Assembly (NCBI GenBank): GCA_017467605.1
Contig: JAFUSQ010000030.1
Location: 1 to 54,168, forward strand
Source of the DNA: a bacterium
GTDB taxonomy: Bacteria; Cyanobacteriota; Vampirovibrionia; Gastranaerophilales; Gastranaerophilaceae
Direction: 5' to 3'
Length of the DNA: 54,168 nucleotides
Shown: positions 1 through 54,168 of the stretch, piece after piece
Layout of the letters: each line of letters starts with the position of its first letter
Position numbering within the stretch: position 1 is the stretch's first letter
Made by a program: the position numbers and the translations under genes
The notes under the pieces: model-generated
Told to the model about the DNA's origin: nothing
The model's database searches: none
Seen by the model: the letters and a program-made list of their open reading frames with translations, nothing else

Positions 1-2
1 AC

Positions 3-665
3 GAAAGAAACTACTATTACCATGATGGTGACGGTGATGGTACGTTTGATGGGGAACCTTCTAATGTTGACCCTGATGACGGTATTGTTGATGCTACTCC
101 GTTAGATATGCCTGATGCTGATGACGATACTGACGTCGATATTGACACGGATACAGATATAGATATTGACTTGGATTCTGATATTGATACTGATTCGGAT
201 TCAGATATAGATACGGACTTAGATATTGATATTGATGCCGATAATGACACAGACGATGATATTAATCCACCTGACGGAAGTTCATCTTATATTCAGAGGA
301 AACTAGTCGACAATAACATTGATACAATTGATAAACGTCAATATATGAGATTTAATGTTTCCGAAATAACAAAACCTGTTACCATGGAAAAAACAAATAA
401 CGGTATAAATAGCTTGATTGACATTTCCAGAGGCGGAATTGCGGTGAAACATGATAATAATTTAAAAGTCGGAGACGTTTTGCCTGTACACATTCAATAC
501 AAAGACCTTGATATAAATACAAATGTCAAAGTGGTTTCAGCGACCAAAAACAGAGCCGGAGCAGAATTTGTAAATCTGGATAAGGCAATAGCAAATCAAT
601 TGTTATACCTAAATATTTTGTTAGAAGCAGATAATAACATGCTTGTAACAAGCTTCAAAGGTTAA
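3..665 (+). CDS. PilZ-domain protein with Asp-alternating tract, 5' truncated by window edge
   Basis: The reading frame is open from the left edge, so the start lies outside the window. The first visible part is rich in D-G-D-G and D-P-D-D motifs like those of calcium-binding loops, followed by about 25 D-x dipeptides (114-260). The C-terminal ~110 residues form a PilZ domain: RQYMR matches the RxxxR motif and DISRGG matches DxSxxG, the two motifs that bind cyclic di-GMP in this family. It is probably a c-di-GMP-responsive protein, but its output and location cannot be told because the N-terminus is missing. The acidic tract could be a linker or bind divalent cations. It converges with the next gene over a shared terminator. 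Confidence 0.85.
   Translation, partial: ERNYYYHDGDGDGTFDGEPSNVDPDDGIVDATPLDMPDADDDTDVDIDTDTDIDIDLDSDIDTDSDSDIDTDLDIDIDADNDTDDDINPPDGSSSYIQRKLVDNNIDTIDKRQYMRFNVSEITKPVTMEKTNNGINSLIDISRGGIAVKHDNNLKVGDVLPVHIQYKDLDINTNVKVVSATKNRAGAEFVNLDKAIANQLLYLNILLEADNNMLVTSFKG
114..260 (+). repeat. coding low-complexity tract, Asp at every second residue
   Basis: The codons alternate between GAT/GAC and a variable residue (I, T, V, S, L), giving about 25 D-x units. Read on the other strand the same DNA gives a serine-rich open frame, which is only a shadow. The tract may vary in length between strains by slippage or recombination. Confidence 0.8.
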
Positions 666-670
666 ATTAC

Positions 671-702
671 AAAAAAGAAGCCGTATAATACGGCTTCTTT
701 TT
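671..702. terminator. bidirectional Rho-independent terminator
   Basis: An inverted repeat with arms AAGAAGCCGTAT and ATACGGCTTCTT is flanked by A-rich and T-rich runs on both sides. It lies between convergent genes; the stop codon of the minus-strand gene overlaps its edge. Confidence 0.9.
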
Positions 703-2668
703 ATCTGAATCTTCTTCTTTGATTGTGATGAAGTCTAACATTGCTATATTGTTTAGGAGTATTGTTATTATTTTTAGCTTGACCGATTTGAGAACCTGCA
801 GATTGTAAGAATGAGCCAAATTCCATCCCTTTAGCAATTTTTTCTTCGAAAGATTTTTTACCGGCTTTATCAATTCCACCTTTAACTGCATCTGCACCTT
901 TTGCTGCTGCGTCTGTACCTTGCTGAGCTGCATCAGCACCTTGTTGAGCTGCATCTGCACCTTTTTGTGCCGCATCAGCACCTTTTGCTGCTGCATCTGT
1001 ACCTTGTTGAGCTGCATCTGCTCCTTTACCGACGGCATCTGTACCTTGAGCTGCCGCATCTGCACCTTTACCAACAGCATCAGTACCTTGAGATGCGGCA
1101 TCAGCACCCTGCTTGGCTGCATCAGTTGATTTTTCTGCAGCTTGAGCTCCTTGTTCTGCTCCTTTTGAAGCACCTTCAGCAGCTTGTGATGCACCTTTAA
1201 ATGAAGATTGAAGTTCTTTTGTACCTTTAACTGCTGAACAACCTGACATTACTGCTGCACCTGCAGATGTTAAAGCTCCTGCGATATTACCTTGAGCTGC
1301 ATATACTGCAGTTTTTGTAATATTTGCCGCACATTTTCCGTAGTTACCAACAGTTTCAACAACTTTACCAACTTTTTCAGTTACGTTACCTGCAGTTTCT
1401 AAGGCAACACCTGCAGCACATGTATAAGGGTTGGATTGCATTGCTTTACCTGCAAGTTGCATACCCTTTCCGACATATTGTGTGGCTTGACCTGCCATTG
1501 CAGTATAACCTGCAATTTGGTCAGCCTTTTCTGCAACTTTTAAAACTTTATCTGAAGCAGATTGATTTTGTTCAACATTTTTTGTATTTGCTTGAGCAGT
1601 TTTTCTATATGCTTTTGCTGTTCTATTTAACTTTCTGATTCTTTTATTTGATGTTGTTTGAATTTTTTTCAAACCGACTTTTGTTTTACCCAAAGAGGTT
1701 TTGGAAGCTTCCATTTGAGTTGTAAAGCCTTCCATTTTTTGTTTTGCAGCATCTTTATCTTCTTGAGTTGCAGATTCATTAGAAAGAATTACGTTTTGTT
1801 GTTCAATCTGAGCTGAAATTTCTTGCATTTTAGCTGACTCTTTTTCCATTTTAGCAGCTTGTTTTTGCATTTGCTTTTCAGATTTTTGAATAAGTTTTTC
1901 TTCGTTCTTCATCTGCTTTTTGAATTTTTTATCATCTGCTTTCATCTTTTTATCTAAAGATTTCATTTCAGATTGAGATTTTTCCATATCAGCAGTACCT
2001 TGTTCGGTTTTTGCTGTTGCAGATTTACAATCATTAGCACTATCTTTTGAATCTGATACTGATTCTTTTCCGTCTTCTGCAGAAGCTTCTTTATTAACGT
2101 TAGAGCCTCTTTTGCTCATTTCAGAATTAACTTTATCCAATTTCTTTTCAACGTCATTTTGAAGAAATCTTGGCAAGTTCATATCTTTTAATTCTGTTAA
2201 GTCATTTTTTAATATTTTTAAATCACCATCAGGAACTGATGTTAAATTATCATAATCATATTTACTTAAATCTACGTGTTTGTCATCTTGCCCTTGAGGA
2301 TCGCCGGGTTTTTGCGGTCCTTGCGGATCACCGGGTTTCTGCGGGCCTTGAAGGCCTTGAGCACCTTGTAAGCCTTGAGCACCGCGTGCACCGCGAGGGC
2401 CTTGAGCACCATTCATCTGAGAAAGTGATTTAGCAGTATTTGCTTTTAACAAATCAGCTGCAGTTGGTTGACCTTTTGGAGTTGCAACATTATTATTCAT
2501 TCCTTTGAATGAACTTACTGTATTACCTTGAGCTTTGAATATAGATTCATTCATGCCCATTCCCGGAGCAAGCTTTTTAGAAAAGCCGGCTTTTTGACCT
2601 TGACCGCTTTTCATAGCTTTTAACAGCTTTTGAATATCTATATTTTGATTTACGCCATTAATGCTCAC
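701..2668 (-). CDS. 655-aa collagen-like and heptad-repeat protein of unknown function
   Basis: No known family is recognised. From the N-terminus it has a polar region, a Gly-X-Y collagen-like stretch (about residues 87-127), a long Lys/Glu/Gln-rich coiled-coil region (about 190-375), an Ala/Gly-rich amphipathic or membrane-associating segment (about 375-485), and 13 near-perfect seven-residue repeats of the form G-[AT]-D-A-A-x-[QK] (about 506-596). The start codon is GTG with GGAGA eight bases upstream. There is no classical signal peptide. The order of coiled coil, hydrophobic Ala/Gly region and coiled repeat faintly recalls secreted translocators or fibrous surface proteins, but that is a shape resemblance only. 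It stands alone, divergent from fabI. Confidence 0.8.
   Translation of the reverse strand: MSINGVNQNIDIQKLLKAMKSGQGQKAGFSKKLAPGMGMNESIFKAQGNTVSSFKGMNNNVATPKGQPTAADLLKANTAKSLSQMNGAQGPRGARGAQGLQGAQGLQGPQKPGDPQGPQKPGDPQGQDDKHVDLSKYDYDNLTSVPDGDLKILKNDLTELKDMNLPRFLQNDVEKKLDKVNSEMSKRGSNVNKEASAEDGKESVSDSKDSANDCKSATAKTEQGTADMEKSQSEMKSLDKKMKADDKKFKKQMKNEEKLIQKSEKQMQKQAAKMEKESAKMQEISAQIEQQNVILSNESATQEDKDAAKQKMEGFTTQMEASKTSLGKTKVGLKKIQTTSNKRIRKLNRTAKAYRKTAQANTKNVEQNQSASDKVLKVAEKADQIAGYTAMAGQATQYVGKGMQLAGKAMQSNPYTCAAGVALETAGNVTEKVGKVVETVGNYGKCAANITKTAVYAAQGNIAGALTSAGAAVMSGCSAVKGTKELQSSFKGASQAAEGASKGAEQGAQAAEKSTDAAKQGADAASQGTDAVGKGADAAAQGTDAVGKGADAAQQGTDAAAKGADAAQKGADAAQQGADAAQQGTDAAAKGADAVKGGIDKAGKKSFEEKIAKGMEFGSFLQSAGSQIGQAKNNNNTPKQYSNVRLHHNQRRRFR
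880..1152 (-). repeat. 21-bp coding minisatellite, 13 units
   Basis: Thirteen consecutive 21-bp units encode heptads such as GADAAQQ, GTDAAAK and GTDAVGK. The units differ mainly at positions 2 and 5-7. The heptad spacing predicts an alpha-helical coiled rod. Confidence 0.8.
2288..2410 (-). repeat. collagen-like Gly-X-Y tract
   Basis: The frame encodes consecutive GAQ, GPR, GAR, GAQ, GLQ triplets followed by two copies of a GPQKPGDPQ block. The local GC content is clearly higher than in the flanks. Confidence 0.8.
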
Positions 2669-2747
2669 TTTTAAAGCTCTCCAAAATTAAATCTCTCTTG
2701 TATATATAAAAACTTTTAAAATTGCCCAATTTCAGCACTTAGACAAT

Positions 2748-2765
2748 TGTTTACAAATGTTTACA
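2748..2765. promoter_or_regulatory. tandem TGTTTACA direct repeat upstream of fabI
   Basis: Two exact copies of TGTTTACA start at 2748 and 2758, so they are offset by ten bases, one helical turn. They sit about 25 bp upstream of the fabI -35 box in a divergent intergenic region. This is a possible regulator site; no binding protein is identified. Confidence 0.4.
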
Positions 2766-2789
2766 TTAGCATTGTTAAATATCAAAAAT

Positions 2790-2817
2790 TTGATTTCATA
2801 TATTTTTTTGATAAAAT
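2790..2817 (+). promoter_or_regulatory. sigma70-type promoter of fabI
   Basis: The -35 box TTGATT (2790-2795) and the -10 box TAAAAT (2812-2817) are separated by 16 bp. The fabI start is 35 bp downstream, preceded by a GGGAG ribosome binding site. Confidence 0.6.
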
Positions 2818-2852
2818 TTAGTTGTAAAAATTTTAATTAGGGAGACTATAAT

Positions 2853-3662
2853 ATGGATTTAATGAAAGGTAAAAAGGGAGTAATTTTCGGAGTTTCAAAT
2901 ACTCATGGGATTGCTTACGGTATTGCAAAACAACTATATGATGCAGGAGCAGAAATTGCATTTACTTATGCAGGTGAAGCAATGGAAAAAAGAGTTCGTC
3001 CGATTGCAGAAAGTATGGACGCAAAAATCATCATGAGTTGTGATGTTACAAAAGAAGATGAAGTAAAAGCTGTATTTGATGAAATTGAAAAAGTTTACGG
3101 AAAAATTGATTTTGTAGTTCACGCAGTTGCATTTGCTAAAAAAGAAGATTTGATGGGAAGATTTGTTGATACATCAGTTGATGGTTGGAACACTGCATTA
3201 GGCGTAAGTGCATACTCACTTGTTACAATTTGTCGTAACGCTGAACCTATTATGAATGAAGGAGGTTCAATATTTGCTCTTACTTATCTTGGTTCTATCC
3301 TTTCTGTTCCAAGTTACAATGTAATGGGCGTAGCAAAAGCTGCACTAGAATCCTCTATGAGATTTTTGGCAGTGGATATGGGTAAAAAAGGTATCAGAGT
3401 TAACTGTATTTCTGCCGGACCTGTTAAAACTCTTGCTTCAATGGGTATTAACGGATTTTCTAAAATGCTTAAAGCCGCAGTTGCACGTTCACCTTTGAGC
3501 AGAAATGTTGCACTTGAAGAAGTCGGAAAAGCAGGACTTTATCTTGCTTCAGATCTTTCAACAGGTACAACAGGTGAAGTTATTTATGTTGATTGCGGCT
3601 GCCATTCAGCTTACGGTTCTGCGGAAGAAATGGATATATTAGCTAATAATATTGAATTATAA
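2853..3662 (+). CDS. fabI: enoyl-[acyl-carrier-protein] reductase (NADH)
   Basis: This enzyme catalyses the last reduction of the fatty-acid elongation cycle in the cytoplasm, reducing trans-2-enoyl-ACP. It belongs to the short-chain dehydrogenase superfamily. The FabI nucleotide-binding segment GVSNTHGIAYGIA (from residue 13) is present, and the catalytic Tyr155-x6-Lys162 is in YNVMGVAK; Tyr145 matches the second conserved tyrosine. The length of 269 aa is typical (about 260). The ATG at 2853 follows GGGAG. It is a single-gene transcript with its own promoter and terminator. As FabI it would be the target of triclosan-like inhibitors. Confidence 0.95.
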   Translation: MDLMKGKKGVIFGVSNTHGIAYGIAKQLYDAGAEIAFTYAGEAMEKRVRPIAESMDAKIIMSCDVTKEDEVKAVFDEIEKVYGKIDFVVHAVAFAKKEDLMGRFVDTSVDGWNTALGVSAYSLVTICRNAEPIMNEGGSIFALTYLGSILSVPSYNVMGVAKAALESSMRFLAVDMGKKGIRVNCISAGPVKTLASMGINGFSKMLKAAVARSPLSRNVALEEVGKAGLYLASDLSTGTTGEVIYVDCGCHSAYGSAEEMDILANNIEL

Positions 3663-3678
3663 GCTAAATTAAAACAGA

Positions 3679-3724
3679 AAAATAACGTCATTTTGAAGAA
3701 AATTCAAAATGACGTTATTTTTAG
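3679..3724. terminator. bidirectional terminator between fabI and ribF
   Basis: An 18-bp inverted repeat contains AATAACGTCATTTTGAA, a five-base loop and its complement, flanked by A and T runs on both sides. It serves the two convergent genes. Confidence 0.9.
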
Positions 3725-3741
3725 TTTATTTTGAAACAGAA

Positions 3742-4641
3742 TTATCGCAAAGATTGAATATCAAAATCAATCTGCAATTTTAAATCTTCAATACTATCAA
3801 ACTTTATTTCAGGTCTAATCATCTTATTAAAACATACTTTTAATTCTTGTCCATAAATATCTTCGTTAAAATTCAATATATAAACTTCTAATATAGTTAT
3901 ACCGTCATTAGAAACTGTCGGAGAAACACCAAAATTTGCCAATCCGCGCTTTATAACACCGTTGGGAAATTCAACATCAACATCATAAACACCATGCGGA
4001 GGTTCAACAATATCCAAAGGATAAATGATATTTGCCGTAGGATATCCGATAGTTCTGCCAAGTTCACGCCCCTTTATAACAGTACCTTTGATCGAAAACT
4101 TACGGCCCAGCATATTTTCTGCCATATCAACAACCCCGGTTTTAATAAACTGACGAATAGCAGTAGAACTAATCATATCACCAAAAATTGCCTGAGGCGG
4201 GGTAGCAAAATATACATATCCGAATTTATCTTGATTATCAGAAAGAAACTTCACATTACCGGATTTGTCAACTCCAAACTTATGATTAAAACCCGTTGAA
4301 ATAGCTTTTGGTTTAAAATACTTCATTAAAATATCAGATAGATATTGCATAGGAGACATATTGCAAACAGATGCAAAGTCTAATTCAAAAACATAATCCA
4401 CACCTAATTGCTCTAAATACTTATATTTATCCTCAAGAGTCAAAATATATTTCGGAGACACACCTTTAAAAAAACAATACGGGTGTTCTTTAAAAGTTAT
4501 TACAGCAGATTGAACTCCAATTTCATGGGCAAAATCAACAGCACAGGAGATTACCGCTTGATGCCCCAAATGGACTCCATCGAAAAATCCCAAGGCAATA
4601 GATAGATTTGGTATCTCTCTTAATTCTCTGATAATCTCCAT
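3742..4641 (-). CDS. ribF: bifunctional riboflavin kinase / FMN adenylyltransferase
   Basis: RibF makes FMN and then FAD from riboflavin and ATP. The N-terminal nucleotidyltransferase has GFFDGVHLGH (residues 18-27, the HxGH motif); the C-terminal flavokinase has GRTIGYPTANI, the conserved GxPTAN block. The length of 299 aa is close to the family norm of about 310. The ATG has no Shine-Dalgarno site; instead TATAAT ends six bases before it, which predicts a leaderless transcript. No FMN riboswitch could fit in such a leader. Confidence 0.95.
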   Translation of the reverse strand: MEIIRELREIPNLSIALGFFDGVHLGHQAVISCAVDFAHEIGVQSAVITFKEHPYCFFKGVSPKYILTLEDKYKYLEQLGVDYVFELDFASVCNMSPMQYLSDILMKYFKPKAISTGFNHKFGVDKSGNVKFLSDNQDKFGYVYFATPPQAIFGDMISSTAIRQFIKTGVVDMAENMLGRKFSIKGTVIKGRELGRTIGYPTANIIYPLDIVEPPHGVYDVDVEFPNGVIKRGLANFGVSPTVSNDGITILEVYILNFNEDIYGQELKVCFNKMIRPEIKFDSIEDLKLQIDFDIQSLR

Positions 4642-4647
4642 AATATA

Positions 4648-4675
4648 ATTATACTCAAAACTTTCTGCTTGTAAA
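4648..4675 (-). promoter_or_regulatory. leaderless promoter of ribF
   Basis: On the minus strand TTTACA (4675-4670) and TATAAT (4653-4648) are 16 bp apart. Only six bases (TATATT) separate the -10 box from the ribF ATG, so transcription should start at or next to the A of the start codon. Confidence 0.65.
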
Positions 4676-4689
4676 AATTGTAAACTATG

Positions 4690-5970
4690 TTAATTAAATA
4701 AAATACCGACAATAGAAGCTGACATATAACAAGTTAATGTTCCGCAAATTAAAGCTCTCAAACCAAGACGGGCAAGATTTTTCCGCTGATTTGGAGCAAG
4801 TTCGCCAATACCGCCAAGTAAAATCGCAATAGATCCAAAATTTCCAAAGCTGCAAAGAGCAAAACTTGCAATTAAAAATGCTTTAGGTGACAAATGCATT
4901 GCAGGAGAAGTCAAATCTACATAAGCAACCATCTCATTCAATACCAGCTTTGTACCCATCAAACCTCCGACTGTAGTTGCCTCATTCAAAGGTACCCCCA
5001 TTACTATCGCAAATAATGCAAAAATCTTTCCTAATATCATCTTTAAAGACAATTGAGTCAAATCAAATGATGCAAAATTAATATGTAAATATTTAACTAC
5101 TAATTGACCAAAGCCACCCAAAAACCAATCAATCATAGCAACAAGAGCAACAAGTGCTAAAATCATTGCTATAACATTTATAGCGACTTTCATACCCTCA
5201 GAAGCACCTGCTGATATTGCATCAAAAACGTTAACATGCTGTCTTTTACGCCGACTGAAAGATAATTTTATGTCTTTACCGGTTTCTGTTTCACTTGTCT
5301 CCGGGAAAACTATTTTGGAAATAACCAAAGCCCCGGGAGCAGCCATAACAGAAGATGCCAGAAGATATTCGGCAGGAATTCCCATACCTATATATATAGG
5401 CATAATAGAACCCGATATACAAGCTAAAGAACCGGACATTGAAGCCAATAACTCCGAACGGGTCAAATTTGCCAAATAAGGTTTTATCATAATTTGAGCA
5501 ACAATTTGCCCGACAAAAGCACTTGCAACATTCGATAAAGCTTCTGCCCCGCTAACATCAAGAAGCTTATTCATAGCCTTACCCAAAACCGCAACAACCC
5601 TTTGCATTATGCCATAATGATAAAGAATATTAACCAATATCATCATAAATACAGTTGATGCTACAAGCTGCAATGCAAAAATTGAACCGCCATGACCTGC
5701 AAAAATTTCTCCGAATTTTGCATTCATTAAACCGCCAAAAACAAATTCACCGCCCTGTTTAGCAAACACCAACAGTTTTTGTATAAACAAACCGATTGCC
5801 ATGAAAAGCTTTTGACCAAGCGGTATCTTAAATATAAAAATAGCAAATAAAACTTGTAACAAAAAACCCATTCCAACTGTTTTGTAATTAATTGCCTTTT
5901 TGTTGTTTGATAATAAATAAGATAAACCAAATATTATAATTATCCCAAAAATTCCAATAAATCTGCTCAT
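4690..5970 (-). CDS. nupC: concentrative nucleoside transporter (NupC/CNT family)
   Basis: This integral inner-membrane protein would import nucleosides with a cation gradient. It is 426 aa with many hydrophobic segments. The order is an N-terminal membrane domain, a central gate-like region (residues about 95-200, including GQIVAQIMIKPYLANLTRSE), a short basic loop (SRRKRQH) and a C-terminal transport domain ending near FGSIAILLGGIGELAP, all typical of CNT carriers. The ATG follows AAGGGG. It is transcribed alone, downstream of a terminator. Confidence 0.9.
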   Translation of the reverse strand: MSRFIGIFGIIIIFGLSYLLSNNKKAINYKTVGMGFLLQVLFAIFIFKIPLGQKLFMAIGLFIQKLLVFAKQGGEFVFGGLMNAKFGEIFAGHGGSIFALQLVASTVFMMILVNILYHYGIMQRVVAVLGKAMNKLLDVSGAEALSNVASAFVGQIVAQIMIKPYLANLTRSELLASMSGSLACISGSIMPIYIGMGIPAEYLLASSVMAAPGALVISKIVFPETSETETGKDIKLSFSRRKRQHVNVFDAISAGASEGMKVAINVIAMILALVALVAMIDWFLGGFGQLVVKYLHINFASFDLTQLSLKMILGKIFALFAIVMGVPLNEATTVGGLMGTKLVLNEMVAYVDLTSPAMHLSPKAFLIASFALCSFGNFGSIAILLGGIGELAPNQRKNLARLGLRALICGTLTCYMSASIVGILFN

Positions 5971-6003
5971 AATGCCCCTTAACTGACTATGTTTAAATTA
6001 TAC

Positions 6004-6034
6004 AAAAAAGAAGTCTTTTACGGACTTCTTTTTT
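6004..6034 (-). terminator. terminator of the TPR gene
   Basis: Arms AAAAAAGAAGTC and GACTTCTTTTTT with a seven-base loop lie between the minus-strand TPR gene and nupC. The A and T runs could let it work in both directions. Confidence 0.85.
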
Positions 6035-6068
6035 ATAAAAATGTGATAAAAATTAACGCAAATTATTT

Positions 6069-7478
6069 TTATTTGTTGAAAAGTTTCATAATTCTATCTA
6101 TCAAACCTACAGATTCTTCCGCATCACCGGAACCAAGACTTGATAATTTATCGAGTCTGTCTTTTGCCATTTTGTATTCCACAGGATCTTTTACCAATTC
6201 AAGATACTTACTATAAATTTCTATAGCTTTATCATTTGCACGTACCTTCTCATAAGATTTTGCCAAAAGTTTTAATGAATCTAAATCTTTTGAATCAACT
6301 TCGACTAACTTTTCTAAATATTTAACCTGAGTTCTGTAATCACCCAAACTTTCCCGGTAATTTGCAAGTTTTCTTAATGCTTCTTTATTACTTGGTTCAA
6401 TTTTAATTATTTTTTCGTAATATTCAGAAGCGTGATCTACGTCTCCATCTTCAGTCAACAAATCAGCCAAAGTAAACATAACATTAACATCATCTGCACG
6501 CAATTGAACAGCATTCAAAAATTCATTAACCGCAATATCTCTATTACCTCTTAATAAATTATATCTTGCCCAATTTAAATGTGCATGATATTCATCACCT
6601 GTTTCATCATAAACAAGTGCTTTCATTTGATATGTTAGAGGAGAATTCGGCTGAGCTTTATTGTATTCTTCTATATATTCGAGTGCTTTTTCAAAATCCT
6701 TTGAAGAATAACAATATTGAGCTTGTAAAGTAAAATATTTAGGTAAATTTTTATATTCCTCAGGTAAATTTTTCAATTTCATATAAGCCTGTGAAACTTC
6801 ACCCAACTCAAGCATACATTGTATTTTTAACAACTCATCTTTTGTAGCTTCAATAGCGGATTTGGCATCTCCGCTTTTTAGATAAATAGTTGCAAGAGCC
6901 TCACTTATTCTATCAGAATTAAAGCCTTTTTGTTTAGCTCGAAGCAAAGCATCAATCGCACTTGAGTAAGCTTCATCTTGCAAATATATGTCAGCCAGCT
7001 GCAAAAATATATCTTCATGCAAATTGTCATATTCAATAATTATATTATATTCATCTATTGCTTTAGGGATATTACCGGTTTGTCGGTATAAATTAGCAAG
7101 AGTCAAACGTGTCATAATAACTTGCGTATCATCTTCATTCGCATGAGCCAAAGCCTTTTTAAAATCATTAATAGCAAAATCTAATTTACCTTCCAAAGAA
7201 TTTTTATTACCTCGGTAAATATAATATTTATACTTATCAGTATTTTCAAATATAGTCATTAATTGCTCATAAGCCAAAGAATTAGAAACATCTCGTTTCA
7301 AAATTTCATAATAATATCCTGCAGCTTCATCTTTTTTTTCTAAAATTAATGCCAAATGACCTAATCTTTCTAAAATGCCAAGATCATCGGGAGAATTATT
7401 GTATTCTTTTTTATATTCCTCAAATGCTTGTTCATATTGTTCATTGGATTCAAATTGTTCAGCTAATTGTAAACTCAT
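6069..7478 (-). CDS. tetratricopeptide-repeat protein, 469 aa
   Basis: The protein consists almost entirely of TPR-type helical repeats, recognisable by recurring A-x(3)-Y and P-x(5)-L patterns such as LERLGHLALI, ATIYLKSGDAKSAI and LADLLTEDGDVDHASEYYEKIIKIEP. No signal peptide, transmembrane segment or enzymatic domain is visible, so it is probably a cytoplasmic scaffold for protein-protein contacts. The start has AAGGAG upstream. Its partner cannot be named from sequence. Confidence 0.85.
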   Translation of the reverse strand: MSLQLAEQFESNEQYEQAFEEYKKEYNNSPDDLGILERLGHLALILEKKDEAAGYYYEILKRDVSNSLAYEQLMTIFENTDKYKYYIYRGNKNSLEGKLDFAINDFKKALAHANEDDTQVIMTRLTLANLYRQTGNIPKAIDEYNIIIEYDNLHEDIFLQLADIYLQDEAYSSAIDALLRAKQKGFNSDRISEALATIYLKSGDAKSAIEATKDELLKIQCMLELGEVSQAYMKLKNLPEEYKNLPKYFTLQAQYCYSSKDFEKALEYIEEYNKAQPNSPLTYQMKALVYDETGDEYHAHLNWARYNLLRGNRDIAVNEFLNAVQLRADDVNVMFTLADLLTEDGDVDHASEYYEKIIKIEPSNKEALRKLANYRESLGDYRTQVKYLEKLVEVDSKDLDSLKLLAKSYEKVRANDKAIEIYSKYLELVKDPVEYKMAKDRLDKLSSLGSGDAEESVGLIDRIMKLFNK

Positions 7479-7555
7479 TTACTCTACTCCTTTATATATA
7501 ATATTATGAGGCTATTATAACATTAATTTGCGACATAAGTCTATAATACAAATAA

Positions 7556-8113
7556 TCAATTAAAGCTATTCTGAGTTTTTTGCATACCGTTTTCCAGATA
7601 AAATTCTATACCGGAAACAGCTTTTTTAATTACAGATTTAAGCTCATCTAATTGTTCAGATGTAAAATTTTTAAGCACAAAAACTTCCGAAGGTATTGGA
7701 GGCTGAGGCCCAATACCGATTTTTAAACGAGCAATATCAGATGTTCCGACACACTTTATAACAGATTTAATACCATTATGTCCGCCATCTGAACCATTTG
7801 CTCGGAACCTCATTTTACCAAGCTCTAATGATAAATCATCATAAATAACCAAAACATTATCGGGAGAAATTTTGTAATAATTCATAACAAGCTGCACTGC
7901 CTCACCGGATAAATTCATAAAAGTTGTTGGTTTAATTACTATCAAATCTTCATCACCAAATTTAAACTTCGTAATAAAACATTTTAACTTTTTATCTTCT
8001 TTAAAAGAAATATTTTGAGACATAACAAATTTATCCACGACCATAAACCCGACATTATGACGAGTAAAGAAATACTTTTCTCCTATATTACCCAAGCCAA
8101 CAACTAACTTCAT
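7556..8113 (-). CDS. pth: peptidyl-tRNA hydrolase
   Basis: Pth cleaves peptidyl-tRNAs released from stalled ribosomes, recycling tRNA. The start is set at the ATG giving MKLVVGLGN, preceded by AAGGAT at good spacing; an in-frame ATG 18 bases upstream would place that Shine-Dalgarno site inside the coding region. Family residues are present: N9 in GLGN, catalytic H19 in RHNVGF, FMNLSGEAV, and YDDLSL, GGHNGIKS. The length of 185 aa is normal. Confidence 0.95.
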   Translation of the reverse strand: MKLVVGLGNIGEKYFFTRHNVGFMVVDKFVMSQNISFKEDKKLKCFITKFKFGDEDLIVIKPTTFMNLSGEAVQLVMNYYKISPDNVLVIYDDLSLELGKMRFRANGSDGGHNGIKSVIKCVGTSDIARLKIGIGPQPPIPSEVFVLKNFTSEQLDELKSVIKKAVSGIEFYLENGMQKTQNSFN

Positions 8114-8252
8114 ATTATAAAAATCCTTCAATATTAAATAAATCTTACACTTAGTATTTTAACGTAAATAAATATTACCGTAATGGAATAGCAAGTTTAT
8201 GCTTAACAAAAAGATAAATAATAACTAAATTATGGAAAAAGAGGTAAATAAT

Positions 8253-8810
8253 ATGAAAAATGAAACAAAAACTAAAAAAAGTTCACAAAAGGTTGCCGAA
8301 TTTTTAGATAAAAATTCACTACATAAAAAAGATTTTGCTGAAATGATAGGAGTAACTTTATCATATGTATACAATTTAATAGACGAAACAATACCTTTTT
8401 CAACAAGAAGTACGACATTAGAAAGAATAGCAACAGTTATGGATATTCACCCTGAAGAATTTGAGGAATACAAAATCCCGCAGGAACCGATTCTGCAAGA
8501 TGAAACATTAGAACTTCTGAAAAGCATATTAAAAGATAAAAAGATAAATATAGTAAATTTTTTAAAGGCATTTCCGCGAAAAAAGCGAGTAGAAATCGTA
8601 GATATGTTAAGAGGAGCATACCCGCTGCCAATCGATTTTAAAGAATTGACCATGATAGGCAAAATATTGGAGCTTGATAAGAATGATATTTATAACATCT
8701 GGGAAGAAAGAGTAAAACAAGTTCTGGAGACAAACGGAATGAACTTGAGTGCCAATTCGGAACTGGTGAATTCAATGTTGGAATGTGCAAAAAAATTTAT
8801 AGATATTTAG
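8253..8810 (+). CDS. XRE-like helix-turn-helix protein, 185 aa
   Basis: Residues about 15-70 resemble a Cro/C1-type HTH (VAEFLDKNSLHKKDFAEMIG then VTLSYVYNLI), followed by about 110 residues of unassigned helical sequence that could be for dimerisation or sensing. The start is placed at the second in-frame ATG, eight bases after GAGG; an ATG at 8232 would put that site inside the gene. Unlike the other XRE genes of this window it is not paired with a pilin. It has its own terminator and lies just upstream of tRNA-Lys. No target is known. Confidence 0.7.
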   Translation: MKNETKTKKSSQKVAEFLDKNSLHKKDFAEMIGVTLSYVYNLIDETIPFSTRSTTLERIATVMDIHPEEFEEYKIPQEPILQDETLELLKSILKDKKINIVNFLKAFPRKKRVEIVDMLRGAYPLPIDFKELTMIGKILELDKNDIYNIWEERVKQVLETNGMNLSANSELVNSMLECAKKFIDI

Positions 8811-8815
8811 CAGCC

Positions 8816-8847
8816 AAAAGACTCAAAATAAATTTTGAGTCTTTTTT
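8816..8847 (+). terminator. terminator after the 185-aa HTH gene
   Basis: Arms AAAAGACTCAAAA and TTTTGAGTCTTTT with a four-base loop are followed by a T run. Confidence 0.85.
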
Positions 8848-8858
8848 AATAAAAGAGG

Positions 8859-8887
8859 TTGACAATAAAAAATGTTCTTGTTAGTAT
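8859..8887 (+). promoter_or_regulatory. promoter of tRNA-Lys
   Basis: A consensus TTGACA (8859-8864) and TAGTAT (8882-8887) are spaced by 17 bp. A leader of about 47 bases would precede the tRNA. Confidence 0.65.
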
Positions 8888-8940
8888 GAAATTACGCGAA
8901 AGATAATCGCAAGCCGGAAATATGAATAGTTTTTAAGCTT

Positions 8941-9013
8941 GCGCTTGTAGCTCAGCAGGTAGAGCACTCCCCTTTTAAGGGATAGGTCGCGCGTTCGAAT
9001 CGCGCCAAGCGCA
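8941..9013 (+). tRNA. tRNA-Lys (anticodon TTT)
   Basis: The full cloverleaf is visible: acceptor GCGCTTG pairs with CAAGCGC, the D arm is GCTC/GAGC, the anticodon loop is CTTTTAA (anticodon TTT), and the T arm is GCGCG-TTCGAAT-CGCGC. The first anticodon-stem pair is a C:T mismatch. The discriminator is A and no CCA is encoded. Confidence 0.95.
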
Positions 9014-9049
9014 AAAGAAAAGATAGGTGTTATCCTATCTTTTCTTTTG
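9013..9049 (+). terminator. terminator of tRNA-Lys
   Basis: A 15-bp stem (AAAAGAAAAGATAGG and complement) with a short loop starts right after the tRNA and ends in CTTTT. Confidence 0.85.
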
Positions 9050-9328
9050 TCTGTTTAGCAAAGATTTGGACGTAAAATTGCGTTCGGCGACCGTCGAGCA
9101 GAGGGTGAAGCCGCTTGCAACAATAATAACCTGTTCGGAGGACAAGGTTGCAAGCGCGAAAGCCATATTTATGAGTCAGTATTATTACTTAGGTATAAAT
9201 ACGGACTTGTGCATTTGCATTCCAAACATTATAATCAGAATATTAGTAATCACTTACCTCAAAATTAGATCTGCAAAGACTTTCTATGCAGACTAATTCG
9301 CTTTGAGTAAAAACAGAAAGGAAAGTAT
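9050..9328. other. 279-bp non-coding segment with a GC-richer structured core
   Basis: No convincing gene is seen. The part from about 9070 to 9165 is clearly richer in GC than its surroundings and contains an interrupted inverted repeat: GCTTGC (9113-9118) pairs with GCAAGC (9150-9155), and inside it AACCTGTTC can pair with GGACAAGGTT. It may be a dispersed repeat or a small structured RNA. The last 20 bases hold the ribosome binding site of the next gene. Confidence 0.4.
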
Positions 9329-10567
9329 ATGGAAAAAACAGTGCACGTAAATGCTTATGTAAAAAAAGACGGAACACAAGTTCGTGAACATTTTAGAACG
9401 ATAGATTCAAATATACAAACTCCCCCAATATTCTCTGAAAATAAAATACCAGCATTAACAGATGAAAGTCAATATAAATTTGATTCGCAACATTCAAAGA
9501 AACAAAACTTATTAGAAGCAACAATATCAAAAACAGTGTTTAACGATACGATTGGAAATAACGCAAATCAAGCTGAAAACATATTTGAAAAAATAATTGA
9601 TATAGGAGCCACAATACTTCCAATTGCAGTTGAAATATATTCAGTCGCCAATAGCGGGGATCAAGAAGTTATAGCAGGCTTGCAGCCTCAAATACAAAAT
9701 AGAATTCGACAACTTGATATACAAATGAATAATATGAAACAATATATTGATATAACAAGTCAAAAACTTGCAATGACAAACGATAAAAACGAATATTCAA
9801 GGCTATATAAACCGTTTATAAAAACATACAATGCTTATCAACAAGCACAAGATTTGGTAAATAGAATTAAAATACATGCTAATAACGGGAATTATAAAGA
9901 TATAATAAATGAATTCAATAATTATCAGCATATGAATAATATTATAAGTAATTCAGAAGAAATCAAAAACGAAATAAACAAAATGGTTAAAGTGGCAAAC
10001 TATTCAGATGGTCCATTATCAATTGCAAATAATTATTTAAATTATGATAGACCGGAAGCAAAGCAATTTATGAATTTGGCACTTAAGATTCCTGAAGATA
10101 CATCCCAAACAAAAGATTTTTCAATGATTAAGCCCATATTTAATTTAAAATTTAATAAATTCTTAAATTCAAAAGGAACAACTCTACAAATACCTAAAAA
10201 TATGAAAGGTATAGTCTTTAATGAAACAAGTTCTATCAGTCAAAAATTATCAAATTTTAAGCCACTACAAAACGATATTAGAGCTGAATTTATTAAAAAT
10301 CCTAGTGCCAAGTATCTGACAAGTCTGGGGATAGACTCCGATACAAATTTACAATACAGTGTAGGACATTTTACTATTATAAACCCCAAAATAGAAAATG
10401 GATACTTTAAAGGTGAATTATTAGACATTTATGATTTCAATTGGCTAAAATTTGAATTAGCCAAAGATATATATACATACAGTTTTAACAATTTTGCATA
10501 CATATTACAAATATTAAAAAGAATTAAGAACTACTATTTTTTGATTCCAATAAAATTTAAATGGTAA
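9329..10567 (+). CDS. 412-aa protein of unknown function with N-terminal KDGTxVxxHxR motif
   Basis: The N-terminus carries VHVNAYVKKDGT followed by V-x2-H-x-R, a short motif I have seen at the start of many unrelated hypothetical and phage-like proteins; it may be a small nucleic-acid or targeting element. The middle is Asn/Gln/Lys-rich and helical, with coiled-coil character around residues 120-230. The C-terminal third has FTIINPKIENGYFKGELLDI then YDFNW, ending in a basic tail. No catalytic family is recognised. AAGGAAAG precedes the ATG. The gene is more AT-rich than core neighbours and lies in the accessory block after tRNA-Lys, followed by a small membrane protein. Confidence 0.65.
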   Translation: MEKTVHVNAYVKKDGTQVREHFRTIDSNIQTPPIFSENKIPALTDESQYKFDSQHSKKQNLLEATISKTVFNDTIGNNANQAENIFEKIIDIGATILPIAVEIYSVANSGDQEVIAGLQPQIQNRIRQLDIQMNNMKQYIDITSQKLAMTNDKNEYSRLYKPFIKTYNAYQQAQDLVNRIKIHANNGNYKDIINEFNNYQHMNNIISNSEEIKNEINKMVKVANYSDGPLSIANNYLNYDRPEAKQFMNLALKIPEDTSQTKDFSMIKPIFNLKFNKFLNSKGTTLQIPKNMKGIVFNETSSISQKLSNFKPLQNDIRAEFIKNPSAKYLTSLGIDSDTNLQYSVGHFTIINPKIENGYFKGELLDIYDFNWLKFELAKDIYTYSFNNFAYILQILKRIKNYYFLIPIKFKW

Positions 10568-10577
10568 AATAATAAAC

Positions 10578-10604
10578 AGAAGTAATATATTGCATATTAC
10601 TTCT
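10578..10604. terminator. hairpin after the 412-aa gene
   Basis: Perfect 11-bp arms AGAAGTAATAT and ATATTACTTCT enclose a five-base loop, followed by ATTTATTAT. It probably terminates the 412-aa gene. Confidence 0.65.
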
Positions 10605-10625
10605 ATTTATTATACATTCTCTGTA

Positions 10626-11066
10626 ATGAAAAAAATAAAATATTTTCTCAGCATTGATTTTATAATATTACTTATAATTAATTTATTTGTCATAAATATT
10701 TATTTTTTAATATTTCAAATTGTTGCGTATTTAGTAGTATTTTCACTAATTATTAGAAATACCGATAATGCATTCATAGCAGCAGTTATATTTGGCTACA
10801 TTATTCACAAAATTTGGTTACCTGTACTATATTCTTTATTAGAAAACAAAAGCAAAAACTTTATTGTGCAAAAATTTATTTATAATTTAAAAAATAATTG
10901 GAAATGGAAATTTTCGGCATTATTATTATCTGCATTATTCCCTTTTGCAACAAATATAAAAGATGATGGTGCACCATACTTATTTATACAATTATTTGCT
11001 ATTTCAGGATTTTCTTCATATTTTGTATTATTTATTTGGTGGGGAATAAGAAAAAAATTAAAATAA
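10626..11066 (+). CDS. small polytopic membrane protein, 146 aa
   Basis: About four hydrophobic segments are visible (near residues 8-40, 40-70, 100-115 and 120-140) with a basic C-terminus (GIRKKLK). No family is recognised. The start is placed at the ATG giving MKKIKYFLS, because an earlier in-frame ATG lies inside the preceding hairpin. No strong ribosome site is seen; TATTAT lies 12 bases before the start. Its position after an unknown secreted- or effector-like protein would fit an immunity protein, but nothing in the sequence proves that. Confidence 0.6.
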   Translation: MKKIKYFLSIDFIILLIINLFVINIYFLIFQIVAYLVVFSLIIRNTDNAFIAAVIFGYIIHKIWLPVLYSLLENKSKNFIVQKFIYNLKNNWKWKFSALLLSALFPFATNIKDDGAPYLFIQLFAISGFSSYFVLFIWWGIRKKLK

Positions 11067-11073
11067 TTTATTG

Positions 11074-11469
11074 CTACGCCGTATTATTTCTAATTATTTC
11101 GATAATTTTTTCTTTTGTGTACTCACCCGTAACACATTTCGTAGTAAGATCAATTGCTTCATCATTAGTTAATAACAGTCTGTGATTATTCATTTGCAAA
11201 AATATAAGGCATGCATTCAATGCAACTCGCTTATTTGCACTCATAAATACGTGATCCTTAGAAAAAGAAATTAAGTAAGCGGCAGACATTTCAAATATAT
11301 TTCGATGCAAAAATTCTCCGCCGAAAGATGCTTGAGGCTGATTTAGGGCAGAGTCAAACAAATCTTCATGAATAATCTCCGGTGGTTCTTCCGGCATTAA
11401 ACACTGACGATGAATTTCCAACACATCTTCCCTTGTCAAAAAGTATATTTCATCACTGCGAAAGCACAT
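11074..11469 (-). CDS. Fic/Doc-family protein with altered catalytic motif
   Basis: At 131 aa it has the length and layout of Doc toxins, which transfer a phosphate or nucleotide to target proteins. The Fic core reads HVFMSANKR (H73 to R81), followed by VALNACLIFL as in Doc. The acidic residue that coordinates magnesium in Doc and Fic (D/E at the fifth position of the motif) is serine (S77) here, while H73, N79, K80 and R81 are kept. Activity may therefore be lost or changed. The start has AAGGG and overlaps the upstream gene by 17 bases. A typical Phd antitoxin is not seen; the upstream 221-aa gene takes that place. Confidence 0.85.
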   Translation of the reverse strand: MCFRSDEIYFLTREDVLEIHRQCLMPEEPPEIIHEDLFDSALNQPQASFGGEFLHRNIFEMSAAYLISFSKDHVFMSANKRVALNACLIFLQMNNHRLLLTNDEAIDLTTKCVTGEYTKEKIIEIIRNNTA

Positions 11470-12118
11470 CTATTGCCCTTTTATAAGACGTTTTATTAAT
11501 TGCCATTAAATCTTTTACGGAATTATCAATAAATTCATCATATTTATAAGCAATCTCAAAAGCCTTCTTCATAATTTTCTTTACAGTCGGCACAAGAAAA
11601 TCAGCATTTTCATCTGCGTACAAATCATACAATGCACCAAGAACATAATACAATTTTTCAATAGTTTTCATTTCTTTTACTGCTGATTTATGAGAGTCAT
11701 CTACAGATGAATCAGTGTTTTGGGAAAAATTCAATTCAAAATCGTACTTTTTCTCGATAATTTCGTTATATCTTATTTTAATAAATTCAAAAATCTCCAA
11801 TTCATCAGAATTGAGCCTTAAAAACTTGCTTTTCAAAGATTTATTCGGGTAATTTTTAACCTTTGAAATATATCTTTCATGAGTTGCACAAAAAGCATCA
11901 AAAGACGATTTATCAGGGAAAATCAGACTTTTTTTTGTTGCATATTCACCTTCTAAAAAGAGTAGAACAAAAGTAAAAAGTTTTTTATCATTGATGTGTT
12001 TTACATAATCTTTGCAATTTCTATACTCTCGCAAATCAAAGACTTTATTTAAATAAGAGTCTTTCTGCTCTGAAATAGAATTATAACTTTCTTGCTCCAG
12101 TCGTAATGCTAAACCCAT
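11453..12118 (-). CDS. 221-aa protein of unknown function, partner of the Fic/Doc gene
   Basis: No known domain is recognised. It is a mainly helical, charged, soluble protein without signal or membrane segments, with clusters such as LNKVFDLREYRNCKDYVKHI and EKLYYVLGALYDLYADE. Its 3' end overlaps the Fic/Doc gene, so the two are translationally coupled. It has its own promoter and an AGGAT site before the ATG. By position it could be an antitoxin or a target-recognition subunit, although it is much larger than Phd antitoxins. Confidence 0.6.
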   Translation of the reverse strand: MGLALRLEQESYNSISEQKDSYLNKVFDLREYRNCKDYVKHINDKKLFTFVLLFLEGEYATKKSLIFPDKSSFDAFCATHERYISKVKNYPNKSLKSKFLRLNSDELEIFEFIKIRYNEIIEKKYDFELNFSQNTDSSVDDSHKSAVKEMKTIEKLYYVLGALYDLYADENADFLVPTVKKIMKKAFEIAYKYDEFIDNSVKDLMAINKTSYKRAIDVLSQ

Positions 12119-12135
12119 AATTTTATCCTAAACTT

Positions 12136-12164
12136 ATTATAAAATATAAATATCACAAATTCAA
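12136..12164 (-). promoter_or_regulatory. promoter of the 221-aa/Fic operon
   Basis: On the minus strand TTGAAT (12164-12159) and TATAAT (12141-12136) are separated by 17 bp. The ATG is about 18 bases downstream of the -10 box with AGGAT between. Confidence 0.65.
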
Positions 12165-12192
12165 GAATTAAACAATAATACACATAACCGAA

Positions 12193-12426
12193 CTAAATTT
12201 CCAAGTTTTTAAATATCAATAACTCATAAGGTTCAAAACCTAAAGCCTTGGCAATTTTTTCAACAGTATCAAGTGTCGGAGAAGAAGTTTGAGCTTCAAT
12301 TTGAGTGTATGTAGATTTTCCGATTCCGGCTAATTCTGCTAATTTTTCTTGGGATAATCTTCTTTTTGTACGTTCAAAACGTAATCTTATGGCAAATTTT
12401 TGTGCAGTAGTCGAAATCGTACTCAT
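12193..12426 (-). CDS. XRE-family regulator of cassette A, 77 aa
   Basis: This small Cro/C1-type HTH protein reads FERTKRRLSQEKLAELAGIG then KSTYTQIEAQTSSPTLDTV, a nearly complete one-domain regulator with the C-terminal FEPYELLIF helix. It would bind DNA as a dimer. The start is placed at the ATG at 12426, six bases after the -10 box TATAAC, so the message is leaderless; an ATG 27 bases upstream would lie in the promoter. It is divergent from pilin A, and the 44-bp palindrome between them is its likely operator. Whether it represses or activates is not known. Confidence 0.85.
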   Translation of the reverse strand: MSTISTTAQKFAIRLRFERTKRRLSQEKLAELAGIGKSTYTQIEAQTSSPTLDTVEKIAKALGFEPYELLIFKNLEI

Positions 12427-12432
12427 ATTGCA

Positions 12433-12475
12433 GTTATAGTAGCATATTGACAATAGTACAACAATACGTTATACT
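12433..12475. promoter_or_regulatory. interlocked divergent promoters of cassette A
   Basis: The plus promoter for the pilin is TTGACA (12447-12452), 17 bp, TATACT (12470-12475). The minus promoter for the regulator is TTGTAC (12461-12456), 17 bp, TATAAC (12438-12433). Each -35 box falls in the spacer of the other promoter, so RNA polymerase cannot occupy both at once. Confidence 0.7.
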
Positions 12476-12513
12476 ATAAATATGATTGTTATAACAATCA
12501 TATTTATAGTATA
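12470..12513. repeat. perfect 44-bp palindrome over the pilin A -10 box and leader
   Basis: The 22-base arm from 12470 to 12491 is followed directly by its exact complement from 12492 to 12513, with no mismatch. It begins with the -10 hexamer TATACT and continues into the transcribed leader, so it could act as an operator, as an RNA hairpin, or both. There is no T run after it. The ribosome binding site GGAGG follows at about 12519. Confidence 0.9.
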
Positions 12514-12528
12514 CTAAATGGAGGTTCT

Positions 12529-13323
12529 ATGAAACGGTCAAATGGATTAGGGAGGACAAGAGGATTTACTTTGTCTGAACTACTTACGACACTTGGGATA
12601 ATAGGAATCATTGCGGCATTAACAATGCCCACATTGATAAACAATATTCAAAAGAAAGCTTGGACAAATCAGTTAAAAAAGGAATACGCAAATATTACAC
12701 AAAGTTTTAAATTAATGTTGGCTAATGATAATACAGAAAGTTTACAAGAAACGAGTGTATTTCAAGCTATTTCAGGAGAAAATAAATGCTTTTATAACAA
12801 TCCTGCAGAAGATGAAAATTGTAATAGCTTTTTCAACGAAATGCGAAAAGTGTTAAAAATTGCTGACATACGAAACGATAATAATTATCAATATAGAGAA
12901 CTTAAACAAGGTTCAGATTTAATAACTTACAACGATGCAATCATCACATTATTATCAGGTGTTAGTATTTTCAACTTTAAATTTTACAAAGAAACTATAG
13001 ATAAAAAATTCGGCTGCGGTGACGGTAACATTTTTTGCGGGAATAATCTATATATAGGAGAGTTCTACCTTGATATAAATGGTTCAAAGGGTCCCAATAC
13101 ACTGGGCAAAGACATTTTTTATTTTATGTTGAGTGAAGCAGGAAATTTATATCCATATGCAAGTAAAGGTACATGTAGCTTTATTTGCGGAGGAAATTAT
13201 TGCTACTGGAAGAATGTAAAGGATCTGTGCGGCACTCCTAACACAAAAGATGCAGTAAAAATTGCCAGCGGAATTGGTTGTACGGCGCGAATAATGGAAA
13301 ACAACTGGGTTATGAATTATTAA
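12529..13323 (+). CDS. type IV pilin-like protein of cassette A
   Basis: A short basic leader ends at the prepilin peptidase site RG/FTLSELL, with the conserved Glu at mature position 5, followed by the hydrophobic helix LGIIGIIAALTMPTLI. The rest is a Cys-rich globular domain with YLDINGSKGPNTLGKDIF, a block also found in pilin C and partly in D, and a C-terminal ENNWVMNY. It should be a (pseudo)pilin assembled by a type IV pilus or type II secretion-like machine, none of which is encoded in this window. GGAGG precedes the ATG. Its stop is one base from the convergent metalloprotease gene. Confidence 0.9.
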   Translation: MKRSNGLGRTRGFTLSELLTTLGIIGIIAALTMPTLINNIQKKAWTNQLKKEYANITQSFKLMLANDNTESLQETSVFQAISGENKCFYNNPAEDENCNSFFNEMRKVLKIADIRNDNNYQYRELKQGSDLITYNDAIITLLSGVSIFNFKFYKETIDKKFGCGDGNIFCGNNLYIGEFYLDINGSKGPNTLGKDIFYFMLSEAGNLYPYASKGTCSFICGGNYCYWKNVKDLCGTPNTKDAVKIASGIGCTARIMENNWVMNY

Positions 13324-13324
13324 A

Positions 13325-14614
13325 CTACTTATTTAAATTTTCAATATCTGAAATTAAATCTCTAACATTATTATCATCTTTTATAGATTGAGCTTTTTGT
13401 GCGCATTCTAAAGCTTTTGTGATTTCTTGCTTATTATAATAAGTAATAGCCTTGTTATATAGAACAAGATATCTTTCATCTGTTGTATTTGCTCTTGCTT
13501 CTGCATCATTCAAAGCCTTTAGAGCTGAATCAAAATCGCCTAAATCACCATAAACAGAAGCTAAATTGATATAACCGGAAGCCATATGCGGATATAATTG
13601 TATATATTTTCTGTATTCGTCTAACTTTTTCTGTAATCTTAAATCATCATTGCCCAAAACTAAAGGTGCATAATAAAAAGTTTCACTATGCTGATTTTTG
13701 GTATTTGAAATTGTAGGTTCAATTCTATAAAGCAAAACTAAAGTTTTTAAATCCCTTGCAGATAACGCTTGATCTTCACTTTTGAAAAAATCCAGCATAT
13801 AATCAGACTCTTTAATTGAATACATAACATCATTAGGATTTTCGCTATGCCCCATTATACCAAGAGTATGCCCAAGCTCATGTAAAGCCGTATTAAAAAC
13901 CTCACGTGCCGAAAAATTTTCACCTCTGGGATTTGTCTTATAGAATGTTAAATTCATCTTTTTCAAAATTTTATCTTTACTGATTTCAGGTTCAGTGTAA
14001 GCAACTGCATATTTACAAACTCCATTTTCACAAGCATCTTTTTGAATATCTTTAAATGAAATATAAATATCAGCCTGAGAAGGTTCATTTATAATTGAGA
14101 ATTTAACAAAGTTTGTATGATTTGTCCATTGTATCATTGCGTTTTTAATACTTGAGACATAATAATCAGGAACTAATGTTGGGTTATCAAAATAAACTTT
14201 CAGAGGGAAAGATTTTATATCCCATCTTAATATATCATTTCCCATAGAAGCATTATAGATATAATTATTCTCAATACCGTCCAATAAATTATATTTCATA
14301 TACATTAATTGAACTTTTGCATATTTTGATGCTTCATCATTAATCTTAGAATTTGCCATATCATAAAGCTTTTTCTGAACAGAATATACCGGTTTTGCTT
14401 TAGATAATGTCAAAACGTAATAGAATCTGGCTAAAATCCCGCGCGGATCTGCAAACAACGAGCGTTCAAAATAAGGAATAGCTTGCTCATATTGCCCTTG
14501 AGTGTACAAAGCCTTTGCTTTGTTGTAATTATACATTGCAGAAAATGGCGACTTATAAAAAAGAGCAAAAACTAATACTATTAAAAATAAAAACAATAAA
14601 AATCTACGACGCAT
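13325..14614 (-). CDS. membrane-anchored metzincin-like protease with TPR repeats
   Basis: The N-terminus is basic and followed by one membrane helix (RRRFLLFLFLIVLVFALFY), so the rest is probably periplasmic. Next come a TPR-like repeat (KALYTQGQYEQAIPYFERSL), a metalloprotease domain with HELGHTLGIMGHS (the HExxHxxGxxH zinc motif) and NPNDVMYSI (Met-turn), and C-terminal TPRs. This matches the matrixin/M10-like group. The start is the ATG at 14614, after GAGAGG, overlapping the end of scpB by 11 bases, so it is the last gene of the smc-scpA-scpB operon. Substrates are unknown. Confidence 0.85.
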   Translation of the reverse strand: MRRRFLLFLFLIVLVFALFYKSPFSAMYNYNKAKALYTQGQYEQAIPYFERSLFADPRGILARFYYVLTLSKAKPVYSVQKKLYDMANSKINDEASKYAKVQLMYMKYNLLDGIENNYIYNASMGNDILRWDIKSFPLKVYFDNPTLVPDYYVSSIKNAMIQWTNHTNFVKFSIINEPSQADIYISFKDIQKDACENGVCKYAVAYTEPEISKDKILKKMNLTFYKTNPRGENFSAREVFNTALHELGHTLGIMGHSENPNDVMYSIKESDYMLDFFKSEDQALSARDLKTLVLLYRIEPTISNTKNQHSETFYYAPLVLGNDDLRLQKKLDEYRKYIQLYPHMASGYINLASVYGDLGDFDSALKALNDAEARANTTDERYLVLYNKAITYYNKQEITKALECAQKAQSIKDDNNVRDLISDIENLNK

Positions 14615-15122
14615 TTGCCCTCTCTGCCAAATCTTTTTCAAGCTGCTGCACCAGAGCTCTTGTATCACCTTTCAATTTAAAATATTCGGCAAATTTTGCA
14701 GTAGTTTTAATATTTATACTTCTACCGTTTTTATCCTTATGTTTTGAAACTAATCCCTTTTCTACAAGTTCAGCAACATGTTCATAAGCTGCAGATCTGA
14801 GTTTTACAAGTTCAGTTTGCCTTATTGGTTCTTTCAATGCGATAACGAGCAAAGTTCGCAAAACTGCCGGAGACAAGTCTATCGGACAAATTTTTTCAAC
14901 AATATCGCTATAATCTTCCTTTACTTGAAGAATATATCCGTTTTCATCATCAATTTCCAAAGCTCCGTCTCGTGATGCATAATCCATAATAAGCTCTAAC
15001 AAAGCTTCTTCAATTTGTTCAGGTTCAGAATCTAAATACAGGGCAATCTCATCTAACGTTAAAGCCTTTGCCGTAACAAACAACACCGCTTCAATTCTTG
15101 ACTTAAGCTGTTGCATTAGCAC
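14604..15122 (-). CDS. scpB: segregation and condensation protein B
   Basis: ScpB forms a dimer of winged-helix domains that binds the ScpA kleisin and regulates the SMC ring. Typical features are the N-terminal KSRIEAVLFVTAKALTLDEI and the central LSPAVLRTLLVIALKEPIRQTEL; the length of 172 aa is within family range. It overlaps the scpA 3' end by 20 bases, which supports coupled translation. Confidence 0.92.
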   Translation of the reverse strand: MLMQQLKSRIEAVLFVTAKALTLDEIALYLDSEPEQIEEALLELIMDYASRDGALEIDDENGYILQVKEDYSDIVEKICPIDLSPAVLRTLLVIALKEPIRQTELVKLRSAAYEHVAELVEKGLVSKHKDKNGRSINIKTTAKFAEYFKLKGDTRALVQQLEKDLAERANAS

Positions 15123-15921
15123 CTCCGCCGCGAATAACGTATAAATCGGAATAAAATTCTTTTTGTTCCAATTCGTAATCAGTATCCCTGCTTAAGAACA
15201 ACAAAGCCAAATATGCACTTATTTTATCCATTCCAAGAATTGTAAGTTCATTAAGTTCTATTTTATCTTGATGCGCAAAAATTTGTTCCAGATTATCCTT
15301 TAATTTCAAGACAGATTCTTCAATATATTCTTCATGTGCCATTGATACAATTTCATCAGGAGTAAGTCTTGAATAATTTCTTACATGACGTTTGGCACGC
15401 TCGTGCGCACTTTTCATTGATGCACGTTTTTCTAACTTTTCATAGAATTCCAACTGCTTAATCAAATCTTTCAAAGTAACAACACGATTACGATTTAAGC
15501 GGATACTTGTTCTTCTTTGCAATGCTTCATCAAAGCTGACAACATTACTTGTCGGAATAAATTCTGAATTTTCATCAGGATATTCTACAATAAATCCGTC
15601 ATCATCATAGATAACTTCTTGTTCAGGCTCGTCCTGAAAATCTTCAATAGTTAAACCAGCCAAAACATTAGATTGCAAACGGCATAAAATTGATGCAAAC
15701 AATAGCGTTCGGCTTGCGACACGCAAATTCAAAGACTTTAATTCAATCATTCTTTGAAGATATTTTTCTGTTACATCAAGTATATCAATATTCCAAGGGT
15801 CAATTTTACCTTGTTTTGCCATATCAACAAGAATTCCGATACCGTCATTGGCATCAAATTCACCGGGTTTGCCGTATATTGAGGATTCTAAATCTTGTAT
15901 ATTTATTTGATTATTGTTCAT
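15103..15921 (-). CDS. scpA: segregation and condensation protein A (kleisin)
   Basis: ScpA bridges the two SMC heads in the condensin complex. The N-terminus has the kleisin signature GILVDMAKQGKIDPWNIDI and LKSLNLRVASRTLLFAS; the C-terminal winged helix includes ELTILGMDKISAYLALLFL. At 272 aa it is a normal length. The acidic stretch in the middle (residues about 95-118) is the usual linker. It overlaps smc by 11 bases. Confidence 0.93.
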   Translation of the reverse strand: MNNNQINIQDLESSIYGKPGEFDANDGIGILVDMAKQGKIDPWNIDILDVTEKYLQRMIELKSLNLRVASRTLLFASILCRLQSNVLAGLTIEDFQDEPEQEVIYDDDGFIVEYPDENSEFIPTSNVVSFDEALQRRTSIRLNRNRVVTLKDLIKQLEFYEKLEKRASMKSAHERAKRHVRNYSRLTPDEIVSMAHEEYIEESVLKLKDNLEQIFAHQDKIELNELTILGMDKISAYLALLFLSRDTDYELEQKEFYSDLYVIRGGGANATA

Positions 15922-18900
15922 TGTCGTCTCTTAATTTTACTCCGGTAACTTTTGTTTTACCTTTTTCTTTCTGGGTAACACCTATTGTTCTGTTTGCAGC
16001 CTCAATCATAGGACGTCTGTGACTAACAACCAAAAATTGAGTATCAGATGATTGTTTTTTAACCATATCTGCAATTCGTTCAACATTCATTGTATCCAAA
16101 CTTGCATCAACCTCATCTAATGCATAGAAAGGTGCAGGAAGATACTTTTGTATTGAAAATACAAGAGCTAATGCCGTTAATGCTTTTTCTCCGCCGGATA
16201 ATGCTCCTAATTTATTATTTGTTGTCTTATCCCGAGGTTTAGCTTCAATTGTCATACCTGCAGAAAGAGGATCCTTCTCATTTTCTAAAATTAACTTGCC
16301 TTCACCTTCTGATAATTGATGATAAATATCTTTAAAGTTTTCATTTATAGCAGTAAAAGTCGTCATAAAAGCTTCTTTTTTCTGTTGTTCAAAACCTTGC
16401 ATTTTGTCTAAAATTGATTGACGTTCAGTTGATAAAGTTTGAATTTGATTATCCAGTTCTTCTTTTCGTGCAGCTTTTTCATCATAAGAAACAATTGCAC
16501 GCATATTTACATCACCAAATTCTTGCATTCTTTTATCAATTCTTTGAATTTTCGCATTCAATTCATCAATAGAAATTTGAACCGGCTCTAATTTTTCAAT
16601 ATCAACCCCGGATTCAGCTAAAAGCTCGGACGCCTCCTTTAATTGCGGTTCTAAATCTCTGCGTCTGGCTTTAAATGATTCGATTTGCTCATTTATCCTA
16701 TCAATTTCTGATGATTTTATCGCACTATTTGTTTGCAAATCGACTAAACTCTTATGAATTTCTTCTTTTTGTTTCACAAGTTCTCCGATTTTTTCATCAA
16801 TTACTGCAATTTTATCAGATAGGGTATTTAATTGTTCCTCCAACTGAATGATTTCAGAACGATAAGTTTCTTTATCTTTTTCCAAATTTTCATTATTCTT
16901 GGTCGTATTTTTTATATCATCTTCTTTGGATATAATTAATTGCTCATTAAATTTAATAGTATTATTGTATCCGCTGATTTCGTTATTTACTCCCATTAAA
17001 TTATTATTCAAGTGCCTTATTTCATCTTCCAGACCTTGAGTTTTTTCTTTTAAATCTTTCAAATCTTTGTCATTCAACAAATTATCAAGTTCACTCAACT
17101 TGTCTTGGGCTTCCTGAATTTGGTCAGATAATTCAACACGCTGAGCCTCAATTTTATCAAGTTCATTATTAAGTTTATCAATTTTAGGCTCATTTTCTTC
17201 AACAAAAGACTTTTTTGTTTCCAACAGACCTTGGCTTGCTTCATATTGAGAAGTCATATTGGATAATTCAATTTTAGCTTTTGAATATTCAGTAGAAGAT
17301 GATGAATAAGTGCCTCTGATTTTATCTAATTTTTCTTCCAAATCTCTTTTATATCTAACTGCATCATCATATTTTTTCTGAAGTTCATCTAATTTTTCTT
17401 TTGCCTTTTCAAGCTCTTTATCGGCACTTTGTCCAAAGCCAAACATTGATTTTTTGACATATCCGCCTGTTATTGCAGAAGATTTTTCGTATAATTTTCC
17501 ATCGAGTGTAACCATACGGAATTTTCCGATTAATTGTTCTGCGGTATCGGTATCTTCAACAATTAAAGTATCCCCAACAGCATAGAAAAAGGCATCAAGA
17601 TAAATATCATCAAAATCAACAAGATTTATTGCAAAATCAATAACCCCATTATTTTTTGGAAGTTGTAATTTTCCGGGAGCTTTTTTAACTTTATTTAGAG
17701 GAATAAAAGTAGCTCTACCTGCACGAGTAGAGTTTAAAAGCTCCATAGCGACATAAGCACTATGCGTATCATCTACAACAATGTGAGCTAATCGGCCTCC
17801 AAAAGCCACGTCCAAAGCTAAAGAATATTCTTCATCTACCGTACCCAAATCCATCAAAGGAGCATGAACACCTTCCAAATGAGCATTCATAACAGTCGTA
17901 ATCGGGATACTTGAACCGGAAGCAGACATAACTTTGCGTTGAGCTTCCATTTCAGAAAATTTACGCAAAGCCGTCCTTAAATCATGGTCATAATCTTCAA
18001 TTGAAGTCTTTGCATCATCAAGCTGCTGCATAGTTTTTGTCTGAATTTCTTTCAATTCGTCCATTTCTTTTTTTAAATCGGAAACTTGAAGTTCTTTTAA
18101 TGATTTATCATCTCCAAAATTTTCTTTAGCATTTTCGGCGTTTTCAATAAAAGTTTTTGCATCAGCTACTTCTTTTTTTAGATTTTTAAGATCATTTTCT
18201 TTAGGTAAAGATATCTTTAAAAGTTCATTATCCTTATCTTTCAACATATCAAGATTACGAGAAACATCATTTCTTTCTTGAATATATTTATCAGCCGTTG
18301 AACTTAACCCTGAAATATCGGATAATTTTTTTGATAATTCTTCTTTCTTTTCTTTCAATTGGGTTTCAATAATACCAATTTTGTCATGTGCTAATTTTAT
18401 ATTCAGTTTTTCATCTTCAATTTTTTTCTTGTATGTTTCTATACCGTTTTTGGCGTTTTCTATTGATTGTAACCCTTTTTGAATTTGAGTTTCCGAATAA
18501 TCAATAGCATTTTTCTTGGTTTGAATACGGGCAGACAAATCGCTTTGAGCATCTTTTAACTTATTTCTTTCATCTTCACCCTGTTCTTTTAATTTTGCAT
18601 CAAGTTCTTTGTATTTTTCATTTATTAATTGAATTTTTTCTTCTAAATCTTTTTTATTAGCCTGTTCCTCTTTTAATTTTTTATTAGACTGAAGAATATT
18701 TTCATGCGCAAGTTCTAAATTTCGCTTCAAATCGAAAAATTTTACGGTGCCAATTTGCGATTCAAGTCCCGATTTTTCTTCTTGAAGTTTTTTATATTTC
18801 AGAGCAACTTCGCGTTCTGCTTTCAACTGTTCAAGAGTTTTTTCAACTTCAGACAGAATCAAAGAAGCCGCTTCAACTCTTTGCTCGACAGTTTTTAACT

Positions 18901-19420
18901 CCCCTGTTGCCTGATCAATTCTTCTGTCAAAATCAGCGACTCCGGCAATTTCATCAATTATTCCTCTGCGAGCTTTTGAAGAACACATTACTATACTGTT
19001 AACATCACCCTGCATCATTACGTTATAACTATTGGGAGTTATGTTATATTTTTCTAAAATACTTCTGATATTTGTCAGAGTATCAATTTTATCATTGAGA
19101 TAATATGTACTTGCAAAACCTTGATTTGTTTTTTTTATTCTTCGTGCTACAGATAATTCCTTATCTCCGTCAACATCTCCGAATATAACCTTTACCATTG
19201 CTTCATTTTTATTATTAAAAGTTGTTATAAAATCAGACAAATTCTCAATACGCAAAGCACTGCCGGTTCTCAAACCAAGAGCAAACATAACACTATCAAT
19301 AATGTTGCTTTTACCCGATCCGTTAGGTCCGGAAACAGTAGTAAAACCTTTTAATAAAGGAATTTCCGATTTATTGGCAAATGATTTAAAATTATCTATT
19401 TCAAGTTGTTTTATGTACAT
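15911..19420 (-). CDS. smc: chromosome segregation ATPase SMC
   Basis: At 1169 aa this is a full-length SMC. It has the Walker A motif GPNGSGKSN (residues 31-39), a long coiled coil, a hinge domain (about 500-660, with GVHAPLMDLGTVDEEYSLAL), a second coiled coil, and the C-terminal ABC signature LGALSGGEKALTALAL with Walker B and D-loop in FYALDEVDASLD. With ScpA and ScpB it forms the condensin that compacts and resolves the chromosome. CAGGTAGAG precedes the ATG. It is the first gene of a four-gene overlapping operon. Confidence 0.97.
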   Translation of the reverse strand: MYIKQLEIDNFKSFANKSEIPLLKGFTTVSGPNGSGKSNIIDSVMFALGLRTGSALRIENLSDFITTFNNKNEAMVKVIFGDVDGDKELSVARRIKKTNQGFASTYYLNDKIDTLTNIRSILEKYNITPNSYNVMMQGDVNSIVMCSSKARRGIIDEIAGVADFDRRIDQATGELKTVEQRVEAASLILSEVEKTLEQLKAEREVALKYKKLQEEKSGLESQIGTVKFFDLKRNLELAHENILQSNKKLKEEQANKKDLEEKIQLINEKYKELDAKLKEQGEDERNKLKDAQSDLSARIQTKKNAIDYSETQIQKGLQSIENAKNGIETYKKKIEDEKLNIKLAHDKIGIIETQLKEKKEELSKKLSDISGLSSTADKYIQERNDVSRNLDMLKDKDNELLKISLPKENDLKNLKKEVADAKTFIENAENAKENFGDDKSLKELQVSDLKKEMDELKEIQTKTMQQLDDAKTSIEDYDHDLRTALRKFSEMEAQRKVMSASGSSIPITTVMNAHLEGVHAPLMDLGTVDEEYSLALDVAFGGRLAHIVVDDTHSAYVAMELLNSTRAGRATFIPLNKVKKAPGKLQLPKNNGVIDFAINLVDFDDIYLDAFFYAVGDTLIVEDTDTAEQLIGKFRMVTLDGKLYEKSSAITGGYVKKSMFGFGQSADKELEKAKEKLDELQKKYDDAVRYKRDLEEKLDKIRGTYSSSSTEYSKAKIELSNMTSQYEASQGLLETKKSFVEENEPKIDKLNNELDKIEAQRVELSDQIQEAQDKLSELDNLLNDKDLKDLKEKTQGLEDEIRHLNNNLMGVNNEISGYNNTIKFNEQLIISKEDDIKNTTKNNENLEKDKETYRSEIIQLEEQLNTLSDKIAVIDEKIGELVKQKEEIHKSLVDLQTNSAIKSSEIDRINEQIESFKARRRDLEPQLKEASELLAESGVDIEKLEPVQISIDELNAKIQRIDKRMQEFGDVNMRAIVSYDEKAARKEELDNQIQTLSTERQSILDKMQGFEQQKKEAFMTTFTAINENFKDIYHQLSEGEGKLILENEKDPLSAGMTIEAKPRDKTTNNKLGALSGGEKALTALALVFSIQKYLPAPFYALDEVDASLDTMNVERIADMVKKQSSDTQFLVVSHRRPMIEAANRTIGVTQKEKGKTKVTGVKLRDDNEQ

Positions 19421-19439
19421 AACTCTACCTGTATACCTG

Positions 19440-19469
19440 ATTATTGCAGGTTAATCAGAGTCATGTCAA
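19440..19469 (-). promoter_or_regulatory. probable promoter of the smc operon
   Basis: On the minus strand TTGACA (19469-19464) is followed after 18 bp by AATAAT (19445-19440). A small inverted repeat, AACCTG and CAGGT, lies around the -10 region. Confidence 0.45.
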
Positions 19470-19499
19470 ACTATTTACATAATCTTTACCCCAAGGAAT

Positions 19500-20663
19500 T
19501 TACTCCTGGTATTCTTTTGCAAATTGAGGATTGACTGCAAGCCATTTGAAAGCTTGTTGTTCAACTTCCGGAATATCAATTACAAAAGTTCCGCCGTAAC
19601 GCCCGCGAGAAAAAACCAAATATCCTTCTTTTGCCAAATTATGAAAAGCTTTTCTAATTGTATTCGGGCTCAAATCTAAAATTTTTGAAAGTTCAAGAAT
19701 TGAAGGTAATTTATCACCGACTTCATAATTCTGTGCAATCATTTTCTTTATATGAGTTTGAGTTTTTTCGTAATGATAAAATGCCGTATCTTTTGCCGGT
19801 GCAAAAATTGAAGTTTCAGGTTTAAATTGAGTTACGGCAGCACCGGGCATTTTAATTACGGTAGTACCGTATCTCCCGCGCCTTGACAACAGAATTTCCT
19901 TATCAATAAGAATTTTTAAAGCATCATGTACAGTTTTTACACTTGCTTTCAATGCTTTTGAAAGCTCATTATGCGAAGGAATTCTATCACCGATTTTTAA
20001 ATTTTCCGTAATATAATTTTCCAAATCCTTCACAACCATTTGAACAAGAGTTTGAGAATCTTTAGAAGTTTTAGCAGGTGTATAATCAAAATCCAAAGTT
20101 TTTAGCACCCAGCCGCTTTCTTTAGCATTTTTAAATTTGTGTGAAATTATATTATTAGCGCAAAGAGTTTCTAATGCCAGTCTTGTTGTATTTGCCGAGA
20201 AACCGATAATTGTAGATATAGTTCTTGAAGACGGGAGACAAGAACCTATCTTAAAACCGTCCGATAAAATATAATTTTTAATTGATTCAACAGCCAAGTC
20301 CTTTTTTGAAGTTAATTTTCTTATTGTTGTTGATTTTTTGTTATAGTCCTTAACCAAAGTACCAATACACTGCTTTGATTCAACATACCCCAAGTCTTCT
20401 ATATAACGCAGGGCATTTTGCATAGTTCCTATACTAACCCCCAAACGATATGCAAAATCCGCCTTTGAAGGCAATATATTATTAATCTGAATTTTGCCGG
20501 AACTTAAATCTTTAACAAGCCATGACACAATCCATTTTGCTATTGCAACAGATTTTGATTCATCAATATTTTTTAAATCCGGAAGTTCTACACTAACATC
20601 ATTTATATTCAAATGAATAAGTTCAGCTTTTCTGGGAGAAATATAACCTTCTTTTGCATGCAT
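19500..20663 (-). CDS. regulator with four tandem GntR-type winged-helix domains
   Basis: The 387-aa protein contains four copies of a GntR-like DNA-binding domain, at about residues 39-107, 122-188, 205-272 and 298-364. Each shows the pattern I-x-P-S-x2-(E/D)-(L/F) then a helix of the type S-x-x-T-(V/I)-x-x-A-(L/F), as in DRIPSHNELSKALKASVKTV and DKLPSILELSKILDLSPNTI, with the wings RRGRYGTTVI and SRGRYGGTFVI in the last two. No FadR, HutC or aminotransferase effector domain is present, so it appears to be a DNA-binding array. GntR proteins normally carry a single such domain. It is monocistronic; targets are unknown. Confidence 0.8.
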   Translation of the reverse strand: MHAKEGYISPRKAELIHLNINDVSVELPDLKNIDESKSVAIAKWIVSWLVKDLSSGKIQINNILPSKADFAYRLGVSIGTMQNALRYIEDLGYVESKQCIGTLVKDYNKKSTTIRKLTSKKDLAVESIKNYILSDGFKIGSCLPSSRTISTIIGFSANTTRLALETLCANNIISHKFKNAKESGWVLKTLDFDYTPAKTSKDSQTLVQMVVKDLENYITENLKIGDRIPSHNELSKALKASVKTVHDALKILIDKEILLSRRGRYGTTVIKMPGAAVTQFKPETSIFAPAKDTAFYHYEKTQTHIKKMIAQNYEVGDKLPSILELSKILDLSPNTIRKAFHNLAKEGYLVFSRGRYGGTFVIDIPEVEQQAFKWLAVNPQFAKEYQE

Positions 20664-20764
20664 AATCTTTTACCCGCTTTCTTGTTTTAATGATATACTA
20701 TGTGTAAAAAAACATCAAGAAATTTTTTGCCGTTATTTGTAGTTATGTTAAGATAAATAGAAAG

Positions 20765-21943
20765 ATGGTCAAGCAGAAAATTATAGCATTAATTGATTGT
20801 GATTCGTTTTTTGTATCTTGCGAACAAAAAAGAAATCCCAAATTAAAAGGGAAGCCGGTTTGTGTTATTTCAAACAAAGAGGGCTGCGTAATATCTCGTT
20901 CTAAAGAAGCAAAAAAAATGGGGGTCAGAATGGGTGAACCGCTTTTTATGGCCAGAAAAGAGCACCCCAAAGCAATATGCATAGTGGCGGATCATGAATA
21001 TTATTCTCTTGTATCAAACCAAGTTATGGGTATACTAAAAGATTTCAGTCCGTATGTACAAATTTATTCGGTAGATGAAGCGTTTGTAGATTTTACGGGA
21101 TTGAAAAAACTCTACAAAAAAAATTATTACAAATTAGCCGTCTATTTGAGAGAAAAAATACTTAATGAAGTTGATATTCCGGTATCAATAGGGGTAAGCT
21201 CAACAAAAACTCTTTCCAAACTTGCATCTGACAAAGCCAAAAACCTGCCAAACGGCGTATTTTTAATAGGGAAATGCAAAATCAAAAAAGTTTTAAAAGA
21301 TACGAAAATTGAAGAAATTTGGGGAATCGGCAGGAGATTAACAACTTCTCTCAAACGAAACGGGATATTAAATGCATTAGAACTTACTCAAAAAGATGAT
21401 AAATGGCTCGATAAAACTCTCGGTATTCATGGAATAGAAATGCGTCATGAACTTCTTGGAGAAGTAGTTTCTTCGGTAATAAATGAAGAAAGATTACCAA
21501 AATCTATCCAAAATACAAAAGCCTTCGGGATTTTTACATCAGATTTTAATTACATTAAAAATGAACTCAATCGCCATATTCATACATCTTGCAGAAAATT
21601 ACGATCATATAATACCAAATGCGGGCAAATCGGCGTAATGCTCCGAACTAAAGACTTCAGAGTTTTTTATACAAAAAAAGATCTCTTAAACCCAACCGAC
21701 TTTGAACTTGAAATTTCAAATACGGCACTTGAATTACTCGAAGAAATTTATGACTCATCAGTTTTGTACCGAAGTACAGGAGTAACACTTGAAAAAATAG
21801 GAGAAGAAGGAACCGAACAACTCTCATTATACGTCGATAATGAGGACAAGGAGAAAAAAGAAAAATTAGTTAAATGCTTTGATAAACTCGAAGCAAAATT
21901 CGGGAAAAATATTATTCAAACCGGTTTTACAAGGGATAAATAA
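20765..21943 (+). CDS. umuC: Y-family DNA polymerase, UmuC type
   Basis: This is a translesion DNA polymerase (catalytic subunit of polymerase V). The fingerprint of UmuC rather than DinB is clear: LIDCDSFFVSCEQ, VISNKEGCVISRSKEAKKMG, and the catalytic YSVDEAF with D104-E105 and D11. The fingers are followed by a helix-hairpin-helix region (GIGRRLTTSLKRNGI) and a little-finger domain. At 392 aa it is slightly shorter than E. coli UmuC (422). No umuD partner is adjacent, and no clear LexA box was seen upstream. Confidence 0.88.
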   Translation: MVKQKIIALIDCDSFFVSCEQKRNPKLKGKPVCVISNKEGCVISRSKEAKKMGVRMGEPLFMARKEHPKAICIVADHEYYSLVSNQVMGILKDFSPYVQIYSVDEAFVDFTGLKKLYKKNYYKLAVYLREKILNEVDIPVSIGVSSTKTLSKLASDKAKNLPNGVFLIGKCKIKKVLKDTKIEEIWGIGRRLTTSLKRNGILNALELTQKDDKWLDKTLGIHGIEMRHELLGEVVSSVINEERLPKSIQNTKAFGIFTSDFNYIKNELNRHIHTSCRKLRSYNTKCGQIGVMLRTKDFRVFYTKKDLLNPTDFELEISNTALELLEEIYDSSVLYRSTGVTLEKIGEEGTEQLSLYVDNEDKEKKEKLVKCFDKLEAKFGKNIIQTGFTRDK

Positions 21944-21951
21944 TGATAAAT

Positions 21952-22227
21952 TTAAGCATCTATAAAAGTAAATTTATCTCCCAATTCTTTTTCCAAAATT
22001 TTTACGAATTCCGAAAATTTTAGCCCTAATGCTTCTGAAATTTTCCAAGCCATAGCAAGCGAACACCCAACTTCACCCCGTTCTATTTTACTCAAATTGG
22101 CTCTATTTATATCATATTCCAGTGCAAATTTATTTAACGAAAGAAAACCGCGCTCTATACGCAATTTTCTTACAACTCCGCCCATTTTAACTCTGAACAT
22201 ATTAAAATTGCTATTTTCTTCTTGCAT
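21952..22227 (-). CDS. XRE-family regulator of decayed cassette B, 91 aa
   Basis: It has a Cro/C1 HTH: LRIERGFLSLNKFALEYDIN then RANLSKIERGEVGCSLAMAW, with a C-terminal GLKFSEFVKILEKEL helix. TATTAT lies exactly six bases before the ATG and there is no Shine-Dalgarno site, so it is probably leaderless. An inverted repeat, TAAAT-GTTAGT-ATTTA (22238-22253), overlaps its promoter. It converges with umuC with eight bases between stops. The divergent partner, once a pilin, survives only as a 3' stub at 22292-22375. Confidence 0.85.
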   Translation of the reverse strand: MQEENSNFNMFRVKMGGVVRKLRIERGFLSLNKFALEYDINRANLSKIERGEVGCSLAMAWKISEALGLKFSEFVKILEKELGDKFTFIDA

Positions 22228-22291
22228 TTTTTAATAATAAATGTTAGTATTTAGAAAAGTGCTTCTTAAAACATCCTTCGTATTTAACTAA

Positions 22292-22375
22292 AAAGAAAAA
22301 GGCAATCGAGGCATTTGGTGCGGGGCATTGATTATGGCAGACGGCTGGGAAATTAAAAGCGATTATCCTTGGTAA
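22292..22375 (+). pseudogene. 3' remnant of a pilin-like gene (cassette B)
   Basis: The frame ending at the TAA of 22373-22375 encodes GIWCGALIMADGWEIKSDYPW in its last 21 codons less one at a time below: the final part GALIMADGWEIKSDYPW closely matches the end of pilin C (GAIIQRNNWEIPNDYPW). There is no start codon, prepilin leader or ribosome site in the 64 bases upstream before the regulator. This is the footprint of a pilin gene lost by deletion. Confidence 0.75.
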
Positions 22376-22477
22376 AAATATGTAAAAATTTTTTAACATT
22401 TGAGAAATATAAGACAATTTTTTATCTTTAGAACTATTATAAAATCAGATGTGTAGAAAATTTTAGAAAGGTATAAT

Positions 22478-23128
22478 ATGTTTTTTGTTTATAGTGTTCC
22501 GAATATGAATCCTGCTTTAGGTCCAATCAAAGGAAATCAACAAGCAGTAAGTGTTTACGACAGAGATTTAGGCAACAGAAGAACTGTATTGACAACTCCC
22601 GAAGAAGCTGATGAATTTGTTAAAGAAAGACAAGAAAAAATCAAAAATGCTCAAAGACGCGGTCTGGTTGACGGTTTACTAATTACGGCAGGCGGAGCAG
22701 GAATTGGCGGAGCAATAAATGCTTATTTAGAAAAATCAAATGCCGATAAACTTAACAAAATTGTAGATCAATTAAATCCGGAATATGCTCAAGCATATGC
22801 AGAAAAAGCAGCACAAATGAAGGCTATAAATAGCAAACTTGATCCTAAAATGAGTGTCAAAATGGAAGTTTTAGACAGAGATGCATTCAAAAATTTGAGA
22901 TTTGAACTTGGTAAATTATTCTCAGAAGATGAAAATATATTTAAGAAAGTCGACCCAAAAGTTTTGATGAAAAAAGGTGCTAAATACGGTGCAATAATGG
23001 GTGCAGCTTTAGCCGCAATCATAGGGATTTTTACACCTGCATTCAGAGCAGAAAATGCTGACAGAAAAATAACAAAAGATTTTATTGAAAACAATAAATT
23101 TGAAAATATAAACTCTGATGAAGCTTAA
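22478..23128 (+). CDS. hypothetical protein with two membrane-inserting glycine-rich segments, 216 aa
   Basis: No family is recognised. The N-terminal ~55 residues are polar and likely disordered; a Gly/Ala-rich hydrophobic segment (LVDGLLITAGGAGIGGAI, about residues 63-80) and a second one (YGAIMGAALAAIIGIF, about 170-185) flank a helical charged region. A short hydrophilic tail follows. It resembles the two hypothetical proteins at 26325-27639 in general layout. AAAGG precedes the ATG. It lies between cassettes B and C, two bases from the convergent regulator of C. Confidence 0.6.
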   Translation: MFFVYSVPNMNPALGPIKGNQQAVSVYDRDLGNRRTVLTTPEEADEFVKERQEKIKNAQRRGLVDGLLITAGGAGIGGAINAYLEKSNADKLNKIVDQLNPEYAQAYAEKAAQMKAINSKLDPKMSVKMEVLDRDAFKNLRFELGKLFSEDENIFKKVDPKVLMKKGAKYGAIMGAALAAIIGIFTPAFRAENADRKITKDFIENNKFENINSDEA

Positions 23129-23130
23129 AT

Positions 23131-23346
23131 CTAAACAGACTGAACAAGTTCATTAATATCAATTTCCAAAACCCTGGCAATATCAATAACTTTGAGAATT
23201 GTAGGGTTTTGTCTTGCTGTTTCAATCATACTGATAGTTGTTCTCGAAGTGTTAACAAGCTCTGCAAGCTCCTCTTGAGAAATTTCTTTACGCATTCTCG
23301 CAATTTTTATATTAAACCCTAATTTTTTAAGCCTTTTGTTAATCAT
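23131..23346 (-). CDS. XRE-family regulator of cassette C, 71 aa
   Basis: It consists of almost nothing but a Cro/C1 HTH: IARMRKEISQEELAELVNTS then RTTISMIETARQNPTILKVI, ending EIDINELVQ. It is divergent from pilin C. TAAAAT lies seven bases before the ATG without a ribosome site, so a leaderless start is possible. The stop lies two bases from that of the convergent 216-aa gene. Confidence 0.88.
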   Translation of the reverse strand: MINKRLKKLGFNIKIARMRKEISQEELAELVNTSRTTISMIETARQNPTILKVIDIARVLEIDINELVQSV

Positions 23347-23391
23347 ATTAACTATTTTATTAGCTTGAGAGATTTTATGCTATACGATATA

Positions 23392-23420
23392 TTGAATTAA
23401 TTATAGATATATCTTATAAT
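23392..23420 (+). promoter_or_regulatory. promoter and inverted-repeat operator of pilin C
   Basis: TTGAAT (23392-23397) and TATAAT (23415-23420) are 17 bp apart. An inverted repeat with arms AATTATA (23399-23405) and TATAATT (23415-23421) fills the spacer and the -10 box, so a bound dimer would block the promoter. Confidence 0.65.
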
Positions 23421-23459
23421 TGATATATATACATGACAAATTATAAAGGAGATAAGTGT

Positions 23460-24170
23460 ATGATTGATTTATTTAACAGGGGTAGATATAAAAGGGCAAA
23501 TAAAAAAATTGGGTTTACACTGGCAGAAGTACTGATAACTATTGGTATAATAGGAGTTGTCAGTGCATTAACCATTCCGACCCTAATAAGTAATTATCAA
23601 AAAAAACAAACCGCTACGCTATTAAAAAAGACCTATGCGGATTTGAAAAATATAATCCGGCTTTCTACTGTTGATAATGAAGAACCATCAGGTTGGAAAT
23701 ATCCGGTTGGTAGTAATTGGGTAGATTGTCAAAATTTTATAAAAACATATTATTTACCTTATGCAAAAGGAGCAAATCTTTTAGATACAGGTTTTCAAAA
23801 TATTAAAACTCTAAATGGTTCTTTTATCCAACATATGCCTGCGTGTGGTTTTGAAACGCAAGATGGTCGTATAATTTCATTATTTCCAAATACAAATTCC
23901 GGTTATATTTGGTTATATGCTGATATAAATGGAAAACAGGGACCGAATAGAGTTGGGCGAGATATATTTGTTTTTGATGCATACAATTATGCATCAACAG
24001 ACTATGACATAAGAATATGGCTTAATATTAAAAGTAATCCTACGAGTAATTTTTATGCTTCAAGTGGTTATGGGTGCTCAAAAGAAAATGATAGTATTTA
24101 TGCCGGTTTTGCCTGTGGAGCAATAATTCAAAGAAATAACTGGGAAATTCCGAATGATTATCCATGGTAA
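23460..24170 (+). CDS. type IV pilin-like protein of cassette C
   Basis: The leader MIDLFNRGRYKRANKKIG ends at the prepilin site G/FTLAEVL; Glu5 and the hydrophobic stem IGIIGVVSALTIPTLI follow. The globular part contains YADINGKQGPNRVGRDIF and ends QRNNWEIPNDYPW, both shared with other pilins here. The start is the ATG at 23460, eight bases after AAGGAG; an earlier in-frame ATG at 23433 lacks a ribosome site. The stop is six bases from the convergent MCE-like gene. No pilus assembly gene is near. Confidence 0.9.
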   Translation: MIDLFNRGRYKRANKKIGFTLAEVLITIGIIGVVSALTIPTLISNYQKKQTATLLKKTYADLKNIIRLSTVDNEEPSGWKYPVGSNWVDCQNFIKTYYLPYAKGANLLDTGFQNIKTLNGSFIQHMPACGFETQDGRIISLFPNTNSGYIWLYADINGKQGPNRVGRDIFVFDAYNYASTDYDIRIWLNIKSNPTSNFYASSGYGCSKENDSIYAGFACGAIIQRNNWEIPNDYPW

Positions 24171-24176
24171 AAATCA

Positions 24177-25082
24177 TTATTTTCCTCTGCCATTAATCGG
24201 TTTTCCAAAGAATATTTTTACTCCGCCAAACCTTTGCATAAGAGTATTTTTTAATCCGATAACAATTTCATTAACATTACATACAACAAGTTGAACAGCA
24301 TCAATTAAAATACTCAATTTCGGCACAAGTACAGTAAATTCCGAACTCGTTTTATTGAAATTGCCTGACATAGTAATGAATTCTTTTGACGAATTTGAAA
24401 GATTTTGAGTCGTCAATTCTAAATTTGAAAGAGTGCTATTTATCATACCTTTATCAACTTCATTATTAATTTTATCTGACAAATCTCTTAAATTAAGGGT
24501 AGTTGCCTCCAAATTTTCCATACTAAATTTTAATGAAGTAGAAGAATTCAAAATATTTTCCCTGTTTTCATCTAATATATCAAAAATTAAATCAAACAAT
24601 TCCGTCAATGAATCTGTTGCCTTAGTTGCTGAATTTAATAAATATCCGCCTTTTTCCGATAAATCATCTAAATGAGCCTGATTTACGTCTGAAATCCCAT
24701 CAAAACTGAACGATGAAACACCTTTGATTACATCACCTGTCCTGATATATCTTATCATAGGTGCAGAAGGGTAAATTATATCAACGTATTTTGTTTCATC
24801 ATCATAATTTTTAACTTCCACTTTTATATTTTTAGGAAGTTGAAGTCCTCTTTGATTGAGGGTTATATACAAATAACTTGTCTTAAAATCTTTTGAAATT
24901 TTTAATTTATTTGTTGAACCCAGCCTGTAACCTTTATAATAAACCCCCATTTTGGAAGGCATTGGGCCTGTTTTTGTAAATTCTGCCTTAATATATGTAT
25001 GATTAAAATAATCAAAAATTATTAAAAATAAAAATAATACTAAAAGAATTAAAATAACAATTTTACCTGTACGAAAATTCAT
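24177..25082 (-). CDS. MlaD/MCE-like membrane-anchored protein
   Basis: One N-terminal transmembrane helix (KIVILILLVLFLFLIIF) is followed by an MCE-type domain with FTKTGPMPSKMGVYYKGYRL, the signature region of substrate-binding proteins of lipid ABC importers, and then a long helical C-terminal region (residues about 140-270) as in MCE proteins. It probably forms part of a phospholipid or lipid transport system between inner and outer membrane. ATPase and permease partners are not in the window. The ATG at 25082 is preferred over an upstream TTG that overlaps folP; TATAAT lies about 20 bases before it. Confidence 0.75.
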   Translation of the reverse strand: MNFRTGKIVILILLVLFLFLIIFDYFNHTYIKAEFTKTGPMPSKMGVYYKGYRLGSTNKLKISKDFKTSYLYITLNQRGLQLPKNIKVEVKNYDDETKYVDIIYPSAPMIRYIRTGDVIKGVSSFSFDGISDVNQAHLDDLSEKGGYLLNSATKATDSLTELFDLIFDILDENRENILNSSTSLKFSMENLEATTLNLRDLSDKINNEVDKGMINSTLSNLELTTQNLSNSSKEFITMSGNFNKTSSEFTVLVPKLSILIDAVQLVVCNVNEIVIGLKNTLMQRFGGVKIFFGKPINGRGK

Positions 25083-25129
25083 AAAATTATTATTTAAAAA
25101 CAGATTATAATTTAAATCAGATAACCGAA

Positions 25130-26272
25130 TTAACCCCAAATATCTCTAAATTTCTTATGAATTTTCACGTTGTGCACCCTTACATAATCAATATTTTCAG
25201 AAATTAAAACACTGTTTAATGCAAGTGAATAGATATCTTTTTCTTCATTTGAGGCATTTTGCATATCCAAAAGACTTTTTCTTGAGAGCCCAATCAATAC
25301 AGGAGTACCTATAGTTTTTAATTCCTTCCAACGTCTTAGAATTTCAAAATTATTCTCTTTTGTTTTACCAAATCCAATTCCGGGATCAATTATAATATTT
25401 TCCCTTTGAATACCTTTTTCAATAGCAAAATTTACTTTTTTATACAAATTTTTATAAATTTCGTCCATTAAGTTCTCATAATGCGGAGAATTTTGCATAT
25501 TTTCAGGAGTTCCAAGCGAATGTTGAATTACAATTTTAATTTTCGGATTTTGAGCAATAACATCAACCATTTTTTCATCATAATCAAAGCCCGAAACGTC
25601 ATTTATGATTGCAACAACTCCGGTTTCGATACACTTTTGAGCAACATAAGCACTTCTTGTATCTATACTTACGGGAATTTTTATATCGTTTTCTTTTATA
25701 TAACATAGAACAGGCAGAAGTTTATCCAATTGCTTTTGAGATTGAACTGCAGAAGAATACGGTTTGGCAGATTCAGCACCAATATCAATAATATCCGCCC
25801 CGTCAGTTATTAATTTATTTAATTGTTTTATTGAATCTTCAAAATCATAAAATTCGCCGCCGTCAGAAAACGAATTTTGTGTAATATTTAAAATTCCCAT
25901 TATTTTTGTTTTTTGAAAATCATTACATGATAGTTTATTTTTCAAAAGTTTTCCAAGCTCTTTCAACCCAAAAGGCTGCATTTCAAGTTTTTGGGAAATT
26001 TTTATTAACTGTGATATACTTCCTCCCAAAATACAGTCGGATTTTTCAACTTGCCCTGTTATAACTTGTTTATTTGTTGCACAATCCGCCCCGACTGATA
26101 GCGCAGCCTGCTTTAGAATATTTGCCTGAGCAACAGATAAATTATACAATTTAATATTTTTATATCTGAATTTATCAACAGCTTTAGCAGAATAAGAATC
26201 GTCAAAGCCAATTATATCTAATTCTTTTTTTAAATCATCAGAATAAATTTCTTTCAGTAAAAAATCGTGCAT
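25130..26272 (-). CDS. folP: dihydropteroate synthase with N-terminal extension
   Basis: FolP condenses p-aminobenzoate with dihydropterin pyrophosphate in folate synthesis. The TIM-barrel motifs are present: MGILNITQNSFSDGG, DIGAESAKPYSS, SIDTRSAYVA, INDVSGFD and IIDPGIGFGKT. At 380 aa it is about 100 residues longer than E. coli FolP; the extra N-terminal part (residues 1 to about 120) has no recognised domain. Two usually conserved places differ: TPDSFSDGG reads TQNSFSDGG, and DIGGESTRP reads DIGAESAKP. Both lie in the pterin and pABA loops that also contact sulfonamides. The ATG is leaderless. Confidence 0.9.
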   Translation of the reverse strand: MHDFLLKEIYSDDLKKELDIIGFDDSYSAKAVDKFRYKNIKLYNLSVAQANILKQAALSVGADCATNKQVITGQVEKSDCILGGSISQLIKISQKLEMQPFGLKELGKLLKNKLSCNDFQKTKIMGILNITQNSFSDGGEFYDFEDSIKQLNKLITDGADIIDIGAESAKPYSSAVQSQKQLDKLLPVLCYIKENDIKIPVSIDTRSAYVAQKCIETGVVAIINDVSGFDYDEKMVDVIAQNPKIKIVIQHSLGTPENMQNSPHYENLMDEIYKNLYKKVNFAIEKGIQRENIIIDPGIGFGKTKENNFEILRRWKELKTIGTPVLIGLSRKSLLDMQNASNEEKDIYSLALNSVLISENIDYVRVHNVKIHKKFRDIWG

Positions 26273-26278
26273 AAACAA

Positions 26279-26307
26279 ATACTAGCACGATTGTTTTTAT
26301 TTCTCAA
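26279..26307 (-). promoter_or_regulatory. leaderless promoter of folP
   Basis: On the minus strand TTGAGA (26307-26302), 17 bp, TAGTAT (26284-26279), then six bases (TTGTTT) to the ATG. No Shine-Dalgarno site is present. Confidence 0.65.
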
Positions 26308-26324
26308 TTAATATATTAAACTAA

Positions 26325-26828
26325 CTAAGCAGCAGCTCTAAAATCATTATACTGAGAATGTAAATCTTTTACTGCCGCAGTACCGGTCTTAATCATTTTA
26401 TTTATTCCGGTTATAAGCACAAAAAACGCTAACACACCACCTGCGAGGAATGACAATTTCTTAGTTATAGGACTATTGATTAAAGGACCTATAAATTTAG
26501 TATTTTTCAATGAATCAAACTTTTTCATTATACTTTCGGCATACATTTTAACATTACGATTAAATGCTCCCCACAGACCTTCAGCTTCCCTAACAGTATT
26601 ATTCGCATTTCTGGTAGTAGTAGAAACTGTTTCCATCATATGCTGCAAAGCCTTTTCACCTGCTTCAGCTTTAATCCCTTTTTTACCTGCCATGCGGGTA
26701 GCAGTTGTAGATAAACCTGCAGCACCTCCTGCTGCCACAGCAGCTTCTTCTTTTTTCTGTTGACGCTGTTCAGGCGATAACTTAGTTCTTGAATGAGCAG
26801 GAATATTTGGATTTAATTTTACAGGCAT
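26325..26828 (-). CDS. hypothetical protein with one C-terminal membrane helix, 167 aa
   Basis: No family is recognised. The N-terminal ~30 residues (MPVKLNPNIPAHSRT and a Gln/Lys-rich stretch) look disordered, an Ala/Gly-rich segment follows, then an amphipathic region and a membrane helix (LSFLAGGVLAFFVLITGI, about residues 125-143). The start at 26828 is preceded by GAGGAG; an ATG 21 bases upstream would contain that site within the gene. It overlaps nothing but follows the 268-aa gene by four bases and is probably co-transcribed with it. Confidence 0.6.
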   Translation of the reverse strand: MPVKLNPNIPAHSRTKLSPEQRQQKKEEAAVAAGGAAGLSTTATRMAGKKGIKAEAGEKALQHMMETVSTTTRNANNTVREAEGLWGAFNRNVKMYAESIMKKFDSLKNTKFIGPLINSPITKKLSFLAGGVLAFFVLITGINKMIKTGTAAVKDLHSQYNDFRAAA

Positions 26829-26832
26829 TTTC

Positions 26833-27639
26833 TTACTCCTCAAACTCATCTATTACTTGTTGTTCGTCGTCAGTCAAATCAGTATCCGTGTTATCGTCAT
26901 CATCTACCAATTCCGTATTACTTCCTTTGCCGTCAGGTTTAAGATTATTAGCTTCCGTATATATAGCAGTTCCGCCGGCACCAACACCCAAAGTAGTAGC
27001 TGCCGCTTTTGTACCTTTTTCGTACAACTCATCAGCAGACTTACCTACAAAAGGCTTCTTAATCCACTCATAACCTTTTTTAAGCATAGCACCTGCAAAC
27101 TTAAAGGCTTTACCAATATATTCAAAAGTTTTTACAACATATTTTCCGACAGGATTGCCATTTAAAGCTTCTACTGTTTTATTAAATTTTTCAACAACAT
27201 TTGTCGCAAATTTTGAAGCCTTAAAGGTTTCATAACTTTTTACAACAGATTCTTTAAGTTTTGAACCTGAAGATTTTATACCCTTCCACATAGGTTTTAA
27301 AATATCTTTTGCTTTTTTGGTAAATGAACTGTTTGTACCCTCTAAAACAGAAGTTTTCATTACTTTAGAGCCTTTACGAACCCCCCATGCAAGAGCCCAG
27401 CCCTCAAGTAATGCTTCCGATATAATTTTAAAACCTCTTATTACAGCTTTAAAACCCTTTGGAGCAGTAGAATTTTCATTCAACAGATTATCGTATTCTT
27501 GTTTTTGTTTTTTATAAAAGTCTATTTTTTGCTTATAAAATTCATCATTCTTATTAGCTTCGGCATCAGATGCTTCTCCGGATCCAAATGCTAATCTTGA
27601 ATTTGTATAATTCGTAATCTTCGGTTGAATTGTTAACAT
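26833..27639 (-). CDS. hypothetical protein, 268 aa, with acidic C-terminus
   Basis: No family is recognised. It starts MLTIQPKITNYTNSRLAFGS, a proline/asparagine-rich N-terminus of a kind I associate with lineage-specific proteins of gut Vampirovibrionia. The middle is Lys/Phe/Val-rich and helical with repeated V-x-K-F-E/N motifs (such as VVEKFNKTVEAL and YVVKTFEYIGKAF), a Gly/Ala segment (TTLGVGAGGTAI) and a strongly acidic tail (VDDDDNTDTDLTDDEQQ). GGAG lies nine bases before the ATG. It forms a pair with the downstream 167-aa gene. Confidence 0.6.
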   Translation of the reverse strand: MLTIQPKITNYTNSRLAFGSGEASDAEANKNDEFYKQKIDFYKKQKQEYDNLLNENSTAPKGFKAVIRGFKIISEALLEGWALAWGVRKGSKVMKTSVLEGTNSSFTKKAKDILKPMWKGIKSSGSKLKESVVKSYETFKASKFATNVVEKFNKTVEALNGNPVGKYVVKTFEYIGKAFKFAGAMLKKGYEWIKKPFVGKSADELYEKGTKAAATTLGVGAGGTAIYTEANNLKPDGKGSNTELVDDDDNTDTDLTDDEQQVIDEFEE

Positions 27640-27752
27640 GTATATCTACTCCACTAACTTTACAAATTTTCAATCGTATAATACGCCTGAAAATTTTTTT
27701 TTGCTAATTACAAAGAAAACCATTAACAAAATGTTACATACTAACCACTATA

Positions 27753-28703
27753 TTATTCCACATTAAGAGCAATTTGTAAAGGGTTATAATTAAAACTCTG
27801 GAAAGAATTTCTTCGGATAAATTCTCTATCAATTTTATTTAAACAATCTAATTTAGCACCTAACCAGCGCGGAGCTATTAAATTCTTCTTCAATCCGTTA
27901 CCTGCAAGCCTGTGAATAGTCGTTTCAGGCGGTAAAATTTCCAAAAAATCACAAACTAAATTAACGTAATCATTTTCACTCATGAAATCTATCTGCCCGT
28001 TTTCATAAAGATTAGCAAGCTTTGTATCTTTTAATGCACAAAGCATATGAATTTTAACCCCGTCAACCCCCAATTGTGCAAGTTTTTGAGCCGTTTGCAG
28101 AATTTCATCTTTAGTTTCCCAAAGTCCAAAAATAACATGCACACATACATTTATACCTTTTTCTTTTGTCTTTTCATAAGCTCTCAAAAAACAATCAAAA
28201 TCATGTCCACGATTTATTTTTAAAAGAGTTTTGTCATGTATTGATTGCAGACCGTATTCAAGCCAAGTGTAGTAATCTTTTCCGATATCAGATATCAAAT
28301 GCAGTTTTTCATCATCAACACAATCCGGTCTTGTTCCTATTGACAAGCCTACAACATCAGGGTGATTTAAAGCGGATTTATATATTTTTTCAAGTTCACC
28401 AACAGGCTTATAAGTATTAGAATAAGCTTGAAAATATGACATGAATTTCTCAGCCTTAAACCTATCATGCAAAGTTTTTGCACCAATTTTAACCTGTTCT
28501 TCAATCGATAACAAATTTGAATGAGCCTGAGAAAAGCTTCCTCCATCATCACAAAAAATACAACCACCCGTAGATATTGAACCGTCTCTATTTGGGCATG
28601 AAAACCCTGCATCAAGAGTTATTTTATAAACCTTTGCCCCAAATTTATTCTTCAAATACGCACTAAACTGATTGTATCTTTTGTCAGTATTATTGAAAAG
28701 CAT
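27753..28703 (-). CDS. radical SAM protein, YhcC family (TIGR01212 type)
   Basis: The family is recognised from KVYKITLDAGFSCPNRDG and GGCIFC: C36, C48 and C51 form the unusual C-x11-C-x2-C cluster of YhcC-type proteins, related to Elp3. Further conserved blocks are SYFQAYSNTY, GLSIGTRPDCV and LEYGLQS. It should bind a 4Fe-4S cluster and S-adenosylmethionine; members of the family are linked to tRNA modification, but the exact reaction is not established here. At 316 aa it is full length. It follows the small zinc-ribbon gene by two bases. Confidence 0.88.
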   Translation of the reverse strand: MLFNNTDKRYNQFSAYLKNKFGAKVYKITLDAGFSCPNRDGSISTGGCIFCDDGGSFSQAHSNLLSIEEQVKIGAKTLHDRFKAEKFMSYFQAYSNTYKPVGELEKIYKSALNHPDVVGLSIGTRPDCVDDEKLHLISDIGKDYYTWLEYGLQSIHDKTLLKINRGHDFDCFLRAYEKTKEKGINVCVHVIFGLWETKDEILQTAQKLAQLGVDGVKIHMLCALKDTKLANLYENGQIDFMSENDYVNLVCDFLEILPPETTIHRLAGNGLKKNLIAPRWLGAKLDCLNKIDREFIRRNSFQSFNYNPLQIALNVE

Positions 28704-28705
28704 TA

Positions 28706-28876
28706 TTATTTTTCTTCTTCGTCATTGTCATAAATCGGATAAACATAATGTTCTCCGCAATTAGGACAAACAACTTCTTGTTGCTTACCGTTTTCTAATT
28801 TTGCGACTTCAAATAAACATTTACAACCTGATTGAACACATCTAACAGCCCAAGTAGGTCTAATTAATCTTGCCAT
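28706..28876 (-). CDS. small zinc-ribbon protein, 56 aa
   Basis: The frame begins MARLIRPTWAVRCVQSGC and contains four cysteines in two pairs, C-x4-C (with a third Cys nearby: RCVQSGCKC) and CPNC, followed by an acidic tail (DNDEEE). This is a zinc-ribbon layout without a clear enzyme domain. AGAGGG lies before the ATG. It is sandwiched between obgE and yhcC on the same strand, so it is probably in their operon and may bind RNA or ribosomes, which is inference only. Confidence 0.8.
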   Translation of the reverse strand: MARLIRPTWAVRCVQSGCKCLFEVAKLENGKQQEVVCPNCGEHYVYPIYDNDEEEK

Positions 28877-28941
28877 AATATAATCCCTCTTTCAAATTTA
28901 TATACTACATAATTCTAACACTGATTAAAACTTGGTGCAAG

Positions 28942-30225
28942 TTATTTATAAACTTCATCGTCCCAATATTCAAGTTCAAGTTTGCCTACATTAATAGTAT
29001 CACCGTTTTGAATACCCAGACGCTTTAACTCGTCCATAATACCCATACTTATCATAATATTTTGAAATCTTATAATTTGTTCCGAGCTTCTTGAATCAGT
29101 AACTTGAGAAATTCTAATAATTCGACCGCCATCAACAAGATAAGTATCTTTGTTCAATTTTTGAACTGACCAATACCCGTCATCATTATTTGTAGCATCT
29201 AAATCTTCTTCAACATTAACCTCAGAAACGGGTTTTTCAATAGTATTAACTTTATCTTCAAGTTCAAATTTCAAGTTACTCAAATTTTTACCTGTAATTG
29301 CGGAAATACAGAAGGGTTTAACTTTTAATTTTTTAAATTGTTTCAACAATTTTTCTAATGCTGCCGGTTCCATTGCATCAATCTTGTTTATGGCAACAAC
29401 CTGATATAGATTAGACAACTTTTCAGAATACTTTTCCAATTCGGAATTTATAATTTTGAAATTTTCAACAGGTTTTTCAGCAGTACCATCAACTATGTGA
29501 AGTAAGAAACGACATCTTTCTACATGTTTCAAGAAATCATGTCCCAAACCAATCCCATCAGATGCTCCTTCAATAAGTCCCGGAATATCAGCCACAACAT
29601 ATCCGTCACCATTTGATTTTCTTACAACACCCAAATTAGGCACAAGAGTTGTAAAAGGATAATCGGCAATTTTAGGTTTAGCAGCAGAAACTCGACTTAT
29701 AAAAGTAGACTTTCCTGCATTAGGAAAACCTAATAAACCAACATCAGCAATAAGCTTCAATTCTAACTGCAATTCACGTTCAATTCCGGGTTCACCGGGT
29801 TCACAGTATTGTGGAGCCCTGTTTTGAGAAGTACAAAAATGGATATTTCCACGACCTCCGCGACCACCTTTTGCCACAAGAACAGTCTGTCCATGTTCGG
29901 TTAAATCAGCAATAATATTACCTGTTTTTAAATCTTTCACAAGAGTTCCAGCCGGAACTTTTATATATAAATCTTTTGCACTTTTCCCATGCATACTTTT
30001 TTTAGAACCGTTTTCACCATTATCAGCCTTAAAAATTGAGCGATAAGTGAAATCAAGCAAAGTAGAAAGACCTTCATCTGTAACCAAATAAATACTTCCG
30101 CCATTCCCGCCATCACCACCTGCAGGTCCGCCTTTATCAACAAATTTTTCGCGACGCCAAGCAATAACACCATTTCCACCTTTTCCGGAGCTTATCTTAA
30201 TTTTAACTTTATCTATAAATTGCAT
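28942..30225 (-). CDS. obgE: Obg/CgtA GTPase
   Basis: This essential GTPase acts in late 50S ribosome assembly and stress control. The N-terminal glycine-rich Obg fold starts at MQFIDKVKIKISSGKGGNG; the G domain has the P-loop GFPNAGKST, the G3 motif DIPGLIEGA and the G4 motif NKID; an OCT domain follows at the C-terminus (about residues 345-427). The ATG at 30225 is chosen because the family begins there and a GTGGGG site lies upstream; a TTG 15 bases earlier is unlikely. Confidence 0.95.
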   Translation of the reverse strand: MQFIDKVKIKISSGKGGNGVIAWRREKFVDKGGPAGGDGGNGGSIYLVTDEGLSTLLDFTYRSIFKADNGENGSKKSMHGKSAKDLYIKVPAGTLVKDLKTGNIIADLTEHGQTVLVAKGGRGGRGNIHFCTSQNRAPQYCEPGEPGIERELQLELKLIADVGLLGFPNAGKSTFISRVSAAKPKIADYPFTTLVPNLGVVRKSNGDGYVVADIPGLIEGASDGIGLGHDFLKHVERCRFLLHIVDGTAEKPVENFKIINSELEKYSEKLSNLYQVVAINKIDAMEPAALEKLLKQFKKLKVKPFCISAITGKNLSNLKFELEDKVNTIEKPVSEVNVEEDLDATNNDDGYWSVQKLNKDTYLVDGGRIIRISQVTDSRSSEQIIRFQNIMISMGIMDELKRLGIQNGDTINVGKLELEYWDDEVYK

Positions 30226-30277
30226 ACACATACCCCACAAATTAAGTATATTACTATGAAAACATAAAAATGGATAT

Positions 30278-30607
30278 TTACAAAGCCAGCTCTTTATATG
30301 ACTTTAAAATTTTATAATAAAAAATCAATTCATCATCATTAGACTTTTCTAAAATAGATGATATAGATTTCAATAAATCATCTCTCGTTTTTATATGTTC
30401 TACATCAAACAAATCTCTAATTTCAACATTTAAATATGATGCAATTTTGCGCAATTTATCTTCTCTTGGCAAATAAGCACCGTTTTCAATTTTACTTAGA
30501 TTTGTCGGCTCAATTTCCAAAAATTCCGCAAGTTCAAATTGTTTAATATTTCTTGCCTCTCTAAGCTCTTTTATTCGCCTTCCGACTTGTTTGCTTAACG
30601 AAATCAT
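30278..30607 (-). CDS. XRE-family regulator of cassette D, 109 aa
   Basis: The N-terminal Cro/C1 HTH reads IKELREARNIKQFELAEFLE then IEPTNLSKIENGAYLPREDK, followed by a ~40-residue helical tail (LLKSISSILEKSNDDELIFY) that could mediate dimerisation. The ATG at 30607 lies exactly six bases after the -10 box TATACT, so it should be leaderless; a longer frame from 30658 has no ribosome site. It is divergent from pilin D. Confidence 0.88.
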   Translation of the reverse strand: MISLSKQVGRRIKELREARNIKQFELAEFLEIEPTNLSKIENGAYLPREDKLRKIASYLNVEIRDLFDVEHIKTRDDLLKSISSILEKSNDDELIFYYKILKSYKELAL

Positions 30608-30675
30608 AGCAATAGTATAGCCTATATGAATAGACATAAAAAGATTAAATATATTCAATTTTATGTAATATATGA

Positions 30676-30704
30676 TTGATTAATTATCACATATATGTTA
30701 AAAT
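30676..30704 (+). promoter_or_regulatory. promoter of pilin D with a short palindrome
   Basis: TTGATT (30676-30681) and TAAAAT (30699-30704) are separated by 17 bp. The palindrome ACATATATGT (30689-30698) fills the spacer directly next to the -10 box. This promoter does not interlock with that of the regulator, whose -10 box is at 30614-30619. Confidence 0.55.
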
Positions 30705-30753
30705 AATACAAGATATTAAAAATTATAGTAATAAAATTACAAGAAAGGGGATT

Positions 30754-31470
30754 ATGAAAATAAAATCAAATACAGGATTTACGCTTGCGGAAATTTTAAT
30801 TACAATCGGCATAATCGGAGTAGTCGCAGCACTAACCATACCATCATTGATTAATAATATAAGAGCAAATCAATACAGACAAACACTAAAAAAAACAATA
30901 TCTACCTTAAGCCAATCTGCAAGACTTTCTCAAGCTCAATACGGATTTGACTTTAGCGGAATAAATAGTACCTGTAAAACCGATAACGATACTCCTGAAA
31001 ATACTCAAAGTATTTGCGCAATTTTAAACGGAACGTTAAATTCTTTCACATTTTACAGATTTGCTAACTTGCTTAAGGATAAAAATGGTAATGCTTATAA
31101 TATAACAACTTCATATAGTAATGCACATGCTCATTTAACAACTGATACAATGAAAGCTTATCAATTACAAAACGGCAGTATCATAATGATTTCCCAAATG
31201 TTAGGAACAAAAAACTGTTCATTAATAGGAACGCTAAAAGATACATATCTAACTGAAGATATGCAATATTGCTACGGATTCATTGATGTAAACGGAACTA
31301 ACCCTCCAAACAAAGAAATCAAATGCACAACAGGCTCAAATTCACTTACCGGCAATAATTGCATAGTAAAAAGTAAAGATATTACAGATATTTATCCGAT
31401 AAGAATACATGATGCAATAGTAGAACCCGCAACCGCATCAGGCAGATTTGTCCTAAAATCTGCAAAATAA
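30754..31470 (+). CDS. type IV pilin-like protein of cassette D
   Basis: A short leader MKIKSNTG is cut at G/FTLAEIL; the stem IGIIGVVAALTIPSLI follows. The globular part contains CYGFIDVNGTNPPN, a variant of the D-[IV]-NG..xPN block, and several Cys residues. It lacks the NNW..DYPW ending of the other copies. The ATG at 30754 follows AAAGGGG; the longer open frame from 30676 would include the promoter and is rejected. The toxin-antitoxin pair begins 38 bases downstream under its own promoter. Confidence 0.9.
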   Translation: MKIKSNTGFTLAEILITIGIIGVVAALTIPSLINNIRANQYRQTLKKTISTLSQSARLSQAQYGFDFSGINSTCKTDNDTPENTQSICAILNGTLNSFTFYRFANLLKDKNGNAYNITTSYSNAHAHLTTDTMKAYQLQNGSIIMISQMLGTKNCSLIGTLKDTYLTEDMQYCYGFIDVNGTNPPNKEIKCTTGSNSLTGNNCIVKSKDITDIYPIRIHDAIVEPATASGRFVLKSAK

Positions 31471-31502
31471 GTATTGACAATGTCAATACATTATATTATA
31501 AT
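31471..31502 (+). promoter_or_regulatory. leaderless promoter and operator of the candidate toxin-antitoxin pair
   Basis: TTGACA (31474-31479), 17 bp, TATAAT (31497-31502), then six bases to the ATG. A perfect 9-bp inverted repeat with one central base (GTATTGACA-A-TGTCAATAC, 31471-31489) covers the -35 box, as expected of an autoregulated toxin-antitoxin operon. Confidence 0.75.
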
Positions 31503-31508
31503 ACAATT

Positions 31509-31799
31509 ATGGAGCACAAATATCAAATTTTCAAAATTAAGGAAAAAAAATTCATTGTAAAAATGGATTTAAACCCGTTAACAAATGAATTTGAGTATCA
31601 TATGTATTTAAGACATTTAATAACTCCTCAACAAGCAATAGCTGCATATTTTTCTAAAACATATGAAACTTTCAACCCGGAACGAAACAGATATGAGTTG
31701 TATAGCAAAAGTCTTAATATAACTGTCTACTACACATATTTAAAAGAAAAAGATATTCTGTTAATAACAGCATTTTACCAAGGAGGCCAATATGAATAA
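31509..31799 (+). CDS. candidate toxin of a type II-like toxin-antitoxin pair, 96 aa
   Basis: No toxin family is clearly recognised; it lacks the BrnT and RelE signatures I know. The conserved-looking C-terminal half reads PERNRYELYSKSLNITVYYTY and ILLITAFYQGG. The assignment rests on context: small size, an upstream operator-promoter, an eight-base overlap with a CopG/BrnA-like antitoxin gene, and toxin-first order. The message should be leaderless. Confidence 0.55.
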   Translation: MEHKYQIFKIKEKKFIVKMDLNPLTNEFEYHMYLRHLITPQQAIAAYFSKTYETFNPERNRYELYSKSLNITVYYTYLKEKDILLITAFYQGGQYE

Positions 31800-32073
31800 A
31801 AAAAAGCTTGAAAACATTCCAACAGTCGGACTCGCAGAAGTTAGCGATTATACCCCAACACAAAAAGAAGTAAATTTAATTCAAAATTTTGAAAATCAAG
31901 CCGAACAAGATATTGAAGATATAAAACAAAATATAAATGTTAATTTCAGATGGTCAGAATTTGAAATAAAACGTGCTAAAAAAATTGCTAAAAAAATGGG
32001 AATGCCTTACCAAACATATCTAAAAGCTACATTAAAACAAGCTATGGATAGAGATGAAAAGAAATATATGTAA
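31792..32073 (+). CDS. CopG/BrnA-like antitoxin, 93 aa
   Basis: The C-terminal region VNFRWSEFEIKRAKKIAKKM and GMPYQTYLKATLKQAMDR matches the ribbon-helix-helix antitoxin pattern (W-S, then K-A-K-x2-G-M-P-Y-Q-T) of COG5304/CopG-type antitoxins. The N-terminal half is acidic and helical and may wrap around the toxin. GGAGG is six bases before the ATG, and the start overlaps the toxin gene. It probably represses its own promoter through the repeat at 31471-31489. Confidence 0.75.
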   Translation: MNKKKLENIPTVGLAEVSDYTPTQKEVNLIQNFENQAEQDIEDIKQNINVNFRWSEFEIKRAKKIAKKMGMPYQTYLKATLKQAMDRDEKKYM

Positions 32074-32084
32074 AGGAGCTTATC

Positions 32085-32549
32085 ATGTCTGCAAAATCAG
32101 AAAAAGCAAAAGAATTATTTAAATCAGGTTATAATTGTTCACAATCAGTTCTTGGGGTTTTTTGCGAAGAACTGGGTATGGATTTTGAAACCGCAATGAA
32201 AATATCTTCATCATTTGGCGGAGGAATGGGCAGAATGAGAGAAGTTTGCGGAACAGTAAGCGGAATGTTTATGGCTGCCGGTTTACTATACGGACCGAGT
32301 GATAACTCAGATCCTAAAGCAAAAGCTAAACTTTATGAAAAAATTCAAGCTCTCGCAGGTAAATTCAAAGAACAAAACGGAAGTATTATATGCAGAGAAC
32401 TTTTAAAAGGAATCGAAACATCTAACGCTCCAACTCCGTCAGAAAGAACTGAAATTTACTACAAAAAAAGACCATGCGTTGAATTAGTCGGTGATGCTGT
32501 GGAAATTCTTGAACAATTTGTTAAAGAAAATATAAAAGTACCTAACTAA
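32085..32549 (+). CDS. C_GCAxxG_C_C family redox-type protein
   Basis: The family is recognised by regularly spaced cysteines: C18 in YNCSQSV, C27 in FCEELG, then FGGGMGRMREVCGTVSG (C55), a later IICRELL and a C-terminal RPCVELV. Family members are thought to bind a metal or undergo redox chemistry and are frequent in anaerobes; the reaction is unknown. AAGGAG precedes the ATG 12 bases after the antitoxin gene, so it may be co-transcribed with it by read-through. Confidence 0.85.
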   Translation: MSAKSEKAKELFKSGYNCSQSVLGVFCEELGMDFETAMKISSSFGGGMGRMREVCGTVSGMFMAAGLLYGPSDNSDPKAKAKLYEKIQALAGKFKEQNGSIICRELLKGIETSNAPTPSERTEIYYKKRPCVELVGDAVEILEQFVKENIKVPN

Positions 32550-32564
32550 AAGAAATGAATTGTA

Positions 32565-34058
32565 TTAATATTCCTGCAACGGCGGAATTACAGCGTAATA
32601 GAATTCATTTTCAACACATTTATGCTTTTTGTTACAAATTTCATACTTATACTTTTCCGGAGTGATTTTGTAATCTTCAGGCAAAAGATAAATCAAATCT
32701 TTAACTCTGTCAATTAATTCTTCAGAATCCTTTGCTACAACCAAGGCACCGGATTTTAGGACGTCTTCATGGTCAATCCATGGATTTTTATGTCCAAAAG
32801 TTTCCAAAATTACCGTTTGGTGTTCCTTATGATAAAATTTGAATTGGAACACTAATTCCATATTTCCGCCAACATATTTTAAATCAGAAAAGTTTGATTT
32901 ATTACGCCAAATTGATGTAAAATCACGCATTACATCTTCTGTTGGAAAAGCAATAAAAGGTTTTGTCTCATAAATAGCAAAAGTCCATACTGCAATCGCT
33001 GAAACAATCATTGAGGCAAAAGCCCATTTTACAAAATAATTAAAGGTATCTTTTTCAAATTTAATCGGGAAAAAGTAAAACAGCATAATCCCTGCAAAAC
33101 CAACCATAATAGAGCCCCAAATACCGGGTACTCTGTTTCCGGTAAACATTGCCATAAGCCCTTGCGTTAAAATTGGCACAATCCCAACAATTAAAAGAAA
33201 TAACTTGTCAGATTTTTTACCATCTTTATTAATTGAGATATTTTTAGCCTTCAATGCAGTAATCAAATAAATACCAATACAAGCTCCAACTGCTAAAATT
33301 TGATCAGCAATGAATTTAACCGGATAAAATAAATGACTTAATTTAACCAAAATAGCCGGCAAATTATGAGTTTCAGATCCTGTTCTTTCAATCATATAAG
33401 CAAAAGAAAAGAAATCATTATTAAATAGCCAAATAACATGAGGCAATATAACAATCAAACCTGTTAAAATTGCCAAATACATACCTCTCTGTCTAAATTG
33501 TTTTCGCTCAGCAGCAAGTAAATAAACAAACATAGCAAAAAATAAAAATACAATTTGATATTTACCCAAAAACGCTAAGCCGGAACTTATACCAAATAAA
33601 ATCCAATCTTTTATACTATTATTTTTAAGTGATTTATAAAAATAATAAGTAACAATGGGCCATAGAGCCATTAAAAGGACATTACAATTATAACTGTTCA
33701 CATAAATATAGTACGTATAATAAAAGCAAGCCTCTAAAATCATTGCGGAGCATAAGGCTTTTTCTTCACTAACAAAAAATTTCGCCAGCTTGTAAATAAA
33801 AACAAAACCAACTAAAATGCACAACTGGCCAAATAAATAAACCGCATAATCAGAACCGCCTGTCAAATGATAAAATCCTGACATTAACCAACCGGATAAG
33901 GGCGGGTGCTTATTTGTACCAAAACTGATTAATTCACCCCAAGTGATAGCTTCCATTGAATCAATTGAAATAATGTTCCGCATCAATTGAATACACGCCC
34001 ATAAAAAAGCATTTATAATCAAAAATAAATAAAATATTTGTTTTTTAGTTAATTCCAA
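32565..34058 (-). CDS. GT39/ArnT-like membrane glycosyltransferase, 497 aa
   Basis: It is a polytopic membrane protein of the PMT_2/ArnT type that transfers a sugar from a lipid (polyprenyl phosphate) donor. The first periplasmic loop has the acidic motif SIDSMEAITWG followed by KHPPLSGW, typical of this family; about ten further hydrophobic segments follow, then a soluble C-terminal domain of about 120 residues. The start codon is TTG, eight bases after GAGG. It is the last gene of the surface-glycan locus. The acceptor is unknown. Confidence 0.82.
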   Translation of the reverse strand: MELTKKQIFYLFLIINAFLWACIQLMRNIISIDSMEAITWGELISFGTNKHPPLSGWLMSGFYHLTGGSDYAVYLFGQLCILVGFVFIYKLAKFFVSEEKALCSAMILEACFYYTYYIYVNSYNCNVLLMALWPIVTYYFYKSLKNNSIKDWILFGISSGLAFLGKYQIVFLFFAMFVYLLAAERKQFRQRGMYLAILTGLIVILPHVIWLFNNDFFSFAYMIERTGSETHNLPAILVKLSHLFYPVKFIADQILAVGACIGIYLITALKAKNISINKDGKKSDKLFLLIVGIVPILTQGLMAMFTGNRVPGIWGSIMVGFAGIMLFYFFPIKFEKDTFNYFVKWAFASMIVSAIAVWTFAIYETKPFIAFPTEDVMRDFTSIWRNKSNFSDLKYVGGNMELVFQFKFYHKEHQTVILETFGHKNPWIDHEDVLKSGALVVAKDSEELIDRVKDLIYLLPEDYKITPEKYKYEICNKKHKCVENEFYYAVIPPLQEY

Positions 34059-34082
34059 TTATTTAACCTCATTAAAGCGTAT

Positions 34083-35186
34083 TTACTGATTTTTTTTGTA
34101 TTTAAAATAATCTACACATGGTTTTTCTACAAAATGATATGTAAATATTCCAAATATAATAACGCATAAAAGCGTAAATTCAACATTTATTATCTGATGG
34201 GATAATACAAAATCAGGAAATCGCTTCCACACAAAGGCATTTATAATATTAAATACAAAAAATTGCATCATATAAATTGAATATGTATATTTTGCACAAA
34301 ATACACTCACATCACCAATTTTAGTATCATTTAATAATCTTGATATATAACCTTTGTTTAAAAGAAATAAAACAATAATAACGACAAAAGTAACAATATA
34401 TATCATATCATTACCATATTTTAATCTGCGAAGCATCAAATTATTTATGATAAAGAATAAACACATAAATTCTAAAACAGTCAATGCTATCTTTTGCAAT
34501 ACAGTTACAGACCATGCTCGTATTTTTTCTTCATTATTTCGGTACCAGTCACCTATAAAATAACCTATACCAATACCGCCCAAAGCCCTTAGTATTCCTA
34601 CATTAAATATATAATAGAAATTCTGGTCAGCACTATTTATCTTACCACCCTTTGCATGAATTAAAAACGCATAAGAAAAATAAACAACAATTGAAATAAA
34701 CAAGTCTACATTTTTCTTATTAAAATATTTTCGCAAATAGTAAAATAGTAGCAATACCCAAAACATCGAAGATACATACCAAAATACTCCAGCATTACTA
34801 ACTCCTTTTACCATAATCCAACCAGTACCGTTTAAACCGACAAGAGCCAATATTTTGTCGTACATATTAAATTTATATATACCAAACAAACTAGCAACAG
34901 TTGTTAAAAGCAGTAAAAATATTAACACAGGCCACAAACGTATTATCTTCTTCTTAACAAAGTCCCAAATCCCATATTTTGTATTTAGCTTCCATGCAAA
35001 AAATAATCCCGATAACATAAAAAACAAATCAACTGCCTTCTGTCCATTTGAAGTGGCATTATACATGTGTTGGTAAAAATGAATATCAGGGAAATAATTG
35101 CATAAAGTTTTATGAAAAAGATGTAGAAATAGAATTGCTACACAACCTATTACCCTTAATAATTCAATATTTTTAATTTTTTGCAT
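34083..35186 (-). CDS. acyltransferase family 3 membrane protein (OafA-like)
   Basis: The N-terminus IELLRVIGCVAILFLHLFH is the hallmark of acyltransferase-3 proteins, which O-acetylate or succinylate surface sugars; the conserved FFMLSGLFFAWK and the late YSIYMMQFFVF are also present. About ten membrane helices are visible in 367 aa. It overlaps the upstream cytidylyltransferase gene by 14 bases and has AGGGAT before the ATG. Confidence 0.88.
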   Translation of the reverse strand: MQKIKNIELLRVIGCVAILFLHLFHKTLCNYFPDIHFYQHMYNATSNGQKAVDLFFMLSGLFFAWKLNTKYGIWDFVKKKIIRLWPVLIFLLLLTTVASLFGIYKFNMYDKILALVGLNGTGWIMVKGVSNAGVFWYVSSMFWVLLLFYYLRKYFNKKNVDLFISIVVYFSYAFLIHAKGGKINSADQNFYYIFNVGILRALGGIGIGYFIGDWYRNNEEKIRAWSVTVLQKIALTVLEFMCLFFIINNLMLRRLKYGNDMIYIVTFVVIIVLFLLNKGYISRLLNDTKIGDVSVFCAKYTYSIYMMQFFVFNIINAFVWKRFPDFVLSHQIINVEFTLLCVIIFGIFTYHFVEKPCVDYFKYKKNQ

Positions 35187-35907
35187 GAAATATCCCTTCT
35201 TTTTCCATGCACATTGTACCGCAAATATATGCTTTAAAAAAGTCTATATCTTCTCTGGTCGTAATTTTTATATTTGTATGGCTCCCTTTTGAAAAATATA
35301 TTTCTCTATTCATTAAATACATTAGAGTTGTAGTGTGAGGTTCAACTTTATCAATCAAATCCTTTTCAATAGCCTCATCAAAAAGTTCTTTTATATATTT
35401 ATAACTAAAACATTGAGGAGCACCCATTTCAATAATACTGTCTCTATCAATCCATTTTGTTGATTTGTCGCCTTCATTAGATCCGTAAAGCAAATAACAA
35501 GGCTGTGATGATATAGCATTACCTTTTTCTTTTGCTACCCTTATCCCATCAGAAATAATATCACCCGTTACAAAAGGAGAAGCCGCCCAGTGTACAAGCA
35601 CTATATCATTATTGCTAATTTTATCTTCAAGATTATAAATTCCGTTTATCACGGAATGCTGGAAATCTTTACCGCCTTTTGTAATCCAATTAACTTTAGA
35701 AAGATTATATTTTTGAACAAGTTCTTTCATATAATCAATTTGAGGTTCAACACAAACAATTTCCACCGCATCAATTTCAGGGTGATTTTCAAAAGCTTCA
35801 ATTGTATAAACTATAATGGGCTTTCCAAAAACTTCAACAAACTGTTTCGGGATATCTGCTCCAACTCTTGAACCTATACCACCTGCAAGGATAACTGCTA
35901 CATTCAC
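35173..35907 (-). CDS. IspD/TarI-like cytidylyltransferase, 244 aa
   Basis: The N-terminal LAGGIGSRVGADIPKQFVEV is the CTP-binding loop of the IspD/TarI family, and the domain length fits. Because it overlaps the Lic fusion gene by four bases (ATGA) and lies with TagB/TagF-like genes, it more probably activates a polyol phosphate such as ribitol 5-phosphate than serves in isoprenoid synthesis. The alternative, housekeeping IspD, cannot be excluded by sequence reading alone. Confidence 0.8.
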   Translation of the reverse strand: MNVAVILAGGIGSRVGADIPKQFVEVFGKPIIVYTIEAFENHPEIDAVEIVCVEPQIDYMKELVQKYNLSKVNWITKGGKDFQHSVINGIYNLEDKISNNDIVLVHWAASPFVTGDIISDGIRVAKEKGNAISSQPCYLLYGSNEGDKSTKWIDRDSIIEMGAPQCFSYKYIKELFDEAIEKDLIDKVEPHTTTLMYLMNREIYFSKGSHTNIKITTREDIDFFKAYICGTMCMEKEGIFHAKN

Positions 35908-37520
35908 GATACAAGAACTCCTTCATAAGCTTTTATTGTTTCTTCGGAATATTTTAAACAACTTCTATAACAAGTAACGAAGAAGAATCCGTCATCTTCA
36001 CCGACACTTCCCTTGTATAAGCCCCAACAGAAATAATAAAATGCTGCCATAGAAATCCATGCTCTGAAATATCTCATTTCTTCAAATGAGGGCTTATGTT
36101 CGAGATATTCTTCTATATATTCATCAATCATATCTTCTTCAAAATGATATCTACCATAAAAACATGCCAAATCAAATGCAGGATCGTTAAGCCCTGAATA
36201 TTCCCAGTCTATAAGATAAAAATCATCATCTTTGGTAATTAAGAAATTCGGTTCGTAAACGTCGCAATGACACCAGGTTTTCTTTCTGTTTTTTGCGAAA
36301 TCATCATTTTGAATACATTCATAAACCTTTGTTACCCTTGCTAAAAGTTCTGCAAATTCTGTTTTTAAATCTCCTTTAGTCTTAGATGCAACCTCAATAA
36401 GCTTTAAGCCTTCTTGAACAGGATTGAAATCTCTAATTAAAAGTCTTGCTCCTGATACATCAGTATTATGCACTTTTCTCAAATATTTTAACGCAAGTGA
36501 ACGCTGATGCTTATTATTTTTAAAATCACATGGCACAAGGTTTTCAACCAAATGAGAAATTTTAAATCCATCATCACCCATTTTTATAAACGAATTATCA
36601 ACTCCGATTTCTTTTGCTAAATATTGAGAAAACATTTCAGTTTTTCTTTGTACAAGATACCCTGAAGTCGCGCCGGGGTGACGATAAACATATTTATAAC
36701 CTTTTACTTCAAACTTAAAAGAAACATTTGTAAGACCGGCACTGATAGTTTCAATTTTTCTTATTTCTTCCGGTTCGCAATCAAGAGTATCACAAATGTT
36801 ATGAATGATTTTAGAATCCATGTTCAGTAAAAATTCCGCGTCAAACCTCATCAAATCTTCAACACAGTCAAATTCAAATCCTAAATATCTGTTATATTCT
36901 CTGGCATATAGAGGCAAATCTGACATATGTTTTGCCCAGAACTCTTCCCAGAACATATTTCCAACCCCAAAATCATTTATTTCATTATCCAAGAATTCCA
37001 CAAACTTGCGAGAAGTATCTACGTTAAAATAAGCATGCCCAACCATAGCAAGTCCGCCCAACCCGCCTGCTGAAAAATCGGTAATAATATTATTTTCGTC
37101 ACATTTAACAGCAAACTCGTTAAATTTATGAGGAATATTCATACACGCTCTATATGAAATATTATTGTCATTATTATCGACAAAAGGATTATGTACAAAA
37201 TATTGATCGGCACACACAATAAAAGTATTACCCAAATATTCTCTTGCATCATACAATGACATAATATTGCCTTTAGTTGCAAAAGTATTATTCGGAATTA
37301 ATTTAACCCCACTGAATTTTTCTTCAAGATAGAAGAATTTTTCTTTCATATAACCGACAACGATATAAATATCATTAATCCCGGCAGCATTTAATTGTCT
37401 TATCTGCCTTTCAACAAGTATTTCACCCCTAACACAAAACAAACCTTTCGGTTTTTCATATATAAACGGTGCAAAACTTGATGATCTACCTGCTGCAAGT
37501 ATTATCGCATTTTTCTTCAT
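35904..37520 (-). CDS. fused phosphocholine cytidylyltransferase and choline kinase (LicC-LicA type)
   Basis: Residues 1 to about 235 form a nucleotidyltransferase with LAAGRSSSFAP, KPKGLFCVRGE and ERQIRQLNAAGINDIYIVVG, as in LicC, which makes CDP-choline. Residues about 240-538 form a choline/ethanolamine-type kinase with the catalytic loop HCDVYEPNF and the metal-binding IDWEYSGLNDPAFDLACF. Together they convert choline to CDP-choline, the donor for LicD enzymes. Ethanolamine is a possible alternative substrate. No LicB-type choline importer is in the window. AAGGAG precedes the ATG. No tetranucleotide repeats are seen at the 5' end. Confidence 0.85.
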   Translation of the reverse strand: MKKNAIILAAGRSSSFAPFIYEKPKGLFCVRGEILVERQIRQLNAAGINDIYIVVGYMKEKFFYLEEKFSGVKLIPNNTFATKGNIMSLYDAREYLGNTFIVCADQYFVHNPFVDNNDNNISYRACMNIPHKFNEFAVKCDENNIITDFSAGGLGGLAMVGHAYFNVDTSRKFVEFLDNEINDFGVGNMFWEEFWAKHMSDLPLYAREYNRYLGFEFDCVEDLMRFDAEFLLNMDSKIIHNICDTLDCEPEEIRKIETISAGLTNVSFKFEVKGYKYVYRHPGATSGYLVQRKTEMFSQYLAKEIGVDNSFIKMGDDGFKISHLVENLVPCDFKNNKHQRSLALKYLRKVHNTDVSGARLLIRDFNPVQEGLKLIEVASKTKGDLKTEFAELLARVTKVYECIQNDDFAKNRKKTWCHCDVYEPNFLITKDDDFYLIDWEYSGLNDPAFDLACFYGRYHFEEDMIDEYIEEYLEHKPSFEEMRYFRAWISMAAFYYFCWGLYKGSVGEDDGFFFVTCYRSCLKYSEETIKAYEGVLVS

Positions 37521-37545
37521 TTTATACTCCTTTGATATTGTAAAT

Positions 37546-38862
37546 TTATAAATTCTTCATAACATCATAAATTCTCTCGCAAGAATTAAAATCTCTATAC
37601 TTATGAATTAATGGCAGCAATCTTTCGCGTTCAGCTCTTTGACTATCATTATATAAACCATCAATAACTTCTTTTTCCAAATTCTTATAAGTAACAACTT
37701 TTGGACCTAGCATAAGCATTTCAAAATTATCTTCTAAAGTCATACCTTTATGTTTGCCATAATCCTCGGCAAGACTGTTTATCCAAACAACAGGTCTGTT
37801 AAGATACAAATAATCCAACGGAGCAGAAGAATAATCAGAAATCATTAAATCAATAAACTTATAAATAGTATAGAAGCGTACATCCTTTTCAACCAAATCG
37901 TCATTGTAAATAATTTTAAAATTATCAGAAGAAGGTATTACTTCCGGGTGTTTTCTATAGAAAAACTCGTCCATAGGGTGTGGCTTCATGATAAAAAGAA
38001 TATTATTATCTTCTATTGTCCGAATAAAACTTTCTTCATTAAAATCATCTAAATAAAAAATATTATTAAACTCTTTTGAAATTTGAGTATTCTTTTGAGT
38101 TTTTGCAGACATTTTCCAGGTCGGAGCATAGAAAACCACTTTGGAATACTTATCAATATTAAACCATTCTTTGATTTTTTTATCATCAGAAGTATCTGCA
38201 ATCAAATCAGTTATCGCCTCTCCAGTAATAAAAACACGATTATAATCAGTTTTAAATGCACAAGCCATACTTATCTTAAAAATATCAGATGTAACAAAAA
38301 AATATGCATACTTCGACATTAAGTTATAATAACTTGTCTTTGCCTTACCATGGTGCCCGCATTGTATTAATCCAACTCTTTTGATTGGCATTCCATGCCA
38401 CAAAAAGACATATTTATGCCTGTTAGATTTAAAAAATTTTAATGTACCGTTGCAATTTGTAGCAACAACATATTTTGAGGTAATACAATCCCAAGCCCCT
38501 CTTAAATTGTATAAGTATCTTAATTCTTTATAACGAGTTCCTAAATTCTCTCTATTTAAAAGAATGACAATCTCATAATCATCAGGATAATTCTTCTTTA
38601 AATATTCATAATATATAGCACTCTTAGCCATTTGATTATAATCCATAGAAAAAACTATTTTATTTTGCTTTTTAGGAACAATCAAATCCAAAAATCTTAT
38701 TATTGGAGCTAATTCGTTTATTATTGACTTTGCAAAAAGAATATTAAACGGAAATATTCGTATTATTTTTTTATATACTTCAGATTTTAAGGAAATTTTA
38801 ATAAATAAGAACTTTATAATTACTCTTTTTCGTTTTTTATCTTTTTTTATAAAACTGAGCAT
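37546..38862 (-). CDS. TagB/TagF-like CDP-glycerol (polyol) phosphotransferase, 438 aa
   Basis: The C-terminal glycerophosphotransferase domain shows FLWHGMPIKRVG, VVFYAPTWK, FIMKPHPMDEFF and MISDYSSAPLDYLYLNRPV, the conserved sequence of TagB/TagF and SacB-like polymerases that build teichoic acid-like polyol-phosphate chains. The start is the ATG at 38862, directly after GGAGG; a TTG 24 bases upstream would contain that site. The N-terminal RVIIKFLFIKISLK resembles short basic-hydrophobic motifs in the LicD proteins and may attach it to the membrane. Confidence 0.85.
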   Translation of the reverse strand: MLSFIKKDKKRKRVIIKFLFIKISLKSEVYKKIIRIFPFNILFAKSIINELAPIIRFLDLIVPKKQNKIVFSMDYNQMAKSAIYYEYLKKNYPDDYEIVILLNRENLGTRYKELRYLYNLRGAWDCITSKYVVATNCNGTLKFFKSNRHKYVFLWHGMPIKRVGLIQCGHHGKAKTSYYNLMSKYAYFFVTSDIFKISMACAFKTDYNRVFITGEAITDLIADTSDDKKIKEWFNIDKYSKVVFYAPTWKMSAKTQKNTQISKEFNNIFYLDDFNEESFIRTIEDNNILFIMKPHPMDEFFYRKHPEVIPSSDNFKIIYNDDLVEKDVRFYTIYKFIDLMISDYSSAPLDYLYLNRPVVWINSLAEDYGKHKGMTLEDNFEMLMLGPKVVTYKNLEKEVIDGLYNDSQRAERERLLPLIHKYRDFNSCERIYDVMKNL

Positions 38863-39017
38863 TCTATCCTCCAAAATATCATACAAAACATACTTATGTG
38901 GTTCATTTTACATAAAGTTCTAATAAATTTGCAAGGTTTTGATCAAGAAGTTGCAATTTCTTTACATTATCGTATTTATCGTTATTCTTTCGTCTTTAAC
39001 ATTGTAAATTGATTGTT

Positions 39018-40088
39018 TTACAAGGTAATTCTATCGTTATTAAATTTCGACAACAAATTGTCTAAATATTGCTCTTTTGCTTTTAATTCTTCTATAAATT
39101 CAGGGGTTTGTAATCTGAGAGTTAAGCCATGATTACAAACTGCTGAAAATGGAGGGAACTCCATAATATCACCATATATACCGTCCAAACATTTTTCAAG
39201 AAAATTCGGAATATCATTCGGCACAGCGATAGTAATATCCTCAAACTGAGATTTGCCGAGCGGGAATAAATACTCAGTTTTATGGATACTTTGTCTTTTC
39301 CCGCGTGCCATAGTATCTATCCCGCGGAAAACATAATTCCCTTCACAGTCGGATATTTTCAAAACTTTCCCGACTTTATCCCGCATAAAATCTGCAAAGT
39401 GATTATCTATGTAATCTGTTATATCCTCAGTCATTTCCTTTGGTAGATTAGAATAAAACTCATTTCGTAAATTTAATAAAATCTCACTTATCTCATTTTC
39501 GGAATAATTCTCATTCTTAATAAAATCATTTGGAAAGACATCTACATAAAAGAATTTATAATCCTTATCTATCATTCTCAAAAGGTGAGAACGATTATAT
39601 CCGCCAACTGCAGCCATTATATCAGTACCTTCAAAAAATTCCGATAAAACCTGTTTGGCTTTAAGATAATCTGTTCTTCTTACACTGATATCAATATCAT
39701 CGTCCCAAGGAATAAACCCCTTATGCCTATAAGCACCAAGTAATGTTCCGTAATCCAGCCAATATTTAATTCCATGTTTTTCAAATATTTTAATTACGAG
39801 CTTTAAACCTTTTAACCTGACCATTTGTAAAAGTCTAAAGTTCCCTTTTGCAGGTTTGCATTTTGTAATATCACTTGTTGCCACAATCATATTTCTCAAT
39901 TGGCTGACATATGATGTTAATCTGACATTTTCCTTTGATAATTTTTCTATTGATTTCTTACTTTTCTTAAAACATTTATTTATTCTACAAATATCTTTTT
40001 TCAGATTTGCAATTTGTTTTTTATTGTTTACAAATTTAATTTTAATACCCAAAATTGTGACTACCTTATGAATACCAACATTTGTCAC
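39018..40088 (-). CDS. LicD-family phosphotransferase, third tandem copy
   Basis: LicD proteins transfer phosphocholine from CDP-choline to cell-surface glycans. The core here is IKYWLDYGTLLGAYRHKGFI then PWDDDIDISV, with an intact DDDID metal site. The N-terminus has a coiled-coil stretch and VTILGIKIKF. The start is odd: the first usable codon is GTG at 40088, with no ribosome site, and the four codons before it (N-I-F-S) still match the first copy but are preceded by an in-frame stop. The real N-terminus seems to have been lost, and expression may depend on reinitiation from the gene upstream. Confidence 0.85.
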   Translation of the reverse strand: MTNVGIHKVVTILGIKIKFVNNKKQIANLKKDICRINKCFKKSKKSIEKLSKENVRLTSYVSQLRNMIVATSDITKCKPAKGNFRLLQMVRLKGLKLVIKIFEKHGIKYWLDYGTLLGAYRHKGFIPWDDDIDISVRRTDYLKAKQVLSEFFEGTDIMAAVGGYNRSHLLRMIDKDYKFFYVDVFPNDFIKNENYSENEISEILLNLRNEFYSNLPKEMTEDITDYIDNHFADFMRDKVGKVLKISDCEGNYVFRGIDTMARGKRQSIHKTEYLFPLGKSQFEDITIAVPNDIPNFLEKCLDGIYGDIMEFPPFSAVCNHGLTLRLQTPEFIEELKAKEQYLDNLLSKFNNDRITL

Positions 40089-40124
40089 GGAAAAAATATT
40101 CTATAATAACATTTTAAAATTCAT

Positions 40125-41177
40125 CTATTTTATCTCACTTTTACTAAGTAGTTCATCTAAAAACTTATTTAAATCTTTCAATTTTTCTATAAAATTGCCA
40201 CCATTGGCACACTTTTTGAAATCATTTTGATGTTTTAATGCACTATAACTTGTCGGAAATGTCATTAAATCCCCGTAAATTCCGTCCTCACATTCATGCA
40301 GCCATTCTTCAAGTTTGTTTGGAATATTTACTTCAATACCTTCCCAAACACCTTTTTGAAGCGGATAAAGATTTTCCAATAAATGAATTGACGGCTTTTT
40401 ATTGGCAGTAGCGGAATCTATACCTCTGAACAACCATTTTTCGTCACCTTCATCAGCTTGCATTCCGGCATATTTTTGCATTCTTTCCAATTCCGGTATC
40501 AAATCCCAAATTGAAATCGCACCGTTTTCTAACTTATCAAAATATTTTTCATAAAAATCAGTTCTGACACTTGCCCATTTTTTATGCAAATCTTTTTTGG
40601 ACAATTCAGGATTGTTGCATGTGTCAAACGGAAATATGTCGAGATAAGTCAACAATCCACCTTTATCCGCGACTTTCATAAAATGCGCTCTGCCTTTTTC
40701 TCCGACAGAAAGAGTCATGTTATACTTAGGCAATTCTTCTTTCAGAATTTCATACAAACGCATATAATCAGTTCGTCTGCATGTAACATCAACATCTGTA
40801 TCCCAAGGAATAAAACCTTTATGTCTATAAACTCCAAGCAATGAACCAAAATCAATCCACCATTCAATGTTGTACTTTTCAAAAATTGGAATAAGCAGCT
40901 TTAATGCCTTAGCTCTTACATCTTGTAATAATCGAACATTGCCTGTTGCGGGCTTGCATTTGGTAATATCACAAGCCGTATCAAGGAAAAATTTCAATTG
41001 TGCCTGATACGCTATAGACTTGTCCATTTTGAGTTTTAAATCTGTCATTTCCTTCATTAATAGTCCGACATCAGGATCAACAGCTCTCTTAAAAGACATT
41101 TTTATACCAAAGATTTTTACAATTTTTCTCCTCTGACCTTTTTTATCAATTATATTTTCAATAGAATACAAACCCAT
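40125..41177 (-). CDS. LicD-family phosphotransferase, second tandem copy
   Basis: The family core reads EWWIDFGSLLGVYRHKGFIP then WDTDVDVTCRRTDYM, so the usual DDDID site is DTDVD: one acidic residue is Thr. This may alter metal binding or specificity. It shares DITKCKPATGNVRLLQ with its neighbours and so comes from a tandem duplication. GGAGG precedes the ATG; the start overlaps the previous stop by one base (TAATG). Confidence 0.85.
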   Translation of the reverse strand: MGLYSIENIIDKKGQRRKIVKIFGIKMSFKRAVDPDVGLLMKEMTDLKLKMDKSIAYQAQLKFFLDTACDITKCKPATGNVRLLQDVRAKALKLLIPIFEKYNIEWWIDFGSLLGVYRHKGFIPWDTDVDVTCRRTDYMRLYEILKEELPKYNMTLSVGEKGRAHFMKVADKGGLLTYLDIFPFDTCNNPELSKKDLHKKWASVRTDFYEKYFDKLENGAISIWDLIPELERMQKYAGMQADEGDEKWLFRGIDSATANKKPSIHLLENLYPLQKGVWEGIEVNIPNKLEEWLHECEDGIYGDLMTFPTSYSALKHQNDFKKCANGGNFIEKLKDLNKFLDELLSKSEIK

Positions 41178-42169
41178 TATTTAACCTCCAATTTAGTAAG
41201 CATTTCGTCCCAGAATTTGTCTTTTTCTTGAAGCATTTTAACGAACTCAGGATTTTTACACATTTGAGGCCCTGCATGATTGAATGTTGCAGATAATCCC
41301 GGGAATTGCATATAATCGCCGTAATTTTTAATTTCTCTCAAATATTTATCCCAGTCATTGGGAACATTCATCATAACACCTTCCCATTCAAGCTTGCCTA
41401 ACGGGAATACGTATTCATACTTGTGATGATCAATTTGCCACTGATTTGATAATGAATCAGCCCCCCTAAAAACATATTTATCAGACTGTCCTTCAACTTT
41501 TATCTTGTGCTTTTTATACAAATCTTCCAAATAAGGCAGCGTTTGAGCTGCATCATAATCAAGCTTATAAGTCACTCTTAACGGATATTTCTTGAAAAAT
41601 TCTTTTTTAAGTTTATCAACTTCTTCTTGCAGTTCTTCTGCATTATATTCTCCCTGCGAAGTATCAAACGGAATAAAATCAACATAATAGAAGGATAAAT
41701 CTTTTTCTATAATTCTTAAAAGATTAGAACGCGGGCCTTTGCCTATTTCCATAGTAATACTTGTACCTTCCAGTTCTTTTTCTAATAAGTTTTTAACTTT
41801 CAGATAATCTTCTCTTGCTACTGCAACATCAATATCATCGTCCCAAGGAATAAAACCCTTATGACGAACTGCACCCAGCAAAGTTCCGCAATCTAACCAG
41901 TATTTAATGTCATTTTTTTCAAAAATTTTAACTGCCCAAATTAAAGATTTTGCCCTGACTTGCTGCAAAAGACGGAAATTGCCGGTTGCAGGTTTGCATT
42001 GTGTTATATCAACGCAAGAGTCTAATATATGTTTTAATTGTTCGCAATAAATAATGGCTTTGCTTGGTCCGGCAGAACGCAAACGCATTTTTAATTTTAA
42101 GCCTAAAACTGTCAAAATCTTATGTTTTCCAACATTAGTCAATGAAAATATATTTTCAAAACAAGACAT
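41177..42169 (-). CDS. LicD-family phosphotransferase, first tandem copy
   Basis: The core IKYWLDCGTLLGAVRHKGFI followed by PWDDDIDVAVAR is a complete LicD metal site. The N-terminus NVGKHKILTVLGLKLKMR is basic and hydrophobic. It is the first gene of a three-licD run with AAAGAGG before the ATG, and the likely promoter lies in the 178-bp region upstream. Predicted role: addition of phosphocholine or a similar group to the surface glycan. Confidence 0.88.
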   Translation of the reverse strand: MSCFENIFSLTNVGKHKILTVLGLKLKMRLRSAGPSKAIIYCEQLKHILDSCVDITQCKPATGNFRLLQQVRAKSLIWAVKIFEKNDIKYWLDCGTLLGAVRHKGFIPWDDDIDVAVAREDYLKVKNLLEKELEGTSITMEIGKGPRSNLLRIIEKDLSFYYVDFIPFDTSQGEYNAEELQEEVDKLKKEFFKKYPLRVTYKLDYDAAQTLPYLEDLYKKHKIKVEGQSDKYVFRGADSLSNQWQIDHHKYEYVFPLGKLEWEGVMMNVPNDWDKYLREIKNYGDYMQFPGLSATFNHAGPQMCKNPEFVKMLQEKDKFWDEMLTKLEVK

Positions 42170-42347
42170 CTCTACCTCTTTCTTATTCTTAATTTACACG
42201 CACATATCATAAGTTTAATTTTCAAATAACTTAATTTATCTTAGGAATCATACACAACTATCCCTTTCAGACAGTTATAACACCATATAAGTTATTCTGC
42301 TATAAACTTATAAGTACGCATAAAGTGAATATTTTAGTTTAAGATGA
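42170..42347. other. 178-bp intergenic region in the glycan locus
   Basis: No gene is seen. It contains the palindrome ACTTATAAGT near 42308 and several AT-rich hexamers, but no single convincing promoter could be chosen. It separates the licD run from the gatD-gatZ run on the same strand. Confidence 0.4.
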
Positions 42348-43394
42348 TTATATTTTCAAAAGAACTCTACCTTTTACTTTTATATTTTTATCTGCAAAAA
42401 GATTGAACGCATCTTGTGCTTGCGACAAAAGAAATTTTTTAAAAAACATTTCATCAACGAATTTTAATTCACCGTTAGCAAAATATTTTTCGGTCATTTC
42501 CCATTCTTTGCCGGGGAAAGGTGCAGAATAAGACATCCAAGAGCCGGTCAAATAAAATTCTTTTCTGTTAAGCTGCTCCCACTCTTTAACAGAGAAAGTT
42601 AATTCTGATGTCGGGGTACCAACCATACAAATATGAGATTTTTTGGCACCTAATTGAAAGGCATATTTGATTGTTGTAGTAGAACCGGCAGTTTCAAAAA
42701 CATAATCAAACCCTTTACCCTCAGTTTGTGTCATAGCCTGTTCATAAAAATTCTCATCTAATGTGCTGATAACAAAATCTGCGCCCAGCTTAGTTGCAAG
42801 CTCCAAATGTTTTTTATCTCTTCCAAATACCACAACTTTTTTGCAGCCTAAAATTTTTGCCCATTGGAGTGCAAAAACACCGATTGTTCCGCCGCCTATA
42901 ACAGCGACATAACCGTTGGGTTTGTAATTATTCTGATAAAGGGCATGCAATGCAACTGTTGAGGGTTCAAACAAAGCTCCTTGCTCAAAAGTTATACTAT
43001 CAGAAAGTTTGTATACATTTTCTTTTGGCACCACTACATATTCTGCCATTGCACCTTGCTGTCTTGAACCGACAAAACTATAATTCGGACACAACGAATA
43101 ATTACCTTTTCGGCATTGTTCACACTCACCGCAGGGAATAAGGGGGGCTATTGTCACCTTATCACCAACTTTAAGCCCTTCTACATTTTCTCCGATTTCT
43201 GATATTACACCCGAGCATTCATGTCCCAATACAATAGGATAAGAGTGGGCAGAATTTTTTAACGCTCTTGGAATATCACTACCGCATATTCCGCAGGCTT
43301 TTACATTAACTTTGACTTCTGAGCTTTTTAAAGATGGTTCTTTAATTTCTTCGTATTTGACAACGGAATCTCCGTAACATATAGCAGCTTTCAT
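42348..43394 (-). CDS. zinc-dependent polyol dehydrogenase, GatD/TarJ-like, 348 aa
   Basis: This medium-chain dehydrogenase has the catalytic-zinc residues in ACGICGSDI and GHECSGV, a structural-zinc lobe CGECEQCRKGNYSLC, and the NAD(P)-binding VIGGGTIGVFALQWA. It looks most like galactitol-1-phosphate 5-dehydrogenase (GatD). In the context of a cytidylyltransferase gene it may work in the reducing direction like TarJ, making a polyol phosphate for CDP activation. It lies two bases after the GatZ-like gene. Confidence 0.85.
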   Translation of the reverse strand: MKAAICYGDSVVKYEEIKEPSLKSSEVKVNVKACGICGSDIPRALKNSAHSYPIVLGHECSGVISEIGENVEGLKVGDKVTIAPLIPCGECEQCRKGNYSLCPNYSFVGSRQQGAMAEYVVVPKENVYKLSDSITFEQGALFEPSTVALHALYQNNYKPNGYVAVIGGGTIGVFALQWAKILGCKKVVVFGRDKKHLELATKLGADFVISTLDENFYEQAMTQTEGKGFDYVFETAGSTTTIKYAFQLGAKKSHICMVGTPTSELTFSVKEWEQLNRKEFYLTGSWMSYSAPFPGKEWEMTEKYFANGELKFVDEMFFKKFLLSQAQDAFNLFADKNIKVKGRVLLKI

Positions 43395-43396
43395 TC

Positions 43397-44722
43397 TTAT
43401 AACACCCCGCTGATAAGATAATTATATTTAACGGCATAGTTATAATCATCAACCACACAAATAACCGCATCTTTAACAAGCTCTTTTGCTTTCATTGGCA
43501 AAATCCCGTCGCGAACTTTGTTAAACTGTAAAGGCATATATTGATGAAGCATTCCCCACGGAATTTCTACACTGTCTATATTTTCAAACAGTTTTTGCAT
43601 TGCCTGTTCTACTCTGGGTTTAATAAAATAATACCTGCAGCGATCCGAAAAACTGTATTTTCTGGAATTTTCAATCTCTAAATCTGTTCCGTGATAGTAG
43701 CTTTGCCAATGCTTAGGATTTTGAAGCATTTCGTACTCTAAAATTTCTTTAAAATGAGATTGTTTTGCTTCGTCTTTTATGAGTTCTTTTTCCATACCGC
43801 ACAAAGCAAAAATACCTTCTCTCAAAGCAAAAGACAGCGCCGGACCTACTTTTATGATAGCAATACCGTCTTGCACCATTTCTTTCAACTTGGTCGGAGG
43901 CTGATAATCTGTTGAATGACCTTCAAATACAATATCCGGATACGATTTTAGGGTATTACTCAAATGCTGAGCTCTATTTCTGTCGTATATCTGAACACTG
44001 TTTTCTCCGAATTCTACTCCCGGCTGAACAACAATAGCTATAATATCGTCCCAGCAATTGTCAAGTCCGTATTTCATAAACATTTTTTTATAAGAAAGAA
44101 TCGTATTTTCAAAATCTTCTATTCCCGTAACGTCTATTCCGTCCTCTTGCTCTTTTATCCCGCCGGGGATAGGAACCTCGCTGCCGATTACAAAAACAGG
44201 CTTAATTTCATCAGGATTACTCTTTAACATTTCCTGATAAGCTTTTTCACACTCTTGGTATAGAATAACCCCGCGTTCAGCGATTTTGTCGTACGATAAT
44301 TTTTCATTTACATCGTCGTCCCCCAGCCTCATACTGGTATCAAGGTGAATTTTTTTATACCCTGCAAGTACACATAGCCTGACAAGCTTTTTAGCTTCTT
44401 TCATGGCTTCTTTTGCAGGCAAATCCGCCCATGGCAAAGGTCCCATGTGGTCCCCGCCCAATATTATTTTAGACTTGTCAAAACCTATCTTATCGGCTAT
44501 TCCGTACGTATACTGACGGAATTCCATAGGAGTCATGCCGGTATAGCCGCCATATTGATTGACCTGATTTGAAGTGGCTTCTATCAAACATAAATCATCA
44601 AATCTTCGTGATTGTTCCAATATAGCTTCAATTACAATTTTATTTGAACAACAAAAGGACGGAATACCCGAATGTATCCCAAGCTTTCTTTTTTCAATTA
44701 TATTGAGTAATCTGTTCTTCAT
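43397..44722 (-). CDS. GatZ/KbaZ-like tagatose-bisphosphate aldolase subunit, 441 aa
   Basis: The family is recognised by the start IEKRKLGIHSGIPSFCCSN, EATSNQVNQYGGYTGMTP and GGDHMGPLPW, and by FEGHSTDYQ. In E. coli GatZ supports the catalytic aldolase subunit GatY, which is absent here, so it may have another activity on a ketose phosphate. Its overlap of 29 bases with the cytidylyltransferase gene and closeness to the GatD-like gene suggest a role in making a polyol phosphate for the glycan. AGAGG precedes the ATG. Confidence 0.85.
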   Translation of the reverse strand: MKNRLLNIIEKRKLGIHSGIPSFCCSNKIVIEAILEQSRRFDDLCLIEATSNQVNQYGGYTGMTPMEFRQYTYGIADKIGFDKSKIILGGDHMGPLPWADLPAKEAMKEAKKLVRLCVLAGYKKIHLDTSMRLGDDDVNEKLSYDKIAERGVILYQECEKAYQEMLKSNPDEIKPVFVIGSEVPIPGGIKEQEDGIDVTGIEDFENTILSYKKMFMKYGLDNCWDDIIAIVVQPGVEFGENSVQIYDRNRAQHLSNTLKSYPDIVFEGHSTDYQPPTKLKEMVQDGIAIIKVGPALSFALREGIFALCGMEKELIKDEAKQSHFKEILEYEMLQNPKHWQSYYHGTDLEIENSRKYSFSDRCRYYFIKPRVEQAMQKLFENIDSVEIPWGMLHQYMPLQFNKVRDGILPMKAKELVKDAVICVVDDYNYAVKYNYLISGVL

Positions 44723-45437
44723 TCTTTACCTCTTTGAAATTATAGTTGATTAAATATTTTAAGATTTCCAAATCTTGCGGATAAGTAATTTTTAGATTTA
44801 TGGTATTCAAAGTACACACCTTCATTTTAACATTATGAGCAAGCGCAATAGCCCCAGCCGATGTCATTTTATCCAATTCTTCTTTCGTTGAATTTGTATA
44901 AATATCATAAATTGTTTTAAACAAAAATCCTTCCGGCGAAGCTCCTGATACGATTTCCTGACGTGGAATAACTTGTGTCAGCATATCATTTTCATCTATG
45001 CGGTAGCAAGTATCATACTGTCTTTGCCCCAATGTCGCTCCGCCATATTCTCTAACCGCGTCAGACAATTCCCGAATACCTTTTTCATCAACATAAGGGT
45101 GAGTTGTATCAATCATCATTACAACGTCATCATCTGCGGCAAATTCTTTTGCCTTAACTAAACCATTCAGAACTGATTCGGAACGTGTAGCTCCGCCTGA
45201 TACAACACCATATACTTTTTTTAATTTAGCTTCGCTGCAATATTTTTCAACATGCCCTATCCAATCACTGTGGACAACAACAATAATATCGTCAATGCTG
45301 TCCAGTCTGTCTAAACCGTCCAGTATATATGAATAAATCTCTTTATTGTTTATCTCAACAAATTGTTTCGGAACAGGGGCTCCGCATCTTATTCCGCTTC
45401 CGCCCATCATTAACAATGCTATATTACGTGTTTTCAT
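44694..45437 (-). CDS. second IspD/TarI-like cytidylyltransferase, 247 aa
   Basis: The N-terminal MMGGSGIRCGAPVPKQFVEI is a variant of the IspD/TarI CTP-binding loop; MIDTTHPYVDEKG corresponds to the second substrate-binding block. The ATG at 45437 lies ten bases after GGGAG and is preferred to an upstream TTG. It differs strongly from the copy at 35173, so the two probably activate different polyol phosphates. It is overlapped by the GatZ-like gene. Confidence 0.8.
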   Translation of the reverse strand: MKTRNIALLMMGGSGIRCGAPVPKQFVEINNKEIYSYILDGLDRLDSIDDIIVVVHSDWIGHVEKYCSEAKLKKVYGVVSGGATRSESVLNGLVKAKEFAADDDVVMMIDTTHPYVDEKGIRELSDAVREYGGATLGQRQYDTCYRIDENDMLTQVIPRQEIVSGASPEGFLFKTIYDIYTNSTKEELDKMTSAGAIALAHNVKMKVCTLNTINLKITYPQDLEILKYLINYNFKEVKNEEQITQYN

Positions 45438-46746
45438 CAATTTCAAACTCCCTTTTGTTGATATTCATAATTCCTGATACATCTTTTAAAATATTTTCAC
45501 CCGCATAAGCAGCCGCCAATCCACTTTCGGATAAAACTTTTAATCTGTTTTCCTTCATTTCGTCATCATTCTTTATCAATATTTTATCAAATAAATCGAA
45601 CATTTCATCATTATTATAAGCTTTGTAAAATGTATTTATAATTTTTTCAAAAGCCGGCTTCGGAACTACCTTACTGCGGCGGGAAATAAGATGAATTATC
45701 GGTTTACCGGTACAAAAATACTCAATTAAAAATGATGCGCTGTCTGTTATCAGAGCTTTAGAATTTAGGAAATATTTTATATAATCAGAATCATAACAAA
45801 CCTTTGCAAAACTCTCCCATTCTTTGTAATATTCATCTATTTCCGTTTGAGTCATAACACCGCTTTTTACGGCTCTGTATTTAAGCGTCGGGTGGGGTTT
45901 GAACACCCAATTAAGCTCTTTATGCTGTTTGGCATACTCCAAGATTTCTTTGCCGTTTTTATCGAAAGTTCCAAAATTTTCCCAATTTCCAAAAGAATGA
46001 TGAGGTGCATAAATAACATATTTGCTTTCGTCCTGAATCTTATCCCGTTTCAAATAATATTCATCAAGCATAGTATGCCCCAAACCGACAATCTTACCTG
46101 CTGCATGTTCAAATTCCGGAGCATAAAATTCTTCCCATTCCTTATTTAATATGTAGTACCTGTATACAGACTGATGTAATTCCTGTTTACATTCCATATA
46201 ATTATCACCATAAGTCTGAACATAATACGGGATATAAAAAGTAAGCGCGTATTTGGAAACTTCACAAGGCATCTGATTTTTAGAAATCTTCCAAGGCTGG
46301 TCATAAAATACCAAAATCGGGTTAAATTCTCTCAAATCTGATGCTTTATGTTCCTCAACATCATAAGCACAGACACAATCCATAGACCTTGTTTTAAAAT
46401 ATTGTAAACCTTTATTTAATATATCTCTTTGTTCAGCTTTTGATAATTTCAATTGAAAATCAACCAGAGTCAAAGCTATAACCGGTTCATAATCGCCTGA
46501 TTGCTTCATTAAATCAAACAGACTTTGAGCTTTCCATTTTGCAATATCGCTAACCAAAAACAAAACTTTTATCGGTTTTGCTTGCGGATACTCAGCTATA
46601 CCAGCCAGAATATTATTGTAATTATTTTTTATTTTTACAATATTACTTCTGTTATCAATTTCTTCACACCAAACACGAAAATGTGCACGCTTTTCTTTTG
46701 TTGGAAAAATCCATGAAAACAATTTACTTAATAATTTATATTTCAT
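45424..46746 (-). CDS. TagF-like polyol-phosphate/glycan transferase, 440 aa
   Basis: The C-terminal half has YVIYAPHHSFG, WVFKPHPTLKY and LITDSASFLIEYFCTGKPII, the layout of CDP-glycerol glycerophosphotransferase-like enzymes, although more divergent than the copy at 37546. The N-terminal half has VLFLVSDIAKWKAQSLFDLM, a Rossmann-type start. The ATG at 46746 lies nine bases after GGGAG and overlaps the stop of the GT2 gene (ATGA). It probably uses the product of the next gene. Confidence 0.75.
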   Translation of the reverse strand: MKYKLLSKLFSWIFPTKEKRAHFRVWCEEIDNRSNIVKIKNNYNNILAGIAEYPQAKPIKVLFLVSDIAKWKAQSLFDLMKQSGDYEPVIALTLVDFQLKLSKAEQRDILNKGLQYFKTRSMDCVCAYDVEEHKASDLREFNPILVFYDQPWKISKNQMPCEVSKYALTFYIPYYVQTYGDNYMECKQELHQSVYRYYILNKEWEEFYAPEFEHAAGKIVGLGHTMLDEYYLKRDKIQDESKYVIYAPHHSFGNWENFGTFDKNGKEILEYAKQHKELNWVFKPHPTLKYRAVKSGVMTQTEIDEYYKEWESFAKVCYDSDYIKYFLNSKALITDSASFLIEYFCTGKPIIHLISRRSKVVPKPAFEKIINTFYKAYNNDEMFDLFDKILIKNDDEMKENRLKVLSESGLAAAYAGENILKDVSGIMNINKREFEIDENT

Positions 46747-47609
46747 AATGATTTCTCCCATATCGGAATAATCCCAAATAAATAATATCTTTTTGTTTTC
46801 AAACTTTTTTTAATTTGCAAAAGAAGCAGCCCAAAACATTTAATACTATCCGAAACTGCCCAAAAATCCTTATCTCTTATATCAGCATTATTATCAGATA
46901 AGAAATTCAGCATATCAAGTCTTGCTTTATTCTCATCAAATTTCATTGATTTTTTAAATTTTGAAGATTTTACGGTAGAATCTGAATTTCTGAAATAATA
47001 ATAATAAATATCAGGAACAGTTACGACTCCGTCTGCATAATATAAAGCTTTTAAAGTAAAAATTTTATCCTCACAATACATATCCTCAGGAAACAAAATC
47101 TCATGAGTTTCTAATAATGATTTACGGTAAATTTTATTGGTGGGGCAAGCATTTTTGTATTGATTGTTTATATCTAATTTTTCCTGCAAAGAAGTAACAT
47201 ATTTTTCCTGTTCAATATTTAACCTTTTTTTTGTTTTACCTGAACCTATACGAACATTTGTTGCAAGAGCAACATCACAATTATATTTTTGAGCGGAATT
47301 ATACAACTTTTCGTAGTAGTTTTCATCAACCCAATCATCAGAATCCACATAACCAATATATTCGCCTTGAGCATAAGTAAATCCCAAATTACGAGCAGCA
47401 CCCTGCTTTTTATGATTTTGTGTTAAAACTTTTATATTTGAATATTTTTGAGCATAAGAATTTAAAATATCTAACGATTTATCATCAGACCCATCATCAA
47501 CACAGATAATTTCAAGCTCTTTTAAAGTTTGATTAACAAGACTATCCAAGCATCTTTCAATATATTTTTCAGTATTATAAACAGGAACAATAACCGATAT
47601 CTTAACCAT
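46743..47609 (-). CDS. family 2 glycosyltransferase, 288 aa
   Basis: It starts with MVKISVIVPVYNTEKYIERC, VDDGSDD and GYVDSDDWVD (the DxD motif), a typical inverting GT2 fold that transfers a sugar from a nucleotide-sugar in the cytoplasm. The C-terminal YYLFGIIPIWEK is a short membrane-contact motif. The ATG at 47609 follows GAGGG. It is the first gene of the long minus-strand glycan locus. Confidence 0.9.
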   Translation of the reverse strand: MVKISVIVPVYNTEKYIERCLDSLVNQTLKELEIICVDDGSDDKSLDILNSYAQKYSNIKVLTQNHKKQGAARNLGFTYAQGEYIGYVDSDDWVDENYYEKLYNSAQKYNCDVALATNVRIGSGKTKKRLNIEQEKYVTSLQEKLDINNQYKNACPTNKIYRKSLLETHEILFPEDMYCEDKIFTLKALYYADGVVTVPDIYYYYFRNSDSTVKSSKFKKSMKFDENKARLDMLNFLSDNNADIRDKDFWAVSDSIKCFGLLLLQIKKSLKTKRYYLFGIIPIWEKSL

Positions 47610-47689
47610 TATTACACATACCCTCAAACACAAAATTTGAACATACTTGCCAAACTGATATTAACACAAAATAAATTTTAAAATATACC

Positions 47690-47718
47690 TTGACAATATG
47701 TCTGCTATAGAGTACACT
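47690..47718 (+). promoter_or_regulatory. leaderless promoter of the HigBA-type operon
   Basis: TTGACA (47690-47695), 17 bp, TACACT (47713-47718), then ATTAAT and the ATG at 47725, exactly six bases from the -10 box. Confidence 0.65.
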
Positions 47719-47724
47719 ATTAAT

Positions 47725-48048
47725 ATGGAACAGAGAATTGTTAAAATTGCGCAATTATCAAATGATAAAAGTCCTTTTATTGATTGGCTTGAATCATTAG
47801 ATAAAGTTACAAAATCTCGTATTCAATCAAGATTAACCAGATTACTGGAAAACAATTTTGGCGACCATAAGAGAATTGATAATGAAATATCTGAACTTAG
47901 GTTGAAATTTGGTTCAGGTTATAGAATTTATTATACAGAAATTGATAACATAATTGTTCTGTTGATAAATGGCGGAAATAAATCAACTCAAAGCAAAGAT
48001 ATTCAAAAAGCAAAAGAAATACTTCAAGAATGGAGAAATATACAATGA
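47725..48048 (+). CDS. HigB/RelE-type toxin (Gp49-like)
   Basis: The 107-aa protein has the pattern of phage-derived Gp49-like toxins: PFIDWLESLDKVTKSRIQSR, SELRLKFGSGYRIYY and VLLINGGNKSTQSKDIQKA. The family members are ribosome-dependent mRNA endonucleases. The start is the leaderless ATG at 47725; the longer frame from 47698 lies in the promoter. The toxin gene comes first and overlaps the antitoxin by four bases (ATGA). Confidence 0.9.
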   Translation: MEQRIVKIAQLSNDKSPFIDWLESLDKVTKSRIQSRLTRLLENNFGDHKRIDNEISELRLKFGSGYRIYYTEIDNIIVLLINGGNKSTQSKDIQKAKEILQEWRNIQ

Positions 48049-48350
48049 AAGAACTTAAAAATACAATTGATTTAGAAAATTATATAGTTAATGACTTAAA
48101 ATCTGATGAAGATATTAAGTTATACTTAAATTCGAGTCTAAAAGATTATTTAGAAGATGGTGATTTTAATTCATTCTATCGTGCATTAGAAATTGTAATC
48201 AAAGCAAAAGATACAATTGCAGGATTTGCAAAGAAAGTTGGCATGTCCAGAGCCCACCTTTATAGTATCTTTAAATCGGAAAAAGAACCGAAATTTTCAA
48301 CTATTGCAAGAATATTTCAAGAACTTGGCTATGAACTGGAAGTTGCTTAA
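48045..48350 (+). CDS. HigA-type antitoxin (addiction module antidote)
   Basis: The 101-aa protein ends with an HTH domain (IAGFAKKVGMSRAHLYSIF then KSEKEPKFSTIARIFQELG) preceded by DFNSFYRALEIVIKAKD, as in the TIGR02684-type antidote family that pairs with Gp49-like toxins. It should neutralise the toxin and repress the operon. The start overlaps the toxin stop; an ATG 15 bases earlier is less likely. Confidence 0.9.
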   Translation: MKELKNTIDLENYIVNDLKSDEDIKLYLNSSLKDYLEDGDFNSFYRALEIVIKAKDTIAGFAKKVGMSRAHLYSIFKSEKEPKFSTIARIFQELGYELEVA

Positions 48351-48388
48351 TTATACAATTCTCGAACTTGTTGAAATTATACAAATAC

Positions 48389-48427
48389 CATAAAAGACAG
48401 GATAGAAATTTTATCCTGTCTTTTATG
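48389..48427. terminator. bidirectional terminator between higA and tRNA-Leu
   Basis: Arms CATAAAAGACAGGATA and TATCCTGTCTTTTATG enclose a seven-base loop. It serves the toxin-antitoxin operon on the plus strand and tRNA-Leu on the minus strand. Confidence 0.85.
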
Positions 48428-48507
48428 GTGGGCGTGAAGAGACTCGAACTCCCACGCGTTAGCACTAGTTCCTAAGACTAGCGTGTCTACCATTCCACCA
48501 CACGCCC
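48426..48507 (-). tRNA. tRNA-Leu (anticodon TAG)
   Basis: The acceptor GGGCGTG pairs with CACGCCC; the anticodon stem is CTAGT/ACTAG with loop CTTAGGA (anticodon TAG), there is a long class II variable arm, and a TTCGAGT T-loop. Discriminator A is followed by an encoded CCA, unlike tRNA-Lys in this window. Without CCA the gene spans 48429-48507. Confidence 0.94.
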
Positions 48508-48542
48508 ATAATTACTCGTGAGGTTTCAACGCGTATATTCAG

Positions 48543-48569
48543 ACTATAATAACAAAACTTAATTGTCAA
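48543..48569 (-). promoter_or_regulatory. promoter of tRNA-Leu
   Basis: On the minus strand TTGACA (48569-48564) is followed by TATAGT (48548-48543) with a short 15-bp spacer; TAGTCT two bases on would give 17 bp. Confidence 0.5.
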
Positions 48570-48639
48570 GTTTTTATTTATTTGCACCCTCAAAATGTTT
48601 ATGCGATAATATTTCTAAAAATAGATATAGGAAGGGATT

Positions 48640-50457
48640 ATGGAGTATAAATTAAAAGATACAATATCAAAAGATGCATTTAGATACGGCTATTTGGTTA
48701 AAAAAATTGCACCTTTTTTAAAACCACATCTTGGAAGAATTGTTTTAAACTTAATTTTAGCTATTCCGTTAGGATTGTTAGACGGGGTTGTAGCTTTTGC
48801 ACTAAAACCGTACATGGATTGTGTAATAAATGGTAAATCCTGGGTAATTTTTGGCTTCACTATTGAACAAAATGTCCTTGCTACAGCAATCCCTTTTGCT
48901 ATTGTAACTTTTGCTATTGTTCAAGGTTTATTAAAATATACCAATAACTATCTAACTGATTGGACTGGGAATAAAATTTCTAATTCACTAAAAATTGAAT
49001 TGTTTAGAAAATTGACTTCTTTAGATCCGAAATTTTATGACATTAACTCCTCAGGTATCGTTTTAACCAGATTTTTTACAGATCCTGAAACAGCCTCAAA
49101 AAACATAATAAACACTCTTAAAACATTTATTATGACAAGCTTTGGTATAGTCGGATTGGTGGGTGTTTTATTGTATAACTCCTGGAAACTTGCGTTGATT
49201 GGGGTTGGAATTATGGCAATCGCAATTACTCCCGTTACATTAATTAGAAAAAAAATTAAAAAAGTTTCTAATGCAACTATGGTTGTAGGCGGAGATATGA
49301 CAACAACGTTTAATGAAACTTTTGCCGGCAACAAAATTATGAATGCTTATAATTTACAAGAGCTTCAAAATAATAAATTTGAGCAAAAAATCCATGAACA
49401 ATTCAACCTTACTATTTCGCTTACGAAACGTGTCGGCTGGATGTCCCCGATTATGTACTTCATTTGTTCTATAGGAATTGCACTTGTTATGTTTTACGGT
49501 AATCATCTCATAATAAGCGGACAAATGACTGCCGGAAGTTTTGCATCTTTCGTAACATCTTTGCTATTACTATATAAACCTGTTAAAGATTTAGGCAGAA
49601 CTTTAACTGATTTACAGTCAACTTTTGTCGCATTGGGGCGTGTTTTTGAACTTTTTGATCTGATTCCGCATATAAAAAATAAAGAAAATGCTGTTAAAAT
49701 GACAAAATTGAATTCGTCTATAGAATTTGAACATGTAAACTTTGAATATGAAAAAGACACCCCTATATTAAAAGATTTTTCACTTAGTGTGAAGAAGGGA
49801 GAAACAATTGCTCTTGTCGGTAATTCCGGAGGCGGCAAAAGTACAACGGTTAATCTGCTTCCAAGATTTTACGATATCAAAGACGGTTCAATTAAGTTTG
49901 ACGGAATAGATATAAGAGATTTAGAAATAGTTAGTTTGAGAGATAATATTTCATTTGTATTTCAGGATAATTTCTTGTTTTCAGGCTCAATTAAGGAAAA
50001 TATTTTAATGGGTAAACCTGATGCAACAGATGATGAAATCTCTATTGTTATTAAAATGGCACATCTTGATGAATTTATTGATACATTGGAAAACGGTATT
50101 GATACCTATGTCGGTGAACGTGGGACTTCATTATCGGGCGGTCAAAGACAAAGAGTTGCTATTGCAAGGGCAATGATAAAAAATGCTCCGATTGTTATTC
50201 TTGATGAAGCAACCTCGGCTCTTGATAATGAATCTGAAGCTATTGTTCAAAAAGCTCTGGATAATTTAATGCAAAATAAAACTGTATTTGTAATTGCTCA
50301 CAGATTATCGACAATTAATAATGCAGACAGAATTGCTGTAATTAACGAAGGCGAGTTGGTTGAACTTGGTACGCATGATGAACTTATGAATATTCCTGAC
50401 GGCAATTACAAGCATCTTTATGATATGCAGTTTAAAAATCAGGAGATTACAGTTTAG
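48640..50457 (+). CDS. msbA: ABC transporter, MsbA-like lipid exporter, 605 aa
   Basis: It is a half-transporter with an N-terminal six-helix membrane domain and a C-terminal ATPase: Walker A GNSGGGKST, Q-loop FVFQDNF, signature LSGGQRQRVAIARA, Walker B IVILDEATSALD and switch histidine IAHRLS. The best match in layout is MsbA, which flips lipid A core across the inner membrane; an export role for another lipid-linked glycan is possible. GGAAGGGATT precedes the ATG. A small hypothetical gene follows immediately and then alr. Confidence 0.85.
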   Translation: MEYKLKDTISKDAFRYGYLVKKIAPFLKPHLGRIVLNLILAIPLGLLDGVVAFALKPYMDCVINGKSWVIFGFTIEQNVLATAIPFAIVTFAIVQGLLKYTNNYLTDWTGNKISNSLKIELFRKLTSLDPKFYDINSSGIVLTRFFTDPETASKNIINTLKTFIMTSFGIVGLVGVLLYNSWKLALIGVGIMAIAITPVTLIRKKIKKVSNATMVVGGDMTTTFNETFAGNKIMNAYNLQELQNNKFEQKIHEQFNLTISLTKRVGWMSPIMYFICSIGIALVMFYGNHLIISGQMTAGSFASFVTSLLLLYKPVKDLGRTLTDLQSTFVALGRVFELFDLIPHIKNKENAVKMTKLNSSIEFEHVNFEYEKDTPILKDFSLSVKKGETIALVGNSGGGKSTTVNLLPRFYDIKDGSIKFDGIDIRDLEIVSLRDNISFVFQDNFLFSGSIKENILMGKPDATDDEISIVIKMAHLDEFIDTLENGIDTYVGERGTSLSGGQRQRVAIARAMIKNAPIVILDEATSALDNESEAIVQKALDNLMQNKTVFVIAHRLSTINNADRIAVINEGELVELGTHDELMNIPDGNYKHLYDMQFKNQEITV

Positions 50458-50805
50458 ATGAAAAGTTTTATAATAACAAAATGGATTGAACCATATAAAC
50501 TTCTGGAAACAATTAAAAAAAATTATTCATATAAAGATTTTACTTTTGATACTATTACTAAAAATATTCAGAAGCAGAAATTCTTAAAAGAATTCGTCAA
50601 TAATAAAAATTCAATTGGCCTTTATATGAAAAATGTCAACAAATATTATTTTTTTACCGCCTTACAAGATATTGATATATTTAATGAATTAAAAATATTA
50701 TTTGAATTAAAAGAAGGGGATTTTGTTATTTCAGATGAAGATGAAACTCCTTACACAATGGTAGATATGGGAAAGGCTGAGGCGAGCATTATATACAGAG
50801 ATTAG
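50458..50805 (+). CDS. hypothetical protein, 115 aa
   Basis: No family is recognised. It is a soluble, Lys/Ile/Phe-rich protein (for example TKWIEPYKLLETIKKNYSY) with no signal peptide or membrane helix, ending in an acidic loop DEDETPYTMVDMG. Its ATG directly follows the stop of the msbA-like gene and it is followed four bases later by alr, so all three are one transcript. Confidence 0.65.
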   Translation: MKSFIITKWIEPYKLLETIKKNYSYKDFTFDTITKNIQKQKFLKEFVNNKNSIGLYMKNVNKYYFFTALQDIDIFNELKILFELKEGDFVISDEDETPYTMVDMGKAEASIIYRD

Positions 50806-50809
50806 GAAA

Positions 50810-51931
50810 ATGAAGAATACACGACAAACAAACATAAATATTCACCGTGATGCATGGGTGGAGATAAATATTGGTAATCTTGAACATAATATTAAAGAAA
50901 TAAAAAAGAATATTCCTCAAGGGGTAAAACTGCTGGGTGTAGTGAAGGCAGATGCTTACGGACACGGTGCGATTATGCTTGCACCTACAATTTTAGCCTC
51001 CGGAATCGATATGCTCGGGGTAGCATCAATTGACGAAGGCGTTGATCTCAGGCAGGCCGGTATAAATTGTGAAATTCTTGTACTTGGAGCTGTTCCTGTT
51101 TGGGCTGTTGAAAGTGCGGTGAAAAATGATTTAAGTATTTCTGTTTTTTCTAAAGAACATATCAAAGCCTGTGAACAAGCTTATATAAGAACAGGGATAA
51201 AACCGAAAGCGCACATTAAACTTGATACAGGCATGAATCGTATCGGTATACGAACAGAAGAAGCCGTTGAATTTATAAATCATGTTCAAACTCTTGATTT
51301 TATAAATTTGCAGGGTATATTCACTCATTTGGCTGCTGCAGAAGAATTTGATAAGGCAAAAGAACAAATTGAGAGATGGAATAATGTTGTTGAAAATGTA
51401 AACACTGACGGTTTAACATTACATATCCTGAATACGGCAGGTTCAATCTGCTATGATGCTCCAAATTCTAATATGAGAAGAATTGGAATTTCTCTTTACG
51501 GTTTATATCCGGATTTCCCTGAAATCGAGTTTAAAAAACCCGATTTAAAACAATTAATTTCGTTAAAAGGCCGAATTGTTAATATTCATACTGCCAAAAG
51601 CGGAGAAGGTGTAAGTTACTGTCATACATATCAGGCAAAAGGCGACAGAACAATAGCAACTGTTCCGATTGGTTATGCTGACGGTGTTCCAAGACTTTTA
51701 TCAAACAAAATTTCGGGAAACTTGAACGGAATAGAAGTTCCTCAAGTAGGGAACATAACAATGGATCAAATGATGTTTGATATCACAGGAGTTGATGCAA
51801 ATTTAGGTGATGTAATTACAATTCTTGATGAGGCACACTCAATAGATAATTGGGCGCAAATTTTGCATACAATAAATTATGAACTTACCTGCAGATTAAA
51901 AGTTCGGCTTCCAAGAATTTATACTCGCTGA
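50810..51931 (+). CDS. alr: alanine racemase
   Basis: Alr makes D-alanine for peptidoglycan. The PLP-binding lysine is K46 in VVKADAYGHG; the second catalytic base is the Tyr in VSYCHTYQAK (near residue 265); VPIGYADGV and NITMDQMMFD are also conserved. At 373 aa it is normal. AGGAAA precedes the ATG. It is in a transcript with the msbA-like gene. Confidence 0.96.
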   Translation: MKNTRQTNINIHRDAWVEINIGNLEHNIKEIKKNIPQGVKLLGVVKADAYGHGAIMLAPTILASGIDMLGVASIDEGVDLRQAGINCEILVLGAVPVWAVESAVKNDLSISVFSKEHIKACEQAYIRTGIKPKAHIKLDTGMNRIGIRTEEAVEFINHVQTLDFINLQGIFTHLAAAEEFDKAKEQIERWNNVVENVNTDGLTLHILNTAGSICYDAPNSNMRRIGISLYGLYPDFPEIEFKKPDLKQLISLKGRIVNIHTAKSGEGVSYCHTYQAKGDRTIATVPIGYADGVPRLLSNKISGNLNGIEVPQVGNITMDQMMFDITGVDANLGDVITILDEAHSIDNWAQILHTINYELTCRLKVRLPRIYTR

Positions 51932-51954
51932 TTAATTTTTGAGAATTCGGGTAA

Positions 51955-51983
51955 TTGCACCAATTTAACAAATTGTTTAGAAT
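51955..51983 (+). promoter_or_regulatory. leaderless promoter of oppF
   Basis: TTGCAC (51955-51960), 17 bp, TAGAAT (51978-51983), then six bases to the ATG at 51990. A short inverted repeat, CAATTT-AAC-AAATTG (51961-51975), fills the spacer. Confidence 0.6.
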
Positions 51984-51989
51984 CGTATT

Positions 51990-52958
51990 ATGACAGAAAA
52001 TTTTGCAGAAATTAAAAATTTAAATGTTACTTACCAAACTAAGAAAAATGTATTTGGGGAGCTTCAAAATATTTATGCGGTAAATAACTTGTCGCTGGAA
52101 ATAAAAAAGGGAGAGATTTTGGCAATTGCCGGAGAATCCGGCTGCGGGAAATCTACGCTTGCAAAAGCCATAATGAAGCTGATTGATGCAAAATCCGGCG
52201 AAATTCTTATAAATGGAGAAAATGTTTTAACATTAAAAAGCCGAACAGATTTAAAAAATTTTTATCAAAAAGTTCAGATAATTTTTCAAAATCCTTATTC
52301 AAGTTTAAATCCCAAAATGAAGATTGGGAAAATCCTTGCTGAACCCCTTGAAATAAATACAAAACTTTCCAAAGAAGAAATAAATAAAATTGTTGAAGAA
52401 AAAATATTGAAAGTCGGATTAGACAAAAGCTGTTTAAATAATTATCCTCATGAGTTTTCCGGCGGGCAGCGGCAAAGAATAGCAATTGCGCGTTCACTTA
52501 TTTTAAATCCGGAATTTATTATCGCTGACGAACCTGTAAGTGCTCTGGACGTTAGTATTCAGGCTCAAATTATTAATCTTTTGAAAGAATTAAAAGAAGA
52601 TTTTAATCTTACATTTTTATTTATTTCTCATGATTTGAGTGTAATAAAATATTTGGCAGACAGAATTGCCGTTATGTATTTAGGTGAAATAGTCGAAATA
52701 GGAGAAAAAGAAGAAATTTTCAATACTCCAAAACACCCTTATACAAAAGCTCTGCTGAGTTCTGTTCCCGAATTAATTTCAACAAATAAAGAGAAGATTA
52801 AGCTCAAAGGCGAACTTCCTTCTCCTGAAAATTTGCCGAAAGGCTGCAAATTTCACACAAGATGTCCGTATGTAAAGGAAAAATGTAAAACAGAATGTCC
52901 GGATAATATAAACTTTTCAAAAACTCACAGATGTAAATGTTTTTTGTACTATAATTAA
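51990..52958 (+). CDS. oligopeptide/dipeptide ABC transporter ATPase (OppF/DppF-like)
   Basis: It is a single ATPase domain: Walker A GESGCGKSTLAKA, Q-loop IFQNPYSSLNPKM, signature FSGGQRQRIAIARSL, Walker B FIIADEPVSALD and switch His in FISHDLSV. The C-terminal extension with GCKFHTRCPYVKEKC is typical of peptide transporters and binds the partner or an iron-sulfur cluster in some members. No permease or binding protein gene is adjacent, so partners must lie elsewhere. The start is leaderless. Confidence 0.88.
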   Translation: MTENFAEIKNLNVTYQTKKNVFGELQNIYAVNNLSLEIKKGEILAIAGESGCGKSTLAKAIMKLIDAKSGEILINGENVLTLKSRTDLKNFYQKVQIIFQNPYSSLNPKMKIGKILAEPLEINTKLSKEEINKIVEEKILKVGLDKSCLNNYPHEFSGGQRQRIAIARSLILNPEFIIADEPVSALDVSIQAQIINLLKELKEDFNLTFLFISHDLSVIKYLADRIAVMYLGEIVEIGEKEEIFNTPKHPYTKALLSSVPELISTNKEKIKLKGELPSPENLPKGCKFHTRCPYVKEKCKTECPDNINFSKTHRCKCFLYYN

Positions 52959-52961
52959 GTT

Positions 52962-53411
52962 ATGGATAAAAAAGTTATAACAACAAACAGAAAAGCTTTT
53001 CACGACTACCTTATTTTTGATAAATTTGTAGCCGGAATAGTTTTGACCGGTACAGAGATAAAATCCATAAGAAAAAATGCAATAAATTTAAAAGACAGTT
53101 TTTGCAGAATAGAAGATAATGAGATATTTTTGTATAACTGCCACATTTCTTTGTATGAACAAGGAAATCGTTATAACCACAAAGAAGAAAGAACACGAAA
53201 ACTGCTTTTGACTAAAAAAGAAATTCTTAAAATGCAGTCTAAAATAAAAAAAGACGGATACACAATAGTTCCGCTTGAAGTTTTTATTACAAAAGGTTTT
53301 GCAAAGCTGGAAATCGCACTTGCAAAAGGTAAAAAATTATATGATAAGCGTGAAGCTTTGGCCAAAAAAGACCAGCAAAGAGATATAGATAGAGGCAAAC
53401 AACGTTATTAG
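52962..53411 (+). CDS. smpB: SsrA-binding protein SmpB
   Basis: SmpB delivers tmRNA to stalled ribosomes. The 149-aa protein has the usual KAFHDYLIFDKFVAGIVLTG and GTEIKSIRKNAINLKDSF, GYTIVPLEVFITKGFAKLEI, and the basic tail YDKREALAKKDQQRDIDR. TATAAT (52950-52955) lies exactly six bases before the ATG, which suggests that it also has a leaderless transcript, although the -35 region is weak. No tmRNA gene was found here. Confidence 0.96.
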   Translation: MDKKVITTNRKAFHDYLIFDKFVAGIVLTGTEIKSIRKNAINLKDSFCRIEDNEIFLYNCHISLYEQGNRYNHKEERTRKLLLTKKEILKMQSKIKKDGYTIVPLEVFITKGFAKLEIALAKGKKLYDKREALAKKDQQRDIDRGKQRY

Positions 53412-53415
53412 CATA

Positions 53416-53652
53416 CTACTGTCTTAAAACTTTAGAAAAATCAAAAACTTTTTCCTCAGAAATTTCCAATGAATTTGCTAAATCAATAATTTTTTTAACG
53501 GTAAGATTTTGTTCTCCACGCTCAACTTTGCCTATATAATTTGTATGAACATTTGCAAGTTCGGCAAATTTTTCCTGAGACAATCCCTGTTTTATACGTT
53601 CGCCTCTAAAATTAAGTCCTATTTTTTTCAAAATATCGACATAGTTAATCAT
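53416..53652 (-). CDS. XRE-family regulator of cassette E, 78 aa
   Basis: A Cro/C1 HTH: FRGERIKQGLSQEKFAELAN then VHTNYIGKVERGEQNLTVKK, with a C-terminal SLEISEEKVFDF helix. TATAAT is five bases before the ATG without a ribosome site, so the message is probably leaderless. It is divergent from the ORF at 53741 and its stop lies four bases from that of smpB. Confidence 0.87.
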   Translation of the reverse strand: MINYVDILKKIGLNFRGERIKQGLSQEKFAELANVHTNYIGKVERGEQNLTVKKIIDLANSLEISEEKVFDFSKVLRQ

Positions 53653-53657
53653 ATCAG

Positions 53658-53702
53658 ATTATATATACACTATTGACATAGTGTATTCTATATCATTATA
53701 AT
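53658..53702. promoter_or_regulatory. interlocked divergent promoters and operator of cassette E
   Basis: The plus promoter is TTGACA (53673-53678), 18 bp, TATAAT (53697-53702). The regulator's -10 box TATAAT lies on the minus strand at 53663-53658. An inverted repeat with arms ATACACTA (53665-53672) and TAGTGTAT (53679-53686) places TTGACA exactly in its six-base centre. Confidence 0.7.
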
Positions 53703-53740
53703 AATTGTAAATATAGTATTATAATAGTGTAGAGGTAGAT

Positions 53741-54168
53741 ATGAAACAGGGTAAAATCACCAGATATATAGGATTAGATGGTAGAGAGTTTTTTGGGAAC
53801 AAAATTGCAAAGTTCAATATTGCGTTAAGGGGTAAAATTAGGGGGAAATGTAATTCCCTCGCCCAACGTGAAAGTGGACAAACAGTTAACTTATCTGCCC
53901 CGATGGGGGAAGTGGCACGAAGTGCCGAAGGGGAAATATCCCGTAGGGATAAAAAGTTTGAATTTTGTCATTCAGAGATGCAAATTTCCGAGATTCAACG
54001 CTCCTCTTTGAATGACACGGAAATTTACACCGTGGAATCTCCTATTGCTCAATCAATGAAACGCTTAAAATGCCATAAAAAAGCAGCCTTCTCTCATCAC
54101 AATGACAGTAACGTCATTGCGAGCACGAACGACGGCGGATTTGCGGACGGACGGAGCAAAGCGAGTCC
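53741..54168 (+). CDS. repeat-filled ORF, probably an elongated prepilin (cassette E), 3' end outside the window
   Basis: The ATG follows AGAGG. The first 142 codons are open to the window edge but have an unusual mixed composition, with several palindromic repeats in the coding sequence. Codons from 54056 read MKRLKCHKKAAF, the kind of leader I expect before FTLAEVL in pilins of this lineage; here it is followed by SHHNDSNVIAS, which is encoded by a palindromic repeat. By position in the cassette it should continue into a pilin. Whether the long N-terminus is translated or only the internal MKRLKCHKK start is used cannot be seen. Confidence 0.55.
   Translation, partial: MKQGKITRYIGLDGREFFGNKIAKFNIALRGKIRGKCNSLAQRESGQTVNLSAPMGEVARSAEGEISRRDKKFEFCHSEMQISEIQRSSLNDTEIYTVESPIAQSMKRLKCHKKAAFSHHNDSNVIASTNDGGFADGRSKAS
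53914..54118. repeat. cluster of palindromic repeat elements inside the right-end ORF
   Basis: Four inverted repeats are visible: GGCAC-GAA-GTGCC (53914-53926), TGTCATTCA with TGAATGACA (53966-53974 and 54009-54017), CACGG with CCGTG (54016-54020 and 54030-54034), and CAATGAC with GTCATTG (54100-54106 and 54113-54119). Such elements resemble dispersed REP-like intergenic repeats. Confidence 0.65.

What the first reader, a model, noticed from the sequence alone, without database searches (positions are those of the whole stretch)
4639..4675. Widespread leaderless transcription: -10 box exactly six bases before the ATG in at least eight genes
ribF, folP, oppF, smpB, three XRE regulators (12426, 22227, 30607), the candidate toxin (31509) and higB (47725) all have a good -10 hexamer followed by six bases and the start codon, and none has a Shine-Dalgarno site, whereas other genes here have strong ones. 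Regulator E has five bases. This constant spacing is unlikely by chance and puts the transcription start at the A of ATG. Regulators, toxins and some housekeeping genes seem to share this mode, while pilins use AGGAG sites.
Basis: seen in the sequence. Interest (0 to 1): 0.65.

Follow-up and report, generated by a model that had tools for sequence, protein, structure and literature searches.

The report
Leaderless promoters in a gut melainabacterium
About one gene in ten in this uncultured gut relative of cyanobacteria appears to start its messenger RNA exactly at the start codon, with no leader or ribosome-binding site; the mode itself is known from other bacteria, but I found no report of it in this lineage.

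Summary
The window comes from a Candidatus Gastranaerophilales (Melainabacteria) genome. All nine named genes have a TANNNT-like -10 box exactly six bases before ATG and no Shine-Dalgarno (SD) site. In 843 kb of the genome, 76 of 642 ATG-start genes have TANNNT at spacing six, against 13 at five and 17 at seven (p about 1e-27). Signals not used for selection agree: TTG at -35, TG at -15/-14, T at -1 in 80%, SD nearly absent (1 of 76, against 321 of 565), and almost no GTG or TTG starts. Among 80 smpB orthologs, 78 keep -10, six variable bases, ATG. ribF keeps it in 23 of 30 genomes and folP in 21 of 30. XRE regulators are enriched (24 of 67 against 77 of 719); pilin-like genes show none (0 of 23). 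The best explanation is leaderless transcription from ordinary sigma-70-type promoters whose start point is the A of ATG. The kind is known (Actinobacteria, Deinococcus). New here are the lineage, the deep conservation at smpB, and a contrast within the phylum: strong six-base enrichment in several families without photosystem II genes, weak in photosynthetic ones. No mapped 5' ends exist to prove it.

The parts
4639..4653 (-). ribF: -10 TATAAT (4648-4653), six bases, ATG (4639-4641)
   Evidence: conserved in 23 of 30 family orthologs
26270..26307 (-). folP: -35 TTGAGA (26302-26307), extended -10 TGC-TAGTAT (-10 at 26279-26284), six bases, ATG (26270-26272)
   Evidence: conserved in 21 of 30 orthologs; Pterin_bind hit in the set
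51955..51992 (+). oppF: -35 TTGCAC (51955-51960), -10 TAGAAT (51978-51983), ATG 51990
52950..52964 (+). smpB: -10 TATAAT (52950-52955), six bases, ATG 52962; only 3 bases after the oppF stop codon
   Evidence: 78 of 80 orthologs keep the arrangement
12424..12461 (-). XRE regulator: -35 TTGTAC (12456-12461), -10 TATAAC (12433-12438), ATG 12426
22225..22239 (-). XRE regulator: -10 TATTAT (22234-22239), ATG 22227
30605..30619 (-). XRE regulator: -10 TATACT (30614-30619), ATG 30607
31474..31511 (+). candidate toxin gene: perfect consensus promoter TTGACA (31474-31479), 17 bp, TATAAT (31497-31502), six bases, ATG 31509
   Evidence: no Pfam family found
47690..47727 (+). higB-like (Gp49 family, below Pfam cut-off): TTGACA (47690-47695), 17 bp, TACACT (47713-47718), six bases, ATG 47725
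12116..12130 (-). further candidate: unknown protein, -10 TAGGAT (12125-12130), six bases, ATG 12118

Best explanation
A subset of genes, at least about 9% of ATG-start genes, is transcribed from sigma-70/sigma-A-type promoters placed so that the start point is the A of the start codon. The -10 hexamer occupies -12 to -7, six bases follow, and RNA polymerase starts at A (+1) after a T at -1. The mRNA begins 5'-AUG, with no 5' UTR and no SD, and is presumably translated by leaderless initiation (70S or IF2-assisted binding to a 5'-terminal AUG). The mode lies mainly at the first gene of a transcription unit and is preferred by XRE/Cro-CI-type regulators. Promoter position, spacing, initiator context, SD exclusion and conservation are shown. 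The transcript end and the ribosome mechanism are inferred.
For: Spacing peak 76 against 11-25 at neighbouring spacings, p 9e-28; none of 42 GTG and 1 of 94 TTG starts. SD in 1 of 76 against 321 of 565 (p 6e-24); only 6 of 76 lie within 30 bp of a same-strand upstream gene, against 160 of 602 overall; unselected peaks at -35 (TTG), -15/-14 (TG) and -1 (T). T at -1 80% against 43-44%; TTG at -35 20% against 2%, gone when the spacing is shifted; SD-led internal starts no commoner than elsewhere. smpB orthologs: -10 and TG in 78 of 80, T at -1 in 80 of 80, spacer -6 to -2 variable. ribF 23 of 30, folP 21 of 30. All 97 family genomes carry more TATAAT-N6-ATG than the reversed control. Five of the nine window sites have TTG exactly at -35.
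Against: No 5'-end map, ribosome profile or proteome is available. The gene starts come from a simple gene finder of my own. The folP start lies inside an inverted repeat in about a third of orthologs, which would fit a longer transcript for that gene. Some genes could also be transcribed from upstream promoters.
Confidence: 0.93

Rival explanations
1. The ATG is not the real start: the promoter is ordinary, the ATG happens to sit at the transcription start, and translation begins at a downstream start codon with its own ribosome-binding site.
For: Individual starts cannot be proven without proteomics; a promoter six bases before an annotated start would arise wherever starts are annotated too far upstream.
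Against: SD-led in-frame starts in codons 6-40 are no commoner in this class (9%) than in SD genes (6%) or the rest (13%). smpB, ribF and folP homology begins at the ATG and the ATG is kept. The exact phase with the A of ATG would be unexplained.
Confidence: 0.04
2. AT-rich base composition gives TATAAT-like hexamers before ATG by chance.
For: The genome is 32% GC and TANNNT is common; the raw count over all ATGs of the window is flat.
Against: The peak is confined to spacing six at true gene starts, with valleys at 5, 7 and 8. It exceeds all 300 shuffles (76 against mean 25, maximum 42), is conserved across genomes with a drifting spacer, and comes with -35 and -1 signals.
Confidence: 0.01
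3. The hexamer is a translation signal in RNA (an AU-rich enhancer bound by ribosomal protein S1) rather than a -10 box.
For: AU-rich leaders replace SD in some bacteria, for example Bacteroidetes; many genes here have neither SD nor -10 box.
Against: A fixed 17-18 bp distance to a TTG -35 element, the TG extended -10 and the T at -1 are promoter features; an AU-rich enhancer would not need them.
Confidence: 0.02

Closest known systems
TA-led (leaderless) genes of bacteria, Zheng et al. 2011 (PMC3160421)
   Same: TANNNT signal about 12 bp before the start, read as a -10 box that makes the gene leaderless; higher share among transcription (COG K) genes
   Different: That survey reported more than 20% in Actinobacteria and Deinococcus-Thermus and placed Cyanobacteria among clades with many 'atypical' genes. 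Here about 9%, in a non-photosynthetic cyanobacterial lineage.
Leaderless transcriptome of Mycobacterium tuberculosis (PMC3898074)
   Same: TANNNT -10 box at the start codon, SD absent, toxin-antitoxin genes prominent
   Different: Mapped by experiment there: 26% of genes with a primary start site, no -35 motif. Here a TTG -35 element and TG extended -10 are visible, the share is smaller, and GTG is not used.
-10 motif adjacent to ORFs in Deinococcus-Thermus (PMC12340547)
   Same: -10 box a few bases before the ORF drives leaderless mRNA
   Different: Different phylum; described there as weakly dependent on sequence other than the -10 motif.
Leaderless repressor genes such as lambda cI and Tn1721 tetR (from general knowledge; PMC4965119 and PMC3017554 contain these terms)
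   Same: Regulator genes expressed from a promoter whose start point is the AUG
   Different: Single genes there, a genome-wide class here.

Membership tests
Leaderless (TA-led) bacterial genes | TANNNT -10 box at a fixed distance that puts the transcription start on the start codon | tested here: met
   Sharp peak at spacing six, 76 of 642, p 9e-28
Leaderless (TA-led) bacterial genes | No Shine-Dalgarno site | tested here: met
   1 of 76 against 321 of 565
Leaderless (TA-led) bacterial genes | Gene is first in its transcription unit | tested here: met
   6 of 76 within 30 bp of a same-strand upstream gene, against 160 of 602 overall; smpB in the window is an exception, 3 bp after oppF
Leaderless (TA-led) bacterial genes | AUG as start codon | tested here: met
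   0 of 42 GTG and 1 of 94 TTG starts have the box at six
Leaderless (TA-led) bacterial genes | Mapped 5' end at the start codon | not testable with these tools
   No transcriptome at hand
Sigma-70/sigma-A promoters | -35 element at 17 +/- 1 bp and/or extended -10 | tested here: met
   TTG peaks at -35 and -34 (15 and 9 of 75 against 0-3 elsewhere); TG at -15/-14 24% against 4-5%; TRTGN-TATAAT in smpB

The most novel reading that the evidence does not exclude
Leaderless expression is a shared trait of the non-photosynthetic branches of Cyanobacteriota, largely missing in photosynthetic cyanobacteria. In the gut lineage it forms a conserved set (smpB, ribF, folP, XRE regulators) that may be translated selectively when normal initiation is impaired.
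Probability: 0.2. Interest if true: 0.65.

Novelty: new member of a known kind. Interest (0 to 1): 0.42.

Why it matters
Gene finders that expect SD sites will misplace starts in these uncultured gut bacteria. The -10-N6-ATG rule can fix start codons and promoters from sequence alone. The contrast between genomes without and with photosystem II makes a test possible of whether leaderless initiation was lost or gained around the origin of photosynthetic cyanobacteria. The conserved leaderless smpB, the gene of the ribosome-rescue factor, is a natural test gene.

Tried and rejected
Gene-anchored profiles in other families of the phylum were under-powered (20-80 kb each); whole-genome spacing counts were used instead. 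A search for the standard 16S 3' end (GGATCACCTCCTTT) found nothing in the assembly, most likely because rRNA is missing from this metagenome-assembled genome; the SD peak shows that SD is used. A crude scan for terminators just before the leaderless promoters found none in any class and is uninformative. The Pfam comparison of 75 leaderless with 75 SD proteins gave only a trend for HTH_3 (14 against 7); a larger HMM count settled it.

Full report
What the window is. The SmpB search returned 80 relatives; many records are labelled Candidatus Gastranaerophilales or Melainabacteria, the rest mostly unnamed bacteria. The window is contig C2 of a 2.19 Mb, 79-contig assembly, 32% GC in the sampled part.

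The observation. All nine named sites were read directly and hold: a -10-like hexamer, exactly six bases, then ATG, and no SD core in range. One hexamer, TATAAC at 12426, is one base off TANNNT. A tenth candidate starts at 12118. The 'regulator E with five bases' could not be matched to a clear site. Five of the nine have TTG exactly at -35, with full TTGACA at 31509 and 47725.

Chance. In 843 kb of the genome, 778 genes were called with a hexamer coding model that knows nothing of promoters. TANNNT occurs before 642 ATG starts at spacings 4, 5, 6, 7, 8 in 25, 13, 76, 17, 11 cases. Shuffled upstream regions give 25 +/- 5 at six (maximum 42 of 300). Internal in-frame and out-of-frame ATGs give 1.7-2.0% and show only codon periodicity. 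The excess is about 60 genes, 9% of ATG-start genes; it is probably a lower bound, since miscalled starts and non-consensus boxes are lost. GTG starts (0 of 42) and TTG starts (1 of 94) do not take part.

Independent signals. Selecting only on TANNNT at six and no SD, other features appear unasked. TTG peaks at -35 and -34 (15 and 9 of 75; 0 to 3 at other positions). TG stands at -15/-14 in 24% (4-5% in other genes). T stands at -1 in 80% (43-44% in others), as expected of a start point with pyrimidine at -1 and A at +1. SD is present in 1 of 76 against 321 of 565 (p 6e-24). Few of these genes lie close behind a same-strand gene (6 of 76 against 160 of 602).

Conservation. Among 80 smpB orthologs 78 keep TANNNT-N6-ATG. 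The -10 positions T, A and T and the TG at -15/-14 are each kept in 78 of 80, and T at -1 in 80 of 80, while -6 to -2 drift. The motif TRTGN-TATAAT is a textbook extended -10 (general knowledge). ribF keeps the arrangement in 23 of 30 and folP in 21 of 30 family genomes, the relatives lying at about 40-76% protein identity.

Reach in the phylum. TATAAT-N6-ATG exceeds its reversed control in all 97 family genomes, usually two- to fivefold. Whole-genome ratios of N6 to the mean of N3 and N9, which share its reading frame, are 2.2 in five family genomes (p 3e-42), 1.5 in f2, 2.9 in f5, 5.3 in f9 and 6.6 in f13, but 1.2 in a group of eleven genomes, ten of them with photosystem II genes. f12 and f3 (no photosystem II genes) give 2.7 and 2.0 on small counts; f4, which has photosystem II genes, gives 1.7 (p 0.03), so the contrast is a trend and not a rule. 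The family labels carry no names. The genomes for this table were chosen after seeing the N6 counts, so the size of the contrast may be somewhat inflated.

Who uses it. XRE-type regulators 24 of 67 against 77 of 719 other genes (odds ratio 4.7, p 3e-7); pilin-like genes 0 of 23, of which 11 have SD. In M. tuberculosis leaderless mRNAs predominate among toxin-antitoxin pairs (PMC3898074); here that rests on two genes.

Mechanism and rivals. The geometry puts the start point on the A of ATG. The simplest reading is leaderless mRNA from a sigma-70-type promoter. The rivals, mis-annotated starts, base composition, or an AU-rich translation enhancer, each fail a test above. What remains unproven is the 5' end itself and how the ribosome engages it.

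Known or new. [quoted passage not shown] 2018, as cited in PMC9581028). The library holds no paper with both 'leaderless' and 'Melainabacteria' or 'Gastranaerophilales', so the lineage appears unreported there; subscription papers and preprints were not searched. I file it as a new member of a known kind.

Noticed in passing
window 26255-26295 (folP start, minus strand); L188-L207: A perfect inverted repeat (AATCGTGC ... GCACGATT) flanks the -10 box and start codon of folP. Eleven of 30 family orthologs have arms of 8-14 bp with compensatory changes (CGTGC, CATGC, TATGC, TTCGTGC). Only 1 of 75 leaderless genes in this genome has one. It may be an operator or an RNA hairpin.
   Followed up: partly
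G000 sample (window, L001-L020, L101-L120): 244 of 642 ATG-start genes have neither a 4-base SD core nor a -10 box at six; how they initiate is unclear.
   Followed up: no
G000 sample; for example window 2853 and 22478: TATAAT-like hexamers are also commoner directly before ATG (spacings 0 and 1: 38 and 45 of 642). In the examples seen they are the AT-rich spacer behind an SD site, not promoters.
   Followed up: partly
window 52950-52964: The smpB -10 box overlaps the 3' end of oppF, with only 3 bp between the genes, so smpB appears to have its own promoter inside a tight gene pair.
   Followed up: no
L161 and L168 (ribF), L213 and L217 (folP), upstream of the start: By eye, terminator-like hairpins with T-runs end just before the leaderless -10 box, which would argue against a longer transcript for these genes. 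Not quantified.
   Followed up: no
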